A DNA stretch of 40,575 bases from Ignavibacteria bacterium (GTDB lineage: Bacteria > Bacteroidota > Ignavibacteria > Ch128b). Position numbers and translations under genes: made by a program. The notes beneath the pieces were generated by a model that saw only the letters and a program-made list of their open reading frames with translations, had not been told where the DNA came from and made no database searches. Positions 1 to 40,575 of the stretch are shown one piece after another. The first letter of the stretch is position 1. Every line of letters begins with the position of its first letter. The stretch spans positions 1 to 40,575 of the forward strand of contig VGVX01000017.1 of assembly GCA_016873845.1 (NCBI GenBank), in the 5' to 3' direction.

Positions 1-2070
1 TTTTGAAAACGTACTGTTATCGACATTCTTCTTCAATATTTCGCCGCTGATATTATTATGAAATAAATTGACGGCTGGATCAATTCTTAACCACGGGATC
101 ATAGTTATACTTGAAGAAAGCTCCGCACCAATGGTTCTGGTTTTAGCAATATTATCAAAGGAGATTACGAGCTTTCCTTTATCATCTACAGTCATGGTCT
201 GCGTGAAGGAATCATCTTGAAGTCTCATATAAGTTTGAGCTGACAAGAAAACTCCAGGAATGAATTTTTGAAAATTCAATTCAAATGAATGTGTGTATTC
301 CGGAAGCAGGTCGGGATTACCAACGCTGCTTATATATGAATCGCTGTAATTCGGATAAGGATTTAGCAGCTGCTCTACCGGTCGATTTATTCTTCGTGTA
401 TAGCTGAATTGAATCTGATTCCCCTCACCAATTTTTCGAAGGAGATTAAGAGATGGGAAGAAATCGAGTTTTGTGAATTTGTAATCTTTGCTCATTGTGA
501 TCTGTTCAAGAACTCTATCAGTGTATTCTGTACGCAAGCCAAGTTGATAATCAAAATCAAACAAATTGTCGGAATAAGTAACAAATGCCGCATAGACATT
601 GTTTCTGAAGTCAAATTGATTAGTAAAGTCCGTCTTTACATCCCACACTAATGTTGTCCAATTAAACACTTTATTGCTGATATCAAATTTTTTAAATGAT
701 AAAGTTGATTGTAGCCCGGTTTCGAGTTTACTTTTTGGATTGAAGGTATAGGTATAATTCAATTTGATTCTGCCGTCGTTCCGTTTTGTATCATCTTTGA
801 ATTCGCGCATTTTTGGGTTTGGAAGTAAATTCTTAAAACTTGCATCCGATTTGTACTCAGAAGTGTTTTGAGTCCTCGGCATGAAGAGATTTGTATAGGT
901 CGCTTCAAATACTAACTCGTCAACTCCCGGTGTGAACTTGTTATTATAATAGAGTGATGAATTGACATAATTCGCTGTTAAATCATAATTATCATCTACG
1001 AAAATGTAATCATCCGCAGCAGTTGAAAGATTGTGTGTGCTGAAATCAAACGATCTTTTCAAATCGACTTTACCGGCTGCAGCATTCAGTGCGATGCCGC
1101 TTTGCTGAGAAAAATTATAATCTAATCCTGCACGAATTGCATAATTATTTCGAATTACTAATCCATCAACTGATGTGTTATTCAATATCGTTTCTGTCGG
1201 GAGATAAGTTTCTCTCTCAATTTTCTGGTCGATTAAATTAGTCCCTTTTCGATAATCAAATCCGCCGGTTAAAGTATAGTCGCTGTTCTTATAATTAATT
1301 GTCGATTCGGTATTGTACTTATCTCTTGAACCGCTTCCAACGTTAAAAATTCCGCTTAAGTTAGATTCAGTCTGTTTTTTAGTAATGATATTAATGATTC
1401 CTGCAGAACCTTCCGCGTCATATTTTGCCGATGGATTCGTGATCAGCTCAATGTTATCGATTATATTAGCCGGAATTTGTCTCAATGCATCCGAACCTTG
1501 CAGGACACTTGGTCTTCCGTTAACTTGAACTGTGAAATTTGAACTCCCTCGGAGAGTAATATTCCCCTCCTGATCTTGTTGAACAGAAGGCTGTTCTTTC
1601 AAAACGTCGAGTGCGGTTCCACTTGTTGCGGATAAACTTTTACTGACATTGATAACTTTCTTGTCGATATGAAATTCTTCAATTGGTTTTTCTCCAACTG
1701 CTTTGACCTCACCTAACTCAACAGATGTTGATTTCAATGATATTGTCCCGACCGATACATCTTTGTTTTCATTTGTGATTGCTGCATCTGAAATAATTGC
1801 CTTTTCGTATCCAACAAAGGTTACCTGCAAATAATATTTTCCGACAAGAACATTCTCGATAAGAAAATTACCTGCCCGATTTGTTACAGAACCGCCAATA
1901 AAAGTTGAGTCTGTGTAATTAAACAAACCAACGTTTGCATTCTCCATCGGTTTGTTATCTTTGGAATCGATTACATTTCCTTTAATCGTTCCTTTTGTTA
2001 TTGGCTGTGCATACGATTGATGCAGAAAACAAATGAATAAAACAGCTGCGAATAGAATTTTTGCTCTCAT
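1..2070 (-). CDS. TonB-dependent receptor-like outer-membrane beta-barrel protein (3' end cut by window)
   Basis: The frame is open from an ATG at 2070 to the window edge, giving 690 codons with no stop, so the C-terminus is missing. The protein begins with a signal peptide (MRAKILFAAVLFICFLHQSYA, cleavage before Q). A carboxypeptidase-regulatory-like beta-sandwich follows (about residues 25-110, 'GTIKGNVIDSKDNKP', 'GNFLIENVLVGKYYLQVTF'). Next is a plug-like domain (about 120-230, 'VLKEQPSVQQDQEGNITLRG', 'IELITNPSAKYDAEGSAGII') and then a long barrel. This order matches the 'outer membrane beta-barrel' branch of TonB-dependent receptors common in Bacteroidetes/Ignavibacteria. The substrate cannot be told. 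An in-frame ATG at 2082 (MKVEMRAK...) is an alternative start; I chose 2070 because GGTAGAG lies just upstream and it gives a standard signal peptide. Confidence 0.85.
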   Translation of the reverse strand, partial: MRAKILFAAVLFICFLHQSYAQPITKGTIKGNVIDSKDNKPMENANVGLFNYTDSTFIGGSVTNRAGNFLIENVLVGKYYLQVTFVGYEKAIISDAAITNENKDVSVGTISLKSTSVELGEVKAVGEKPIEEFHIDKKVINVSKSLSATSGTALDVLKEQPSVQQDQEGNITLRGSSNFTVQVNGRPSVLQGSDALRQIPANIIDNIELITNPSAKYDAEGSAGIINIITKKQTESNLSGIFNVGSGSRDKYNTESTINYKNSDYTLTGGFDYRKGTNLIDQKIERETYLPTETILNNTSVDGLVIRNNYAIRAGLDYNFSQQSGIALNAAAGKVDLKRSFDFSTHNLSTAADDYIFVDDNYDLTANYVNSSLYYNNKFTPGVDELVFEATYTNLFMPRTQNTSEYKSDASFKNLLPNPKMREFKDDTKRNDGRIKLNYTYTFNPKSKLETGLQSTLSFKKFDISNKVFNWTTLVWDVKTDFTNQFDFRNNVYAAFVTYSDNLFDFDYQLGLRTEYTDRVLEQITMSKDYKFTKLDFFPSLNLLRKIGEGNQIQFSYTRRINRPVEQLLNPYPNYSDSYISSVGNPDLLPEYTHSFELNFQKFIPGVFLSAQTYMRLQDDSFTQTMTVDDKGKLVISFDNIAKTRTIGAELSSSITMIPWLRIDPAVNLFHNNISGEILKKNVDNSTFSK

Positions 2071-2151
2071 CTCTACCTTCATATAAATTATGATTAATTT
2101 TTTGATGCTGTATACGACAACTAAAAACCTTAGTTTCAAGATATATTCAAC

Positions 2152-2184
2152 AAAAAGCCCAATCAGTTGCATAACTAATTGGGC
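2152..2184 (-). terminator. Rho-independent terminator after marR
   Basis: Read on the minus strand, 2184-2157 forms a hairpin of about 12 bp (GCCCAATTAGTT / AACTGATTGGGC, one G-U pair) with a 4-nt loop, followed by TTTTT (2156-2152). It lies 45 bp past the marR stop, so it probably ends the yceI-marR transcript and insulates the TonB-receptor gene. The other side is also A/T-flanked. Confidence 0.8.
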
Positions 2185-2229
2185 AAAAAAAAATATTTCT
2201 TGTCACAATTACATCACAGTAGTCAACTA

Positions 2230-2679
2230 TTAACCTCTCAATTTGTCGAGTAGATTATTTAAAGTTTCAGCTTCAGATATGGTTAAACGATAGAACATTT
2301 TTTCAGATTCTTTCACACTTCCATCCAATTTCTTAAGCAGTGCCAACCCTTTTTGTGTTATTTTGACATCAACTCTTCTGCGATCTTTATTGCAGATCTC
2401 TCTCTCGACGAATCCTTTGGTTTTCAGTCTATCGACAAGCCGTGAAGCATCGGACATTTTATCGAGCATTCTATCTTTTAGGAGATTGATGGTCGCAGGA
2501 TTTGGATATTGTCCTCTCAAAATTCTCAAAATGTTGTATTGCTGTGGAGTTAGATCATAATCGGTAAAAACTTTGCTTTGATGAGAAATAAGCCAGCCGT
2601 GAGTATATAAAATATTCACGGCTAACTTATGATATTCGTTTCGAAACTTCGATTGTTTTATTTCATCTTCGAGTTTCAT
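2230..2679 (-). CDS. MarR-family transcriptional regulator
   Basis: A 149-aa protein, the usual MarR length. An N-terminal dimerisation helix (1-30) precedes a winged-helix core. 'LTPQQYNILRILRG' (about 43-56) is the first HTH helix region, 'DKMSDASRLVDRLKTKGFVERE' (about 73-94) is the recognition helix running into the wing, and 'CNKDRRRVDVKITQKGLALL' (about 96-115) is the wing with the conserved D-R-R. The C-terminal helices complete the dimer interface. The start codon overlaps the yceI stop by 4 nt (ATGA), so the two are translationally coupled. MarR proteins are usually autorepressors released by phenolics, oxidants or other small ligands; the palindromes at 3305-3340 upstream of yceI are its likely operator. 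The ligand is unknown. Confidence 0.9.
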   Translation of the reverse strand: MKLEDEIKQSKFRNEYHKLAVNILYTHGWLISHQSKVFTDYDLTPQQYNILRILRGQYPNPATINLLKDRMLDKMSDASRLVDRLKTKGFVEREICNKDRRRVDVKITQKGLALLKKLDGSVKESEKMFYRLTISEAETLNNLLDKLRG

Positions 2680-3266
2680 GATTGCTGCTTAGCTAATTCA
2701 ACCTTAATAACTAATTCAACTGTTTTACCTACTACTAATCCGCCAGTCTCAATAGCGGCATCCCATTTCAGACCATAATCGAATCTATTCAATTCCCCTT
2801 TGACAATAAAACCGGCTTTCGTATTTCCCCAAGGATCCTTGACTGTTCCATTATGCTTCACATCAAGTTCAATTGTTTTTGTGATATTACGAATTGTAAT
2901 ATCACCTGCCAGTTTATATTTTTTATCTTCGATCTTTTTAAATGATTTACTTTTAAAAGTTATTGTCGGATATTTTTCTGCGTTAAAGAAATCGTCTGAT
3001 TTCAGGTGAGCATCTCTTTTTTCATTATCTGTGGAGATGCTGTTCACATCTGCTGTGAATTCGATTTCAGTATTTTCAAAATCTTCACCCTTTGATGTGA
3101 TCTTTCCGTCAAACGTTCTGAAAAATCCATCGACTTCAGCTATTACTAAATGTGTTACTGTAAATCCAATTTTCGAATGTGATTTATCGAATGTCCATTC
3201 AGTCTGAGCAAAACTTATTGAAAGTAAAGCCACAAGTGAAATGGCGATTAGTTGTAATTTTTTCAT
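2676..3266 (-). CDS. YceI-family periplasmic lipid-binding-like protein
   Basis: A 196-aa protein with a signal peptide (MKKLQLIAISLVALLSISFAQ). The YceI lipocalin-like barrel covers about 22-190: 'TEWTFDKSHSKIGFTVTHL' is the classic N-terminal motif, 'VDGFFRTFDGKI' follows, then 'SISTDNEKRDAHLKSDDFFN' and 'YPTITFKSKSF', and 'LNRFDYGLKWDAAIETGGLV' near the end. Structurally known family members bind polyisoprenoid-type lipids; the physiological role is poorly defined and often linked to stress. It is the first gene of a two-gene unit with marR, and the palindromes about 40-75 nt upstream of the start suggest repression by that MarR. Confidence 0.92.
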   Translation of the reverse strand: MKKLQLIAISLVALLSISFAQTEWTFDKSHSKIGFTVTHLVIAEVDGFFRTFDGKITSKGEDFENTEIEFTADVNSISTDNEKRDAHLKSDDFFNAEKYPTITFKSKSFKKIEDKKYKLAGDITIRNITKTIELDVKHNGTVKDPWGNTKAGFIVKGELNRFDYGLKWDAAIETGGLVVGKTVELVIKVELAKQQS

Positions 3267-3304
3267 TTTATCTACTTTTATATTAATTACTTAGAATTTA
3301 ATTG

Positions 3305-3340
3305 ATAACAATATATGTTATAACATTTAATGTTGCAACA
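3305..3340. promoter_or_regulatory. Palindrome cluster upstream of yceI-marR, candidate MarR operator
   Basis: Three inverted repeats overlap or abut here: ATAACA-ATATA-TGTTAT (3305-3321, perfect 6-5-6), TGTTATAACA (3316-3325) and TGTTGCAACA (3331-3340). The last two share TGTT-NN-AACA with centres 15 bp apart. MarR dimers usually bind inverted repeats of about 16-20 bp next to their own promoter. The position, 39-74 nt upstream of the yceI start, fits autorepression. No binding data; inferred from symmetry and context. Confidence 0.5.
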
Positions 3341-3493
3341 GATATATTCTTGAAACAGTTCCGAGGTAGTGCGGATTTCGGAATGCGGAATACGGGTAGG
3401 AAAATTGATAATGAGCTTTTTAATCGGATCGATTTTGAGTCAACCGATATGCTTACATTCTGGACAAGAAATTGTGAGCGAATCGAGAAGTTG

Positions 3494-5224
3494 TTACTTC
3501 AGCAAAATTCCTTTCACTCGTTTTACTGTATTATTCGCTTTCAGTTCAAATATATAGAGTCCACTTGATAAATTGCTTCCATCAAAAGTTACCGAATGAA
3601 GTCCTTCACGCTTGTGTTCATCAACTAAAGTTGCGACCTCCTTGCCTAAAATGTTATAAGCTTTAATTAGAACCTTCCCATCGAATTCATAGGGTACGTA
3701 ATATTCAAGCTTCGTTTGGTTGTTGAATGGATTGGGAAAGTTTTGTGAAAGATGAAATTTAATTGGTGGATAAAAATCATCTTCAGCATAATCATAAATT
3801 CCAAAATACAAACCACACAAATACCATAATTCTGCTTCAATAAGATCATTTGTATCATTATTCCCAAATATCGTATACATTATATCTACCCTCCCAAAAT
3901 AATGAACCCCAGTATACAGAAATGAAGACATCTGAGTATATTTTTCATTTATATTTTTAGTATTAGTTACGTTTAGAATAGTTTTTGGTGAACCCCATGC
4001 ACCAGCAAGAAATATATCATATAAGGAATCCAGTTGGCTTGGTATATCACAAAACTTAATCACTCCAAAAGTTCCATTCCACGACGAAGCAAATTTTACT
4101 TCATTTAATGTAGTCAGTCCGCCTGGCAAACTAAGTGAAGTTCTATTTACTTTAGCAATCAATTCCCCATTCCAATTTATCTCCTCACCCCATAAATGAT
4201 AGATTCCAGTATATCCTGAGAGGGACTTATCAAGTGTATCTAAGAACGTTCCAACAAAATGAAGTTTTCCATAATTATCCGTTGCAGCATCAACTTCATA
4301 ATTCAATGCGTGAACCTTTCCTGATAATGAAGGAATTGTATATGGATTCACCCATGTCCAATTCGTATCCCATGTTGCTCCATCATTAGTTGTCTTCTTG
4401 TAACCGAATGAATAAAAATTTTGTCCTGATTTTTTTCCCTGAACCATTATATAGCCAGTCCCATTTTTGTTAATGAAACCTTTCGTTCCATTCCAGGTGT
4501 CTTGCTCGAAATCAGAAGTTTTAGAAATTGGGCTCTTAGTCCAAGTTACACCTCTGTTTGTAGACATGAACAGATCCATATTAACAGTATCGGATCCAAT
4601 AATTTGATAATCAATTTTCGGTGCGACTGTAAAAATATCTCCTTTAGAGTTGATGAACATTTCATCATTTGGATAATATGTACTATCTAAAAAGTGAGTG
4701 AAAGTCATGCTTCCAACAGTAGGATCGGAAGAAAATTCTAAATAATGCCAAGTTGTAGTTAGAATTGGGAAACTTGCGATAACACTTTGTGCACCCGGAG
4801 TTACATCCTTGGTTGGATTTGATAATGCAATATTCGGATGTCGGCCCAGAGAGCCCGGTAAATTCATCGGACCAACCTCGGGTGTCCAATTGGCTCCATC
4901 ATCATCGGTCGCCTGATAAACTATTGTGCCGCTGTTCGGATACTTTCTGCTGCCCCGATGTACAACACTGATCAATCCGGAAAATGGATCTGTGAAAATT
5001 TGATTTGTATAAGATGCCTGCGTTGAGTAAGCATTCCACATTTTTCCAATTAACACTCCAGTAGGAGGATATTGTGATGGCATCGGATCATGAGGATAGT
5101 TTTTGTCCAATTTCAGATCCTCAAATTTTGGACGGGGAGCTTTTTCGTGAACAAGATGAGAAGTCTGTGAATAAAGATTTAGTGACGAGAAGAGAAAAGC
5201 GAAAACAAAAATTATTGCTTTCAT
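3494..5224 (-). CDS. Secreted sialidase-fold (BNR/Asp-box) protein with T9SS sorting domain
   Basis: A 576-aa protein with a signal peptide (MKAIIFVFAFLFSSLNLYS). The body has Asp-box motifs of the S/T-x-D-x-G-x-x-W type ('ATDDDGANWTP', 'MSTNRGVTWTK', 'KTTNDGATWDT'), which mark the blades of six-bladed sialidase/BNR beta-propellers. Sialidase catalytic residues (Arg triad, Tyr/Glu) cannot be assigned by eye, so enzymatic activity is not claimed. The last ~85 residues form a type-A T9SS sorting domain, beginning 'FHLSQNFPNPFNNQTKLEYY' and ending in 'VKRVKGILLK'. The protein should cross the outer membrane through T9SS and be cell-attached or released. It stands alone, between the yceI unit and the DUF1573 gene. 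Confidence 0.85.
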   Translation of the reverse strand: MKAIIFVFAFLFSSLNLYSQTSHLVHEKAPRPKFEDLKLDKNYPHDPMPSQYPPTGVLIGKMWNAYSTQASYTNQIFTDPFSGLISVVHRGSRKYPNSGTIVYQATDDDGANWTPEVGPMNLPGSLGRHPNIALSNPTKDVTPGAQSVIASFPILTTTWHYLEFSSDPTVGSMTFTHFLDSTYYPNDEMFINSKGDIFTVAPKIDYQIIGSDTVNMDLFMSTNRGVTWTKSPISKTSDFEQDTWNGTKGFINKNGTGYIMVQGKKSGQNFYSFGYKKTTNDGATWDTNWTWVNPYTIPSLSGKVHALNYEVDAATDNYGKLHFVGTFLDTLDKSLSGYTGIYHLWGEEINWNGELIAKVNRTSLSLPGGLTTLNEVKFASSWNGTFGVIKFCDIPSQLDSLYDIFLAGAWGSPKTILNVTNTKNINEKYTQMSSFLYTGVHYFGRVDIMYTIFGNNDTNDLIEAELWYLCGLYFGIYDYAEDDFYPPIKFHLSQNFPNPFNNQTKLEYYVPYEFDGKVLIKAYNILGKEVATLVDEHKREGLHSVTFDGSNLSSGLYIFELKANNTVKRVKGILLK

Positions 5225-5319
5225 AAATCACCCAATTTTTTAATAAATACTCAGACTATTTTTCTAAGCAGCACTTGATGAATATATCTAATTCCGAATT
5301 AAGCTATGGGTTTTAGGAC

Positions 5320-5339
5320 TTCGAAATTAGAATTTCGAA
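5320..5339. repeat. Perfect 9-2-9 palindrome followed by T-run
   Basis: TTCGAAATT-AG-AATTTCGAA is a perfect inverted repeat, followed on the plus strand by TTTTT (5340-5344). It sits in the 178-bp gap between two minus-strand genes. It could be a hairpin/terminator on the plus strand or one of the intergenic word-like repeats seen elsewhere in the window. The rest of the gap (5225-5402) shows nothing else. Confidence 0.5.
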
Positions 5340-5402
5340 TTTTTCAAATCATCAATGAACAATAATTACTTATAAATTACCGTAAGAAATATAATTAATT
5401 TT

Positions 5403-6086
5403 CTACAATTTGTCTCTAACATTGCTGTAAAATTTTATTTCGACTTTTTTCTGGTGCTTAGCATTTGTTTCAAGATAAAATGAACCTCTAACTAAGCCAG
5501 AATGAGTTGGTAAATAGGTCCCCTCAATTGTGGCAACTTCATCTGAGTTAAGCGTGTATTTATCAATCTTTAATTTTAGATTTTTAGTTGAGTTATCGAC
5601 TTTTAAAATTTTAATCGGACTGCTGGTTCTATTAATTATTTGAACGAATGCATTTTTATCCGAACCAACAACAGCATTGTCGAATACGAGATAAAGCGGA
5701 ACAACGTCTAATTCGACTGCAATGTTGACTTGAACTTTTAAAATAACCAGCGGCTCTTTCGATCGCCGCTCATGGACGTAAATGTTTTTTTCTTGGTATC
5801 CTTGGAAGCTTTCGGAATCAAATTCGGCTGTAACCTTTGCTTTCTGTTTTGGTTTCAAAGTCTTGTTCGAGATTAGTGCAGCCGTGCAGCCGCAGGAAGT
5901 TTCCACTTTATCTACTTGAATTGTTTTTGAAGTTAGGTTCTCAATTTCAAATACGTGCTTTACTTTTTGTCCTTTATAAATCGTTCCAAAATGATGTGTA
6001 TCACCGCCAATAACTTTTACTCTGATCTGTCCAATCCCAATTGCAGAAGTTAAAAGTATGCAAATAATTGTCGCAAAATATTTCAT
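5403..6086 (-). CDS. DUF1573 domain secreted protein
   Basis: A 227-aa protein with signal peptide MKYFATIICILLTSAIGIGQ. Residues 28-115 are a DUF1573 domain, an Ig-like fold related to ASPM-SPD-2-Hydin domains: 'HHFGTIYKGQKVKHVFEIEN', 'VETSCGCTAALISNKTLKPK' with the hallmark S-C-G-C-T, and 'QKAKVTAEFDSESFQG'. A second, weaker Ig-like repeat follows (about 125-220). The family is abundant in Bacteroidetes and periplasmic or surface-located; its molecular role is undefined. The gene is divergent from the DUF72 gene at 6228. Confidence 0.88.
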   Translation of the reverse strand: MKYFATIICILLTSAIGIGQIRVKVIGGDTHHFGTIYKGQKVKHVFEIENLTSKTIQVDKVETSCGCTAALISNKTLKPKQKAKVTAEFDSESFQGYQEKNIYVHERRSKEPLVILKVQVNIAVELDVVPLYLVFDNAVVGSDKNAFVQIINRTSSPIKILKVDNSTKNLKLKIDKYTLNSDEVATIEGTYLPTHSGLVRGSFYLETNAKHQKKVEIKFYSNVRDKL

Positions 6087-6227
6087 TTATTCGTTCCTAC
6101 TTTTTGTATGAATATAAATTTTTTATCTTTAATACCAAATTGAGCGATATATGTTTCGAAAATATCTTTAATCGCCAATGAGCCAAGAAAGCAAAGTTAT
6201 TTGTAAAGAGAAACAGAGGAACATAAA

Positions 6228-7088
6228 TTGAAGAAATTAAAAATCGGTACATGCAGTTGGAAATACGATTCATGGAAAGGAATAATCTATCCAAATGATG
6301 CAAAATTCAATTATCTCGAAGAATACTCAAAATACTTTAACACAGTTGAGATTGATCAATGGTTTTGGTCGCTTTTCGATAAGGATAAAATACGTCTGCC
6401 GAATCCTAAGGATGTAAATGAATACTACAAGTCAGTGCCGGACAGTTTTCAATTCACGATAAAGCTCCCAAATAGCATAACGCTCACACATTACTACAAG
6501 AAATCAAAGTCTGCACCCTTAATTCCAAATGACAATTTTCTTTCAAAAAAACTTTTTGATACGATATTGAAAAAGCTCGAACCGATGAAAGAAAAAATCG
6601 GAATTTTAATGTTCCAATTTGAATATTTAAACAAGCAAAAGATGAGTTCTCAGATTGAATTTCAGGATAAATTCTCTTCATTCATTTCGAAATGCTCTGA
6701 TGAGTTCAATTATGGAATTGAAATCCGCAATCCGAATTACTTAAACCAAACTTATTTTGATTTTTTAAAAGATGATGGATTAGCTCACGTTTTTCTCCAA
6801 GGATATTACATGCCAGACATCTTCGAACTATTTCAGAAATTTGAAAAGTCAATCAAGAAGCAGACAGTTATACGTTTGCATGGTCCTGATAGAAAAGGAA
6901 TTGAAGAGAGAAGCGGTAGCGATTGGAGTAAACGCATCGAACCTAACGAGTCTGAGCTCGAAAAAGTTGTTGAAATGATTCAAACTCTTCAAAAGAAAAA
7001 AGTCGATTTATTTGTAAATGTCAACAATCACTTCGAAGGTTCCGCTCCGTTAACTATTAAGAGAATCGAGGAGTTGATGGGAGTTTAG
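6228..7088 (+). CDS. DUF72 (YecE-like) TIM-barrel protein
   Basis: A 286-aa protein starting at TTG (6228) with AGAGGA 7 nt upstream; no in-frame ATG fits the conserved N-terminus 'KIGTCSWKYDSWKGIIYP', which is the family signature. Further DUF72 landmarks are 'YLEEYSKYFNTVEIDQWFW' (about 30-48), 'FQFTIKLPNSITLTHYYKK' and the C-terminal 'KVDLFVNVNNHFEGSAPLTI'. The family adopts a TIM-barrel fold and is widespread; no reaction is established. Length is typical (240-300 aa). It is the only plus-strand gene between the divergent DUF1573 gene and the SPFH operon. Confidence 0.9.
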   Translation: MKKLKIGTCSWKYDSWKGIIYPNDAKFNYLEEYSKYFNTVEIDQWFWSLFDKDKIRLPNPKDVNEYYKSVPDSFQFTIKLPNSITLTHYYKKSKSAPLIPNDNFLSKKLFDTILKKLEPMKEKIGILMFQFEYLNKQKMSSQIEFQDKFSSFISKCSDEFNYGIEIRNPNYLNQTYFDFLKDDGLAHVFLQGYYMPDIFELFQKFEKSIKKQTVIRLHGPDRKGIEERSGSDWSKRIEPNESELEKVVEMIQTLQKKKVDLFVNVNNHFEGSAPLTIKRIEELMGV

Positions 7089-7399
7089 TTATTAGTTATT
7101 AGTTATTTGTTAATTGTTTTATGCTTTAGTCAGATGATTGACTTCTGAAATTATGAATATTTCATGAAGTTCTTATCAATATTTGGGTTTTGTTATTTGG
7201 AATTTGGATTTTCTACTATTTTAAGCTGAGTATATAATTTTTCAATCAATATTATTTTAGGTAAATTTGAATTGACAATTTTTACGGATTAATGAAGAAA
7301 ATATCTTCTAAGAGTTTTACGTTCCCTTCAAATAAATCTTGCCTTTGGCAAAACAAATCGAATCTTTTAATTTAGAATTATAATAAAGGAGTTCAGAAA
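7089..7399. other. 311-bp intergenic region with short word repeats
   Basis: No gene seen. Right after the DUF72 stop is a run of imperfect TTAGTTA units (7086-7115). Around 7186-7215 the words TTTGG / ATTTGG recur. TTGCC-TTT-GGCAA (7339-7351) is a small perfect hairpin of the REP-like type found elsewhere in the window. The SPFH gene has a strong Shine-Dalgarno (AAAGGAG, 7385-7391). I could not identify a convincing promoter for the operon. Confidence 0.6.
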
Positions 7400-8269
7400 A
7401 TGTTATTTATATTCTTTTTAATATTATTGATTGCATCCATTGTACTTTATAGTAAAAGCAGAAATTTAGTCGGCAATCCTTTTAGAACTTTTTCACCAAT
7501 AGCAGTTGGAATATTTGCACTTCTCGCACTTCTGCAATGTTTTACAGTAATTCCAGCGGGAAATGTCGGTGTTGTCGATTTCTTCGGTATGGTTTCCGAT
7601 AACACGCTTAAAGCTGGAATCAATCCAGTTAATCCATTAGCAAAGGTTGTCAAATTCTCTGTAAAGACCCAAGAACTTAAAGAGGATATGGATGTTCCAT
7701 CAAAGGAAGGTTTGACTGTAGGACTTGAGATAAGCGCTCTTTTTCATTTAACCCCCGATATGGTTGCTTCAATTTACAAAACAGTTGGTGAGAATTACGC
7801 TCAAATAATTCTGGTGCCACAATTCCGCTCAGTTTGTCGCGGCGTAACTGCAAGCTACGATGCAAAAGCACTTTACACCTCAGAACGAGAAACATTGGCA
7901 CTGCTAATAAGAAAAGAGTTAGCTAACATTGTAGAAGCACGCGGAATATCCATTGAGTCAACTCCCTTACGAAAAGTGGGGCTCCCCTCAGGATTAGCTC
8001 AGTCTATTGAAGCTAAACTTCAAGCCGAGCAGGAAAGTCAGCGAATGCAATTTGTTTTAGCAAAAGAAGAACAAGAAGCACAAAGGAAAAGAATTGAGGC
8101 AAAAGGAATTGCTGATTTTCAGGATATTGTTGCTCGCGGAATAAGCGAACCCTTGCTGAGATGGAAAGGGATTGAGGCAACTGAGAAACTTGCATCGTCA
8201 CAGAATGCCAAAGTAGTAGTAATTGGCGCAGGCAAAGACGGGCTGCCGTTAATTTTAGATACAAAATAG
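7400..8269 (+). CDS. SPFH/Band 7 (prohibitin-like) membrane protein
   Basis: A 289-aa protein. The first 60 residues hold two hydrophobic segments (about 1-18 and 31-52), anchoring it in the inner membrane. The SPFH domain follows ('IPAGNVGVVDFFGMVSDNTL', 'VKTQELKEDMDVPSKEGLTV', 'LEISALFHLTPDMVASIYKT'). A charged helical, coiled-coil-like stretch (about 205-240, 'KLQAEQESQRMQFVLAKEEQ') is typical of prohibitins, which form ring assemblies and often work with membrane proteases or define membrane microdomains. AAAGGAG lies 8 nt before the ATG. The trkH gene starts 9 bp after the stop, so these are probably cotranscribed and the protein may organise or stabilise the K+ transporter (inference). 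Confidence 0.9.
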   Translation: MLFIFFLILLIASIVLYSKSRNLVGNPFRTFSPIAVGIFALLALLQCFTVIPAGNVGVVDFFGMVSDNTLKAGINPVNPLAKVVKFSVKTQELKEDMDVPSKEGLTVGLEISALFHLTPDMVASIYKTVGENYAQIILVPQFRSVCRGVTASYDAKALYTSERETLALLIRKELANIVEARGISIESTPLRKVGLPSGLAQSIEAKLQAEQESQRMQFVLAKEEQEAQRKRIEAKGIADFQDIVARGISEPLLRWKGIEATEKLASSQNAKVVVIGAGKDGLPLILDTK

Positions 8270-8278
8270 GAAAATTCT

Positions 8279-10030
8279 TTGCGGCACTTTTTTGACAAAT
8301 ACAGTGGAAGATTTCTATTTGTTATCGCTCTGCTTGCATTCGCTGCACTTCTATTGCAGTATGGATTTTACCTCACTCCAGAGATCCACAATCTGATTAG
8401 TTATTCTTATGTAATAATTTTTGGATTGTTCATTTATTACCAATTCGGAAAAATATTTTATTCAGAACACAGAATTGAATACATGAAATCGCGTTGGTTT
8501 GATTTAATACTCTTGATTTTAATTTTAATTCAAACAGTGATTTTTATTATCATCCCATCTGTATTTACCGATGTTGCTGGTTATTTCCATGTTACAGATT
8601 TAAATGTTTTCTACATAATTGTGCTGCAAATTTATATTGTCGTAAGCTTAGCGATAAAAGCAGTAAGATTTGGACACACAATTGCTGAGTTTAAAATTCA
8701 ACCGGCAAAACTTTTTCTATTCAGTTTTCTTCTTTTAATATTCTTCGGAACTGGATTGTTGATGCTTCCCAAAGCAACCACAACTGGAAACATCTCTTTA
8801 GTCGATGCATTGTTTACATCAACAAGCGCCGTTTGCGTGACTGGATTAATTGTTGTTGATACAGCAACATACTTCACTCAATTTGGACAGATTATCATTT
8901 TATGCTTATTTCAAATCGGCGGACTTGGCGTAATGACAATAACAACTTTCTTTGCAATTTTCTTTGCCGGCGGACTGGGAATTAAAGAGAGAGTTTTAAT
9001 CGGCGATATGATAGACGAAGAAAAAATTGGGCAAATCTCAAAAACTTTGATCCAAATAATTTTACTGACTTTCGGATTGGAAGCAATAGGCGCTATAATA
9101 ATCTTTCAGGGTTTCGAAGGGACATCACTAAGTTTAAATGAACGAATCTTTCACTCAATCTTTCATTCTGTTTCTGCATTTTGTAATGCTGGATTTTCGA
9201 CTTTTTCAGAGAATCTTTACTCAATTCATACAAGATTTAATTATACGATACTGACTACAGTTTCTTTTCTAATTATCTTCGGAGGGTTCGGCTTCTCTGC
9301 ATTTCTAAATGTTCTCGAAACTGCGGTCAGCAGATTTAAAAAGAGCAGATTAAGACGTAAGCATCTTACTATTCAATCCAAAATTGTTCTTTTCTCTACT
9401 ATTGTTTTAATATTTGCTGGAATGTTTTTTTTCGTTGGATTAGAGAATAACAATACATTGAAAGATTTTACCCTAGATCAAAAGTTGTTAGCTGCTTTCT
9501 TTCAATCGGTGACCACGCGAACTGCCGGATTTAATTCAATTCCTATCGACAAGATTTTAATTCCGACATCATTGATCTTTATAATGTTGATGTTGATTGG
9601 TGCTTCGCCTGGCGGAACAGGCGGCGGATTAAAAACTACAACTGTATTTATATCCATTGTTGCATTTTTTGAATTTGTCCGCGGAAAGAAAAAAGTCGAG
9701 ATCTTTCATAGAAGTATTCCGGATGAAATCATTCATAGAGTTTTTACTAAAATGGTTTTTTCATTTGTATTTCTTTTTTCAACTTTGATAATTCTTTCGT
9801 ACATAGAAAAGCACAGCTTGCTGGATTTGATCTTCGAACAAGTTTCTGCCTTCAGTACAGTTGGATTATCAAGAGGAATTACAGGACAATTGACTGATCC
9901 GGGAAAAATTATTATTTCATTGATCATGTACATTGGAAGAGTTGGACCATTAACTTTTATGCTGGCACTTACTAGAAAAATCGTTACAGAAAACTACGAC
10001 TATCCATCAGAAAATATATCAACCATTTAA
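8279..10030 (+). CDS. Potassium uptake channel subunit, TrkH/KtrB family
   Basis: A 583-aa polytopic inner-membrane protein starting at TTG (8279), with TAGGA 7 nt upstream. The four pore-loop repeats of the TrkH/KtrB superfamily are visible: 'TSTSAVCVTGLIVVDT', 'HSVSAFCNAGFSTFSENL', 'QSVTTRTAGFNSIPIDK' and 'QVSAFSTVGLSRGIT', each with the selectivity-filter glycine. 'IGASPGGTGGGLKTTT' is the conserved loop after the third repeat. The N-terminal ~150 residues add extra helices compared with KtrB (about 450 aa). It should form a dimeric K+ (possibly Na+-coupled) channel gated by the cytoplasmic RCK ring encoded next door (16-bp gap). Confidence 0.92.
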   Translation: MRHFFDKYSGRFLFVIALLAFAALLLQYGFYLTPEIHNLISYSYVIIFGLFIYYQFGKIFYSEHRIEYMKSRWFDLILLILILIQTVIFIIIPSVFTDVAGYFHVTDLNVFYIIVLQIYIVVSLAIKAVRFGHTIAEFKIQPAKLFLFSFLLLIFFGTGLLMLPKATTTGNISLVDALFTSTSAVCVTGLIVVDTATYFTQFGQIIILCLFQIGGLGVMTITTFFAIFFAGGLGIKERVLIGDMIDEEKIGQISKTLIQIILLTFGLEAIGAIIIFQGFEGTSLSLNERIFHSIFHSVSAFCNAGFSTFSENLYSIHTRFNYTILTTVSFLIIFGGFGFSAFLNVLETAVSRFKKSRLRRKHLTIQSKIVLFSTIVLIFAGMFFFVGLENNNTLKDFTLDQKLLAAFFQSVTTRTAGFNSIPIDKILIPTSLIFIMLMLIGASPGGTGGGLKTTTVFISIVAFFEFVRGKKKVEIFHRSIPDEIIHRVFTKMVFSFVFLFSTLIILSYIEKHSLLDLIFEQVSAFSTVGLSRGITGQLTDPGKIIISLIMYIGRVGPLTFMLALTRKIVTENYDYPSENISTI

Positions 10031-10046
10031 TAATCGGAGATAAAAC

Positions 10047-10736
10047 GTGGCAAAGAAAATCGCAATAATTGGATTAGGAGATTTTGGGATACCATTAGCT
10101 ACTACACTAACGGAACTTGGCGCTGAAGTTCTAGCAATAGACAGCAACTTCAATGTAATTGAAGAGATTAAGGATAAAGTCACGGTCGCTGTTCGGCTTG
10201 ACAGCACAGATGAACGAGCGCTCAAAGCACAAGGTATTATTGAGATGGACGCAGTAGTTGTTTCCATCGGCGCCGGGTTTGAAGATGCACTGTTAACAAT
10301 AATGAATCTAATTCACATGGGAGTTAAAAGAATTATTGCACGTTCAACCTCCCCAGTACATAAAAAGATACTGTCAAAAGTCGGAGTTAAAGAAGTTATT
10401 TCACCCGAAGAGGAAATTTCAAAAAAGCTCGCAAGCAACCTTATTCATGAAGATATTCTTGATTACATTCCATTAGGGAGCGGGCACAATATCGTACATT
10501 TAAAAACACCGGATGCATTTATCGGTAAGTCAATTCAAGAACTTGATTTAAGAATTAGGTACAATGTCAATCTAATCACAATAAAAAAATTTGTAACCGC
10601 AATTGATAAAAAAACCTCTCAAAGTGAAACGGTTGAAAAAATTGCTGGAGTTCCTTCTGCGAGTACAGTTCTTGAGAAAGACGATATTCTAATTCTCTTT
10701 GGACGAGATAAAGATATTCAGAAATTGATAGACTAA
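10047..10736 (+). CDS. Potassium uptake regulatory subunit TrkA/KtrA (RCK domains)
   Basis: A 229-aa protein with GTG start (10047) and CGGAGA 7 nt upstream. RCK_N Rossmann fold: 'IAIIGLGDFGIPLATTL' (GxGxxG at about 9-14) and 'AEVLAIDSN' with the acidic residue (D32) that contacts the nucleotide ribose. 'ARSTSPVHKKILSKVGVKEV' and 'SPEEEISKKLASNLIHEDIL' follow. The C-terminal RCK_C/TrkA_C domain covers about 145-229. It forms the cytoplasmic octameric gating ring on the TrkH/KtrB channel, switching with ATP/ADP or NAD(H) and, in some species, c-di-AMP. It is last of the SPFH-trkH-trkA unit and convergent with atpC; weak hairpins (10742-10769, 10779-10797) in the 61-bp gap may end both transcripts. 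Confidence 0.93.
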   Translation: MAKKIAIIGLGDFGIPLATTLTELGAEVLAIDSNFNVIEEIKDKVTVAVRLDSTDERALKAQGIIEMDAVVVSIGAGFEDALLTIMNLIHMGVKRIIARSTSPVHKKILSKVGVKEVISPEEEISKKLASNLIHEDILDYIPLGSGHNIVHLKTPDAFIGKSIQELDLRIRYNVNLITIKKFVTAIDKKTSQSETVEKIAGVPSASTVLEKDDILILFGRDKDIQKLID

Positions 10737-10797
10737 AAAAAGCTCGAACTGCGATAAAACAATCCGAGCCTTGCAAAAATTACCTAAATGTGGTAAT

Positions 10798-12610
<1,813 letters not shown>

Positions 12611-12633
12611 TTAGCATCCTTATGATTAAAATT

Positions 12634-12672
12634 TTGAGCACAAAAATAAGGATTATAGAAAAGTCTTACAAA
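12634..12672 (-). promoter_or_regulatory. Predicted promoter of atpDC (Bacteroidetes type)
   Basis: On the minus strand TTTG (12672-12669), 20 nt, then TATTTTTG (12648-12641), matching the Bacteroides consensus TTTG-N19-21-TAnnTTTG. Transcription would begin near 12634, about 24 nt before the ATG. The HU gene has the same -7 octamer and spacing, which strengthens both calls. Confidence 0.65.
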
Positions 12673-12785
12673 TTTATTTACGGTTACCCGCTTCAGATAC
12701 GTATTAGACACCAATCTGTAAAGAACAATAGGATACAATTGCTTTTGTTTTCAAAATCGGATTATAGCGTTTTAGAAGTTAGTAG

Positions 12786-13205
12786 AAAGCTGTCAATCCA
12801 AATAAAAGTTACGAGATTTATGTTGTATACCACGGCGTGTTTGAAAGAACATTACTAGAAGGCGGTACAAGTTCATTTGAGTTTGAACCTAGAGAGAATC
12901 TCAAATTTCATTTAGCTCAAAATTATCCAAATCCTTTTTCCGCTTCATCTTCAGACAAGAGCGGATCCACCTCCGGCGGAAATTCAATTACAAATATCAA
13001 CTTTACTCTTCCACAAAGCATAATGGTTGAATTAATGATTTTTAATTCTTCTGGAGAAAAAGTTCGAACCTTGATAGGAGGTCACCGTGAAGCAGGCACT
13101 CACACAATTGGATTTGACGCTTCGGACTTGACTACTGGAGTTTATTATTATAGACTTCAATCAAAAAATTATGATGCGACAAAGAAATTAATTCTATTAA
13201 AATAA
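12786..13205 (+). pseudogene. Orphan T9SS type-A sorting domain, remnant of a lost secreted protein
   Basis: A GTG at 12837 would give a 122-aa protein, but there is no signal peptide and no cargo domain. The protein-like sequence continues upstream of that GTG in the same frame ('NPNKSYEIYVVYHGV') to an in-frame TAG at 12783. From about residue 20 of the GTG form the sequence is a complete sorting domain: 'LKFHLAQNYPNPF', 'NINFTLPQSIMVELMIFNSS', 'GVYYYRLQSKNYDATKKLIL'. An unusual Ser/Gly-rich insert (SASSSDKSGSTSGGN) after 'NPF' includes a hairpin-forming stretch at 12966-12980. The simplest reading is a 5'-deleted gene keeping only its C-terminus. A free-standing small protein cannot be excluded. 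Confidence 0.6.
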
Positions 13206-13212
13206 TGCCAAC

Positions 13213-14115
13213 TTATTTCATCAATATCATTTTCTTTGTCTCAATAAATCCTCCAGCTTTTAGTTGATAAAAGTAAATTCCGCTCGTTAAACGTCCGTCA
13301 GCTGACGGATCGTTAATGGTTAATCGTACTTCATGATTACCCGGCCATTTTTCTTCATTCACAAGAACTGCAACTTCCCTTCCCAGTAAATCATAAACTT
13401 TTAGCGTAACATGACTGACTGCTGAAAGCTGATAGCTAATTACAGTACTCGGATTGAATGGATTTGGATAGTTTTGAGAAAGCCGAAATTGATATGGAAT
13501 GTTGTTCGACTCATCTAATTTAGTGAGCGGATCACCAAAACGATCGATAGTGATCGTTGAATCATTTCCATACCTTAATTGAAGCCAATCAATAAGAACC
13601 TCTGCCGATGCATCTATTGGTGTTATAGTGATAGGCATGAAATAGAATTTTAAAACAATCTCCGAGAAATTTGGAACCGAACCCAAATAAGAAGATTTAC
13701 TGCTTGAAACCCAACAAAAAAAAGTTGATTCTTTATAAACTGTACTCGCATCAAAGTAGTAAAGTGAGTCTCCCTTTTTCATATAAAAGTGAATCTTTAA
13801 ATCAAATGGTGCTGACCAATTACCAGATTTGTAAGCATATTTATACATTACATGAGTTGGTTTTACATATTCTCTCTCAAAATTTTTAACCCACTCAATA
13901 GTCGCTCCACCATGAGGAAGTGAAACATAGAAAGCTTGTGAATAATTGCCTTCATAGGCCACACCAGAAAGATATGAAGATGTTGCCGCAGGCCCGTTGC
14001 CAAAATACCCACGAAAAGACCAACCATTTACAGGTAGTGGGGGAGTTATTTGAGCGTATACAGTCGAAACAATCAGAAATATTAAATAAGAAAGATAAAG
14101 GTTTATTGTTTTCAT
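13213..14115 (-). CDS. Secreted protein of unknown function with T9SS sorting domain
   Basis: A 300-aa protein with a signal peptide (MKTINLYLSYLIFLIVSTVYAQ). The N-terminal ~180 residues look like a beta-rich domain ('GWSFRGYFGNGPAATSSYLS', 'EVLIDWLQLRYGNDS') possibly of a carbohydrate-binding-like jelly roll; I do not recognise a family. The C-terminal ~90 residues are a type-A sorting domain starting 'YQFRLSQNYPNPFNPSTVIS'. Inside it, the segment 'LTINDPSADGRLTSGIYFYQ' carries about ten residues more than the usual domain, encoded partly by the 16-bp palindrome at 13294-13309. It converges on the orphan domain with only 7 bp between stops. Confidence 0.75.
   Translation of the reverse strand: MKTINLYLSYLIFLIVSTVYAQITPPLPVNGWSFRGYFGNGPAATSSYLSGVAYEGNYSQAFYVSLPHGGATIEWVKNFEREYVKPTHVMYKYAYKSGNWSAPFDLKIHFYMKKGDSLYYFDASTVYKESTFFCWVSSSKSSYLGSVPNFSEIVLKFYFMPITITPIDASAEVLIDWLQLRYGNDSTITIDRFGDPLTKLDESNNIPYQFRLSQNYPNPFNPSTVISYQLSAVSHVTLKVYDLLGREVAVLVNEEKWPGNHEVRLTINDPSADGRLTSGIYFYQLKAGGFIETKKMILMK
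13294..13309. repeat. 16-bp perfect palindrome read in frame within a sorting domain
   Basis: TCCGTCAGCTGACGGA is a perfect 16-bp palindrome inside the T9SS domain of the 300-aa gene, at the point where the protein has extra residues (DPSADGR). A 13/16 match (TCCGTCATTTGACTGA on the minus strand) interrupts the T-arm of the decayed tRNA-Pro copy at 36550-36565. This suggests a short palindromic element that can enter both coding and RNA genes. Confidence 0.55.
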
Positions 14116-14169
14116 ACAACTATTCTCCTAATGATATAATTAAAAAATGTAATTCATAAACTTGTTAAG

Positions 14170-17100
14170 TTACTTTGAAACAATCATCTTTTTCACCTCT
14201 CTGAAGTTGCCCGCTATCAACTCATAAAAATAGACACCGCTTGGCAAATTTTTTGCCTCCCAATTTAATCTATATCTACCAGCAGGCAGAAACCCATCAA
14301 TCAATACACTTATCTCTTTTCCTAGTGCATTGAATATCTTAATGTTTACATTTCCCATTTGGGGTATATCAAATTGAATTGTCGTTCTAGAATTGAAAGG
14401 ATTTGGATAGTTCTGAGCTAACTCATATTCAGTCGGTATAACATTGTTATCTTTCTCAACATGAGTAGTTAAAGTGGTGAAATTCCAAACTGCAGACCAA
14501 GCACTTGTCCCGCCTGTATTCTTCGCATTTACTCTCCAATAATATTTTGTATTATTCAGCAATGGTCCAACTTGCTTAGATGTAGTAGTTAGTGTAGAAT
14601 CGTTATACACAACGGAAGTGAACATCGAATCTAATGCGACTTGTAAATGATAGGTGGCTGCACCAGTTGATGCAAACCAGCTTAAAGTTGGAGTAATTGA
14701 TATGCCAATTGCTCCATTCGTTGGCGATGTCAATGTCGGTACTGATGGTACAGAAATTATCGTTGTAAAATTCCAAGTTGATGAATATAAACCCCACCCT
14801 GCTGTATTCTTTGCTCTCACTCTCCAAAAGTATGTTTTATTGTTTTCTAATGATGTGAGTTGCCTTGATGTTGAAGTAATATTAGTATCATCCACAGCTA
14901 ATGAAGTAAAACTGCTGTCAACCGATAACTGTATATGATATGTCGTTGCTCTACTGACTGCGTTCCATGTCAACGTCAAGGTCGTAGGTTGGTTTATTGA
15001 ACCATTCGATGGGGATAGGAGTGTAACTTGTCCGGGTACAGCACTGGCGGGGGAAAAAGTGGGATCAAAATCCTGCTGAGAATTATTGGTCAGTCTTGTT
15101 CTAACTGAACCATCGGGATTCATAGTCCAAATTTCCATTGAAGTGGTACCGGCTGTCCCCATATATGCTATTCTATCTCCCTCATATGAGTACATCGGCG
15201 AGTCCTCATCTTCATTCATTGTATTGGTAAGATTAGCAACATTGGACGTTGGAGGTGTTTGATTAATTGAAAACTTTGCGATGTCCGCTTTACCGCTGGC
15301 AATAGGATTGTATTTGCAAATTACAAACTGTCCATCCGGTGATACCCTTGGTAGTTCATAGAAATCTGAAGTATTGGTTAGCTGAATTACGTTTCCCCCG
15401 GCGGCAGGAACTTTATAAATTGCCCCTTTCAATTGGTCGGGATTTACTCTTTGAAATACAACCCATTGGCCGTCCGGTGTAAAAAAAGGAGAATCACCAA
15501 CAACAGGGTTCCCTGCCTGATCATTGATGTACTGTTTATTTGTTCCATCAAGATTCATTGTACACAAAACGAATCCGGAACCCATATAATTTCTAAAGAA
15601 TGCCAACCTGCTTTCATTCCACGCAAACTTTGGTCCAACACAGGATTCTGATACGTCTGATGTTAAATTTGTAGCATTAGTGCCATCGCTATTCATTATA
15701 TAAACATCGTTCGTAAAGTTGGGTGATGATCCACTGGTTCTGGAGAATGCAATATATTTTCCGGCGGGGCTGAAGTGTGGATTCATATCCTTTGCATCAC
15801 TATCCAATAATTTTGTTTGATTGCTGCCATCGGCATCCATAATCCAAATATCCCAATCGGTTGTACTTTGCTGTTTGCAAAATGCAATTTTTCCATAGAC
15901 AGCAGCTGCAGATGCTGTTCCTGATCCTTGTATTGCAAGTGTGTATGGATTTTCATCCGAGTCATTATTTGGAATACTTATTGTTGCTGTTCTTGTGCCG
16001 CTTGCACTTGGATCAAATCTGACTTGAAATGTTGTGTTGCTGCTTGCAGCTATAGTTGATGAAGGATTTACAAGAACAGAGAAGTCAGTGGAATTTGTTC
16101 CGGTTAGTTGAACAAGAGGACTTCCTGAGAGTATGAGATTAGCAGTACCAAGATTTTCAATTGCAAAAGTTCTTGTAATGGCACCGCTATCAACTAGCAC
16201 ACTGCTAAAATCAGTGTAATCTAAAGTACTTGGTGTTGCACTGCCATTTATAATAGTTATATTATTTCCTTTAATATTTATTTCCGGTCCCGAAGTTGTA
16301 GAAAATGGTGAAAATGTTGGATTGAAATCAGCAACTGAATTACTGGTTAATTGGGTTTTACCTGAACCACCACTATTCATTATCCAGATCTCACACGTAT
16401 TCAGAGCCGAAGTTGACTGCATCCAAGCAATTTTCGTCCCATCATATGAGTATGCAGGGGCATCATCTACTACAGAGTTATTAGTAAGATTTTCTAGTGC
16501 AAGATTGTCAATACGAATCCTAAAAATTTCCGGATTAGTAGTACCCCGTTTAAATAAAACATAATTTCCGTCCGGTGAATATACTGGCATTTCATCAAGG
16601 TAATTCCCGTCAGTCAATTCTGTAATTGTCCCATCTGAAATTTTGTATCTTATAATCTTTGATTTCTGATTTGAGATCGCACCAACATATCTCTGAAGAA
16701 CGATGTACAAACTATCCGGTGAAAAACTGGGCCATTCATCATTTGTGCTTCCAGTTATTAATGCTGTTTTACTTGTACCATCCGCATTCATCAAAAAAAT
16801 ATCACCATTGTCAGGACCTGCGGATACTTTGTAGACAATTTTTATCCCATTCCAGGACCATTTTGGCCTGCCGCATTCGGCTGGAATATCTGATGTCAGA
16901 TTGACTAAATTGTTTCCATCCGGATCAATTACACAAATATCTGCAGTAGGGGGCAAGGCCTGTGTAAAACGGCTAAAGACGATCTTACTGCCATCACTCC
17001 TAAAATGAGGATCACCATCATTCGATGTTGAATTATGTATTCTTGTTTGGTTGCTTCCATTCAAATCCATAGTCCAGATATCCCAATCGTTAGCACTTTC

Positions 17101-17226
17101 CTCTCTGCTGAAAACAATTTTATCAAAAGTTGGGGTCTGTGAATTCAGTAAAGGAGGGAATGGAAAAAAAAGAATGTTAAGAATAAATAGTACAATATTC
17201 CTAAAATAGGGAAAAGAGATTTTCAC
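14170..17226 (-). CDS. Large secreted TolB-like double beta-propeller with FnIII and T9SS domains
   Basis: A 1018-aa protein with GTG start at 17226 and a perfect AGGAGG 5 nt upstream. Signal peptide ends near 'PLLNSQ'. Residues ~33-310 hold PD40/WD40-like TolB repeats ('DWDIWTMDLNGSNQTRI', 'PHFRSDGSKIVFSRF', 'EWPSFSPDSLYIVLQRY'). Residues ~318-440 are a choice-of-anchor-D Ig-like domain ('TFAIENLGTANLILSGSP', 'TFQVRFDPSASGTRTATISI'). Residues ~445-745 are a second set of PD40 repeats very similar to the first. Two FnIII-like domains follow (~750-935, 'TLTWNAVSRATTYHIQLSVD', 'TLSWFASTGAATYHLQVALD'), then a sorting domain ('YELAQNYPNPFNSRTTIQFD'). Both the propeller and FnIII parts look internally duplicated. 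Likely a surface protein for binding; no catalytic motif seen. Confidence 0.85.
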   Translation of the reverse strand: MKISFPYFRNIVLFILNILFFPFPPLLNSQTPTFDKIVFSREESANDWDIWTMDLNGSNQTRIHNSTSNDGDPHFRSDGSKIVFSRFTQALPPTADICVIDPDGNNLVNLTSDIPAECGRPKWSWNGIKIVYKVSAGPDNGDIFLMNADGTSKTALITGSTNDEWPSFSPDSLYIVLQRYVGAISNQKSKIIRYKISDGTITELTDGNYLDEMPVYSPDGNYVLFKRGTTNPEIFRIRIDNLALENLTNNSVVDDAPAYSYDGTKIAWMQSTSALNTCEIWIMNSGGSGKTQLTSNSVADFNPTFSPFSTTSGPEINIKGNNITIINGSATPSTLDYTDFSSVLVDSGAITRTFAIENLGTANLILSGSPLVQLTGTNSTDFSVLVNPSSTIAASSNTTFQVRFDPSASGTRTATISIPNNDSDENPYTLAIQGSGTASAAAVYGKIAFCKQQSTTDWDIWIMDADGSNQTKLLDSDAKDMNPHFSPAGKYIAFSRTSGSSPNFTNDVYIMNSDGTNATNLTSDVSESCVGPKFAWNESRLAFFRNYMGSGFVLCTMNLDGTNKQYINDQAGNPVVGDSPFFTPDGQWVVFQRVNPDQLKGAIYKVPAAGGNVIQLTNTSDFYELPRVSPDGQFVICKYNPIASGKADIAKFSINQTPPTSNVANLTNTMNEDEDSPMYSYEGDRIAYMGTAGTTSMEIWTMNPDGSVRTRLTNNSQQDFDPTFSPASAVPGQVTLLSPSNGSINQPTTLTLTWNAVSRATTYHIQLSVDSSFTSLAVDDTNITSTSRQLTSLENNKTYFWRVRAKNTAGWGLYSSTWNFTTIISVPSVPTLTSPTNGAIGISITPTLSWFASTGAATYHLQVALDSMFTSVVYNDSTLTTTSKQVGPLLNNTKYYWRVNAKNTGGTSAWSAVWNFTTLTTHVEKDNNVIPTEYELAQNYPNPFNSRTTIQFDIPQMGNVNIKIFNALGKEISVLIDGFLPAGRYRLNWEAKNLPSGVYFYELIAGNFREVKKMIVSK

Positions 17227-17521
17227 AGCGACCTCCTATTTATTGTATAACTTAATAGGGGTACAAAAAGCTACGAAAAATTTAGTAATGTAGAAGTGAG
17301 AAGATTTTACAGTTTAAAAATGATACTTGCTTTTTGACCTCTTTCAAGAATCCTCAAACAAAAACTATTCAATCTTAGTAATTAATAAAATGCAAATCAA
17401 GAATATTCTAAGATTTTTTTGATTATTAAAAATATTTTCATAAGAACTAATCTTAAAGAATTTTGGAAGTGAATTAAAATATTTTCTTCACTCTCAGAGA
17501 ATCAGTTGGACATCGCAAAGT
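17227..17521. other. 295-bp AT-rich intergenic region
   Basis: No gene, tRNA or clear repeat seen. It separates two minus-strand genes and should hold the promoter of the 1018-aa gene and the 3' end of the phospholipase-D-like transcript. No convincing TAnnTTTG promoter was found. The only clear element is the AGGAGG Shine-Dalgarno at 17232-17237. Confidence 0.5.
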
Positions 17522-19822
17522 CTATTTCATCAAAATCATCTTTTTGGTAGAATGAAAATCACCTGCCGTAATTTGATAATAATATACACCGCTTGGTAAT
17601 CCATCAGCCTTGAAATCGATTACGGTTTTTCCGGGCTGTGCTTCCCCTTCGAAAAGTGTTTTGACATTTTGCCCGAGCGAATTGAATAATGATAAAGAAA
17701 CGAATTTCTCTGTCGGCATCGTAAAGGTAATTGTCGTTACTGGATTGAAGGGGTTCGGAAAATTTTGATAGAGTTGAATATTGGTTGGTGCAAGATTTTC
17801 ATCTTTAACACTTACATAAGTTGGCACTACAAAAGTTCCTGTTCCACCGAGGTCGTTATATCTCCTCTTGAATTCCTGCATGAATTGATTCGCAATAAAA
17901 ATATCTTTAATAATTAGTGTATTCTCATCGTTGTCATTTTCAGCTGCATTGCTCCAATTATGAGAACCCGTAATCACGAAAGGATTCGAACTTGGATATG
18001 ACGCATCAACGACTCCGTATTTGTGGTGAAGTGTGCCGCCAATATTATGGTCAAACGCTTCAATGTTTGATTTTAAGAATAAATATTGAGAGCCAGAGTC
18101 ATTAACATTATCGATAATACCTCTTGCAACTGCGCCATTATTTTTTCGTGCAACGATTTCACTTGCCAAATCGCTTCTTGTAAATGAAAGAAGTGCAAAG
18201 AAAAGACTTGAGTCGGCAGTTGACAAAGTATTCTTGATTTTGGAATTAGTTTGATCAGATGGGCTGAAGTAAAGTTGCACTTCTCTCCCACCAATTGTGA
18301 AGAAGTGAGGCGTATTATCAGATTTTGCTGGACCAAACTTTGCAGCCGATGAGTTGGGTGAATCCGTATTGCTTCCCCACATTTCTTCAAATTCTTTTGT
18401 ATAAGCTTGAGCGAGTGCATAATCGTTTATCTCCACAACATTATTCAGCCAGCCGCTTTCATCTCCGGAAACATTCCACGAACCAGTCCAAACCCAATCG
18501 TTAGTTACATCTGTATCTCTTCCGTCAAAAACGAAAAATTTATTGTGCATGATTCCATTTATATTGGGACGTTTGCTGATTAAAAATCCAGCGTTGATCA
18601 AGGACTGCATTGAATTTTGAGTTGTGCGCTTGTCGTAAACAATTCTAACTTTTACACCGCGGTTTTTTGCTGCGATTAGTGCATTCACGATTGTATTTTG
18701 ATTATAAAAACTATAAAGAGCCATATCAATTGAATACGATGCCGAATTAATTCTTTCCAACAGTTTATCGGTGAAGACAACGTTTCCTTTTGCGGTATTT
18801 CCTGGAATCGCTGCTGTTTGGTCGACAGTTGTATTAAAGTAAATATTTATTGCTCCGGTTGATGGATTAGTCGAAGCTGTGGTAACTGACTCTAATGGGC
18901 CCTCGCTTGTACCAGCAGTATTAGTTGAATAAACTTTAAAGTAATATTTTGTTAATTGATTTAATCCACTGACTGTAATCGAATGATTTTTTGTTAGTGA
19001 AGCATCCTTCAACATTCCCATTTCAAGCGAAGTAGTTAGACCGTACCGCACTTCAGTATCGCCATCGCGTAATGTCTCATAAAAGATTTTGAAGGAAGTT
19101 GGAGTTATGTTTGATGCAATAACTGGTAAAATAATCAAAGGTTTATTGTCAGTAACAATATCAGCAATAAATCTTGGGAGAAGCTGATAACTGCTCGCAT
19201 CGTAAGGTACAGAAGTTTTGTAAGCTCCAAGTGCAGCTATAACATCAAATGCACCGGTTGGGATCGGCTGCCCAACGAGTGTTGTCCCATTTGTAATTCT
19301 CAGCAGTGTGGTTCCCGTTCCATCAGCAATCGTATAATTAGTGTTTCCCACCCAATTTCCTGAAGCAGAGACTGTAATGTTATTCACGCGGACAAGCGTT
19401 CCTTCGTAAGCTTCATAAGCATTCCAGTTTTGTGCTTTGATTTCAGCAATTGTCAGAAACAGCGGTTCGATTGTTTTTTGCGAATCAAGTCTTGCAAAAG
19501 AAGTGGGGTAAAGTTGTGTCAATCCATTGAAATGGGCAAGAGTTCCTGTAACTCTTACCGAATCACCAATCTTCACAGACGCAGAAAAAAGTCCGGCGCC
19601 GCGTGCATAAACTGCAATACCTGCATCGTGATCTTGCATATACGACGGGCTGTTGAATTCGTTCGCAACAGATACATTTCCAGTTACGGTAAATACTTTT
19701 CCAGTGTCGACTGGAACTCCGCTTGAATTATTGTTGCGTAACGCCGAAATCGGTGTGAACTGTGCATAAGAAACATTAAATAGAATTAAAACAATAGTCA
19801 TTGAATAAATTATTCTGTGCAT
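17522..19822 (-). CDS. Secreted phospholipase D-superfamily protein with OB-fold, FnIII and T9SS domains
   Basis: A 766-aa protein with signal peptide (MHRIIYSMTIVLILFNVSYAQ). Residues ~22-225 form an OB-fold-like domain of the kind found with secreted nucleases ('VFTVTGNVSVANEFNSPSYM', 'VRVTGTLAHFNGLTQLYP'). Residues ~230-318 are FnIII-like. The PLD region spans ~330-690 with two catalytic HxKxxxxD motifs: H426-N-K-FFVF-D433 ('IMHNKFFVFD') and H599-H-K-YGVV-D606 ('LHHKYGVVD'), each followed by a G-S-x-N-W/S segment ('TGSWNVSGDE', 'TGSHNWSNAAEN'). Both motifs are intact, so phosphodiesterase activity on phospholipid or nucleic acid is plausible; with the OB fold, extracellular nuclease is my favoured guess. 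C-terminus is a type-A sorting domain ('IQLYQNFPNPFNPVTTITFT'). Confidence 0.88.
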   Translation of the reverse strand: MHRIIYSMTIVLILFNVSYAQFTPISALRNNNSSGVPVDTGKVFTVTGNVSVANEFNSPSYMQDHDAGIAVYARGAGLFSASVKIGDSVRVTGTLAHFNGLTQLYPTSFARLDSQKTIEPLFLTIAEIKAQNWNAYEAYEGTLVRVNNITVSASGNWVGNTNYTIADGTGTTLLRITNGTTLVGQPIPTGAFDVIAALGAYKTSVPYDASSYQLLPRFIADIVTDNKPLIILPVIASNITPTSFKIFYETLRDGDTEVRYGLTTSLEMGMLKDASLTKNHSITVSGLNQLTKYYFKVYSTNTAGTSEGPLESVTTASTNPSTGAINIYFNTTVDQTAAIPGNTAKGNVVFTDKLLERINSASYSIDMALYSFYNQNTIVNALIAAKNRGVKVRIVYDKRTTQNSMQSLINAGFLISKRPNINGIMHNKFFVFDGRDTDVTNDWVWTGSWNVSGDESGWLNNVVEINDYALAQAYTKEFEEMWGSNTDSPNSSAAKFGPAKSDNTPHFFTIGGREVQLYFSPSDQTNSKIKNTLSTADSSLFFALLSFTRSDLASEIVARKNNGAVARGIIDNVNDSGSQYLFLKSNIEAFDHNIGGTLHHKYGVVDASYPSSNPFVITGSHNWSNAAENDNDENTLIIKDIFIANQFMQEFKRRYNDLGGTGTFVVPTYVSVKDENLAPTNIQLYQNFPNPFNPVTTITFTMPTEKFVSLSLFNSLGQNVKTLFEGEAQPGKTVIDFKADGLPSGVYYYQITAGDFHSTKKMILMK

Positions 19823-19852
19823 TATATATCTCTACTTTCTCTTAGGTAGGAA

Positions 19853-20935
19853 TTAATTAGTATCAGTTGATAAGATAAATCTTAAAATTCGATTATTACC
19901 TGAGTCGCAGATGTAAAGTGTTCGATCATGGAACGCTACACCTTTAGGATTCTTAAAAACTGTCGGACCTCCGAATGAATGCTGCTCGGTGCCGAATTGA
20001 TTAAACTTAAATAAACTATCTTTTTTACTGTCGACAATGAAAATATTGTTCGAGTTATCTACAGTTACATCTGCGGGAGTGTCAAATTTATTTGGTCGAA
20101 GAAAATCTACTGGTTCAACACCTGGATCAAACTTGCTTACGTAACCGGCATAATCAGTTGTAATTATAAATCTCAACCACTGGACTTTAAAACTTGTATT
20201 GCCAATTTGTGCTGTTACTATTTCTTTATTCTTTCTGTTAAATGAAGTAACTGAACTTAGTTGATTGATTGACAATAATCCGCTCCCATTTGCTTCAAAG
20301 TTTGGCAGCCGGCCCATTAAACTGTCTCGATAAGTTCCGTCACCGTTTTTCCATTGTGTAAATTCTAAAATGGCATTGTCGGGATCGATAGGACTTGTAT
20401 TATCCGGTCCAACTCTCGTTACAAGATACGAATTGTCGAAGAAGACTGTAACGCCCGTATATCTTCTCAAATTCTTTTGAAAGTGGCTGGAGGTTGAAGG
20501 GAGTAAGCGTTTCAACGGTGCACTGCCAAGCTGGTTTCCAGACGCAAACATATCAATCTTATACAATGCGCCAAAAACTTTAGATTCACCTCCGATAGTT
20601 GTATCGAACTCAGCACAAACTAATAAGTTCAACCTATAATCTTGCGCCAAGGCAACCGGTCGTTTGATCTTTACAGTTCCTAAAATAAGTCCTGCAGTAT
20701 TCAGCATAACCACACGATCATTATCAGTATCTGCAACATAAATGAAAGGTTCTTTGCCGATTAAAATGTCAGTTGGATTGTTAAATCCTTCCCATACAGG
20801 TTTAAGCTGGATGTAAGATGTATCGCTTGGATTTTCAATTTTCTTTCCTGTTGAAAATTCTGTTAAGTCTAATTTATCACCGCAACTCAGAAATATTATA
20901 CTTAAAATAAATTGTAAAATTAGAATCTTCTTCAT
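19853..20935 (-). CDS. NHL-repeat beta-propeller lipoprotein
   Basis: About 360 aa. I place the start at the ATG 20935 (MKKILILQ..., AGGA about 8 nt upstream); a TTG at 20941 overlapping the previous stop (TTGA) would add two residues. The lipobox 'IIFLSC' puts the mature N-terminal cysteine near residue 18, so the protein is lipid-anchored. The remainder has NHL-like repeats: 'NPTDILIGKEPFIYVADTDN', 'DRVVMLNTAGLILG', 'TPADVTVDNSNNIFIVDSKK', 'NPKGVAFHDRTLYICDSGNN', a propeller used for protein or ligand binding. It follows the PorV-like gene directly and is probably co-translated with it. Function in the secretion cluster is unknown. Confidence 0.85.
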   Translation of the reverse strand: MKKILILQFILSIIFLSCGDKLDLTEFSTGKKIENPSDTSYIQLKPVWEGFNNPTDILIGKEPFIYVADTDNDRVVMLNTAGLILGTVKIKRPVALAQDYRLNLLVCAEFDTTIGGESKVFGALYKIDMFASGNQLGSAPLKRLLPSTSSHFQKNLRRYTGVTVFFDNSYLVTRVGPDNTSPIDPDNAILEFTQWKNGDGTYRDSLMGRLPNFEANGSGLLSINQLSSVTSFNRKNKEIVTAQIGNTSFKVQWLRFIITTDYAGYVSKFDPGVEPVDFLRPNKFDTPADVTVDNSNNIFIVDSKKDSLFKFNQFGTEQHSFGGPTVFKNPKGVAFHDRTLYICDSGNNRILRFILSTDTN

Positions 20936-20937
20936 CT

Positions 20938-21918
20938 TCAAATTCCTAACAATATTGAAAATCGATGCGTACTCCCTAATCTGTTAAAGTTCGCGTAGGC
21001 ATAATCGAAAGACGCTTTGGCGAAAGATATTGGGGCATTAACTCCAGCACCAAATGTGAAATTCTGTTCGTCAACATTTAGCTTATATCCACCCCTAACA
21101 AAAAATAAATTCTTGAAATTATATTCCAATCCAATTCCGACATTCTCAGAATTATCATTTGGATGATTAAGTTGAATTGATGTTGTTAAAGTATGATTAT
21201 CTGTCATAATCGGTTCAACAGCGAATCCAATTCTAAACATAGTCGGCGGAGAAAATGCTTGAAATTCAGAGACTTTAGACCCATCAATCTGGTAAACTTC
21301 TCCTTTGGGTGAAATTTGATTCCCGAAATTTGAAACCGCAACTGCAAATCGTGAAGTCCCGAGACCTGTCCAATAATAAGTCCCAAGATCAACCATGAAG
21401 CCGTTCATGTAAAGTTTATCCAAAGTTTCATGTATATACTTTACTGTTGCACCGAAGCTAAATTGCTCGGTAAATTTGTGAGCATAACTTAATCCCACTG
21501 CAACATCACCGTAGGAAAAATATTCTCCTGTTCCGAATGGCAGAGTTTCTGTTGTCACTTTCATATCGTCCATGTGAAGGGTTGTGAACGAGACACCAAC
21601 AGCACTCACATCTGAAATTTTATAAACTGCACCGGCAAATTGATGCTTAATGTCAACTACCCAATTTGTATGAGAGAAAAACACTTGATGCTCGTTGAAC
21701 TGTACTAATCCAGCCGGATTCCAATACAGAGCTGATGCATCATTTGCAATTGCGACGAATGATTCACCGAGCGCTGAAGCTCTACCGCCGACTCCAATCT
21801 TTAGGAATTGTGCAGTCGAAATACCTGCACGCTGTCCGCCAAGCACGGGAAGCAATTGCGCATAAAGCGTGCTTATGTAAAATAACAATGATATCATAAC
21901 AAAAGCTAAAACTCTCAT
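20938..21918 (-). CDS. PorV/PorQ-family outer-membrane protein
   Basis: A 326-aa protein with signal peptide (MRVLAFVMISLLFYISTLYA). The N-terminal signature of the PorV/PorQ (UPF0164) family is clear: 'AQFLKIGVGGRASALGESFV' then 'AIANDASALYWNPAGLVQFN'. The rest alternates amphipathic beta strands as in an 8- to 14-stranded barrel, ending 'FNRLGSTHRFSILLGI'. PorV is the T9SS shuttle that hands cargo to the attachment complex; paralogues with cargo-specific roles are common in this superphylum. Its place among T9SS cargo genes and a TonB receptor suggests a paralogue dedicated to this cluster (inference). Confidence 0.88.
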   Translation of the reverse strand: MRVLAFVMISLLFYISTLYAQLLPVLGGQRAGISTAQFLKIGVGGRASALGESFVAIANDASALYWNPAGLVQFNEHQVFFSHTNWVVDIKHQFAGAVYKISDVSAVGVSFTTLHMDDMKVTTETLPFGTGEYFSYGDVAVGLSYAHKFTEQFSFGATVKYIHETLDKLYMNGFMVDLGTYYWTGLGTSRFAVAVSNFGNQISPKGEVYQIDGSKVSEFQAFSPPTMFRIGFAVEPIMTDNHTLTTSIQLNHPNDNSENVGIGLEYNFKNLFFVRGGYKLNVDEQNFTFGAGVNAPISFAKASFDYAYANFNRLGSTHRFSILLGI

Positions 21919-22021
21919 TTATCACCTAAAAATGATATTAAATTCCGCACGAGAAATATTAATTAGATTAACATTCATTCTAATCCGTACCGTCATCGTG
22001 ATATGATCTTTTTATAATATC

Positions 22022-22554
22022 GAATATCGAACAAGGAATATCGAATGTCGAAATGAAGTAGTAAAAAATAACACGCCGTAATCGGGTCGAATTTCTATTT
22101 TTTCTCATTATTCTTCCTTGCTGTTTCTACGCTTTTTACAAAAATGGAGATAAGTTCATTACATTCAATTAATCCTTTATCAACTATTTCTAACTTTTTT
22201 GTCAAAGGTACTTTTTTAATAATTTTCAAAGCAACTAATGTTTCTCTTAATTCTTTCAAAAGAATTTTGAGTTTATGGATAAAATCATTTCTCGATTCAG
22301 CACTTTGTGCCTCTCCGTAATGTAAAGCTGGCGACGTTCCCGACCTTACCAACTGCCCAGTGATATGATTACCTTCTCGTGTATTATCAAGGCTTCTACT
22401 TATTTCTATTATCAGTACTGCGAAATTGATTAACCTTTCTTCGAGATCAAATTTCTTATTTTTATTTTCGGTCATACTTTATTCTACCAAACTAGTTAAT
22501 GCGATTATAAACTGAGTATAAACTTCAATGTTCGATGTTCCTTGTTCGTTATTC
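22022..22554. mobile_element. Candidate inverted-repeat cassette carrying a four-helix-bundle gene
   Basis: The arms 22022-22045 and 22531-22554 are inverted copies: 22 of 24 positions match, sharing the core CGAACAAGGAA then ATCGAA. They enclose only the four-helix-bundle gene. Beyond the right arm are short repeated words (TTCATTATTCATT..., to about 22590). The cassette sits inside a run of same-strand secretion genes, between the TonB receptor and the PorV-like gene. No transposase is present, so movement would need help in trans. Homologous S23 genes occur in intervening sequences within 23S rRNA genes, which also have complementary ends. Confidence 0.5.
22095..22475 (-). CDS. Four-helix-bundle protein (S23 / 23S rRNA intervening-sequence protein family)
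   Basis: A 126-aa all-helical protein. Family landmarks are 'LINFAVLIIEISRSL' (helix 1), 'ITGQLVRSGTSPALHYGEAQ' (helix 2, the conserved Q-L-x-R-S/A-x-x-S block), 'SRNDFIHKLKILLKELRETL' (helix 3) and 'ELISIFVKSVETARK' (helix 4). The family is related in fold to the Avd accessory protein of diversity-generating retroelements and forms pentameric barrels; cellular function is unknown. The strongly basic tail (KNNEKK) suggests nucleic-acid contact. It lies between 24-nt inverted repeats and is unrelated to the outer-membrane genes around it. Confidence 0.85.
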   Translation of the reverse strand: MTENKNKKFDLEERLINFAVLIIEISRSLDNTREGNHITGQLVRSGTSPALHYGEAQSAESRNDFIHKLKILLKELRETLVALKIIKKVPLTKKLEIVDKGLIECNELISIFVKSVETARKNNEKK

Positions 22555-22601
22555 ATTATTCATTCTCCATTTTTCATTATTCATTATCCAACACATTTCC
22601 A

Positions 22602-25415
22602 TTAAAACCTTACACTCAATCCAAACTTAATATTTCTCTTCGTCAAAAATCTTGCAGGATTAAACGGATACGGATCGAGCGGAGCCTGATAATCTGGATA
22701 ATATGGATCATTCCACCCCGGTGGAGTTGGATCGCCTAATTCATAGGCTTTGCCTGTAACTGGATTAATAATCGCAGAATTTTTCATATTCAATAAATTA
22801 TTTACTTCAATTGTAAAAGCGAGACGAACGCCTCCGATAGAAAAATATTTTTCGAAGTTCATGTCCATCCAGAACCAGTCTTGACCGATACCGCCGTATC
22901 TGTTCTTTCGATCTACAAGGTACTCAGGCCGTCCATCTAAATCGTACTTCCCACTGAATACGTAAGGAGTAAATCGTTTACCAGATTGATAAAATGCACG
23001 GATGTACAAATTATAATTGTCAAAAATTCCATTGCCAAAACCGAATAATGCTTTGCCTGGTTCCACAAATAAATTCAAATTCAAAGATGCTTGAAAAGGT
23101 CTATCCCATACAGTGAACTCTTCTTTAATCGTTTCATCCAAATCACCGCGTAGGACGAGTACTCCTTCATCTGCACTCGAACTTTTTCCAGTCGCAATAG
23201 AGTATGCACCTGTGACAGAACCCGTGAACCATCTTCCAATTCGTTTTTTATATTCTACTTCAATGCCTCGGCTTCTTGCATAATCTTGATTAATGTAAGT
23301 AATAAAGCTCGCAGTTCCCAATCTTGCACTTTGAATGTATGCTGTGCGAGTTGCAACATAATCGAAAATATCTTTGTAATAAGCTGTTAATGTGAAAACA
23401 TCATCTGATGAAAATTGATTTCGAATTCCGAGTTCGTAAGCTACAGTTGTTTCTGGATTTAGGTCAGGATTTCCAAATCTTTGAAATGAAGATTTTGCAC
23501 TTTGAGGACTGAGTTTTGCATATATGAATTGCGGTTTGGGCCACTTGCTGAAATGACCATAGCTAAAGAACAATGTTTGATTATCGGAAATTGGGTGAGA
23601 TATGCCAAGCCGCGGACTGATACGAGCTTTGAATCTTCTACCAAAGAAAGAATAAGTATTTTCCCTGTAACGTTCTCTGATTTCCTCAGGAATTGTAATT
23701 ACTTCAGGATCGTTAACGGCATCGTCCACATATTTTCCGGGGAACCAGTAATCAAGCCGTAAACCGAAATTTAAAATCATTCCACTGAAATTTATATTAT
23801 CCTGGACATAAAGCGCTCCATTTGCTGGAAAAACTTTGTAAACATCATTATTCAAACCCATTTCACCGATCCATGGTTTATAAATATCCACTAATTGCAT
23901 TTCGCGGAAACTGAAATCGAATCCGGCTTTAAATTTATTTTTTTCATCGAAGTGACTTGTTACATCGCCGCGGATACTGTATTCTTCCACATGATGATCG
24001 TGCCACGTGAAAGGATTACCATGATCCCAGAATCCATCGCCTGGAATTACACCAATTGTATCTCGACTGGGATTGTAATATTCAATGGGGAATGTTGTAA
24101 TGTCTTTCGGTTCTTTGTACTCTTTCCAATCTAAGCCATTCGCATCCGCTCTAAGTTTTGTGAAATAACGCGAAAGTTTTATCTCGTAAAATGTTTTTGC
24201 GTTAAGTGTGTGAGTATAAGAAATTATATGATATTGATTGTTATGCGTATAAACATTCGCATTATCTAAATTGTACTGAAACGGATATTGATAACCTGGA
24301 CTCGGTTCGACGTATTCCAGATTCGTTTGAAGCGATTGCGAATTCTGATTGATATTGACCGATTGATTGAATGAATAGGATAATTTTATCAATGGACTGA
24401 TTTTATATGTTGCTTTACCGAGCCAGAACCAACTGTTCTCTTGCCGAGGTGCAAATCGGGTTCCGAAAAATGTAGATGAGTTAAGTTGTTTCGCAGTATT
24501 TCTGATATATCCTTGAGTTATTCCATCTGAAATTCCCATGTAAAAATTTCCAAACAAACTTACAGAACCGGGAATGTTCAATCCAATCGCTGGCAGGAAA
24601 AAACTTGTAATTGGTTCAGGACCGCTCAAGCTTGCTTCAACAATATCAATGTTAAAAGTTGAAAATGAATTTTTATTAAAACCAAGATTATCTCTTTTCC
24701 AGCTGAATGACCCTTTATATTCATTCCCACCTTCTCTTGTTCTAACGTTTACAACTCCGGAAGTTGCCTGTCCGTATTCAGCATTGTATCCGCCAGTAAT
24801 AACTTCAACTTCTTCGATTGATGACGCACTCAATTGAAGTCCAAATCCAGTTCCGGATAATGGATCTTGAATCGAAACACCATCCAATAAAAATGCATTT
24901 TCATAAGCGCGTCCACCGCGAATATGAATTGCATTATCAGAATAAACAACACCAGCCTGCTGTGTGACTACATCTTTCACGTTCTCAATAAGAGCGACTT
25001 CAATATCTTCTCTCGAAATTAATTTTTTGCTCTGAGTTTCTTCCACATCGAGCATTGGCTTTTCACCTACAACTACAATATCGCGGTCAAGCGTTAAAAC
25101 AGTTTCTTCTAACTTTACGTTTAAAACTTTCTTCTCACCTTCCGCAATTTTCACTCCTGTGAATTGTACGAGCTTATATCCAATCAATGAAACTTCTATA
25201 GTATAGGAACCGGGATTTACATTTCTGATTGTATAATTTCCATTAATATCAGAAGCGGCACCGTAATAAGTTCCTTTAATAATTACATTTACGGCAGGAA
25301 GTGTCTCGCTGGTTTTCGCATCAGTTATTTTGCCCGATAAAGTTGCTTTCTCTTGTGCGAATAAAGATGATGAGACGAACAGCAATACTAAAACGAGAGT
25401 AAATATTTTTTTCAT
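22602..25415 (-). CDS. TonB-dependent receptor (SusC/CirA-like) with carboxypeptidase-regulatory-like domain
   Basis: A 937-aa outer-membrane receptor with signal peptide (MKKIFTLVLVLLFVSSSLFAQ). Residues ~23-105 are a CarboxypepD_reg-like domain ('ATLSGKITDAKTSETLPAVN', 'ASDINGNYTIRNVNPGSYTI'). The plug is at ~125-235 ('VEETQSKKLISREDIEVALI', 'AIHIRGGRAYENAFLLDGVS', 'EVEVITGGYNAEYGQATSGV'). A 22-strand-type barrel follows and ends with an aromatic C-terminus ('NIKFGLSVRF'). The start overlaps the upstream lipoprotein stop by 4 nt (ATGA), so the two are coupled. Such receptors import large or scarce substrates; with an adjacent lipoprotein this resembles the logic of SusC/SusD pairs, although the lipoprotein is not SusD-like. 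Confidence 0.92.
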   Translation of the reverse strand: MKKIFTLVLVLLFVSSSLFAQEKATLSGKITDAKTSETLPAVNVIIKGTYYGAASDINGNYTIRNVNPGSYTIEVSLIGYKLVQFTGVKIAEGEKKVLNVKLEETVLTLDRDIVVVGEKPMLDVEETQSKKLISREDIEVALIENVKDVVTQQAGVVYSDNAIHIRGGRAYENAFLLDGVSIQDPLSGTGFGLQLSASSIEEVEVITGGYNAEYGQATSGVVNVRTREGGNEYKGSFSWKRDNLGFNKNSFSTFNIDIVEASLSGPEPITSFFLPAIGLNIPGSVSLFGNFYMGISDGITQGYIRNTAKQLNSSTFFGTRFAPRQENSWFWLGKATYKISPLIKLSYSFNQSVNINQNSQSLQTNLEYVEPSPGYQYPFQYNLDNANVYTHNNQYHIISYTHTLNAKTFYEIKLSRYFTKLRADANGLDWKEYKEPKDITTFPIEYYNPSRDTIGVIPGDGFWDHGNPFTWHDHHVEEYSIRGDVTSHFDEKNKFKAGFDFSFREMQLVDIYKPWIGEMGLNNDVYKVFPANGALYVQDNINFSGMILNFGLRLDYWFPGKYVDDAVNDPEVITIPEEIRERYRENTYSFFGRRFKARISPRLGISHPISDNQTLFFSYGHFSKWPKPQFIYAKLSPQSAKSSFQRFGNPDLNPETTVAYELGIRNQFSSDDVFTLTAYYKDIFDYVATRTAYIQSARLGTASFITYINQDYARSRGIEVEYKKRIGRWFTGSVTGAYSIATGKSSSADEGVLVLRGDLDETIKEEFTVWDRPFQASLNLNLFVEPGKALFGFGNGIFDNYNLYIRAFYQSGKRFTPYVFSGKYDLDGRPEYLVDRKNRYGGIGQDWFWMDMNFEKYFSIGGVRLAFTIEVNNLLNMKNSAIINPVTGKAYELGDPTPPGWNDPYYPDYQAPLDPYPFNPARFLTKRNIKFGLSVRF

Positions 25416-26989
25416 GGTGTGACTCCAAACTCGTCAATCAAAACTTTTCTTAGAAATTCTTTCGTGTTTGATGGAGCTCCATTGCATCGATGGAGCGGTA
25501 AACCAAGAAAGATTCTTCTTGTATCAATATCTTTGAATCCGATTATTGGATTTCCGGTCAATCCTAATGTATAAAGATTTTTTGCACCTGCAGCACTTGG
25601 AAAGAATGTTCTAATCCGCGCTACCGGAATTGTAGAGTTATCAATCGATAGCGGAGAATATCCGAGTGCAGTTCCATCTGCAGTAAGATTGATCTTTGTG
25701 TTCATTGGAATAATATTAATAGGCGTTGGACTTACGCTGTCAATCGGTAGGAAATCGCTCAGTCCGCGTGTATCGAACGTTTGTGGGAATACCATTGATA
25801 AGAGAATTTTTCCGCCTGATTCGGTGTAATTACGAACTGTCAATTGTGCAATTTCCAGTGAAGGATCATTATCAGTGTACCAAATTACAACCTTGAACAA
25901 CTTAAGCATTTCCGTGAAAGTTGGATTTGTAAATTTTGGCAGCAAGACTCCTGGGGTTGTTGAGGTTTTTCCATACTTGATATCGAGTAAATCATATTTA
26001 TTTTTGAGAATTCCAGAGTTGATACTGTCCATCGTAGCATTATAAAAACTCGCAGCTTGATCATTCACTCCGTAATCATCAATGATAAGAATATTCCCTT
26101 TTTGTTTCTTTACAAACCAAGCTTTACCGGTATCTGGCATTTGGATCATTTTACTGAAAGTACCGGCAATGTCTATTGCTTTAACATAAAAAATATTTTT
26201 TTCATCAAGCTTCAGATTCGGCAGCTTTATGGAGTACGGAGTACCAATCGTTGTACCAATGAACACATCGGCAGAAACTGTTGAACTTGAGAATGGAGCT
26301 TTCGCACGAATTGTAACGAATCTTGCCGAGCCTGGCAATTCAATAAAGCTCGCTGTGTCATTCAATGCGATAAAAACTTTTTGAACCGTTTCATCACCAT
26401 CAACATCAGAAATATTCCATGCGAATGAAGCAACAGTAAATGTTGTCTCCGGAACTTGACTGTTCTGTTGAAATGAAACAATCGGCGGAGAGTTTTTTAT
26501 CGGAAACGTAAGATGTGCAGGAGTTGGATCAATTGCACCGAAGTCGATAAACGGCTCTCCCTCATCCCATTTTCCATTATTATTTGAATCTGTAAATGGC
26601 TCGCTTCCATAGTTAATTCCGTTCACTACAACGGTTTGATCGTACTTTTTATTTCCCGCATTATCTACAGCAGCAGCCGAAAAGATATAGGAGGTATCAA
26701 GTCCTCTGATGACGAGCGAAAATGTTGAATCGTTTCGCGGTGTGAATCCATAATTTTTTTGATCCCATGAGATCAAATATCCAATTACGAAACCATCAGG
26801 ATCGTCGCCCCACCAATGGACTTTCAACTTGCTGCTCTGCTGGCTTATAGTCTTTCCCGAATCCGGGTGAAGAAAGATATGAGTTTCAGGCGGTACATTT
26901 TGAACCTTTGAACCTGTTATCGATTCGGAACAGGAAATGATCAGAATCGCTGATATCAATACTGGAATGAGTATGTAATATTTTTTCAT
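25412..26989 (-). CDS. Secreted lipoprotein with Ig/FnIII-like domains
   Basis: 525 aa from the ATG at 26989 (MKKYYILIPVLISAILIISC). An upstream in-frame ATG (27022) is unlikely because it lies inside the 27013-27058 inverted repeat and places 11 charged/hydrophobic residues before the signal sequence. The lipobox 'LIISC' gives a lipidated Cys. Two Ig/FnIII-like domains follow ('KLKVHWWGDDPDGFVIGYLI', 'TFTVASFAWNISDVDGDETV'), with an EF-hand-like calcium loop between ('DSNNNGKWDEGEPFIDFG'). The C-terminal part starts 'GNILIIDDYGVNDQAASFYN' and resembles a Rossmann/class-I glutamine-amidotransferase-like fold. Coupled to the TonB receptor by a 4-nt overlap. No family name assigned with certainty. 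Confidence 0.75.
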   Translation of the reverse strand: MKKYYILIPVLISAILIISCSESITGSKVQNVPPETHIFLHPDSGKTISQQSSKLKVHWWGDDPDGFVIGYLISWDQKNYGFTPRNDSTFSLVIRGLDTSYIFSAAAVDNAGNKKYDQTVVVNGINYGSEPFTDSNNNGKWDEGEPFIDFGAIDPTPAHLTFPIKNSPPIVSFQQNSQVPETTFTVASFAWNISDVDGDETVQKVFIALNDTASFIELPGSARFVTIRAKAPFSSSTVSADVFIGTTIGTPYSIKLPNLKLDEKNIFYVKAIDIAGTFSKMIQMPDTGKAWFVKKQKGNILIIDDYGVNDQAASFYNATMDSINSGILKNKYDLLDIKYGKTSTTPGVLLPKFTNPTFTEMLKLFKVVIWYTDNDPSLEIAQLTVRNYTESGGKILLSMVFPQTFDTRGLSDFLPIDSVSPTPINIIPMNTKINLTADGTALGYSPLSIDNSTIPVARIRTFFPSAAGAKNLYTLGLTGNPIIGFKDIDTRRIFLGLPLHRCNGAPSNTKEFLRKVLIDEFGVTP

Positions 26990-27012
26990 GTATCTAACAA
27001 GATATTTTAATT

Positions 27013-27058
27013 GTAGAGACACGCCCAGCCACAGCTGGTAAACGCGGCGTGTCTTTAC
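27013..27058. repeat. REP-like nested inverted repeat
   Basis: Outer arms GTAGAGACACGCC (27013-27025) and GGCGTGTCTTTAC (27046-27058) pair over 13 positions with one G-U/mismatch. Inside, CCAGC (27025-27029) and GCTGG (27034-27038) form a second stem. It lies in the 81-bp gap between two minus-strand genes. There is no T-tract, so it looks like a REP-type repeat rather than a terminator. Similar GTAGAGACRCGCC palindromes are known as dispersed repeats in other bacteria. Confidence 0.7.
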
Positions 27059-27070
27059 TATATTATTTTA

Positions 27071-29194
27071 CTATTTAATCAGCAGCATCTTCTTCGAGCT
27101 TGTAAATCCATCTGCAGTAATTTTATATAGATAGATTCCGCTAGACAAACCATTCGCGTTAAAGAAGTACTTATGTACACCGGGAGTTTGGAATTCATTA
27201 TTCACTAATGAAACAACTTCCCTGCCAAGCACATCATAAATCTTCAAGCTTACATTTGAACTCCTCGGTAATGAATATTCAATTACGGTATTGGGATTGA
27301 ATGGATTTGGATAATTTTGTTTTAGACTATATTCAATTGGGAATTCCGGATCATCTCCTACCGATGTTTGGAAGCCCACAAAGTCATCATCCTTCCGTGG
27401 GACTAATTTGTAATTACTGAATGAAAAGAAAAGTACACCAGTAAGAGAATCGAATTTATAACCAGTTTTCACCTCAGTTGTTTTGTGAGTCGGTAATGAA
27501 GTTGTCCAATTATTATGATACTTGTTAGGTCCTTCCTGAAGTTCAAGTCTAAGATCACCCGAACCATCTGTAATTAGAATTTCTCCAAAGTTGCTATTGC
27601 CTCCGCCGCCAGGACCAGGATTGCCGTCCGCATTTTCATTCGATACAGTTAGATTATTAAATTTAATCAAGACACCTTCCCATTTTTCAGCAGAAACAGT
27701 TCCTTTTGTTTTTCCGCCAATATCACCTGTAGTTTGTAATTGAGCAGCAGGAACTGAATTTCCGGATGAATGCTTAACAAAACTTGTGATCGAATCAATT
27801 GCTGTGTGAGAAAAAACTTCTCTAATTAATCCGGAAACAGAGACATCATCCCCTTTTCTTAATTCATCTCCAGTTAATCCTGCGACCCAAATTCCGCTCC
27901 AAGGACCAGTACCATTTTGAATATATGCACGGCGTGTTACAGAACCGCCATCGCCTCTTAAATCAGAAGTATCTGCTGTTACAATTCCACGCAATGTAAC
28001 TCTATAATTCACATATCCGCCAAGACCATTTCCAAATGGTGCATATTGAATATCTTGAACTGTCAATGGTCTATTCAGCACTAAATAAAAATATCTTGAA
28101 CGTGAAGTGTCTGTAGGATTGATAGAAGAGTTCCCTCCGTTATCTTGTGCCCAAACAAAGTAATCAACTAAAGCTGAATCCGTTACACCAGGAATAGTCG
28201 CTGTGTACGTCGTTCCGCTAGTGTTTGTCATATTCAATTCATTCAATGTTCCACCATTAACTCGGTATTTTAATTTAGCTGAAGAAATAGTTCCGTCAAT
28301 GTCCGTAATTGATGCAGTTACTTGAACAGCTTGGCTTGGCGCTATAACGGCTTGATCTCTTGTGATGCTGCTTATTGCAGGCGGAATGATTGAACCGAGA
28401 ACAATATCATTCGGGAAAATCGGTCTTAGGACAAATCCCTGAGAGCCGGTGCCAATGACACCGCGAATTTTATCTATTGTAGTTCCATCCAATGGTGGAT
28501 CCCATGTTCGAAGTTGATGAGATCGGCGTGTAAAATATCCCGATTGATCATGAATAAATATTTTGTTTCCAGTTGCATCATTGATTGCATATGTGCCATT
28601 CGTCAAGTTGCGATCAGATGTGAAAACATTTGAGAACTCAACATACATTCCTTCATACTTTTCACCGGTGGTAAGTTGGATTGTTGTTCCAGTTGCGAAT
28701 TGAGAAATTTGGACAGGAACTGCAGCTGGTCTTGCGGGTTTTGTACTCAGAAAATTTATCGAAACAGTTCTTAATACAAATATTTGTGTTTGCCTATTCG
28801 GTGTACCAAATTCACTCACTACACCAGTTATTGCAACAACTTGTGCCGAATCAAGCAAATCCATATTTGTTAATTGAGTGACACTGTCATCTTGGATAAT
28901 GTTCAATCCCGCCCATTCACTCCCAAAAGCTGTATCAACAAGGTATGTTTGCCAACGGGGACCTGCCCACATAATTGGTTTTCGAGTTGTAGATGGATTG
29001 TCCAAGGTGGGAACCATCACCAATCCGACAACAGTAACCGTATCTCCAAGCTTAGAGGATGCATCGTTGCCTCCCGTTAAATCAGCTTCAGAACGAAACT
29101 GAATATCTCGGATTGAAACTGTGGGATAAGTCTGTGAATAAACGCTTGAAAAAGCTAAAACAATTAAAGAGGTGATTAAAAATATTTTTTTCAT
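27071..29194 (-). CDS. Secreted OB-fold/Ig-like protein with T9SS sorting domain
   Basis: A 707-aa protein with signal peptide (MKKIFLITSLIVLAFSSVYSQ). Two OB-fold-like units (~22-270 and ~385-610) resemble those in the phospholipase-D-like gene at 17522: 'GDTVTVVGLVMVPTLDN', 'KYEGMYVEFSNVFTSDRNLT', 'KGDDVSVSGLIREVFSHTAI', 'KWEGVLIKFNNLTVSNENAD'. An Ig-like domain lies between (~275-370, 'VQVTASITDIDGTISSAKLK'). The last ~85 residues are a type-A sorting domain ('YSLKQNYPNPFNPNTVIEYS'). No catalytic motif seen; likely a surface-binding protein cotranscribed with the receptor pair. Confidence 0.82.
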   Translation of the reverse strand: MKKIFLITSLIVLAFSSVYSQTYPTVSIRDIQFRSEADLTGGNDASSKLGDTVTVVGLVMVPTLDNPSTTRKPIMWAGPRWQTYLVDTAFGSEWAGLNIIQDDSVTQLTNMDLLDSAQVVAITGVVSEFGTPNRQTQIFVLRTVSINFLSTKPARPAAVPVQISQFATGTTIQLTTGEKYEGMYVEFSNVFTSDRNLTNGTYAINDATGNKIFIHDQSGYFTRRSHQLRTWDPPLDGTTIDKIRGVIGTGSQGFVLRPIFPNDIVLGSIIPPAISSITRDQAVIAPSQAVQVTASITDIDGTISSAKLKYRVNGGTLNELNMTNTSGTTYTATIPGVTDSALVDYFVWAQDNGGNSSINPTDTSRSRYFYLVLNRPLTVQDIQYAPFGNGLGGYVNYRVTLRGIVTADTSDLRGDGGSVTRRAYIQNGTGPWSGIWVAGLTGDELRKGDDVSVSGLIREVFSHTAIDSITSFVKHSSGNSVPAAQLQTTGDIGGKTKGTVSAEKWEGVLIKFNNLTVSNENADGNPGPGGGGNSNFGEILITDGSGDLRLELQEGPNKYHNNWTTSLPTHKTTEVKTGYKFDSLTGVLFFSFSNYKLVPRKDDDFVGFQTSVGDDPEFPIEYSLKQNYPNPFNPNTVIEYSLPRSSNVSLKIYDVLGREVVSLVNNEFQTPGVHKYFFNANGLSSGIYLYKITADGFTSSKKMLLIK

Positions 29195-29213
29195 CTCTAA
29201 CTCTCCTTTGTTA

Positions 29214-31184
29214 TTATTTAATTATTAAAAATTTTCCGGTTTTAATTTTATTAGTAAGATTATCTTTCACTGTGAATAAATAAAGTCCGGTTGCAATTGC
29301 CTGATCGTTGTTTGAGATTAAATCCCAAGCATGTTCACCGCCAGACAGAATTTGATTCCCTTCTTTTGAATAAGTTTGGAACCAGCGAATATCATTTCCG
29401 CGGTAGTTTTGATCGTGCCGCAAAACTTTAACAATATCTCCTGATAATGTGTAAATGGTAATTTCACACGATTCAGGAAGATTGTAGAAATAAATTTTTC
29501 GCTGCCTTTCGCTCGGTCCATCCCAAATTGCATTAGCGTAATATGGATTTGGGTAGACTCCAATTTCTGCTTCATCTTTTGAAGTCGGCGAAGTTCCCGG
29601 TAAAACTCTTGATGCATTCACCAGCTGACTTCCCTCTAATATATCGATATTGTTTTCAGGATCTCCTTTATCAAATCCAGTAACAGAAAAAATATACTGC
29701 CAGCCATTCAACAAATTATCGAATTCGTATTTGTAATAATATTTCGTCGTATCATCTTTAAAAGTCTTTGCTGATGGTAATTGGATATAATTAAATCCTG
29801 TATTATAGCCAATATTATTTCCGGTACTGTCAAATTCTGCAATTTTGATAAAGAGCTGCTGAAGATCTTGGGCTTGAGTTAAATCAGAGCCTGCATTAGT
29901 TCTATAAATTCTATATCCTTCGAAATCTTTTTTCTTGGATAGTGGATCTATTGATTCCTCAGCGGACTTATCCCAATAAAGCGTAACCTTTCTATCTTCA
30001 GAAACAACTCTGAGATGAGGTGTAGTCGGCGGTTCGGGGAATCTGTAATTCGTGCTATAGATCAATTGCGCCCAATTTGCATTAACATAAAAATTCTTCC
30101 TCTGGATTTCTGTGTCGTAACGAGGCAAATCCGGACCATATTTTTTTGCACATATTATTGCAAACGTAACGTTTATTGAATCACCAGGATTGATTCTCGA
30201 AAAAGGACCGGTACTGATCATTACGGAACGATTGCTTGGTGTAGTGCGAAGCGGATCAATTCGATTTCTCGCAAGTGACTGCGACATTTTGTTGTATCTT
30301 TGATTATCATCCTGCGGGGCAAAGTAAATTGGATCAGAAGTATTTCTGAACTGCCAAGACTGAAAATATGCTGAATCTTTTTTTGGATTTGAACCAAGAT
30401 ATTTTATTCCAAGATAACTATCGCTAAAACCTGGGTCCCCGTCAAAATCAAACTCGTATGCCATTCTCATGCTGTCTATATATCCATTGCCGCCATGAGC
30501 ATAAAAGGGTCCACCGGTTCTTGGTGAAGTTACGTTTGTATTGCGGACGACTGCATCTGTCCAAAGACTAACATAAACGCTGTCAATTCTTTTTGAAGAA
30601 ACATTTTTGATCCAATAATTCATTATCACAAAGAAATCGGCAAACGGAAAATTCCATGCGTAGGATTCTTGCCTGACTGCTATTCCCAAGGGAATGTGAT
30701 CTGGAATTGGTTCACCGGCAGCAAGCTTTGTACTTGTGTCGGCATATTCTGCTATGAAATCTTGATGACTGATCGCTTCGGGTCTATAATATTTCGAATT
30801 CAGCAAAGATGATTTTTCAATTACATAACTTTCGGCTGAGTTAGTGAATTCAAAACCTCCGCCGCGGGCACCAACGGTCGACGCATCAACTGAAGCGGTT
30901 GTTACTCGCACCTGACCATCGACAAAACCGCCGACCCACAAACCACCATCGAAAAGATGTTCAATTCCACTTCCCTTGGGATATTCACAACTCGGTTGGG
31001 CAGGCCAAAGCGTAAAACCGTGTCCATACATTCCGAAGTTTGTGATGGTAAGACCTATGTTCCCAATTTTAGTGTATTTTGAATTATCATCTTTTACGAT
31101 TTTTGACAACTTCTGTGAATCATCATTAGGAATAAAACCGAGTGAAAAAATAATTATTGGAATAAAAATAATTTTGAGTTTCAT
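29214..31184 (-). CDS. Large secreted protein with variant T9SS-type C-terminus
   Basis: A 656-aa protein with a short signal sequence (MKLKIIFIPIIIFSLGFI). The N-terminal half contains a conserved-looking block ('IGNIGLTITNFGMYGHGFTL', 'GIEHLFDGGLWVGGFVDGQV') that I associate with uncharacterised surface proteins of Ignavibacteria/Marinimicrobia next to TonB receptors and PorV paralogues. A FnIII-like domain follows (~390-510, 'LRVVSEDRKVTLYWDKSAEE'). The C-terminus is a divergent sorting-domain-like module: 'IGVYPNPYYANAIWDGPSER' replaces the usual NYPNPFNP, then 'EITIYTLSGDIVKVLRHDQN' and 'GLYLFTVKDNLTNKIKTGKF'. First gene of the surface cluster running down to 19853. Confidence 0.75.
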   Translation of the reverse strand: MKLKIIFIPIIIFSLGFIPNDDSQKLSKIVKDDNSKYTKIGNIGLTITNFGMYGHGFTLWPAQPSCEYPKGSGIEHLFDGGLWVGGFVDGQVRVTTASVDASTVGARGGGFEFTNSAESYVIEKSSLLNSKYYRPEAISHQDFIAEYADTSTKLAAGEPIPDHIPLGIAVRQESYAWNFPFADFFVIMNYWIKNVSSKRIDSVYVSLWTDAVVRNTNVTSPRTGGPFYAHGGNGYIDSMRMAYEFDFDGDPGFSDSYLGIKYLGSNPKKDSAYFQSWQFRNTSDPIYFAPQDDNQRYNKMSQSLARNRIDPLRTTPSNRSVMISTGPFSRINPGDSINVTFAIICAKKYGPDLPRYDTEIQRKNFYVNANWAQLIYSTNYRFPEPPTTPHLRVVSEDRKVTLYWDKSAEESIDPLSKKKDFEGYRIYRTNAGSDLTQAQDLQQLFIKIAEFDSTGNNIGYNTGFNYIQLPSAKTFKDDTTKYYYKYEFDNLLNGWQYIFSVTGFDKGDPENNIDILEGSQLVNASRVLPGTSPTSKDEAEIGVYPNPYYANAIWDGPSERQRKIYFYNLPESCEITIYTLSGDIVKVLRHDQNYRGNDIRWFQTYSKEGNQILSGGEHAWDLISNNDQAIATGLYLFTVKDNLTNKIKTGKFLIIK

Positions 31185-31268
31185 GAATATTTAAAATTTA
31201 ATTGATATTTCTTCACACAACTAAATATAAAAAAGCAGTACAGCTAATTCAATGAATAAGAATATTCG

Positions 31269-31341
31269 AGCCACCTGTCGGATTCGAACCAACGACCTGC
31301 TCATTACGAATGAGCTGCTCTACCAGCTGAGCTAAGGTGGC
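31269..31341 (-). tRNA. tRNA-Thr (anticodon CGT)
   Basis: A complete cloverleaf on the minus strand: acceptor GCCACCT/AGGTGGC, D-arm GCTC..GAGC, anticodon stem GCTCA/TGAGC with loop TTCGTAA (anticodon CGT, reads ACG), T-arm GTTGG/CCGAC with TTCGAAT, discriminator T. CCA is not encoded. It lies between the bS22-like gene and the surface-protein cluster. Confidence 0.95.
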
Positions 31342-31342
31342 T

Positions 31343-31432
31343 TTACAATTTATAATGGAAAATGGATAACCAGTCTGCCGACAGATAAGATGGAGGATTA
31401 TTCCATTTACCATCCGCCATTAAAAATATTTA
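31343..31432. repeat. Short intergenic word-repeat region
   Basis: Contains ATGGAAAATGGATAA (31353-31367) and an imperfect inverse further on (ATTCCATTTACCATCCGCCATT, about 31399-31420), plus the small palindrome TCTG-CCGA-CAGA (31374-31385). Similar ATGGA/ATTCATT words occur right of the four-helix-bundle cassette. No gene seen. Confidence 0.4.
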
Positions 31433-31528
31433 CTATCGATTCTTCTTTTTATGTCGATTCTTTCGAAGACGTTTTTTCCTCTTATGAGTCGACATTTTAT
31501 GTCTTTTACGTTTCTTGCCTGATGGCAT
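31433..31528 (-). CDS. AURKAIP1/COX24-domain small ribosomal protein (bS22/mS38-like)
   Basis: A 31-aa, extremely basic protein: 'MPSGKKRKRHKMSTHKRKKR' then 'LRKNRHKKKNR'. This is the AURKAIP1/COX24 (mS38-like) signature, found in Bacteroidetes and related phyla and homologous to the mycobacterial small-subunit protein bS22 and mitochondrial mS38. An ideal AAGGAG lies 6 nt before the ATG. It binds rRNA on the small subunit in species with structures. Too short for ordinary ORF cut-offs, hence easily missed. It sits next to tRNA-Thr and downstream of HU. Confidence 0.85.
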   Translation of the reverse strand: MPSGKKRKRHKMSTHKRKKRLRKNRHKKKNR

Positions 31529-31548
31529 GATTTCTCCTTAATTAATTT

Positions 31549-32412
31549 TCAATGTGTTTTTAATAATTCGCTTGCTCTATGACCAACATCAGTATGCTCG
31601 CCTAATGCGATACACTTTTCAAGCCATTCCTTCGCTTTATCAACATTTCCTTTTGATAGATGCACAACCCCTAGGTTTAAATGAGCAATTTGATGCTTTG
31701 GCGATCGTTTGATCGATGCTAAAAATATCTCTTCGGCTTTATCGTAATTCTTCAATTCAAAATAACAAACTCCCATATCCACTCTTGCATCGGTATCGTT
31801 CGGTTTGAGAGCTAAATATAATTCATAATTTTTAATCGACTTATCGAATAAACCTGCATCATGAGTTAAATTCGCAAGCCGCAATAATTTCTCGGAATTC
31901 TTACTATCGGAAGCGAGTTCGGACTCTAATTGGTTTATTTCATTAAACTTTGCGAGATCAACTTTCTGCTGTTGTGCCTGCGGAATGTTCTGAACAGAAG
32001 TCGGAATAGTATTTTGTTCACTATAAACTAAAAGAATAAAAATCCCAATTATTATTGCCATAACAATAATTGAAATTACTTTCCATGTTTCTATACTCTT
32101 CTCAGCAGTTGTGGAATCTCCCAAGCTCGCACTTTTTTTCACCTTTACTTTTTTTAGAGGAGTTTCAACTCTTTGAGTGTGAGTAGTTGTCACATCACTC
32201 ACAAAAACTTCCTCATCCCCAATAAAAGGAGAACCACAATATGAACAAGATCTTTCGGAATATAAATTCTCTTCTCCGCACTCACGGCATTTTTTTAATG
32301 ATCTTTGAATTGTTTCTGGTTGACTGGATTCTTTAGAAATTTTGGTTCCGCATTCTCGACAAAATTTATCACTTACAGATATTTTAACACCGCATTCCGG
32401 GCACAAACTCAC
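31549..32412 (-). CDS. Zinc-ribbon, single-TM, TPR-repeat protein
   Basis: A 287-aa protein in three parts. Residues 1-64 hold two zinc ribbons: 'CPECGVKISVSDKFCRECG' and 'CRECGEENLYSERSCSYCG', with four Cys each as CxxC pairs. Residues ~110-130 are a membrane segment ('VISIIVMAIIIGIFILLVY'). Residues ~150-285 carry about four TPRs ('EKLLRLANLTHDAGLFDKSI', 'DARVDMGVCYFELKNYDKAE', 'QIAHLNLGVVHLSKGNVDKA'). The ribbons are probably cytoplasmic and the TPRs on the other side, as an envelope scaffold. It follows the HU gene by 4 bp and is likely cotranscribed with it. Function unknown. Confidence 0.8.
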   Translation of the reverse strand: MSLCPECGVKISVSDKFCRECGTKISKESSQPETIQRSLKKCRECGEENLYSERSCSYCGSPFIGDEEVFVSDVTTTHTQRVETPLKKVKVKKSASLGDSTTAEKSIETWKVISIIVMAIIIGIFILLVYSEQNTIPTSVQNIPQAQQQKVDLAKFNEINQLESELASDSKNSEKLLRLANLTHDAGLFDKSIKNYELYLALKPNDTDARVDMGVCYFELKNYDKAEEIFLASIKRSPKHQIAHLNLGVVHLSKGNVDKAKEWLEKCIALGEHTDVGHRASELLKTH

Positions 32413-32416
32413 TTAC

Positions 32417-32722
32417 TTACTTCTCCGATACATTATTTAATTTCATTCCTTTATCTACAATGGTTTTAAATTCTTTTGAAAACTTAAAAGTCGGGACATA
32501 ATGCTCAGGTACAAAAACCTGCTGTCCGGATTTTGGATTACGAGCCATTCTGGAATTTTTCTTTTTCACTTTGAAAGTTCCGAAACCGCGGATCTCGATT
32601 CCGTGTCCTTCTTTTAATGCTGTAATTACTGTGTTGAAAAATCCTTCGACTACTGCTTCTGTCTCAAGTTTCGTTAAGCCTGTGCCTGCCGCAACTCGAT
32701 CGACAATATCTGCTTTTGTCAT
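32417..32722 (-). CDS. HU/IHF-family DNA-binding protein
   Basis: 101 aa from the ATG at 32722 ('MTKADIVDRVAAGTGLTKLE'), with AGGAG 9 nt upstream. A longer in-frame start at 32749 would add nine residues not found in the family and cover the ribosome-binding site, so I reject it. The HU signature is present: 'GIEIRGFGTFKVKKKNSRMA' and 'RNPKSGQQVFVPEHYVPTFK' (R-N-P tip of the DNA-binding arm). It is a dimeric nucleoid protein that bends DNA. The C-terminal ~10 residues (KGMKLNNVSEK) extend beyond the minimal ~90-aa HU. A good promoter lies upstream (32843-32873). Confidence 0.95.
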   Translation of the reverse strand: MTKADIVDRVAAGTGLTKLETEAVVEGFFNTVITALKEGHGIEIRGFGTFKVKKKNSRMARNPKSGQQVFVPEHYVPTFKFSKEFKTIVDKGMKLNNVSEK

Positions 32723-32811
32723 TTTATTTACTCCTAAAAATTTAACCAAAATCTACCCAGGGCAGATCGTTTTTGATAATTTCGTATGATTAGATATTAT
32801 CGAGAATCTAT

Positions 32812-32873
32812 AACTTATTTAATTATAATAAGTTAGACGGCACAAAAATAAGTAAGCGGAAGGTGATTGTCAA
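32812..32873 (-). promoter_or_regulatory. Predicted HU promoter with palindrome at the transcription start
   Basis: On the minus strand TTG (32873-32871), 20 nt, TATTTTTG (32850-32843); the -7 octamer and spacing equal those of atpDC. Transcription would start near 32836. Immediately downstream lies a perfect inverted repeat AACTTATT-N7-AATAAGTT (32812-32834), which would be +2 to +24 of the mRNA: an operator or a 5'-UTR hairpin. The leader would be about 114 nt. Confidence 0.55.
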
Positions 32874-32913
32874 TTAAAATCAATCTTTTTGATATTATTT
32901 TAATTAGATAAAA

Positions 32914-35303
32914 TTACTCCGGAGTTCCAACCGCCGCAATAAAATAACAGCAAGCCGCTGAGACTAACACAATTGAAAAACCAAATTCAACTGAGAGAAG
33001 CACTGCAAGGACAGTTGCAACTACACTTGCATATCCATTGATCCCCCAAGCCCATGGAATAATTAATGCATCCGAGTCGGATACTAATTTCAGTCCGGAT
33101 GGGAATGGCATACCCATTAAAAATGCTATTGGAGAAATAATTACTAAGGTAATTAAAAGTTTGGTGAATAAATTAAATTCTAAAGTTATTAAAATTACTT
33201 CATCAATTATTATAATATAGATTAGCATCAGAATTACAATTACAAGAATCAGATGCACCAATGATTTGGATGTTAAATTCTTATATCCCGTAAAAAGACT
33301 CCCCACACCGGAGAAACACAGCATTGTGCTGATTATTATTGCAGTTGAGTAGATGTTATTTCCGAAATAGAAAATAAATTTATGTATGAAGACAATTTCA
33401 ACAAGCATATATCCAAAACCTATTCCGGCGAAAAATAATAAGGTTTTTAATTTTATCGATTTTTCACCTCTGAGCCTGAGAAGTGGAAGTAAAATTAATA
33501 GGACGGAGAGCAGCAGTATAACAACAAAAGTCAGAACAACAATCACATAGCCAAGTTCAATGAAAGGTAAAGCCCTATCGCCAAAAAGTTTTGAAAGTAT
33601 TGGAATGGATTTCCATTTGATGAAGTTTGAAAAATAGGGTTTATCATCAGTTGGTGCACCTATTTTGAATATATAATTTTCATCTAAATCATTTATACCA
33701 TTAGCGACGATCATTTCCGATAAAGAGAAAATAGAAGTGTCCTGAAGAACATTATACTTATTTTTTTCGAAATATTTTTCACTCGCTGACCATAGCAGAT
33801 CGAAAGAAAATTTTTCGCAGAATGCTTTTGTTTGATCTATTTGATTTCGATCGAAACTATTTTTTGATACAAAAAAAGTGACCATACCCCAGTTACGAAT
33901 TGCTATGATGTGCCAATTCATTTTCATGATAGATTTTGCCTTGAGCATTCGAATAATAGTCGAAAAAATTTTCAATGGAGCTCGAACCGGATAATCGAGC
34001 CAGGTACTAATCATTATGATTCCACTCGGTGATAAACTTTCGAACATCTCTTGAAATGATTCGACTGTGAAAAGATATTCTTCCTGCATTGCGTACAATC
34101 CAGAGGACCCTCCAAACGTTTCGATAATCGGTAGAACTATTAAATCAAATTTTTCAGATGTACTTGCTAAATAAGACCTGGGATCTTTTGAGATGACTTC
34201 TACATTTGAACGCAAATAGATAGAGTCACTCTCTTCTGCTAAAGATGACACCATTAATTCTGCTAAAGACTCATTTGGTTCGACTGCTGTTATCTGTTTA
34301 GCGGCAGAAGTCAGTGCATGCGAAATATTTGAACCCGTACCTGGTTTAAATATCAAAACTTTTTCAGGCTGAATCAATCTGTACGCTAATTCTTGAGTAG
34401 TAAATTTGAGAAAATGCTCATCGACATAATACTTTTTCTTGTTGACCGCTCCGATAAAATCACCATTGTTAAAAATTGCATTCTTGGTTTGTATTTCATT
34501 TTTGAAGTGCAAGCTCAACCCTGGTGCGCTTCTTATTCCTTCGACGGAAACTACATTTATCAAACCATAAGGACTTGATTTAGTTAGTTCGATTTTACCT
34601 TTGGGCAGATTTAGTGTCTTACTCAGACTTTTATATTCCGAAATCTTAAGTTCAATCGGATTTATATACAATCCCACAGATATTATTAATGCAATCAGTC
34701 CAAATGAGATTAGAATTTTTTTCCGTCGCATTGGGATAAGTAAAAAACCCCCAACAACTGAAATCCACGAAACAATTACAGGTATATTGGTAGGAAGAAA
34801 ATTCCACATCAAAATTATTGCAGCAACACCTCCGCAAGCCGAACCAACTAAATTGAAAAAATATAGTTTGCCAATCTTTGCTACGTGTTTTACGAATATC
34901 ACACCGATTCCTAAGGCACCGAAAAAGAAGGGGAGGAAATATATTAAGAATGTGGTTAATAAAAGCAATGATTGCCTGCCGTCTACAAAAAGCAAAAACG
35001 AGTCAAATGTTCCTACAAGATTGTTCGAAAGAACAATAGATATCGAACTTGTCAATCCACTGCTAAAAAGTGCAGCTGGAATCACTAAGTCCGAATTTGA
35101 TAATATCTTGTCACGATATAATGAAATAAGAGTACCGCTCGCTCCAAAACCAAGCAGAGCAATTGATATTATCATGTAAGCGTAATGATACCACTGAACA
35201 ATTGAAAGAATTTGGATCAGAGATAATTGAAGTGTAATAAGAGATCCCGAAATTAAAAAAAGTGAAATGTACAGACGGCAGCCAAGAGGTTTGATATTTT
35301 CAC
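32914..35303 (-). CDS. Membrane spermidine-synthase-like protein, N-terminus frameshifted or non-canonically started
   Basis: The uninterrupted ORF from ATG 35175 gives 753 aa: about four N-terminal TM helices, a central spermidine-synthase/methyltransferase-like Rossmann domain ('EKVLIFKPGTGSNISHALTS', 'QITAVEPNESLAELMVSS', 'RSYLASTSEKFDLIVLP'), and C-terminal TM helices. That ATG is too late: the same frame continues upstream to a stop at 35313-35311 and encodes the family's first TM helix ('LITLQLSLIQILSIVQWYHY' before 'AYMIIS'). No ATG/GTG/TTG exists in that frame. A GTG at 35303 overlapping the pcm stop (GTGA) begins 'MKISNLLAAVCTFHFF' in the neighbouring frame, and one extra T in the T7 run at 35261-35255 would join the two. 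Members lack a known substrate; soluble aminopropyltransferase activity is not assured. Confidence 0.75.
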
Positions 35304-36019
35304 TCTCCTCTCACAAAAGGAACAAATCTCACATGCATCAAATTTTTTGTAGAAATCTTTTCCCCTTTTTTCTCCACAAGCACGAGCGATTGAACGAGGA
35401 AAGGTGATCCAACTGGAATAATCATTCTTCCCCCATCTTTTAATTGCTTGATTAATGGAGGAGGAATAAATTCCGAAGCGGCAGTTACAACGATCGCATC
35501 AAAAGGAGCATGTTTTTCCCATCCATAATATCCATCAGCGTTTTGTGTAAGTATATTTTTATAACCTAATTTTTGCAGAGTTTCATTTGAAGAATTATGG
35601 AGTTCAGAAATAATCTCGATCGTGAAAACGCTGTCGACTATCTCGGCAAGTATGGCTGCTTGATATCCCGAGCCTGTCCCAATCTCCAGCACTTTATGAG
35701 TTTTCTTCGGTTGAATTGCTTCGGTCATGTATCCAACAATAAACGGCTGAGATATCGTCTGCCCATAACCGATTGGAACAGGTCCATCATCATATGCATC
35801 ATCGATTCTGTTTTTTGGAACAAACTTGTGACGCGGGACAATTCTCATTGCAATTAAAACAGACTTATCAAATACGCCGCGTGCCTCAATTTGGAGCCGC
35901 ACCATTCTTTCCCTTTTTGATTTATATGGATCGTCGTCACGAAATGATAAATTATAAGTTAAACCCAACGTCAGTGCGGCTAAGAGTAAAGATAATCGAT
36001 TTTTTCCTATTCTTAACAT
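35300..36019 (-). CDS. pcm: Protein-L-isoaspartate O-methyltransferase, exported or membrane-anchored
   Basis: A 239-aa protein. Residues ~1-27 are a signal peptide or anchor (MLRIGKNRLSLLLAALTLGL), which cytosolic Pcm lacks. The catalytic domain is complete: 'PRHKFVP', 'AYDDGPVPIGYGQTISQPFI', SAM motif I 'VLEIGTGSGYQAAILAEIV', 'VFTIEIISEL', 'NADGYYGWEKHAPFDAIVVT', 'PLIKQLKDGGRMIIPVGS'. It repairs isoaspartyl residues by SAM-dependent methylation; an envelope form would need SAM there, so the N-terminus may instead anchor it facing the cytoplasm. Its TGA overlaps a GTG that is the expected start of the spermidine-synthase-like gene (35303). Confidence 0.92.
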   Translation of the reverse strand: MLRIGKNRLSLLLAALTLGLTYNLSFRDDDPYKSKRERMVRLQIEARGVFDKSVLIAMRIVPRHKFVPKNRIDDAYDDGPVPIGYGQTISQPFIVGYMTEAIQPKKTHKVLEIGTGSGYQAAILAEIVDSVFTIEIISELHNSSNETLQKLGYKNILTQNADGYYGWEKHAPFDAIVVTAASEFIPPPLIKQLKDGGRMIIPVGSPFLVQSLVLVEKKGEKISTKNLMHVRFVPFVRGE

Positions 36020-36041
36020 TCATTCACTCTGCAATCCAGCG

Positions 36042-36072
36042 GAAATATAAAAGGAGTTTATTTTTAGTTCAA
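36042..36072 (-). promoter_or_regulatory. Possible promoter of pcm
   Basis: On the minus strand TTG (36072-36070), 20 nt, TATATTTC (36049-36042): one mismatch to the TAnnTTTG box with the same spacing as the atpDC and HU promoters. It lies 23-53 nt upstream of the pcm ATG. Confidence 0.4.
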
Positions 36073-36085
36073 TGAAAATCGGAAG

Positions 36086-36508
36086 TCAACGAATGGAGAA
36101 AAACGGGCTGTAACAAGTATCTGATGGATTTTGAAGGTTTGTCAGCTTAATTCGATAAAGGTTGGAACTTGCCAAATGTGAAGGTACTTCCCAATTAAAT
36201 AATCCATCATCGGAAGTTTCTTCGGCAATCGAAAGTTTATGAGTGTGTTTCCTGTACAAATCAATCGCAACTGATTTTGCATCGGAGGAAACTGTCCATT
36301 GAATTTCTTTAAATGAATTATAATTCCAAATCTCTGAATATTTAGGTGAATTGATTCTTAGATGCGTTTGATCGACCTTCGGCGGTATGATGATCGTGGT
36401 ACCAGTAATATTTTCCTTTTCACGGCAGGAAATAATTATCAAAAACAGAGTAATCAGAATGAGATAATTAATGAAAAATATTTTCTTAACGATCATATTC
36501 ATTGTCAA
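36086..36508 (-). CDS. Small lipoprotein with Ser/Thr-rich GPI-anchored-like (Kre9/KNH) Ig domain
   Basis: 140 aa. Signal sequence with lipobox 'LIIISC' (Cys near residue 28); starts at the first, third or fifth codon are all possible (MTMNMIVKK). The mature part matches the PF10342-like beta-sandwich: 'LRINSPKYSEIWNYNSFKEI' then 'QWTVSSDAKSVAIDLYRK', 'DGLFNWEVPSHLASSNLYRI', closing 'YSPFFSIR'. In bacteria such domains sit on surface proteins; no activity is known. It is upstream of pcm with a 66-bp gap holding a possible pcm promoter, so it is probably transcribed separately. Confidence 0.7.
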   Translation of the reverse strand: MTMNMIVKKIFFINYLILITLFLIIISCREKENITGTTIIIPPKVDQTHLRINSPKYSEIWNYNSFKEIQWTVSSDAKSVAIDLYRKHTHKLSIAEETSDDGLFNWEVPSHLASSNLYRIKLTNLQNPSDTCYSPFFSIR

Positions 36509-36537
36509 TCATCAATTGTCCATTTTACATTTGCAAG

Positions 36538-36650
36538 TCGGGGAGAGAGTCAGTCAAATGACGGAGAACCTGCGACTTTGGCGCCGAAGGCGCCACGCTC
36601 TAGCCGGGCTGAGATATTTGAAGTTCTTTCAAATACCTTGACGCTCCCCT
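36538..36650 (-). pseudogene. Decayed tRNA-Pro copy with hairpin insertions (left copy)
   Basis: Aligned to the intact tRNA-Pro at 36852: the 3' acceptor (36538-36546), T-arm/variable region (36567-36578) and D-arm (36596-36613) match almost exactly. The 17-nt anticodon arm is replaced by another 17-nt sequence, TGGCGCCGAAGGCGCCA (36579-36595), a perfect 7-3-7 hairpin. The T-loop is interrupted by TCAGTCA-AA-TGACGGA (36550-36565). Between the D-arm and the 5' acceptor remnant (CTCCCC, 36644-36649) sits a perfect 8-5-8 hairpin (36615-36635). It cannot fold as a normal tRNA-Pro. Confidence 0.8.
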
Positions 36651-36851
36651 TGCTTTTATCCTTTTTTCTTCTTTCCTCGCCTCGGCTCGTGTTAGGAATT
36701 TCTAAAAAAGATCAATTGCCGCGGTATCCAAAACAAGTCGATTTTAATTCGCCTGGATTATCTTCAAGCAAGCGACTTTCAATATTGCTGCACAGCCAGA
36801 ATAGTATCGACCGGTTTTTCGATTGCGAAGAATGCAGGCATAAAACATTTG
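36651..36851. other. Spacer between tRNA-Pro copies
   Basis: About 200 bp with no gene, hairpin or repeat that I can defend. Slightly higher GC in places (GCCTCGGCTCG, about 36678-36690) than the surrounding intergenic DNA. Confidence 0.4.
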
Positions 36852-36926
36852 TCGGGGAGACAGGATTCGAACCTGCGACTTCTTGGTCCCAAACCAAGCG
36901 CTCTAGCCGGGCTGAGCTACTCCCCG
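36852..36926 (-). tRNA. tRNA-Pro (anticodon TGG)
   Basis: An intact cloverleaf on the minus strand: acceptor CGGGGAG/CTCCCCG, D-arm GCTC..GAGC with loop AGCCCGGCTA, anticodon stem CTTGG/CCAAG with loop TTTGGGA (anticodon TGG), T-arm GCAGG/CCTGT with TTCGAAT, discriminator A, no encoded CCA. 75 nt. It is the presumed parent of the two decayed copies on either side. Confidence 0.95.
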
Positions 36927-36967
36927 AATAATATATTTAAACAAAATTTTAAAGAACTCTAAAGCAA

Positions 36968-37047
36968 TCGAACATGCGACTTTGGCGCCAAAGGCGCCAC
37001 GCTCTAGCCGGGCTGAGTTTATCCCGCAACTGCGGGGCTACTCCCCG
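36968..37047 (-). pseudogene. Decayed tRNA-Pro copy with hairpin insertions (right copy)
   Basis: The 5' acceptor and TAGC (37047-37038) match the intact gene, then CCCGCA-AC-TGCGGG (37023-37036) with a few extra bases interrupts it before the D-arm. The D-arm is identical. The anticodon arm is again replaced by a 17-nt perfect hairpin, TGGCGCCAAAGGCGCCA (36983-36999), differing from the left copy by one loop base. The T-arm is partial (TCGAACATGCGACT) and the 3' acceptor is lost. The 5' acceptor is intact, so it may still be transcribed. Confidence 0.8.
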
Positions 37048-37147
37048 AATAATTAATGTTCAATATTTCAAAATGTTTATTTGCGATTCAAATTGCGGTG
37101 CAAATTTAAGATTTCTTTTAAATAAATTCTATTAAAAAATCTTCTCC

Positions 37148-37210
37148 AAAAAAAAACGCAATAGATTCTATCTTTTCACATTGTAATTGAGTTCTAAAAA
37201 GATAGAATCT
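37148..37210 (-). terminator. Terminator-like 14-bp inverted repeat after the hydrogenase operon
   Basis: AGATTCTATCTTTT (37163-37176) and AAAAGATAGAATCT (37197-37210) are perfect inverted repeats around a 20-nt loop. On the minus strand the stem is followed, after six bases, by T9 (37156-37148). It lies 42 bp beyond the stop of the maturation-protease gene, the right place to end the hydrogenase transcript. The stem is AT-rich and the T-tract offset, so termination strength is uncertain. The rest of 36927-37251 holds only the right tRNA-Pro remnant. Confidence 0.55.
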
Positions 37211-37251
37211 TTGTACATGTTAAAATGATTTTTGACGATAAGAGAATCTTT

Positions 37252-37728
37252 CTAGTTGAGTAATTCTAACTGTTTCAGCTTAGCGTTAAAAAATTTATTT
37301 AACGAATCAATGATCTCAGGAAGCTTTTGTTCAACTTCTACTGTTATCTTATCTCCGAAAGTAATTGCATCTTTTACTGATATGCCGCAGAGGATTATTT
37401 TGGGCAGTTTAATTTTCGAAGCTTCGAATAGTGAGAGTGAATTTGTAAAAGAAAGTGTATGGGGCGAAACGAATCGGGGGAGTTTTCCGTCTTCAAATTT
37501 TATTTCATAAACTTCGCCAATACTTTCTTCTTTTCTGAATGAATCAATTATGAATGCAACATCAAATTCAGTCAATTCATTCAGCAAGGAAAGCATATCA
37601 TCAGAATGCTTGATAAGTAAACAGCCGAAAGTATAACGATTTAATTCGTATAATCCTTCGGCTGCTATTAGTCCAATTGCATCGTCAGTTAAGAGAGGAT
37701 TCCCAATACCAACGATTGCAATTTTCAC
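37252..37728 (-). CDS. [NiFe] hydrogenase maturation endopeptidase (HyaD/HycI family)
   Basis: A 158-aa protein. Family motifs: 'IVGIGNPLLTDDAIGLIAAE' with the Ni-binding acidic residue at D15/D16, 'VAFIIDSFR' with D62, and 'VSPHTLSF' with H90, together the three nickel ligands used to sense Ni in the immature large subunit. It removes the C-terminal peptide after the last His of the large subunit, allowing the active site to close. The start overlaps the large-subunit stop by 4 nt (37725-37728). Last gene of the operon before the terminator-like repeat. Confidence 0.92.
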   Translation of the reverse strand: MKIAIVGIGNPLLTDDAIGLIAAEGLYELNRYTFGCLLIKHSDDMLSLLNELTEFDVAFIIDSFRKEESIGEVYEIKFEDGKLPRFVSPHTLSFTNSLSLFEASKIKLPKIILCGISVKDAITFGDKITVEVEQKLPEIIDSLNKFFNAKLKQLELLN

Positions 37729-39188
37729 AAGCGCGATCTTTCGTTAAGTAAATTTCCTTTTGAATCGAATATTCGCACAACCATTGGCATTTGACCAGGC
37801 AGTGAATGGGTTGCACAACCAAAACACGGATCATATGCACGGAATGCCATTTCAATTTTATTCAAAAGTCCATCTGTAATTTCAGCACCTTTGGTAATTA
37901 GTCCGCGTGCTGCTTTATTAATCGAAAGTGATATTGGTGCATAATTATTAGTTGTTCCAACAATTAAATTGACTTTTGTAAGAATTCCTTTTTCATCAGT
38001 TGTATAATGATGCGTTAGAGTTCCACGAGGAGCTTCCACAATCCCAACTCCTTCAGAAGGAGTTTCTGATGGAATAGTTCGAATATTTGTACCGGTAATT
38101 TCCGGATCGCGGACTAAATCCAAAGCCATCTCTGCTGCACTTAATAATTCAATCACTCTTGCCCAGTGAGTAGCAAGAGTTGCATGAACGGGTTTCCCTC
38201 CAAGTGTAGAATACATTTTTTCATATTCTTCTTGAGCAAGCGGAGTTGGCATTCCATCTGCTGCATTCAATCGGCTTAATGGAGTCGCACGATAAATCCC
38301 GCTCTCTTTCCCATCGACAAATCCTTTCCATCCTACTTCTTTCAGAAATGGAAATTTCAAATAAGTCCAAGGTTCAACGTGTTCGGCAACAACATCCAAG
38401 TATTCGTTCGGTGAATATTTTACAAATTCAATTCCATCTGGATCGACTACACGAACTTTGCCGTCATAAAAATTGACTTTGTTGTTTTCGTCAACCAAAC
38501 CCATGTAATAAGTCTGACTCGTAAACATGTCTGATAAAATCAAATCAACGTAAGCTTTGTTTTTAAGAACAACATCATTAAAAATTTGTAAAGTGAATTT
38601 ACCGAACTCCACAAACCATTTGCAGTGCTCTTCAATTTCTTTTCGCTCTTCTTCGTTAATTCCTTTTGTGACTCCTCCGGGAATTGATGTAACTTGGTGC
38701 GTTTGTTTGCCGCCAAGAGTTTTAATAACCTGTTGAGTTCGTTTCCTCATTTCGATTACTTTGCCGCCAATCTCGAGTCCAACTTTTGCAACCACACCAA
38801 GAATATTTCGTTCTGCAGCCGGTGCATCCGGACCTACGACAAAATCCGGTCCGCCAAGAGCATAAAAGTGAGTTGTATGATCACCAGCATAAAAAACATT
38901 GTAAAGCAGTTCGCGTAATTTCTTTCCTGTTGAAGGAGGCTGGACTTTAAAAACCGCATCACATGCTTTAGCCGAGGCCATGTGATGTGCTTCAGGACAA
39001 ACGCCGCAGATTCTTGTTGTGATTCGCGGCATTTCCTCAACTGGTCTGCCGACACAAAATATTTCAAATCCTCTCAATTCCGGAATCTGAAAGTATGTAT
39101 TTGCGACCTCCCCATCGTCATTAACGAAGATGTCTATCTTTCCATGTCCTTCCAATCTTGTGATCGGATCAATCTTTATCTGTTTCAT
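37725..39188 (-). CDS. [NiFe] hydrogenase large subunit, Mvh-type (group 3-like)
   Basis: A 487-aa catalytic subunit. N-terminal 'KIDPITRLEGHGKIDIFVND' is the conserved start. The first Ni-ligand motif is 'TTRICGVCPEAHHMASAKAC' (C61, C64, H68) and the second 'AYDPCFGCATHSLPG' (C455, C458, H461). The 26 residues after H461 are the peptide removed by the endopeptidase encoded next door. Close match in layout to MvhA/F420-non-reducing hydrogenases. It oxidises H2 (or forms it) in the cytoplasm, passing electrons to the small subunit. Start overlaps the small-subunit stop by 4 nt (ATGA). Confidence 0.93.
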   Translation of the reverse strand: MKQIKIDPITRLEGHGKIDIFVNDDGEVANTYFQIPELRGFEIFCVGRPVEEMPRITTRICGVCPEAHHMASAKACDAVFKVQPPSTGKKLRELLYNVFYAGDHTTHFYALGGPDFVVGPDAPAAERNILGVVAKVGLEIGGKVIEMRKRTQQVIKTLGGKQTHQVTSIPGGVTKGINEEERKEIEEHCKWFVEFGKFTLQIFNDVVLKNKAYVDLILSDMFTSQTYYMGLVDENNKVNFYDGKVRVVDPDGIEFVKYSPNEYLDVVAEHVEPWTYLKFPFLKEVGWKGFVDGKESGIYRATPLSRLNAADGMPTPLAQEEYEKMYSTLGGKPVHATLATHWARVIELLSAAEMALDLVRDPEITGTNIRTIPSETPSEGVGIVEAPRGTLTHHYTTDEKGILTKVNLIVGTTNNYAPISLSINKAARGLITKGAEITDGLLNKIEMAFRAYDPCFGCATHSLPGQMPMVVRIFDSKGNLLNERSRL

Positions 39189-40147
39189 ATTTGCTTTCTC
39201 CTTAGAATTGATGTCGGTAGTGAAAATCTATAAAACGTTCCAATCGGATCGGCTATTTGATCAAGAATTTTATCGATCTCTTCAAGTTCGTGTGCGTCAA
39301 TCACAGAACTCAATGCGCTGATCATCTTTGTGCCTTGATCGTGAACATTCGGAGGCGGACCGTAACAACCTCGGCATGCGATGTTCGCTTGCGGACACAA
39401 TGCGCCGCATCCATCCCGTGTCGCTGGTCCCATACAAATTAATCCTTGATCCAGCAGACATTCATTTGGATCTGGGACGATTTCGTAAGGTCTATAAAAC
39501 TTTTTCAGTTTTTTCTCTTTACGTTCACGCGGGCATTCATCACAGCAAGTTTTTGTACCTGCCCCCAGAATTGAACCTGCAGGCGGAAGCTCTTTACCGC
39601 TTAAAATATATTCAATCACATTCCATATTTGTGTCGGCTGAGGCGGGCAGCCAGGAATGTAATAATCAACTTCAACCTCTTGATCCAGAGATTTGACATA
39701 ATCCCACATCTCGGGAATTTCGATTTCACCTTCGGGCATTTTTGTGTGTGTTTGCGGGAAGACTCCGCCATTCTGCTTTACAGTTGAAGGAGAATCCTTA
39801 TAAACCCAATCAAATATTTCTTGTTTGGATTTTAAGTTTGCCAGTCCAGGAATGCATCCTTCATAGGCACATGAGCCAAAAGCAACCAAGACTTTCGATT
39901 TCGCACGAAGCAGATGAGCTAATTCCGCATTTTCTGAATTTCTGATCGAGCCGTTGAAAAGACATATATCAATGCTTTTATCTTCCATAGCTCGAACATG
40001 GTGGTATTTAAAATCGAGTGCGACAGGCCAAAATACAATGTCGAAAGCATTCGCTATATCAAGAATTTTCTCATGAACATCGAGAACGGCTATCTCACAT
40101 CCGCCGCAGCTTGCCGCCCAATATAATGCTAATTTCGGTTTAGACAT
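39185..40147 (-). CDS. [NiFe] hydrogenase small subunit, Mvh-type
   Basis: A 320-aa iron-sulfur subunit. The proximal-cluster motifs are 'YWAASCGGCEIAVLD' (C14, C17), 'VAFGSCAYEGCIPG' and 'YYIPGCPPQPTQIW'. A Cys-rich C-terminal part follows: 'TKTCCDECPRERKEKK', 'LLDQGLICMGPATRDGCGAL' and 'CPQANIACRGCYGPPPNVHD', as in MvhG/sulfhydrogenase-type subunits, for additional clusters. There is no Tat signal, so the enzyme is cytoplasmic. It transfers electrons from the NiFe site to MvhD. Upstream FlpD/MvhD gene ends 18 bp before its start. Confidence 0.92.
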   Translation of the reverse strand: MSKPKLALYWAASCGGCEIAVLDVHEKILDIANAFDIVFWPVALDFKYHHVRAMEDKSIDICLFNGSIRNSENAELAHLLRAKSKVLVAFGSCAYEGCIPGLANLKSKQEIFDWVYKDSPSTVKQNGGVFPQTHTKMPEGEIEIPEMWDYVKSLDQEVEVDYYIPGCPPQPTQIWNVIEYILSGKELPPAGSILGAGTKTCCDECPRERKEKKLKKFYRPYEIVPDPNECLLDQGLICMGPATRDGCGALCPQANIACRGCYGPPPNVHDQGTKMISALSSVIDAHELEEIDKILDQIADPIGTFYRFSLPTSILRRKQI

Positions 40148-40165
40148 TTTTTTCTCCTTTTAAAT

Positions 40166-40575
40166 TCAATTCTGTAATGAAACAGTTTCTGATTTAAGAT
40201 TTTTCACTGTCCCATTTGTCAATCTTAATGGACCGAGTTGTTTAATCTCTTCAGTGAATTCATTCACAACTTCAGCGAATCTATCCCCTTCAGATGCAGA
40301 GACCCATTCGAGTCTCAATCTTTTTGGATCAACACCAAAGGAATTCATCAATCTCTTGAGGAAGGGAATTCGTCTGATAGTCTTGTAATTCCCTTCTTGA
40401 TAATGACAGTCACCAAGATGACAACCCATTACAACTACACCATCGGCTCCGAGTTCGAACGCCTTTAAAATAAATGTTGGATCGACACGACCACTGCACA
40501 TTGTTCTGATAATGCGAACATTGGGTGCGGATTTTATTCGTGAAACACCTGCCAGATCGGCACCAGTATATGAAC
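40166..40575 (-). CDS. Hydrogenase iron-sulfur subunit MvhD/FlpD (5' end beyond window)
   Basis: The reading frame enters from the window edge; an internal ATG at 40501 is not the start, because family sequence continues upstream of it ('SYTGADLAGVSRIKSAPNVR'). Then 'IIRTMCSGRVDPTFILKAFE' and 'GADGVVVMGCHLGDCHYQEG' give the conserved Cys residues of the [2Fe-2S] site. MvhD passes electrons from the hydrogenase to heterodisulfide reductase (HdrA), where flavin-based bifurcation occurs in group 3c systems. An hdrA-like gene is therefore predicted upstream, outside the window. The C-terminus is 'NLKSETVSLQN'. Confidence 0.88.
   Translation of the reverse strand, partial: SYTGADLAGVSRIKSAPNVRIIRTMCSGRVDPTFILKAFELGADGVVVMGCHLGDCHYQEGNYKTIRRIPFLKRLMNSFGVDPKRLRLEWVSASEGDRFAEVVNEFTEEIKQLGPLRLTNGTVKNLKSETVSLQN

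Follow-up and report, generated by a model that had tools for sequence, protein, structure and literature searches.

A tRNA-Pro gene flanked by hairpin-bearing fragments and a decayed GIY-YIG nuclease gene in an Ignavibacteria bacterium, and related loci across Bacteroidota

The window analysed here is a stretch of 40,575 nucleotides from an Ignavibacteria bacterium (assembly GCA_016873845.1, contig VGVX01000017.1). It harbours one tRNA-Pro gene, accompanied by two partial copies and by the remnant of a nuclease gene. The following features were identified at the locus:

36851-36926, minus strand: intact tRNA-Pro(TGG), the functional copy (ARAGORN; Rfam RF00005, 67.5 bits)
36964-37047, minus strand: copy R, a 5' tRNA-Pro fragment covering position 1 through the T-loop, ahead of the intact tRNA (BLAST, alignment)
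36983-36999, minus strand: hairpin H of copy R, TGGCGCC-TTT-GGCGCCA, exactly in place of the anticodon arm
37023-37037, minus strand: D-arm hairpin of copy R (its second), with ATAAACTC behind it; belongs to a palindromic module
36927-36963, minus strand: short spacer of 37 nt between copy R and the intact tRNA, GIY gene absent
36600-36848, minus strand: decayed GIY-YIG (Slx1/UPF0213-like) endonuclease gene (tblastn with intact relatives)
36614-36636, minus strand: inverted repeat that is coding sequence of the GIY remnant (...SRYLKELQI...)
36537-36613, minus strand: copy L, a 3' tRNA-Pro fragment spanning the D-arm through the 3' end, behind the GIY remnant
36579-36595, minus strand: hairpin H of copy L, TGGCGCC-TTC-GGCGCCA, exactly in place of the anticodon arm
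36549-36562, minus strand: small hairpin (GTCA...TGAC) in the T-arm of copy L (sequence)

The intact tRNA-Pro(TGG) is the sole tRNA found at the locus with ARAGORN and Rfam. Read in the sense of the tRNA, copy R comes first, then the spacer and the intact tRNA, and copy L about 250 bp further on. In both copies the 17-nt replacement corresponds exactly to the anticodon arm, '(((((ccAAAcc)))))', and the D-arm CTCTAGCCGGGCTGAG flanking it is identical across the intact tRNA, copy R and copy L. The pattern TGGCGCC-NNN-GGCGCCA occurs twice in the window, compared with 0.02 by chance, and no shuffle yielded two. An earlier, sequence-only reading of this DNA had described hairpins replacing the 17-nt anticodon arm in two tRNA-Pro copies, and both their sequence and their coordinates are confirmed here. 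The two damaged copies of that reading do both bear the hairpin, but they are not equal wholes, copy L being a 3' fragment and copy R a 5' fragment. The proposed SINE-like family of dispersed repeats could not be upheld: the copy search of the whole genome revealed only the two hairpin copies of this locus, and fragments in relatives adjoin an intact copy of the same tRNA or stand in arrays of GIY genes.

The decayed GIY-YIG gene between tRNA-Pro and copy L had been missed. Its ATG (36848) is located 2 nt past the 3' end of tRNA-Pro, and its original stop is the TAG of the copy L D-loop. In the remnant, MFYACILRNRKTGRYYSGC lies close to the start and KARGASRYLKELQISQPG at the end; in-frame stops and a deletion are present. 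The best matches to it are intact nucleases from the tRNA-Pro loci of other genomes, the first being the nuclease at tRNA-Pro in locus L074 (tblastn, E = 5e-11) and the next reaching 2e-10; the reversed-sequence control of this search gave nothing below 0.15. Intact relatives match the profile PF01541 with an E value of 2e-17. The segment 36615-36635, formerly regarded as an extra hairpin of the tRNA copy, is coding sequence from the 3' end of this gene, and the supposed 5' acceptor strand of copy L is likewise GIY coding sequence.

A similar locus is present in genome G001 of the same genus. This ortholog (L066) has the same 5' fragment with another hairpin, TCCCGAC-TTT-GTCGGGA; compared with the hairpin of copy R, the loop is the same, three of the seven pairs are changed on both sides, and the neighbouring bases are nearly identical. 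The G001 locus offers an empty site, which retains the flanking genes and the 5' fragment, without the nuclease and the 3' fragment. An assembly error, once named as a possible refutation, is unlikely at the window locus because independent genomes share the layout, including the single-contig 5.2-Mb assembly G034, in which three GIY units stand in a tandem array. Likewise, it had been argued that only two copies in the genome and none in relatives would point to simple local duplication and decay. The genome does hold only two, but relatives carry replaced-arm copies, so this is not local decay, in agreement with the earlier view that more than decay is involved. Decay of a simple duplication was also rejected by the surveys of the class and the phylum. 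We give almost no credence to plain local tRNA duplication with decay, or to an assembly artefact, as the explanation of the locus: the number of copies in this genome would suit it, but the architecture recurs across numerous genomes, families and tRNA types, the single-contig assembly included.

Among 109 small Slx1-like GIY-YIG ORFs of Ignavibacteria, 99 are located near a tRNA gene or fragment on the same strand and one near such a sequence on the opposite strand. Eighty of the 109 have an intact tRNA within 400 bp, compared with about 0.6% expected for random same-strand positions. In a phylum-wide sample of Bacteroidota, same-strand linkage was found for 52 of 64 and opposite-strand linkage for none. 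Since the profile was seeded with nucleases already seen at tRNA loci, these figures apply to the subfamily and not to all GIY-YIG genes; tandem copies are counted singly, and tandem and related copies are not independent. The class loci were collected by protein alone and comprise 80 regions plus eight loci of the own genome. Nearly all tRNA types are represented among the GIY-linked loci. The own genome has PF01541 matches at 14 places, and its small GIY genes are mostly found just behind tRNA-Met, Val, Ser and Lys, or among tandemly arrayed tRNA-Val fragments. A pair of identical GIY genes in tandem, lacking tRNA sequence, was also found (L087/L088; G000 C50, 11536-12240), flanked by nested hairpins CGAGTA-GTCCCGAT...ATCGGGAC-GTATCG; they are rare GIY elements away from tRNA.

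A search of the 391 genomes of the class with the pattern AGAGCG-TGGCG-N7-CGCCA revealed 32 matches in 22 genomes, and one match in the reversed control. Named records with this pattern belong mostly to Ignavibacteria, Kryptoniota and Bacteroidota MAGs, and there was no exact match to the hairpin-in-tRNA pattern among the viral contigs searched. Two further matches were put aside. One, in a Rhodobacteraceae MAG, is not palindromic. The other, on a contig of a Chloroflexi MAG (QMIW01000098.1; L139, 7952-7974), is a 5' tRNA fragment with the hairpin TGGCGCTTCGAGCGCCA, and its presence outside Bacteroidota may reflect either transfer or misbinning.

The layout of tRNA, GIY gene and tRNA fragment, with the nuclease on the tRNA strand, recurs across Bacteroidota. 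The usual orders are tRNA - GIY - 3' tRNA fragment, or 5' tRNA fragment - (GIY) - tRNA. When the intact tRNA is upstream (type A), the 3' fragment lies behind the nuclease and extends as far as the tRNA 3' end in 52 of 67 cases; when it is downstream (type B), the 5' fragment precedes the nuclease and starts at position 1-2 in ten of 13. Several loci carry fragments on both sides. Where loci were inspected by eye, tRNA sequence directly adjoins the nuclease gene, with the junction 10-15 nt away from the arm that is replaced. Intrinsic terminators are often present between tRNA and nuclease. The spacers between 5' fragment and tRNA in L119, L118, L066 and L067 contain GTTCTTT- or GCTCTTTGACA-like motifs, which resemble the boxA antitermination signal of rRNA. 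Arrays can be long, as in L276 (G430 C34, 6300-10400), where eight tandem units of GIY gene and tRNA-Met fragment occupy 3 kb; the units of this array differ in their hairpins, some having an extra T-arm hairpin. In the own genome (G000), tRNA-Val(TAC) is followed by tandem intact GIY units (C98, 6309-6480; C75, 1-800; L083), and the fragments of this array carry TCCCGTCTCTT...AAGAGACGGGA. The G000 array probably has at least three units and breaks the assembly, since contigs C98 and C75 both end inside it.

The GIY domain spans nearly the whole ORF (about 80-110 aa), which makes these proteins essentially a bare domain. Their best matches among solved structures in a profile search are the UPF0213 proteins 1ZG2 (1e-13) and 1YWL, followed by SLX1. 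The catalytic Y, Y-x-G, R and E are 92-100% conserved in 76 proteins, and the residues Y, Y-G, R, H, E and K are near-invariant. Close pairs of nucleases have dN/dS values of 0.08-0.22. By these measures the sequences show a nuclease under purifying selection that has kept its catalytic residues. On the nuclease tree, tRNA type requires 25 changes (minimum 13, shuffled 54) and host family 43 (minimum 10, shuffled 52); the tree is built from few columns and many of its forks are weak, but the contrast between tRNA type and family does not depend on single branches. As judged from this tree, nuclease lineages track tRNA identity more closely than they do host family.

In the fragments a perfect palindrome stands in place of one arm, most often precisely the anticodon arm. 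Outer stems of at least 5 bp were found in 99 of 325 tRNA-anchored non-native replacements, compared with 3.6 in shuffled sequences, both counts being inflated by overlapping segmentations. Collapsing them left 73 hairpins (including a few alternative cuts of one hairpin and one reciprocal match to a native arm), of which 51 lie in the anticodon region, 15 in the T-arm and seven in the D-arm; in 32 of the 73 the replaced segment matches the anticodon arm within 1 nt. Fragments of tRNA-Pro, Val, Gln, Gly, Ile and Lys have exactly the anticodon arm replaced, and the T-arm is replaced over the same 8 nt in tRNA-Asp fragments from six genomes. Which arm is replaced depends on the nuclease clade: of the two GIY clades at tRNA-Met, one carries its hairpins in the anticodon region, and those of the other lie in the D- or T-loop. 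The earlier alternative of palindromic elements entering a tRNA locus again and again is partly right: the arm has indeed been swapped many times over, but the swap occurs at specific positions and goes with the nuclease lineage. A single founding event with later copying is too simple an account of nearly all tRNA types, differing hairpins and linkage to a GIY-YIG nuclease. In L103 (1782-1852) and L134, ARAGORN labels a hairpin-bearing pseudo-copy as tRNA-Cys(ACA).

Sixty-eight of 84 distinct hairpins are perfect. The mismatches comprise two GT and nine AC/CA, several of them segmentation artefacts, and in this small sample there is no G.U excess. Pair 7, which the search pattern left free, is CG in seven, GC in six and TA in four of the 20 distinct hairpins selected by their outer five pairs alone, giving 17 of 20 Watson-Crick pairs; pair 7 covaries. 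At two-sided loci, the hairpins on both sides of one tRNA share the stem and differ in the loop: among 13 pairs picked by hand, the outer 6 nt agree between left and right in 12, compared with 3.1 after shuffling, and none of 10,000 shuffles reached this agreement. Many other loci have a hairpin on one side only.

Selection on pairing could act at the level of RNA. The nuclease would then be a tRNA-specific, toxin-like RNase, and the fragment with its uncleavable arm would serve as decoy or antitoxin RNA, or as an insulator keeping the fragment from misfolding with a co-transcribed intact tRNA. The nuclease is always on the tRNA strand, its lineage tracks tRNA identity, and the anticodon arm is often the one replaced, all of which would be expected. 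An Slx1-like GIY domain fused to a TrmH-type tRNA methyltransferase, reported in PMC1564403, also fits. Nonetheless, the fragments are halves that are unable to form a cloverleaf, and intrinsic terminators often separate tRNA from nuclease. The perfect stems, with no G.U excess in a small sample, lean against selection on RNA pairing. To our knowledge, the known GIY-YIG enzymes cut DNA, which we count against this explanation as well, and we regard it as very improbable.

The same pairing data could be read in terms of transposition, with the hairpins as terminal recognition structures on which an Slx1-like nuclease acts as hairpin or cruciform DNA. A cassette [c1 - spacer or GIY - tRNA - GIY - a2] enclosed by two matching hairpins would be mobile and would enter the anticodon arm of a target tRNA together with a rescue tRNA. 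Matching stems with differing loops around one tRNA agree with such a cassette, as does perfect pairing with covariation and no G.U excess, expected for selection on DNA and not on RNA, and so do the closest solved relatives, namely UPF0213 proteins and the structure-specific nuclease SLX1. However, at many loci only one side has a hairpin, neither a target-site duplication nor an excised form was seen, and the window hairpin sequence is found nowhere else in the genome. Nuclease lineages also keep to one tRNA type, which is unusual for a transposon. Transposition of this kind is unlikely.

The hairpins of tRNA fragments belong to a wider palindrome habit of these genomes, since related TCCCG...CGGGA palindromes are located mostly outside tRNA loci: TCCCG-N5-9-CGGGA occurs at 42 places in the own genome, mostly not at tRNAs, compared with two in the reversed control. 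The second hairpin of copy R, in its D-arm, belongs to a module of hairpin and ATAAACTC that was found 47 times in 41 related genomes (three in the control), mostly away from tRNA genes. The module of hairpin and ATAAACTCC is present in tRNA fragments and in other palindromic repeats; it was rejected as a signature of GIY elements, being near a tRNA in seven of 35 among the sites listed, some of them twice. A dispersed repeat ...TTTTTGTCATGTTGAG-TCCCGA..TCGGGA-CGAAACATCTC... of the own genome (L299, L300, L301) consists of a small palindrome inside a larger palindromic repeat. A hairpin-GCGGGATAAACTCC-type module lies within a CATCCTGAG...GTCGAAGGAT-type repeat of related genomes (L322, L334, L336, L339), and modules of this type occur also in the D-arms of tRNA fragments.

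Two independent processes could produce such a picture, if GIY elements only duplicated tRNA pieces and short genome-wide palindromes then colonised the functionless arms of pseudo-tRNAs. The 42 TCCCG palindromes, mostly off tRNAs, and the ATAAACTCC module shared between tRNA fragments and other palindromic repeats are what this predicts. It does not explain why the arm exchange is position-specific (8 nt of the T-arm for Asp, the anticodon arm in six other types), why hairpins on two sides match, or why the replaced arm varies with the nuclease clade, and we find this account quite unlikely.

We consider it probable that the window locus was left behind as a scar by a homing-type, chromosomal GIY-YIG nuclease element residing at tRNA genes. 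The comparison of loci strongly suggests that GIY-tRNA elements are mobile. No direct transfer from donor to recipient was seen among the loci compared. The nuclease would cut its cognate tRNA gene, or resolve a structure in it, and repair of the break would copy the nuclease and a tRNA segment into the cut gene. One complete tRNA would be restored, with the displaced half left outside the nuclease gene, and recombination between tRNA repeats would amplify or delete units, giving tandem arrays and solo fragments.

As for the role of the hairpin, we infer that it would mark the arm 10-15 nt from the nuclease junction as the one acted on by the nuclease; it would remove target and anticodon from the displaced half, while a stem-loop is retained there. 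Loss of the cut site in the fragment alone fails to explain how the carrier chromosome escapes, because the intact tRNA keeps the arm that is replaced. Destroying a target would also need no perfect palindrome, and this counts against the homing reading. Hairpins may be acquired separately, through colonisation of whatever inverted repeat lacks a function, since similar short palindromes occur away from tRNA genes too. The hairpin may be a removed target, a recognition structure of the nuclease, or an independent coloniser of dead inverted repeats; the two readings that tie it to the nuclease are favoured by position specificity and the matching of stems. A broader proposal, put forward tentatively as a possibility rather than an expectation, is that the smallest GIY-YIG nucleases make up a phylum-wide class of selfish elements on chromosomes. 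Each lineage would be specialised on one tRNA species; it would split the tRNA gene, bring a rescue tRNA and be bounded by hairpins with element-specific stems that the nuclease recognises.

SegB of T-even phages is the closest known system and a working precedent for such homing. SegB is a phage protein with regions beyond the GIY domain, whereas the chromosomal nucleases consist of an Slx1/UPF0213-like domain of about 80 residues alone, without a substantial extra DNA-binding region. According to the available part of PMC13096335 (citing Brok-Volchanskaya et al. 2008), SegB is a free-standing GIY-YIG homing endonuclease that cuts inside tRNA genes, the unit of tRNA and segB is amplified in tandem via recombination, and the segB 3' end and the tRNA 5' end share short homology. 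As far as that source goes, both systems have a GIY-YIG gene adjoining tRNA genes of many isotypes, and the chromosomal units likewise fuse the nuclease 3' end to tRNA sequence; half-tRNA fragments with hairpin arms and the fidelity of lineages to a tRNA are not described for SegB in this part of the source. We file the window element among tRNA-associated GIY-YIG elements; protein architecture speaks against membership of the SegB type. Standalone Slx1/UPF0213 proteins, the same family by profile, are described in PMC1564403 as mostly vertically inherited minimal GIY-YIG domains; linkage to tRNA genes or parasitism is not described for them in the available part of that source.

Group I introns in bacterial tRNA genes (PMC3984707) are mobile and some have homing endonucleases. 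The elements described here are without an intron and rescue the tRNA by duplication, not splicing; the Rfam scan of the window detected no group I intron, and its tRNA-Pro is continuous. REP palindromes are intergenic, are accompanied by TnpA-REP (RAYT) transposases of the Y1/HUH type, and contain no tRNA pieces. They are similar in that short palindromes with a shared stem surround a single-domain nuclease gene, but the linked nuclease here is a GIY-YIG protein and tRNA pieces are present. Genomic islands that integrate at tRNA genes possess an integrase and att repeats of the tRNA 3' end. There too the tRNA 3' end is duplicated and the gene restored; here, in contrast, there is no integrase, 5' fragments are present as well, and the whole cargo is a nuclease gene of about 250 bp. 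Among the genes flanking the window locus (PCMT, Kre9/KNH-like and NiFe hydrogenase genes) no integrase was found.

The literature search, with subscription journals and preprints outside its scope, found no description of these elements, in agreement with the earlier statement that no such family was known. They apparently form a large, undescribed group of tRNA-linked selfish elements. Transfer RNA genes are essential and few, and a tiny nuclease gene is present at nearly every type across the phylum. For annotation this is a warning, as at least one hairpin copy is called a tRNA by ARAGORN, such copies are liable to be misannotated as functional, and tRNA sequence is read into ORFs. The loci provide many natural experiments on how homing elements choose and spare their targets, and they extend the tRNA-linked amplification of phage SegB to bacterial chromosomes. 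A survey of the GIY-YIG family from 2006 (PMC1564403) raised the question whether further members are parasitic, and the elements give a concrete and testable answer concerning parasitic GIY-YIG proteins beyond homing and restriction enzymes. If true, the broader proposal of selfish elements specialised on single tRNA species would amount to a new form of parasitism of essential genes, without splicing or integrase.
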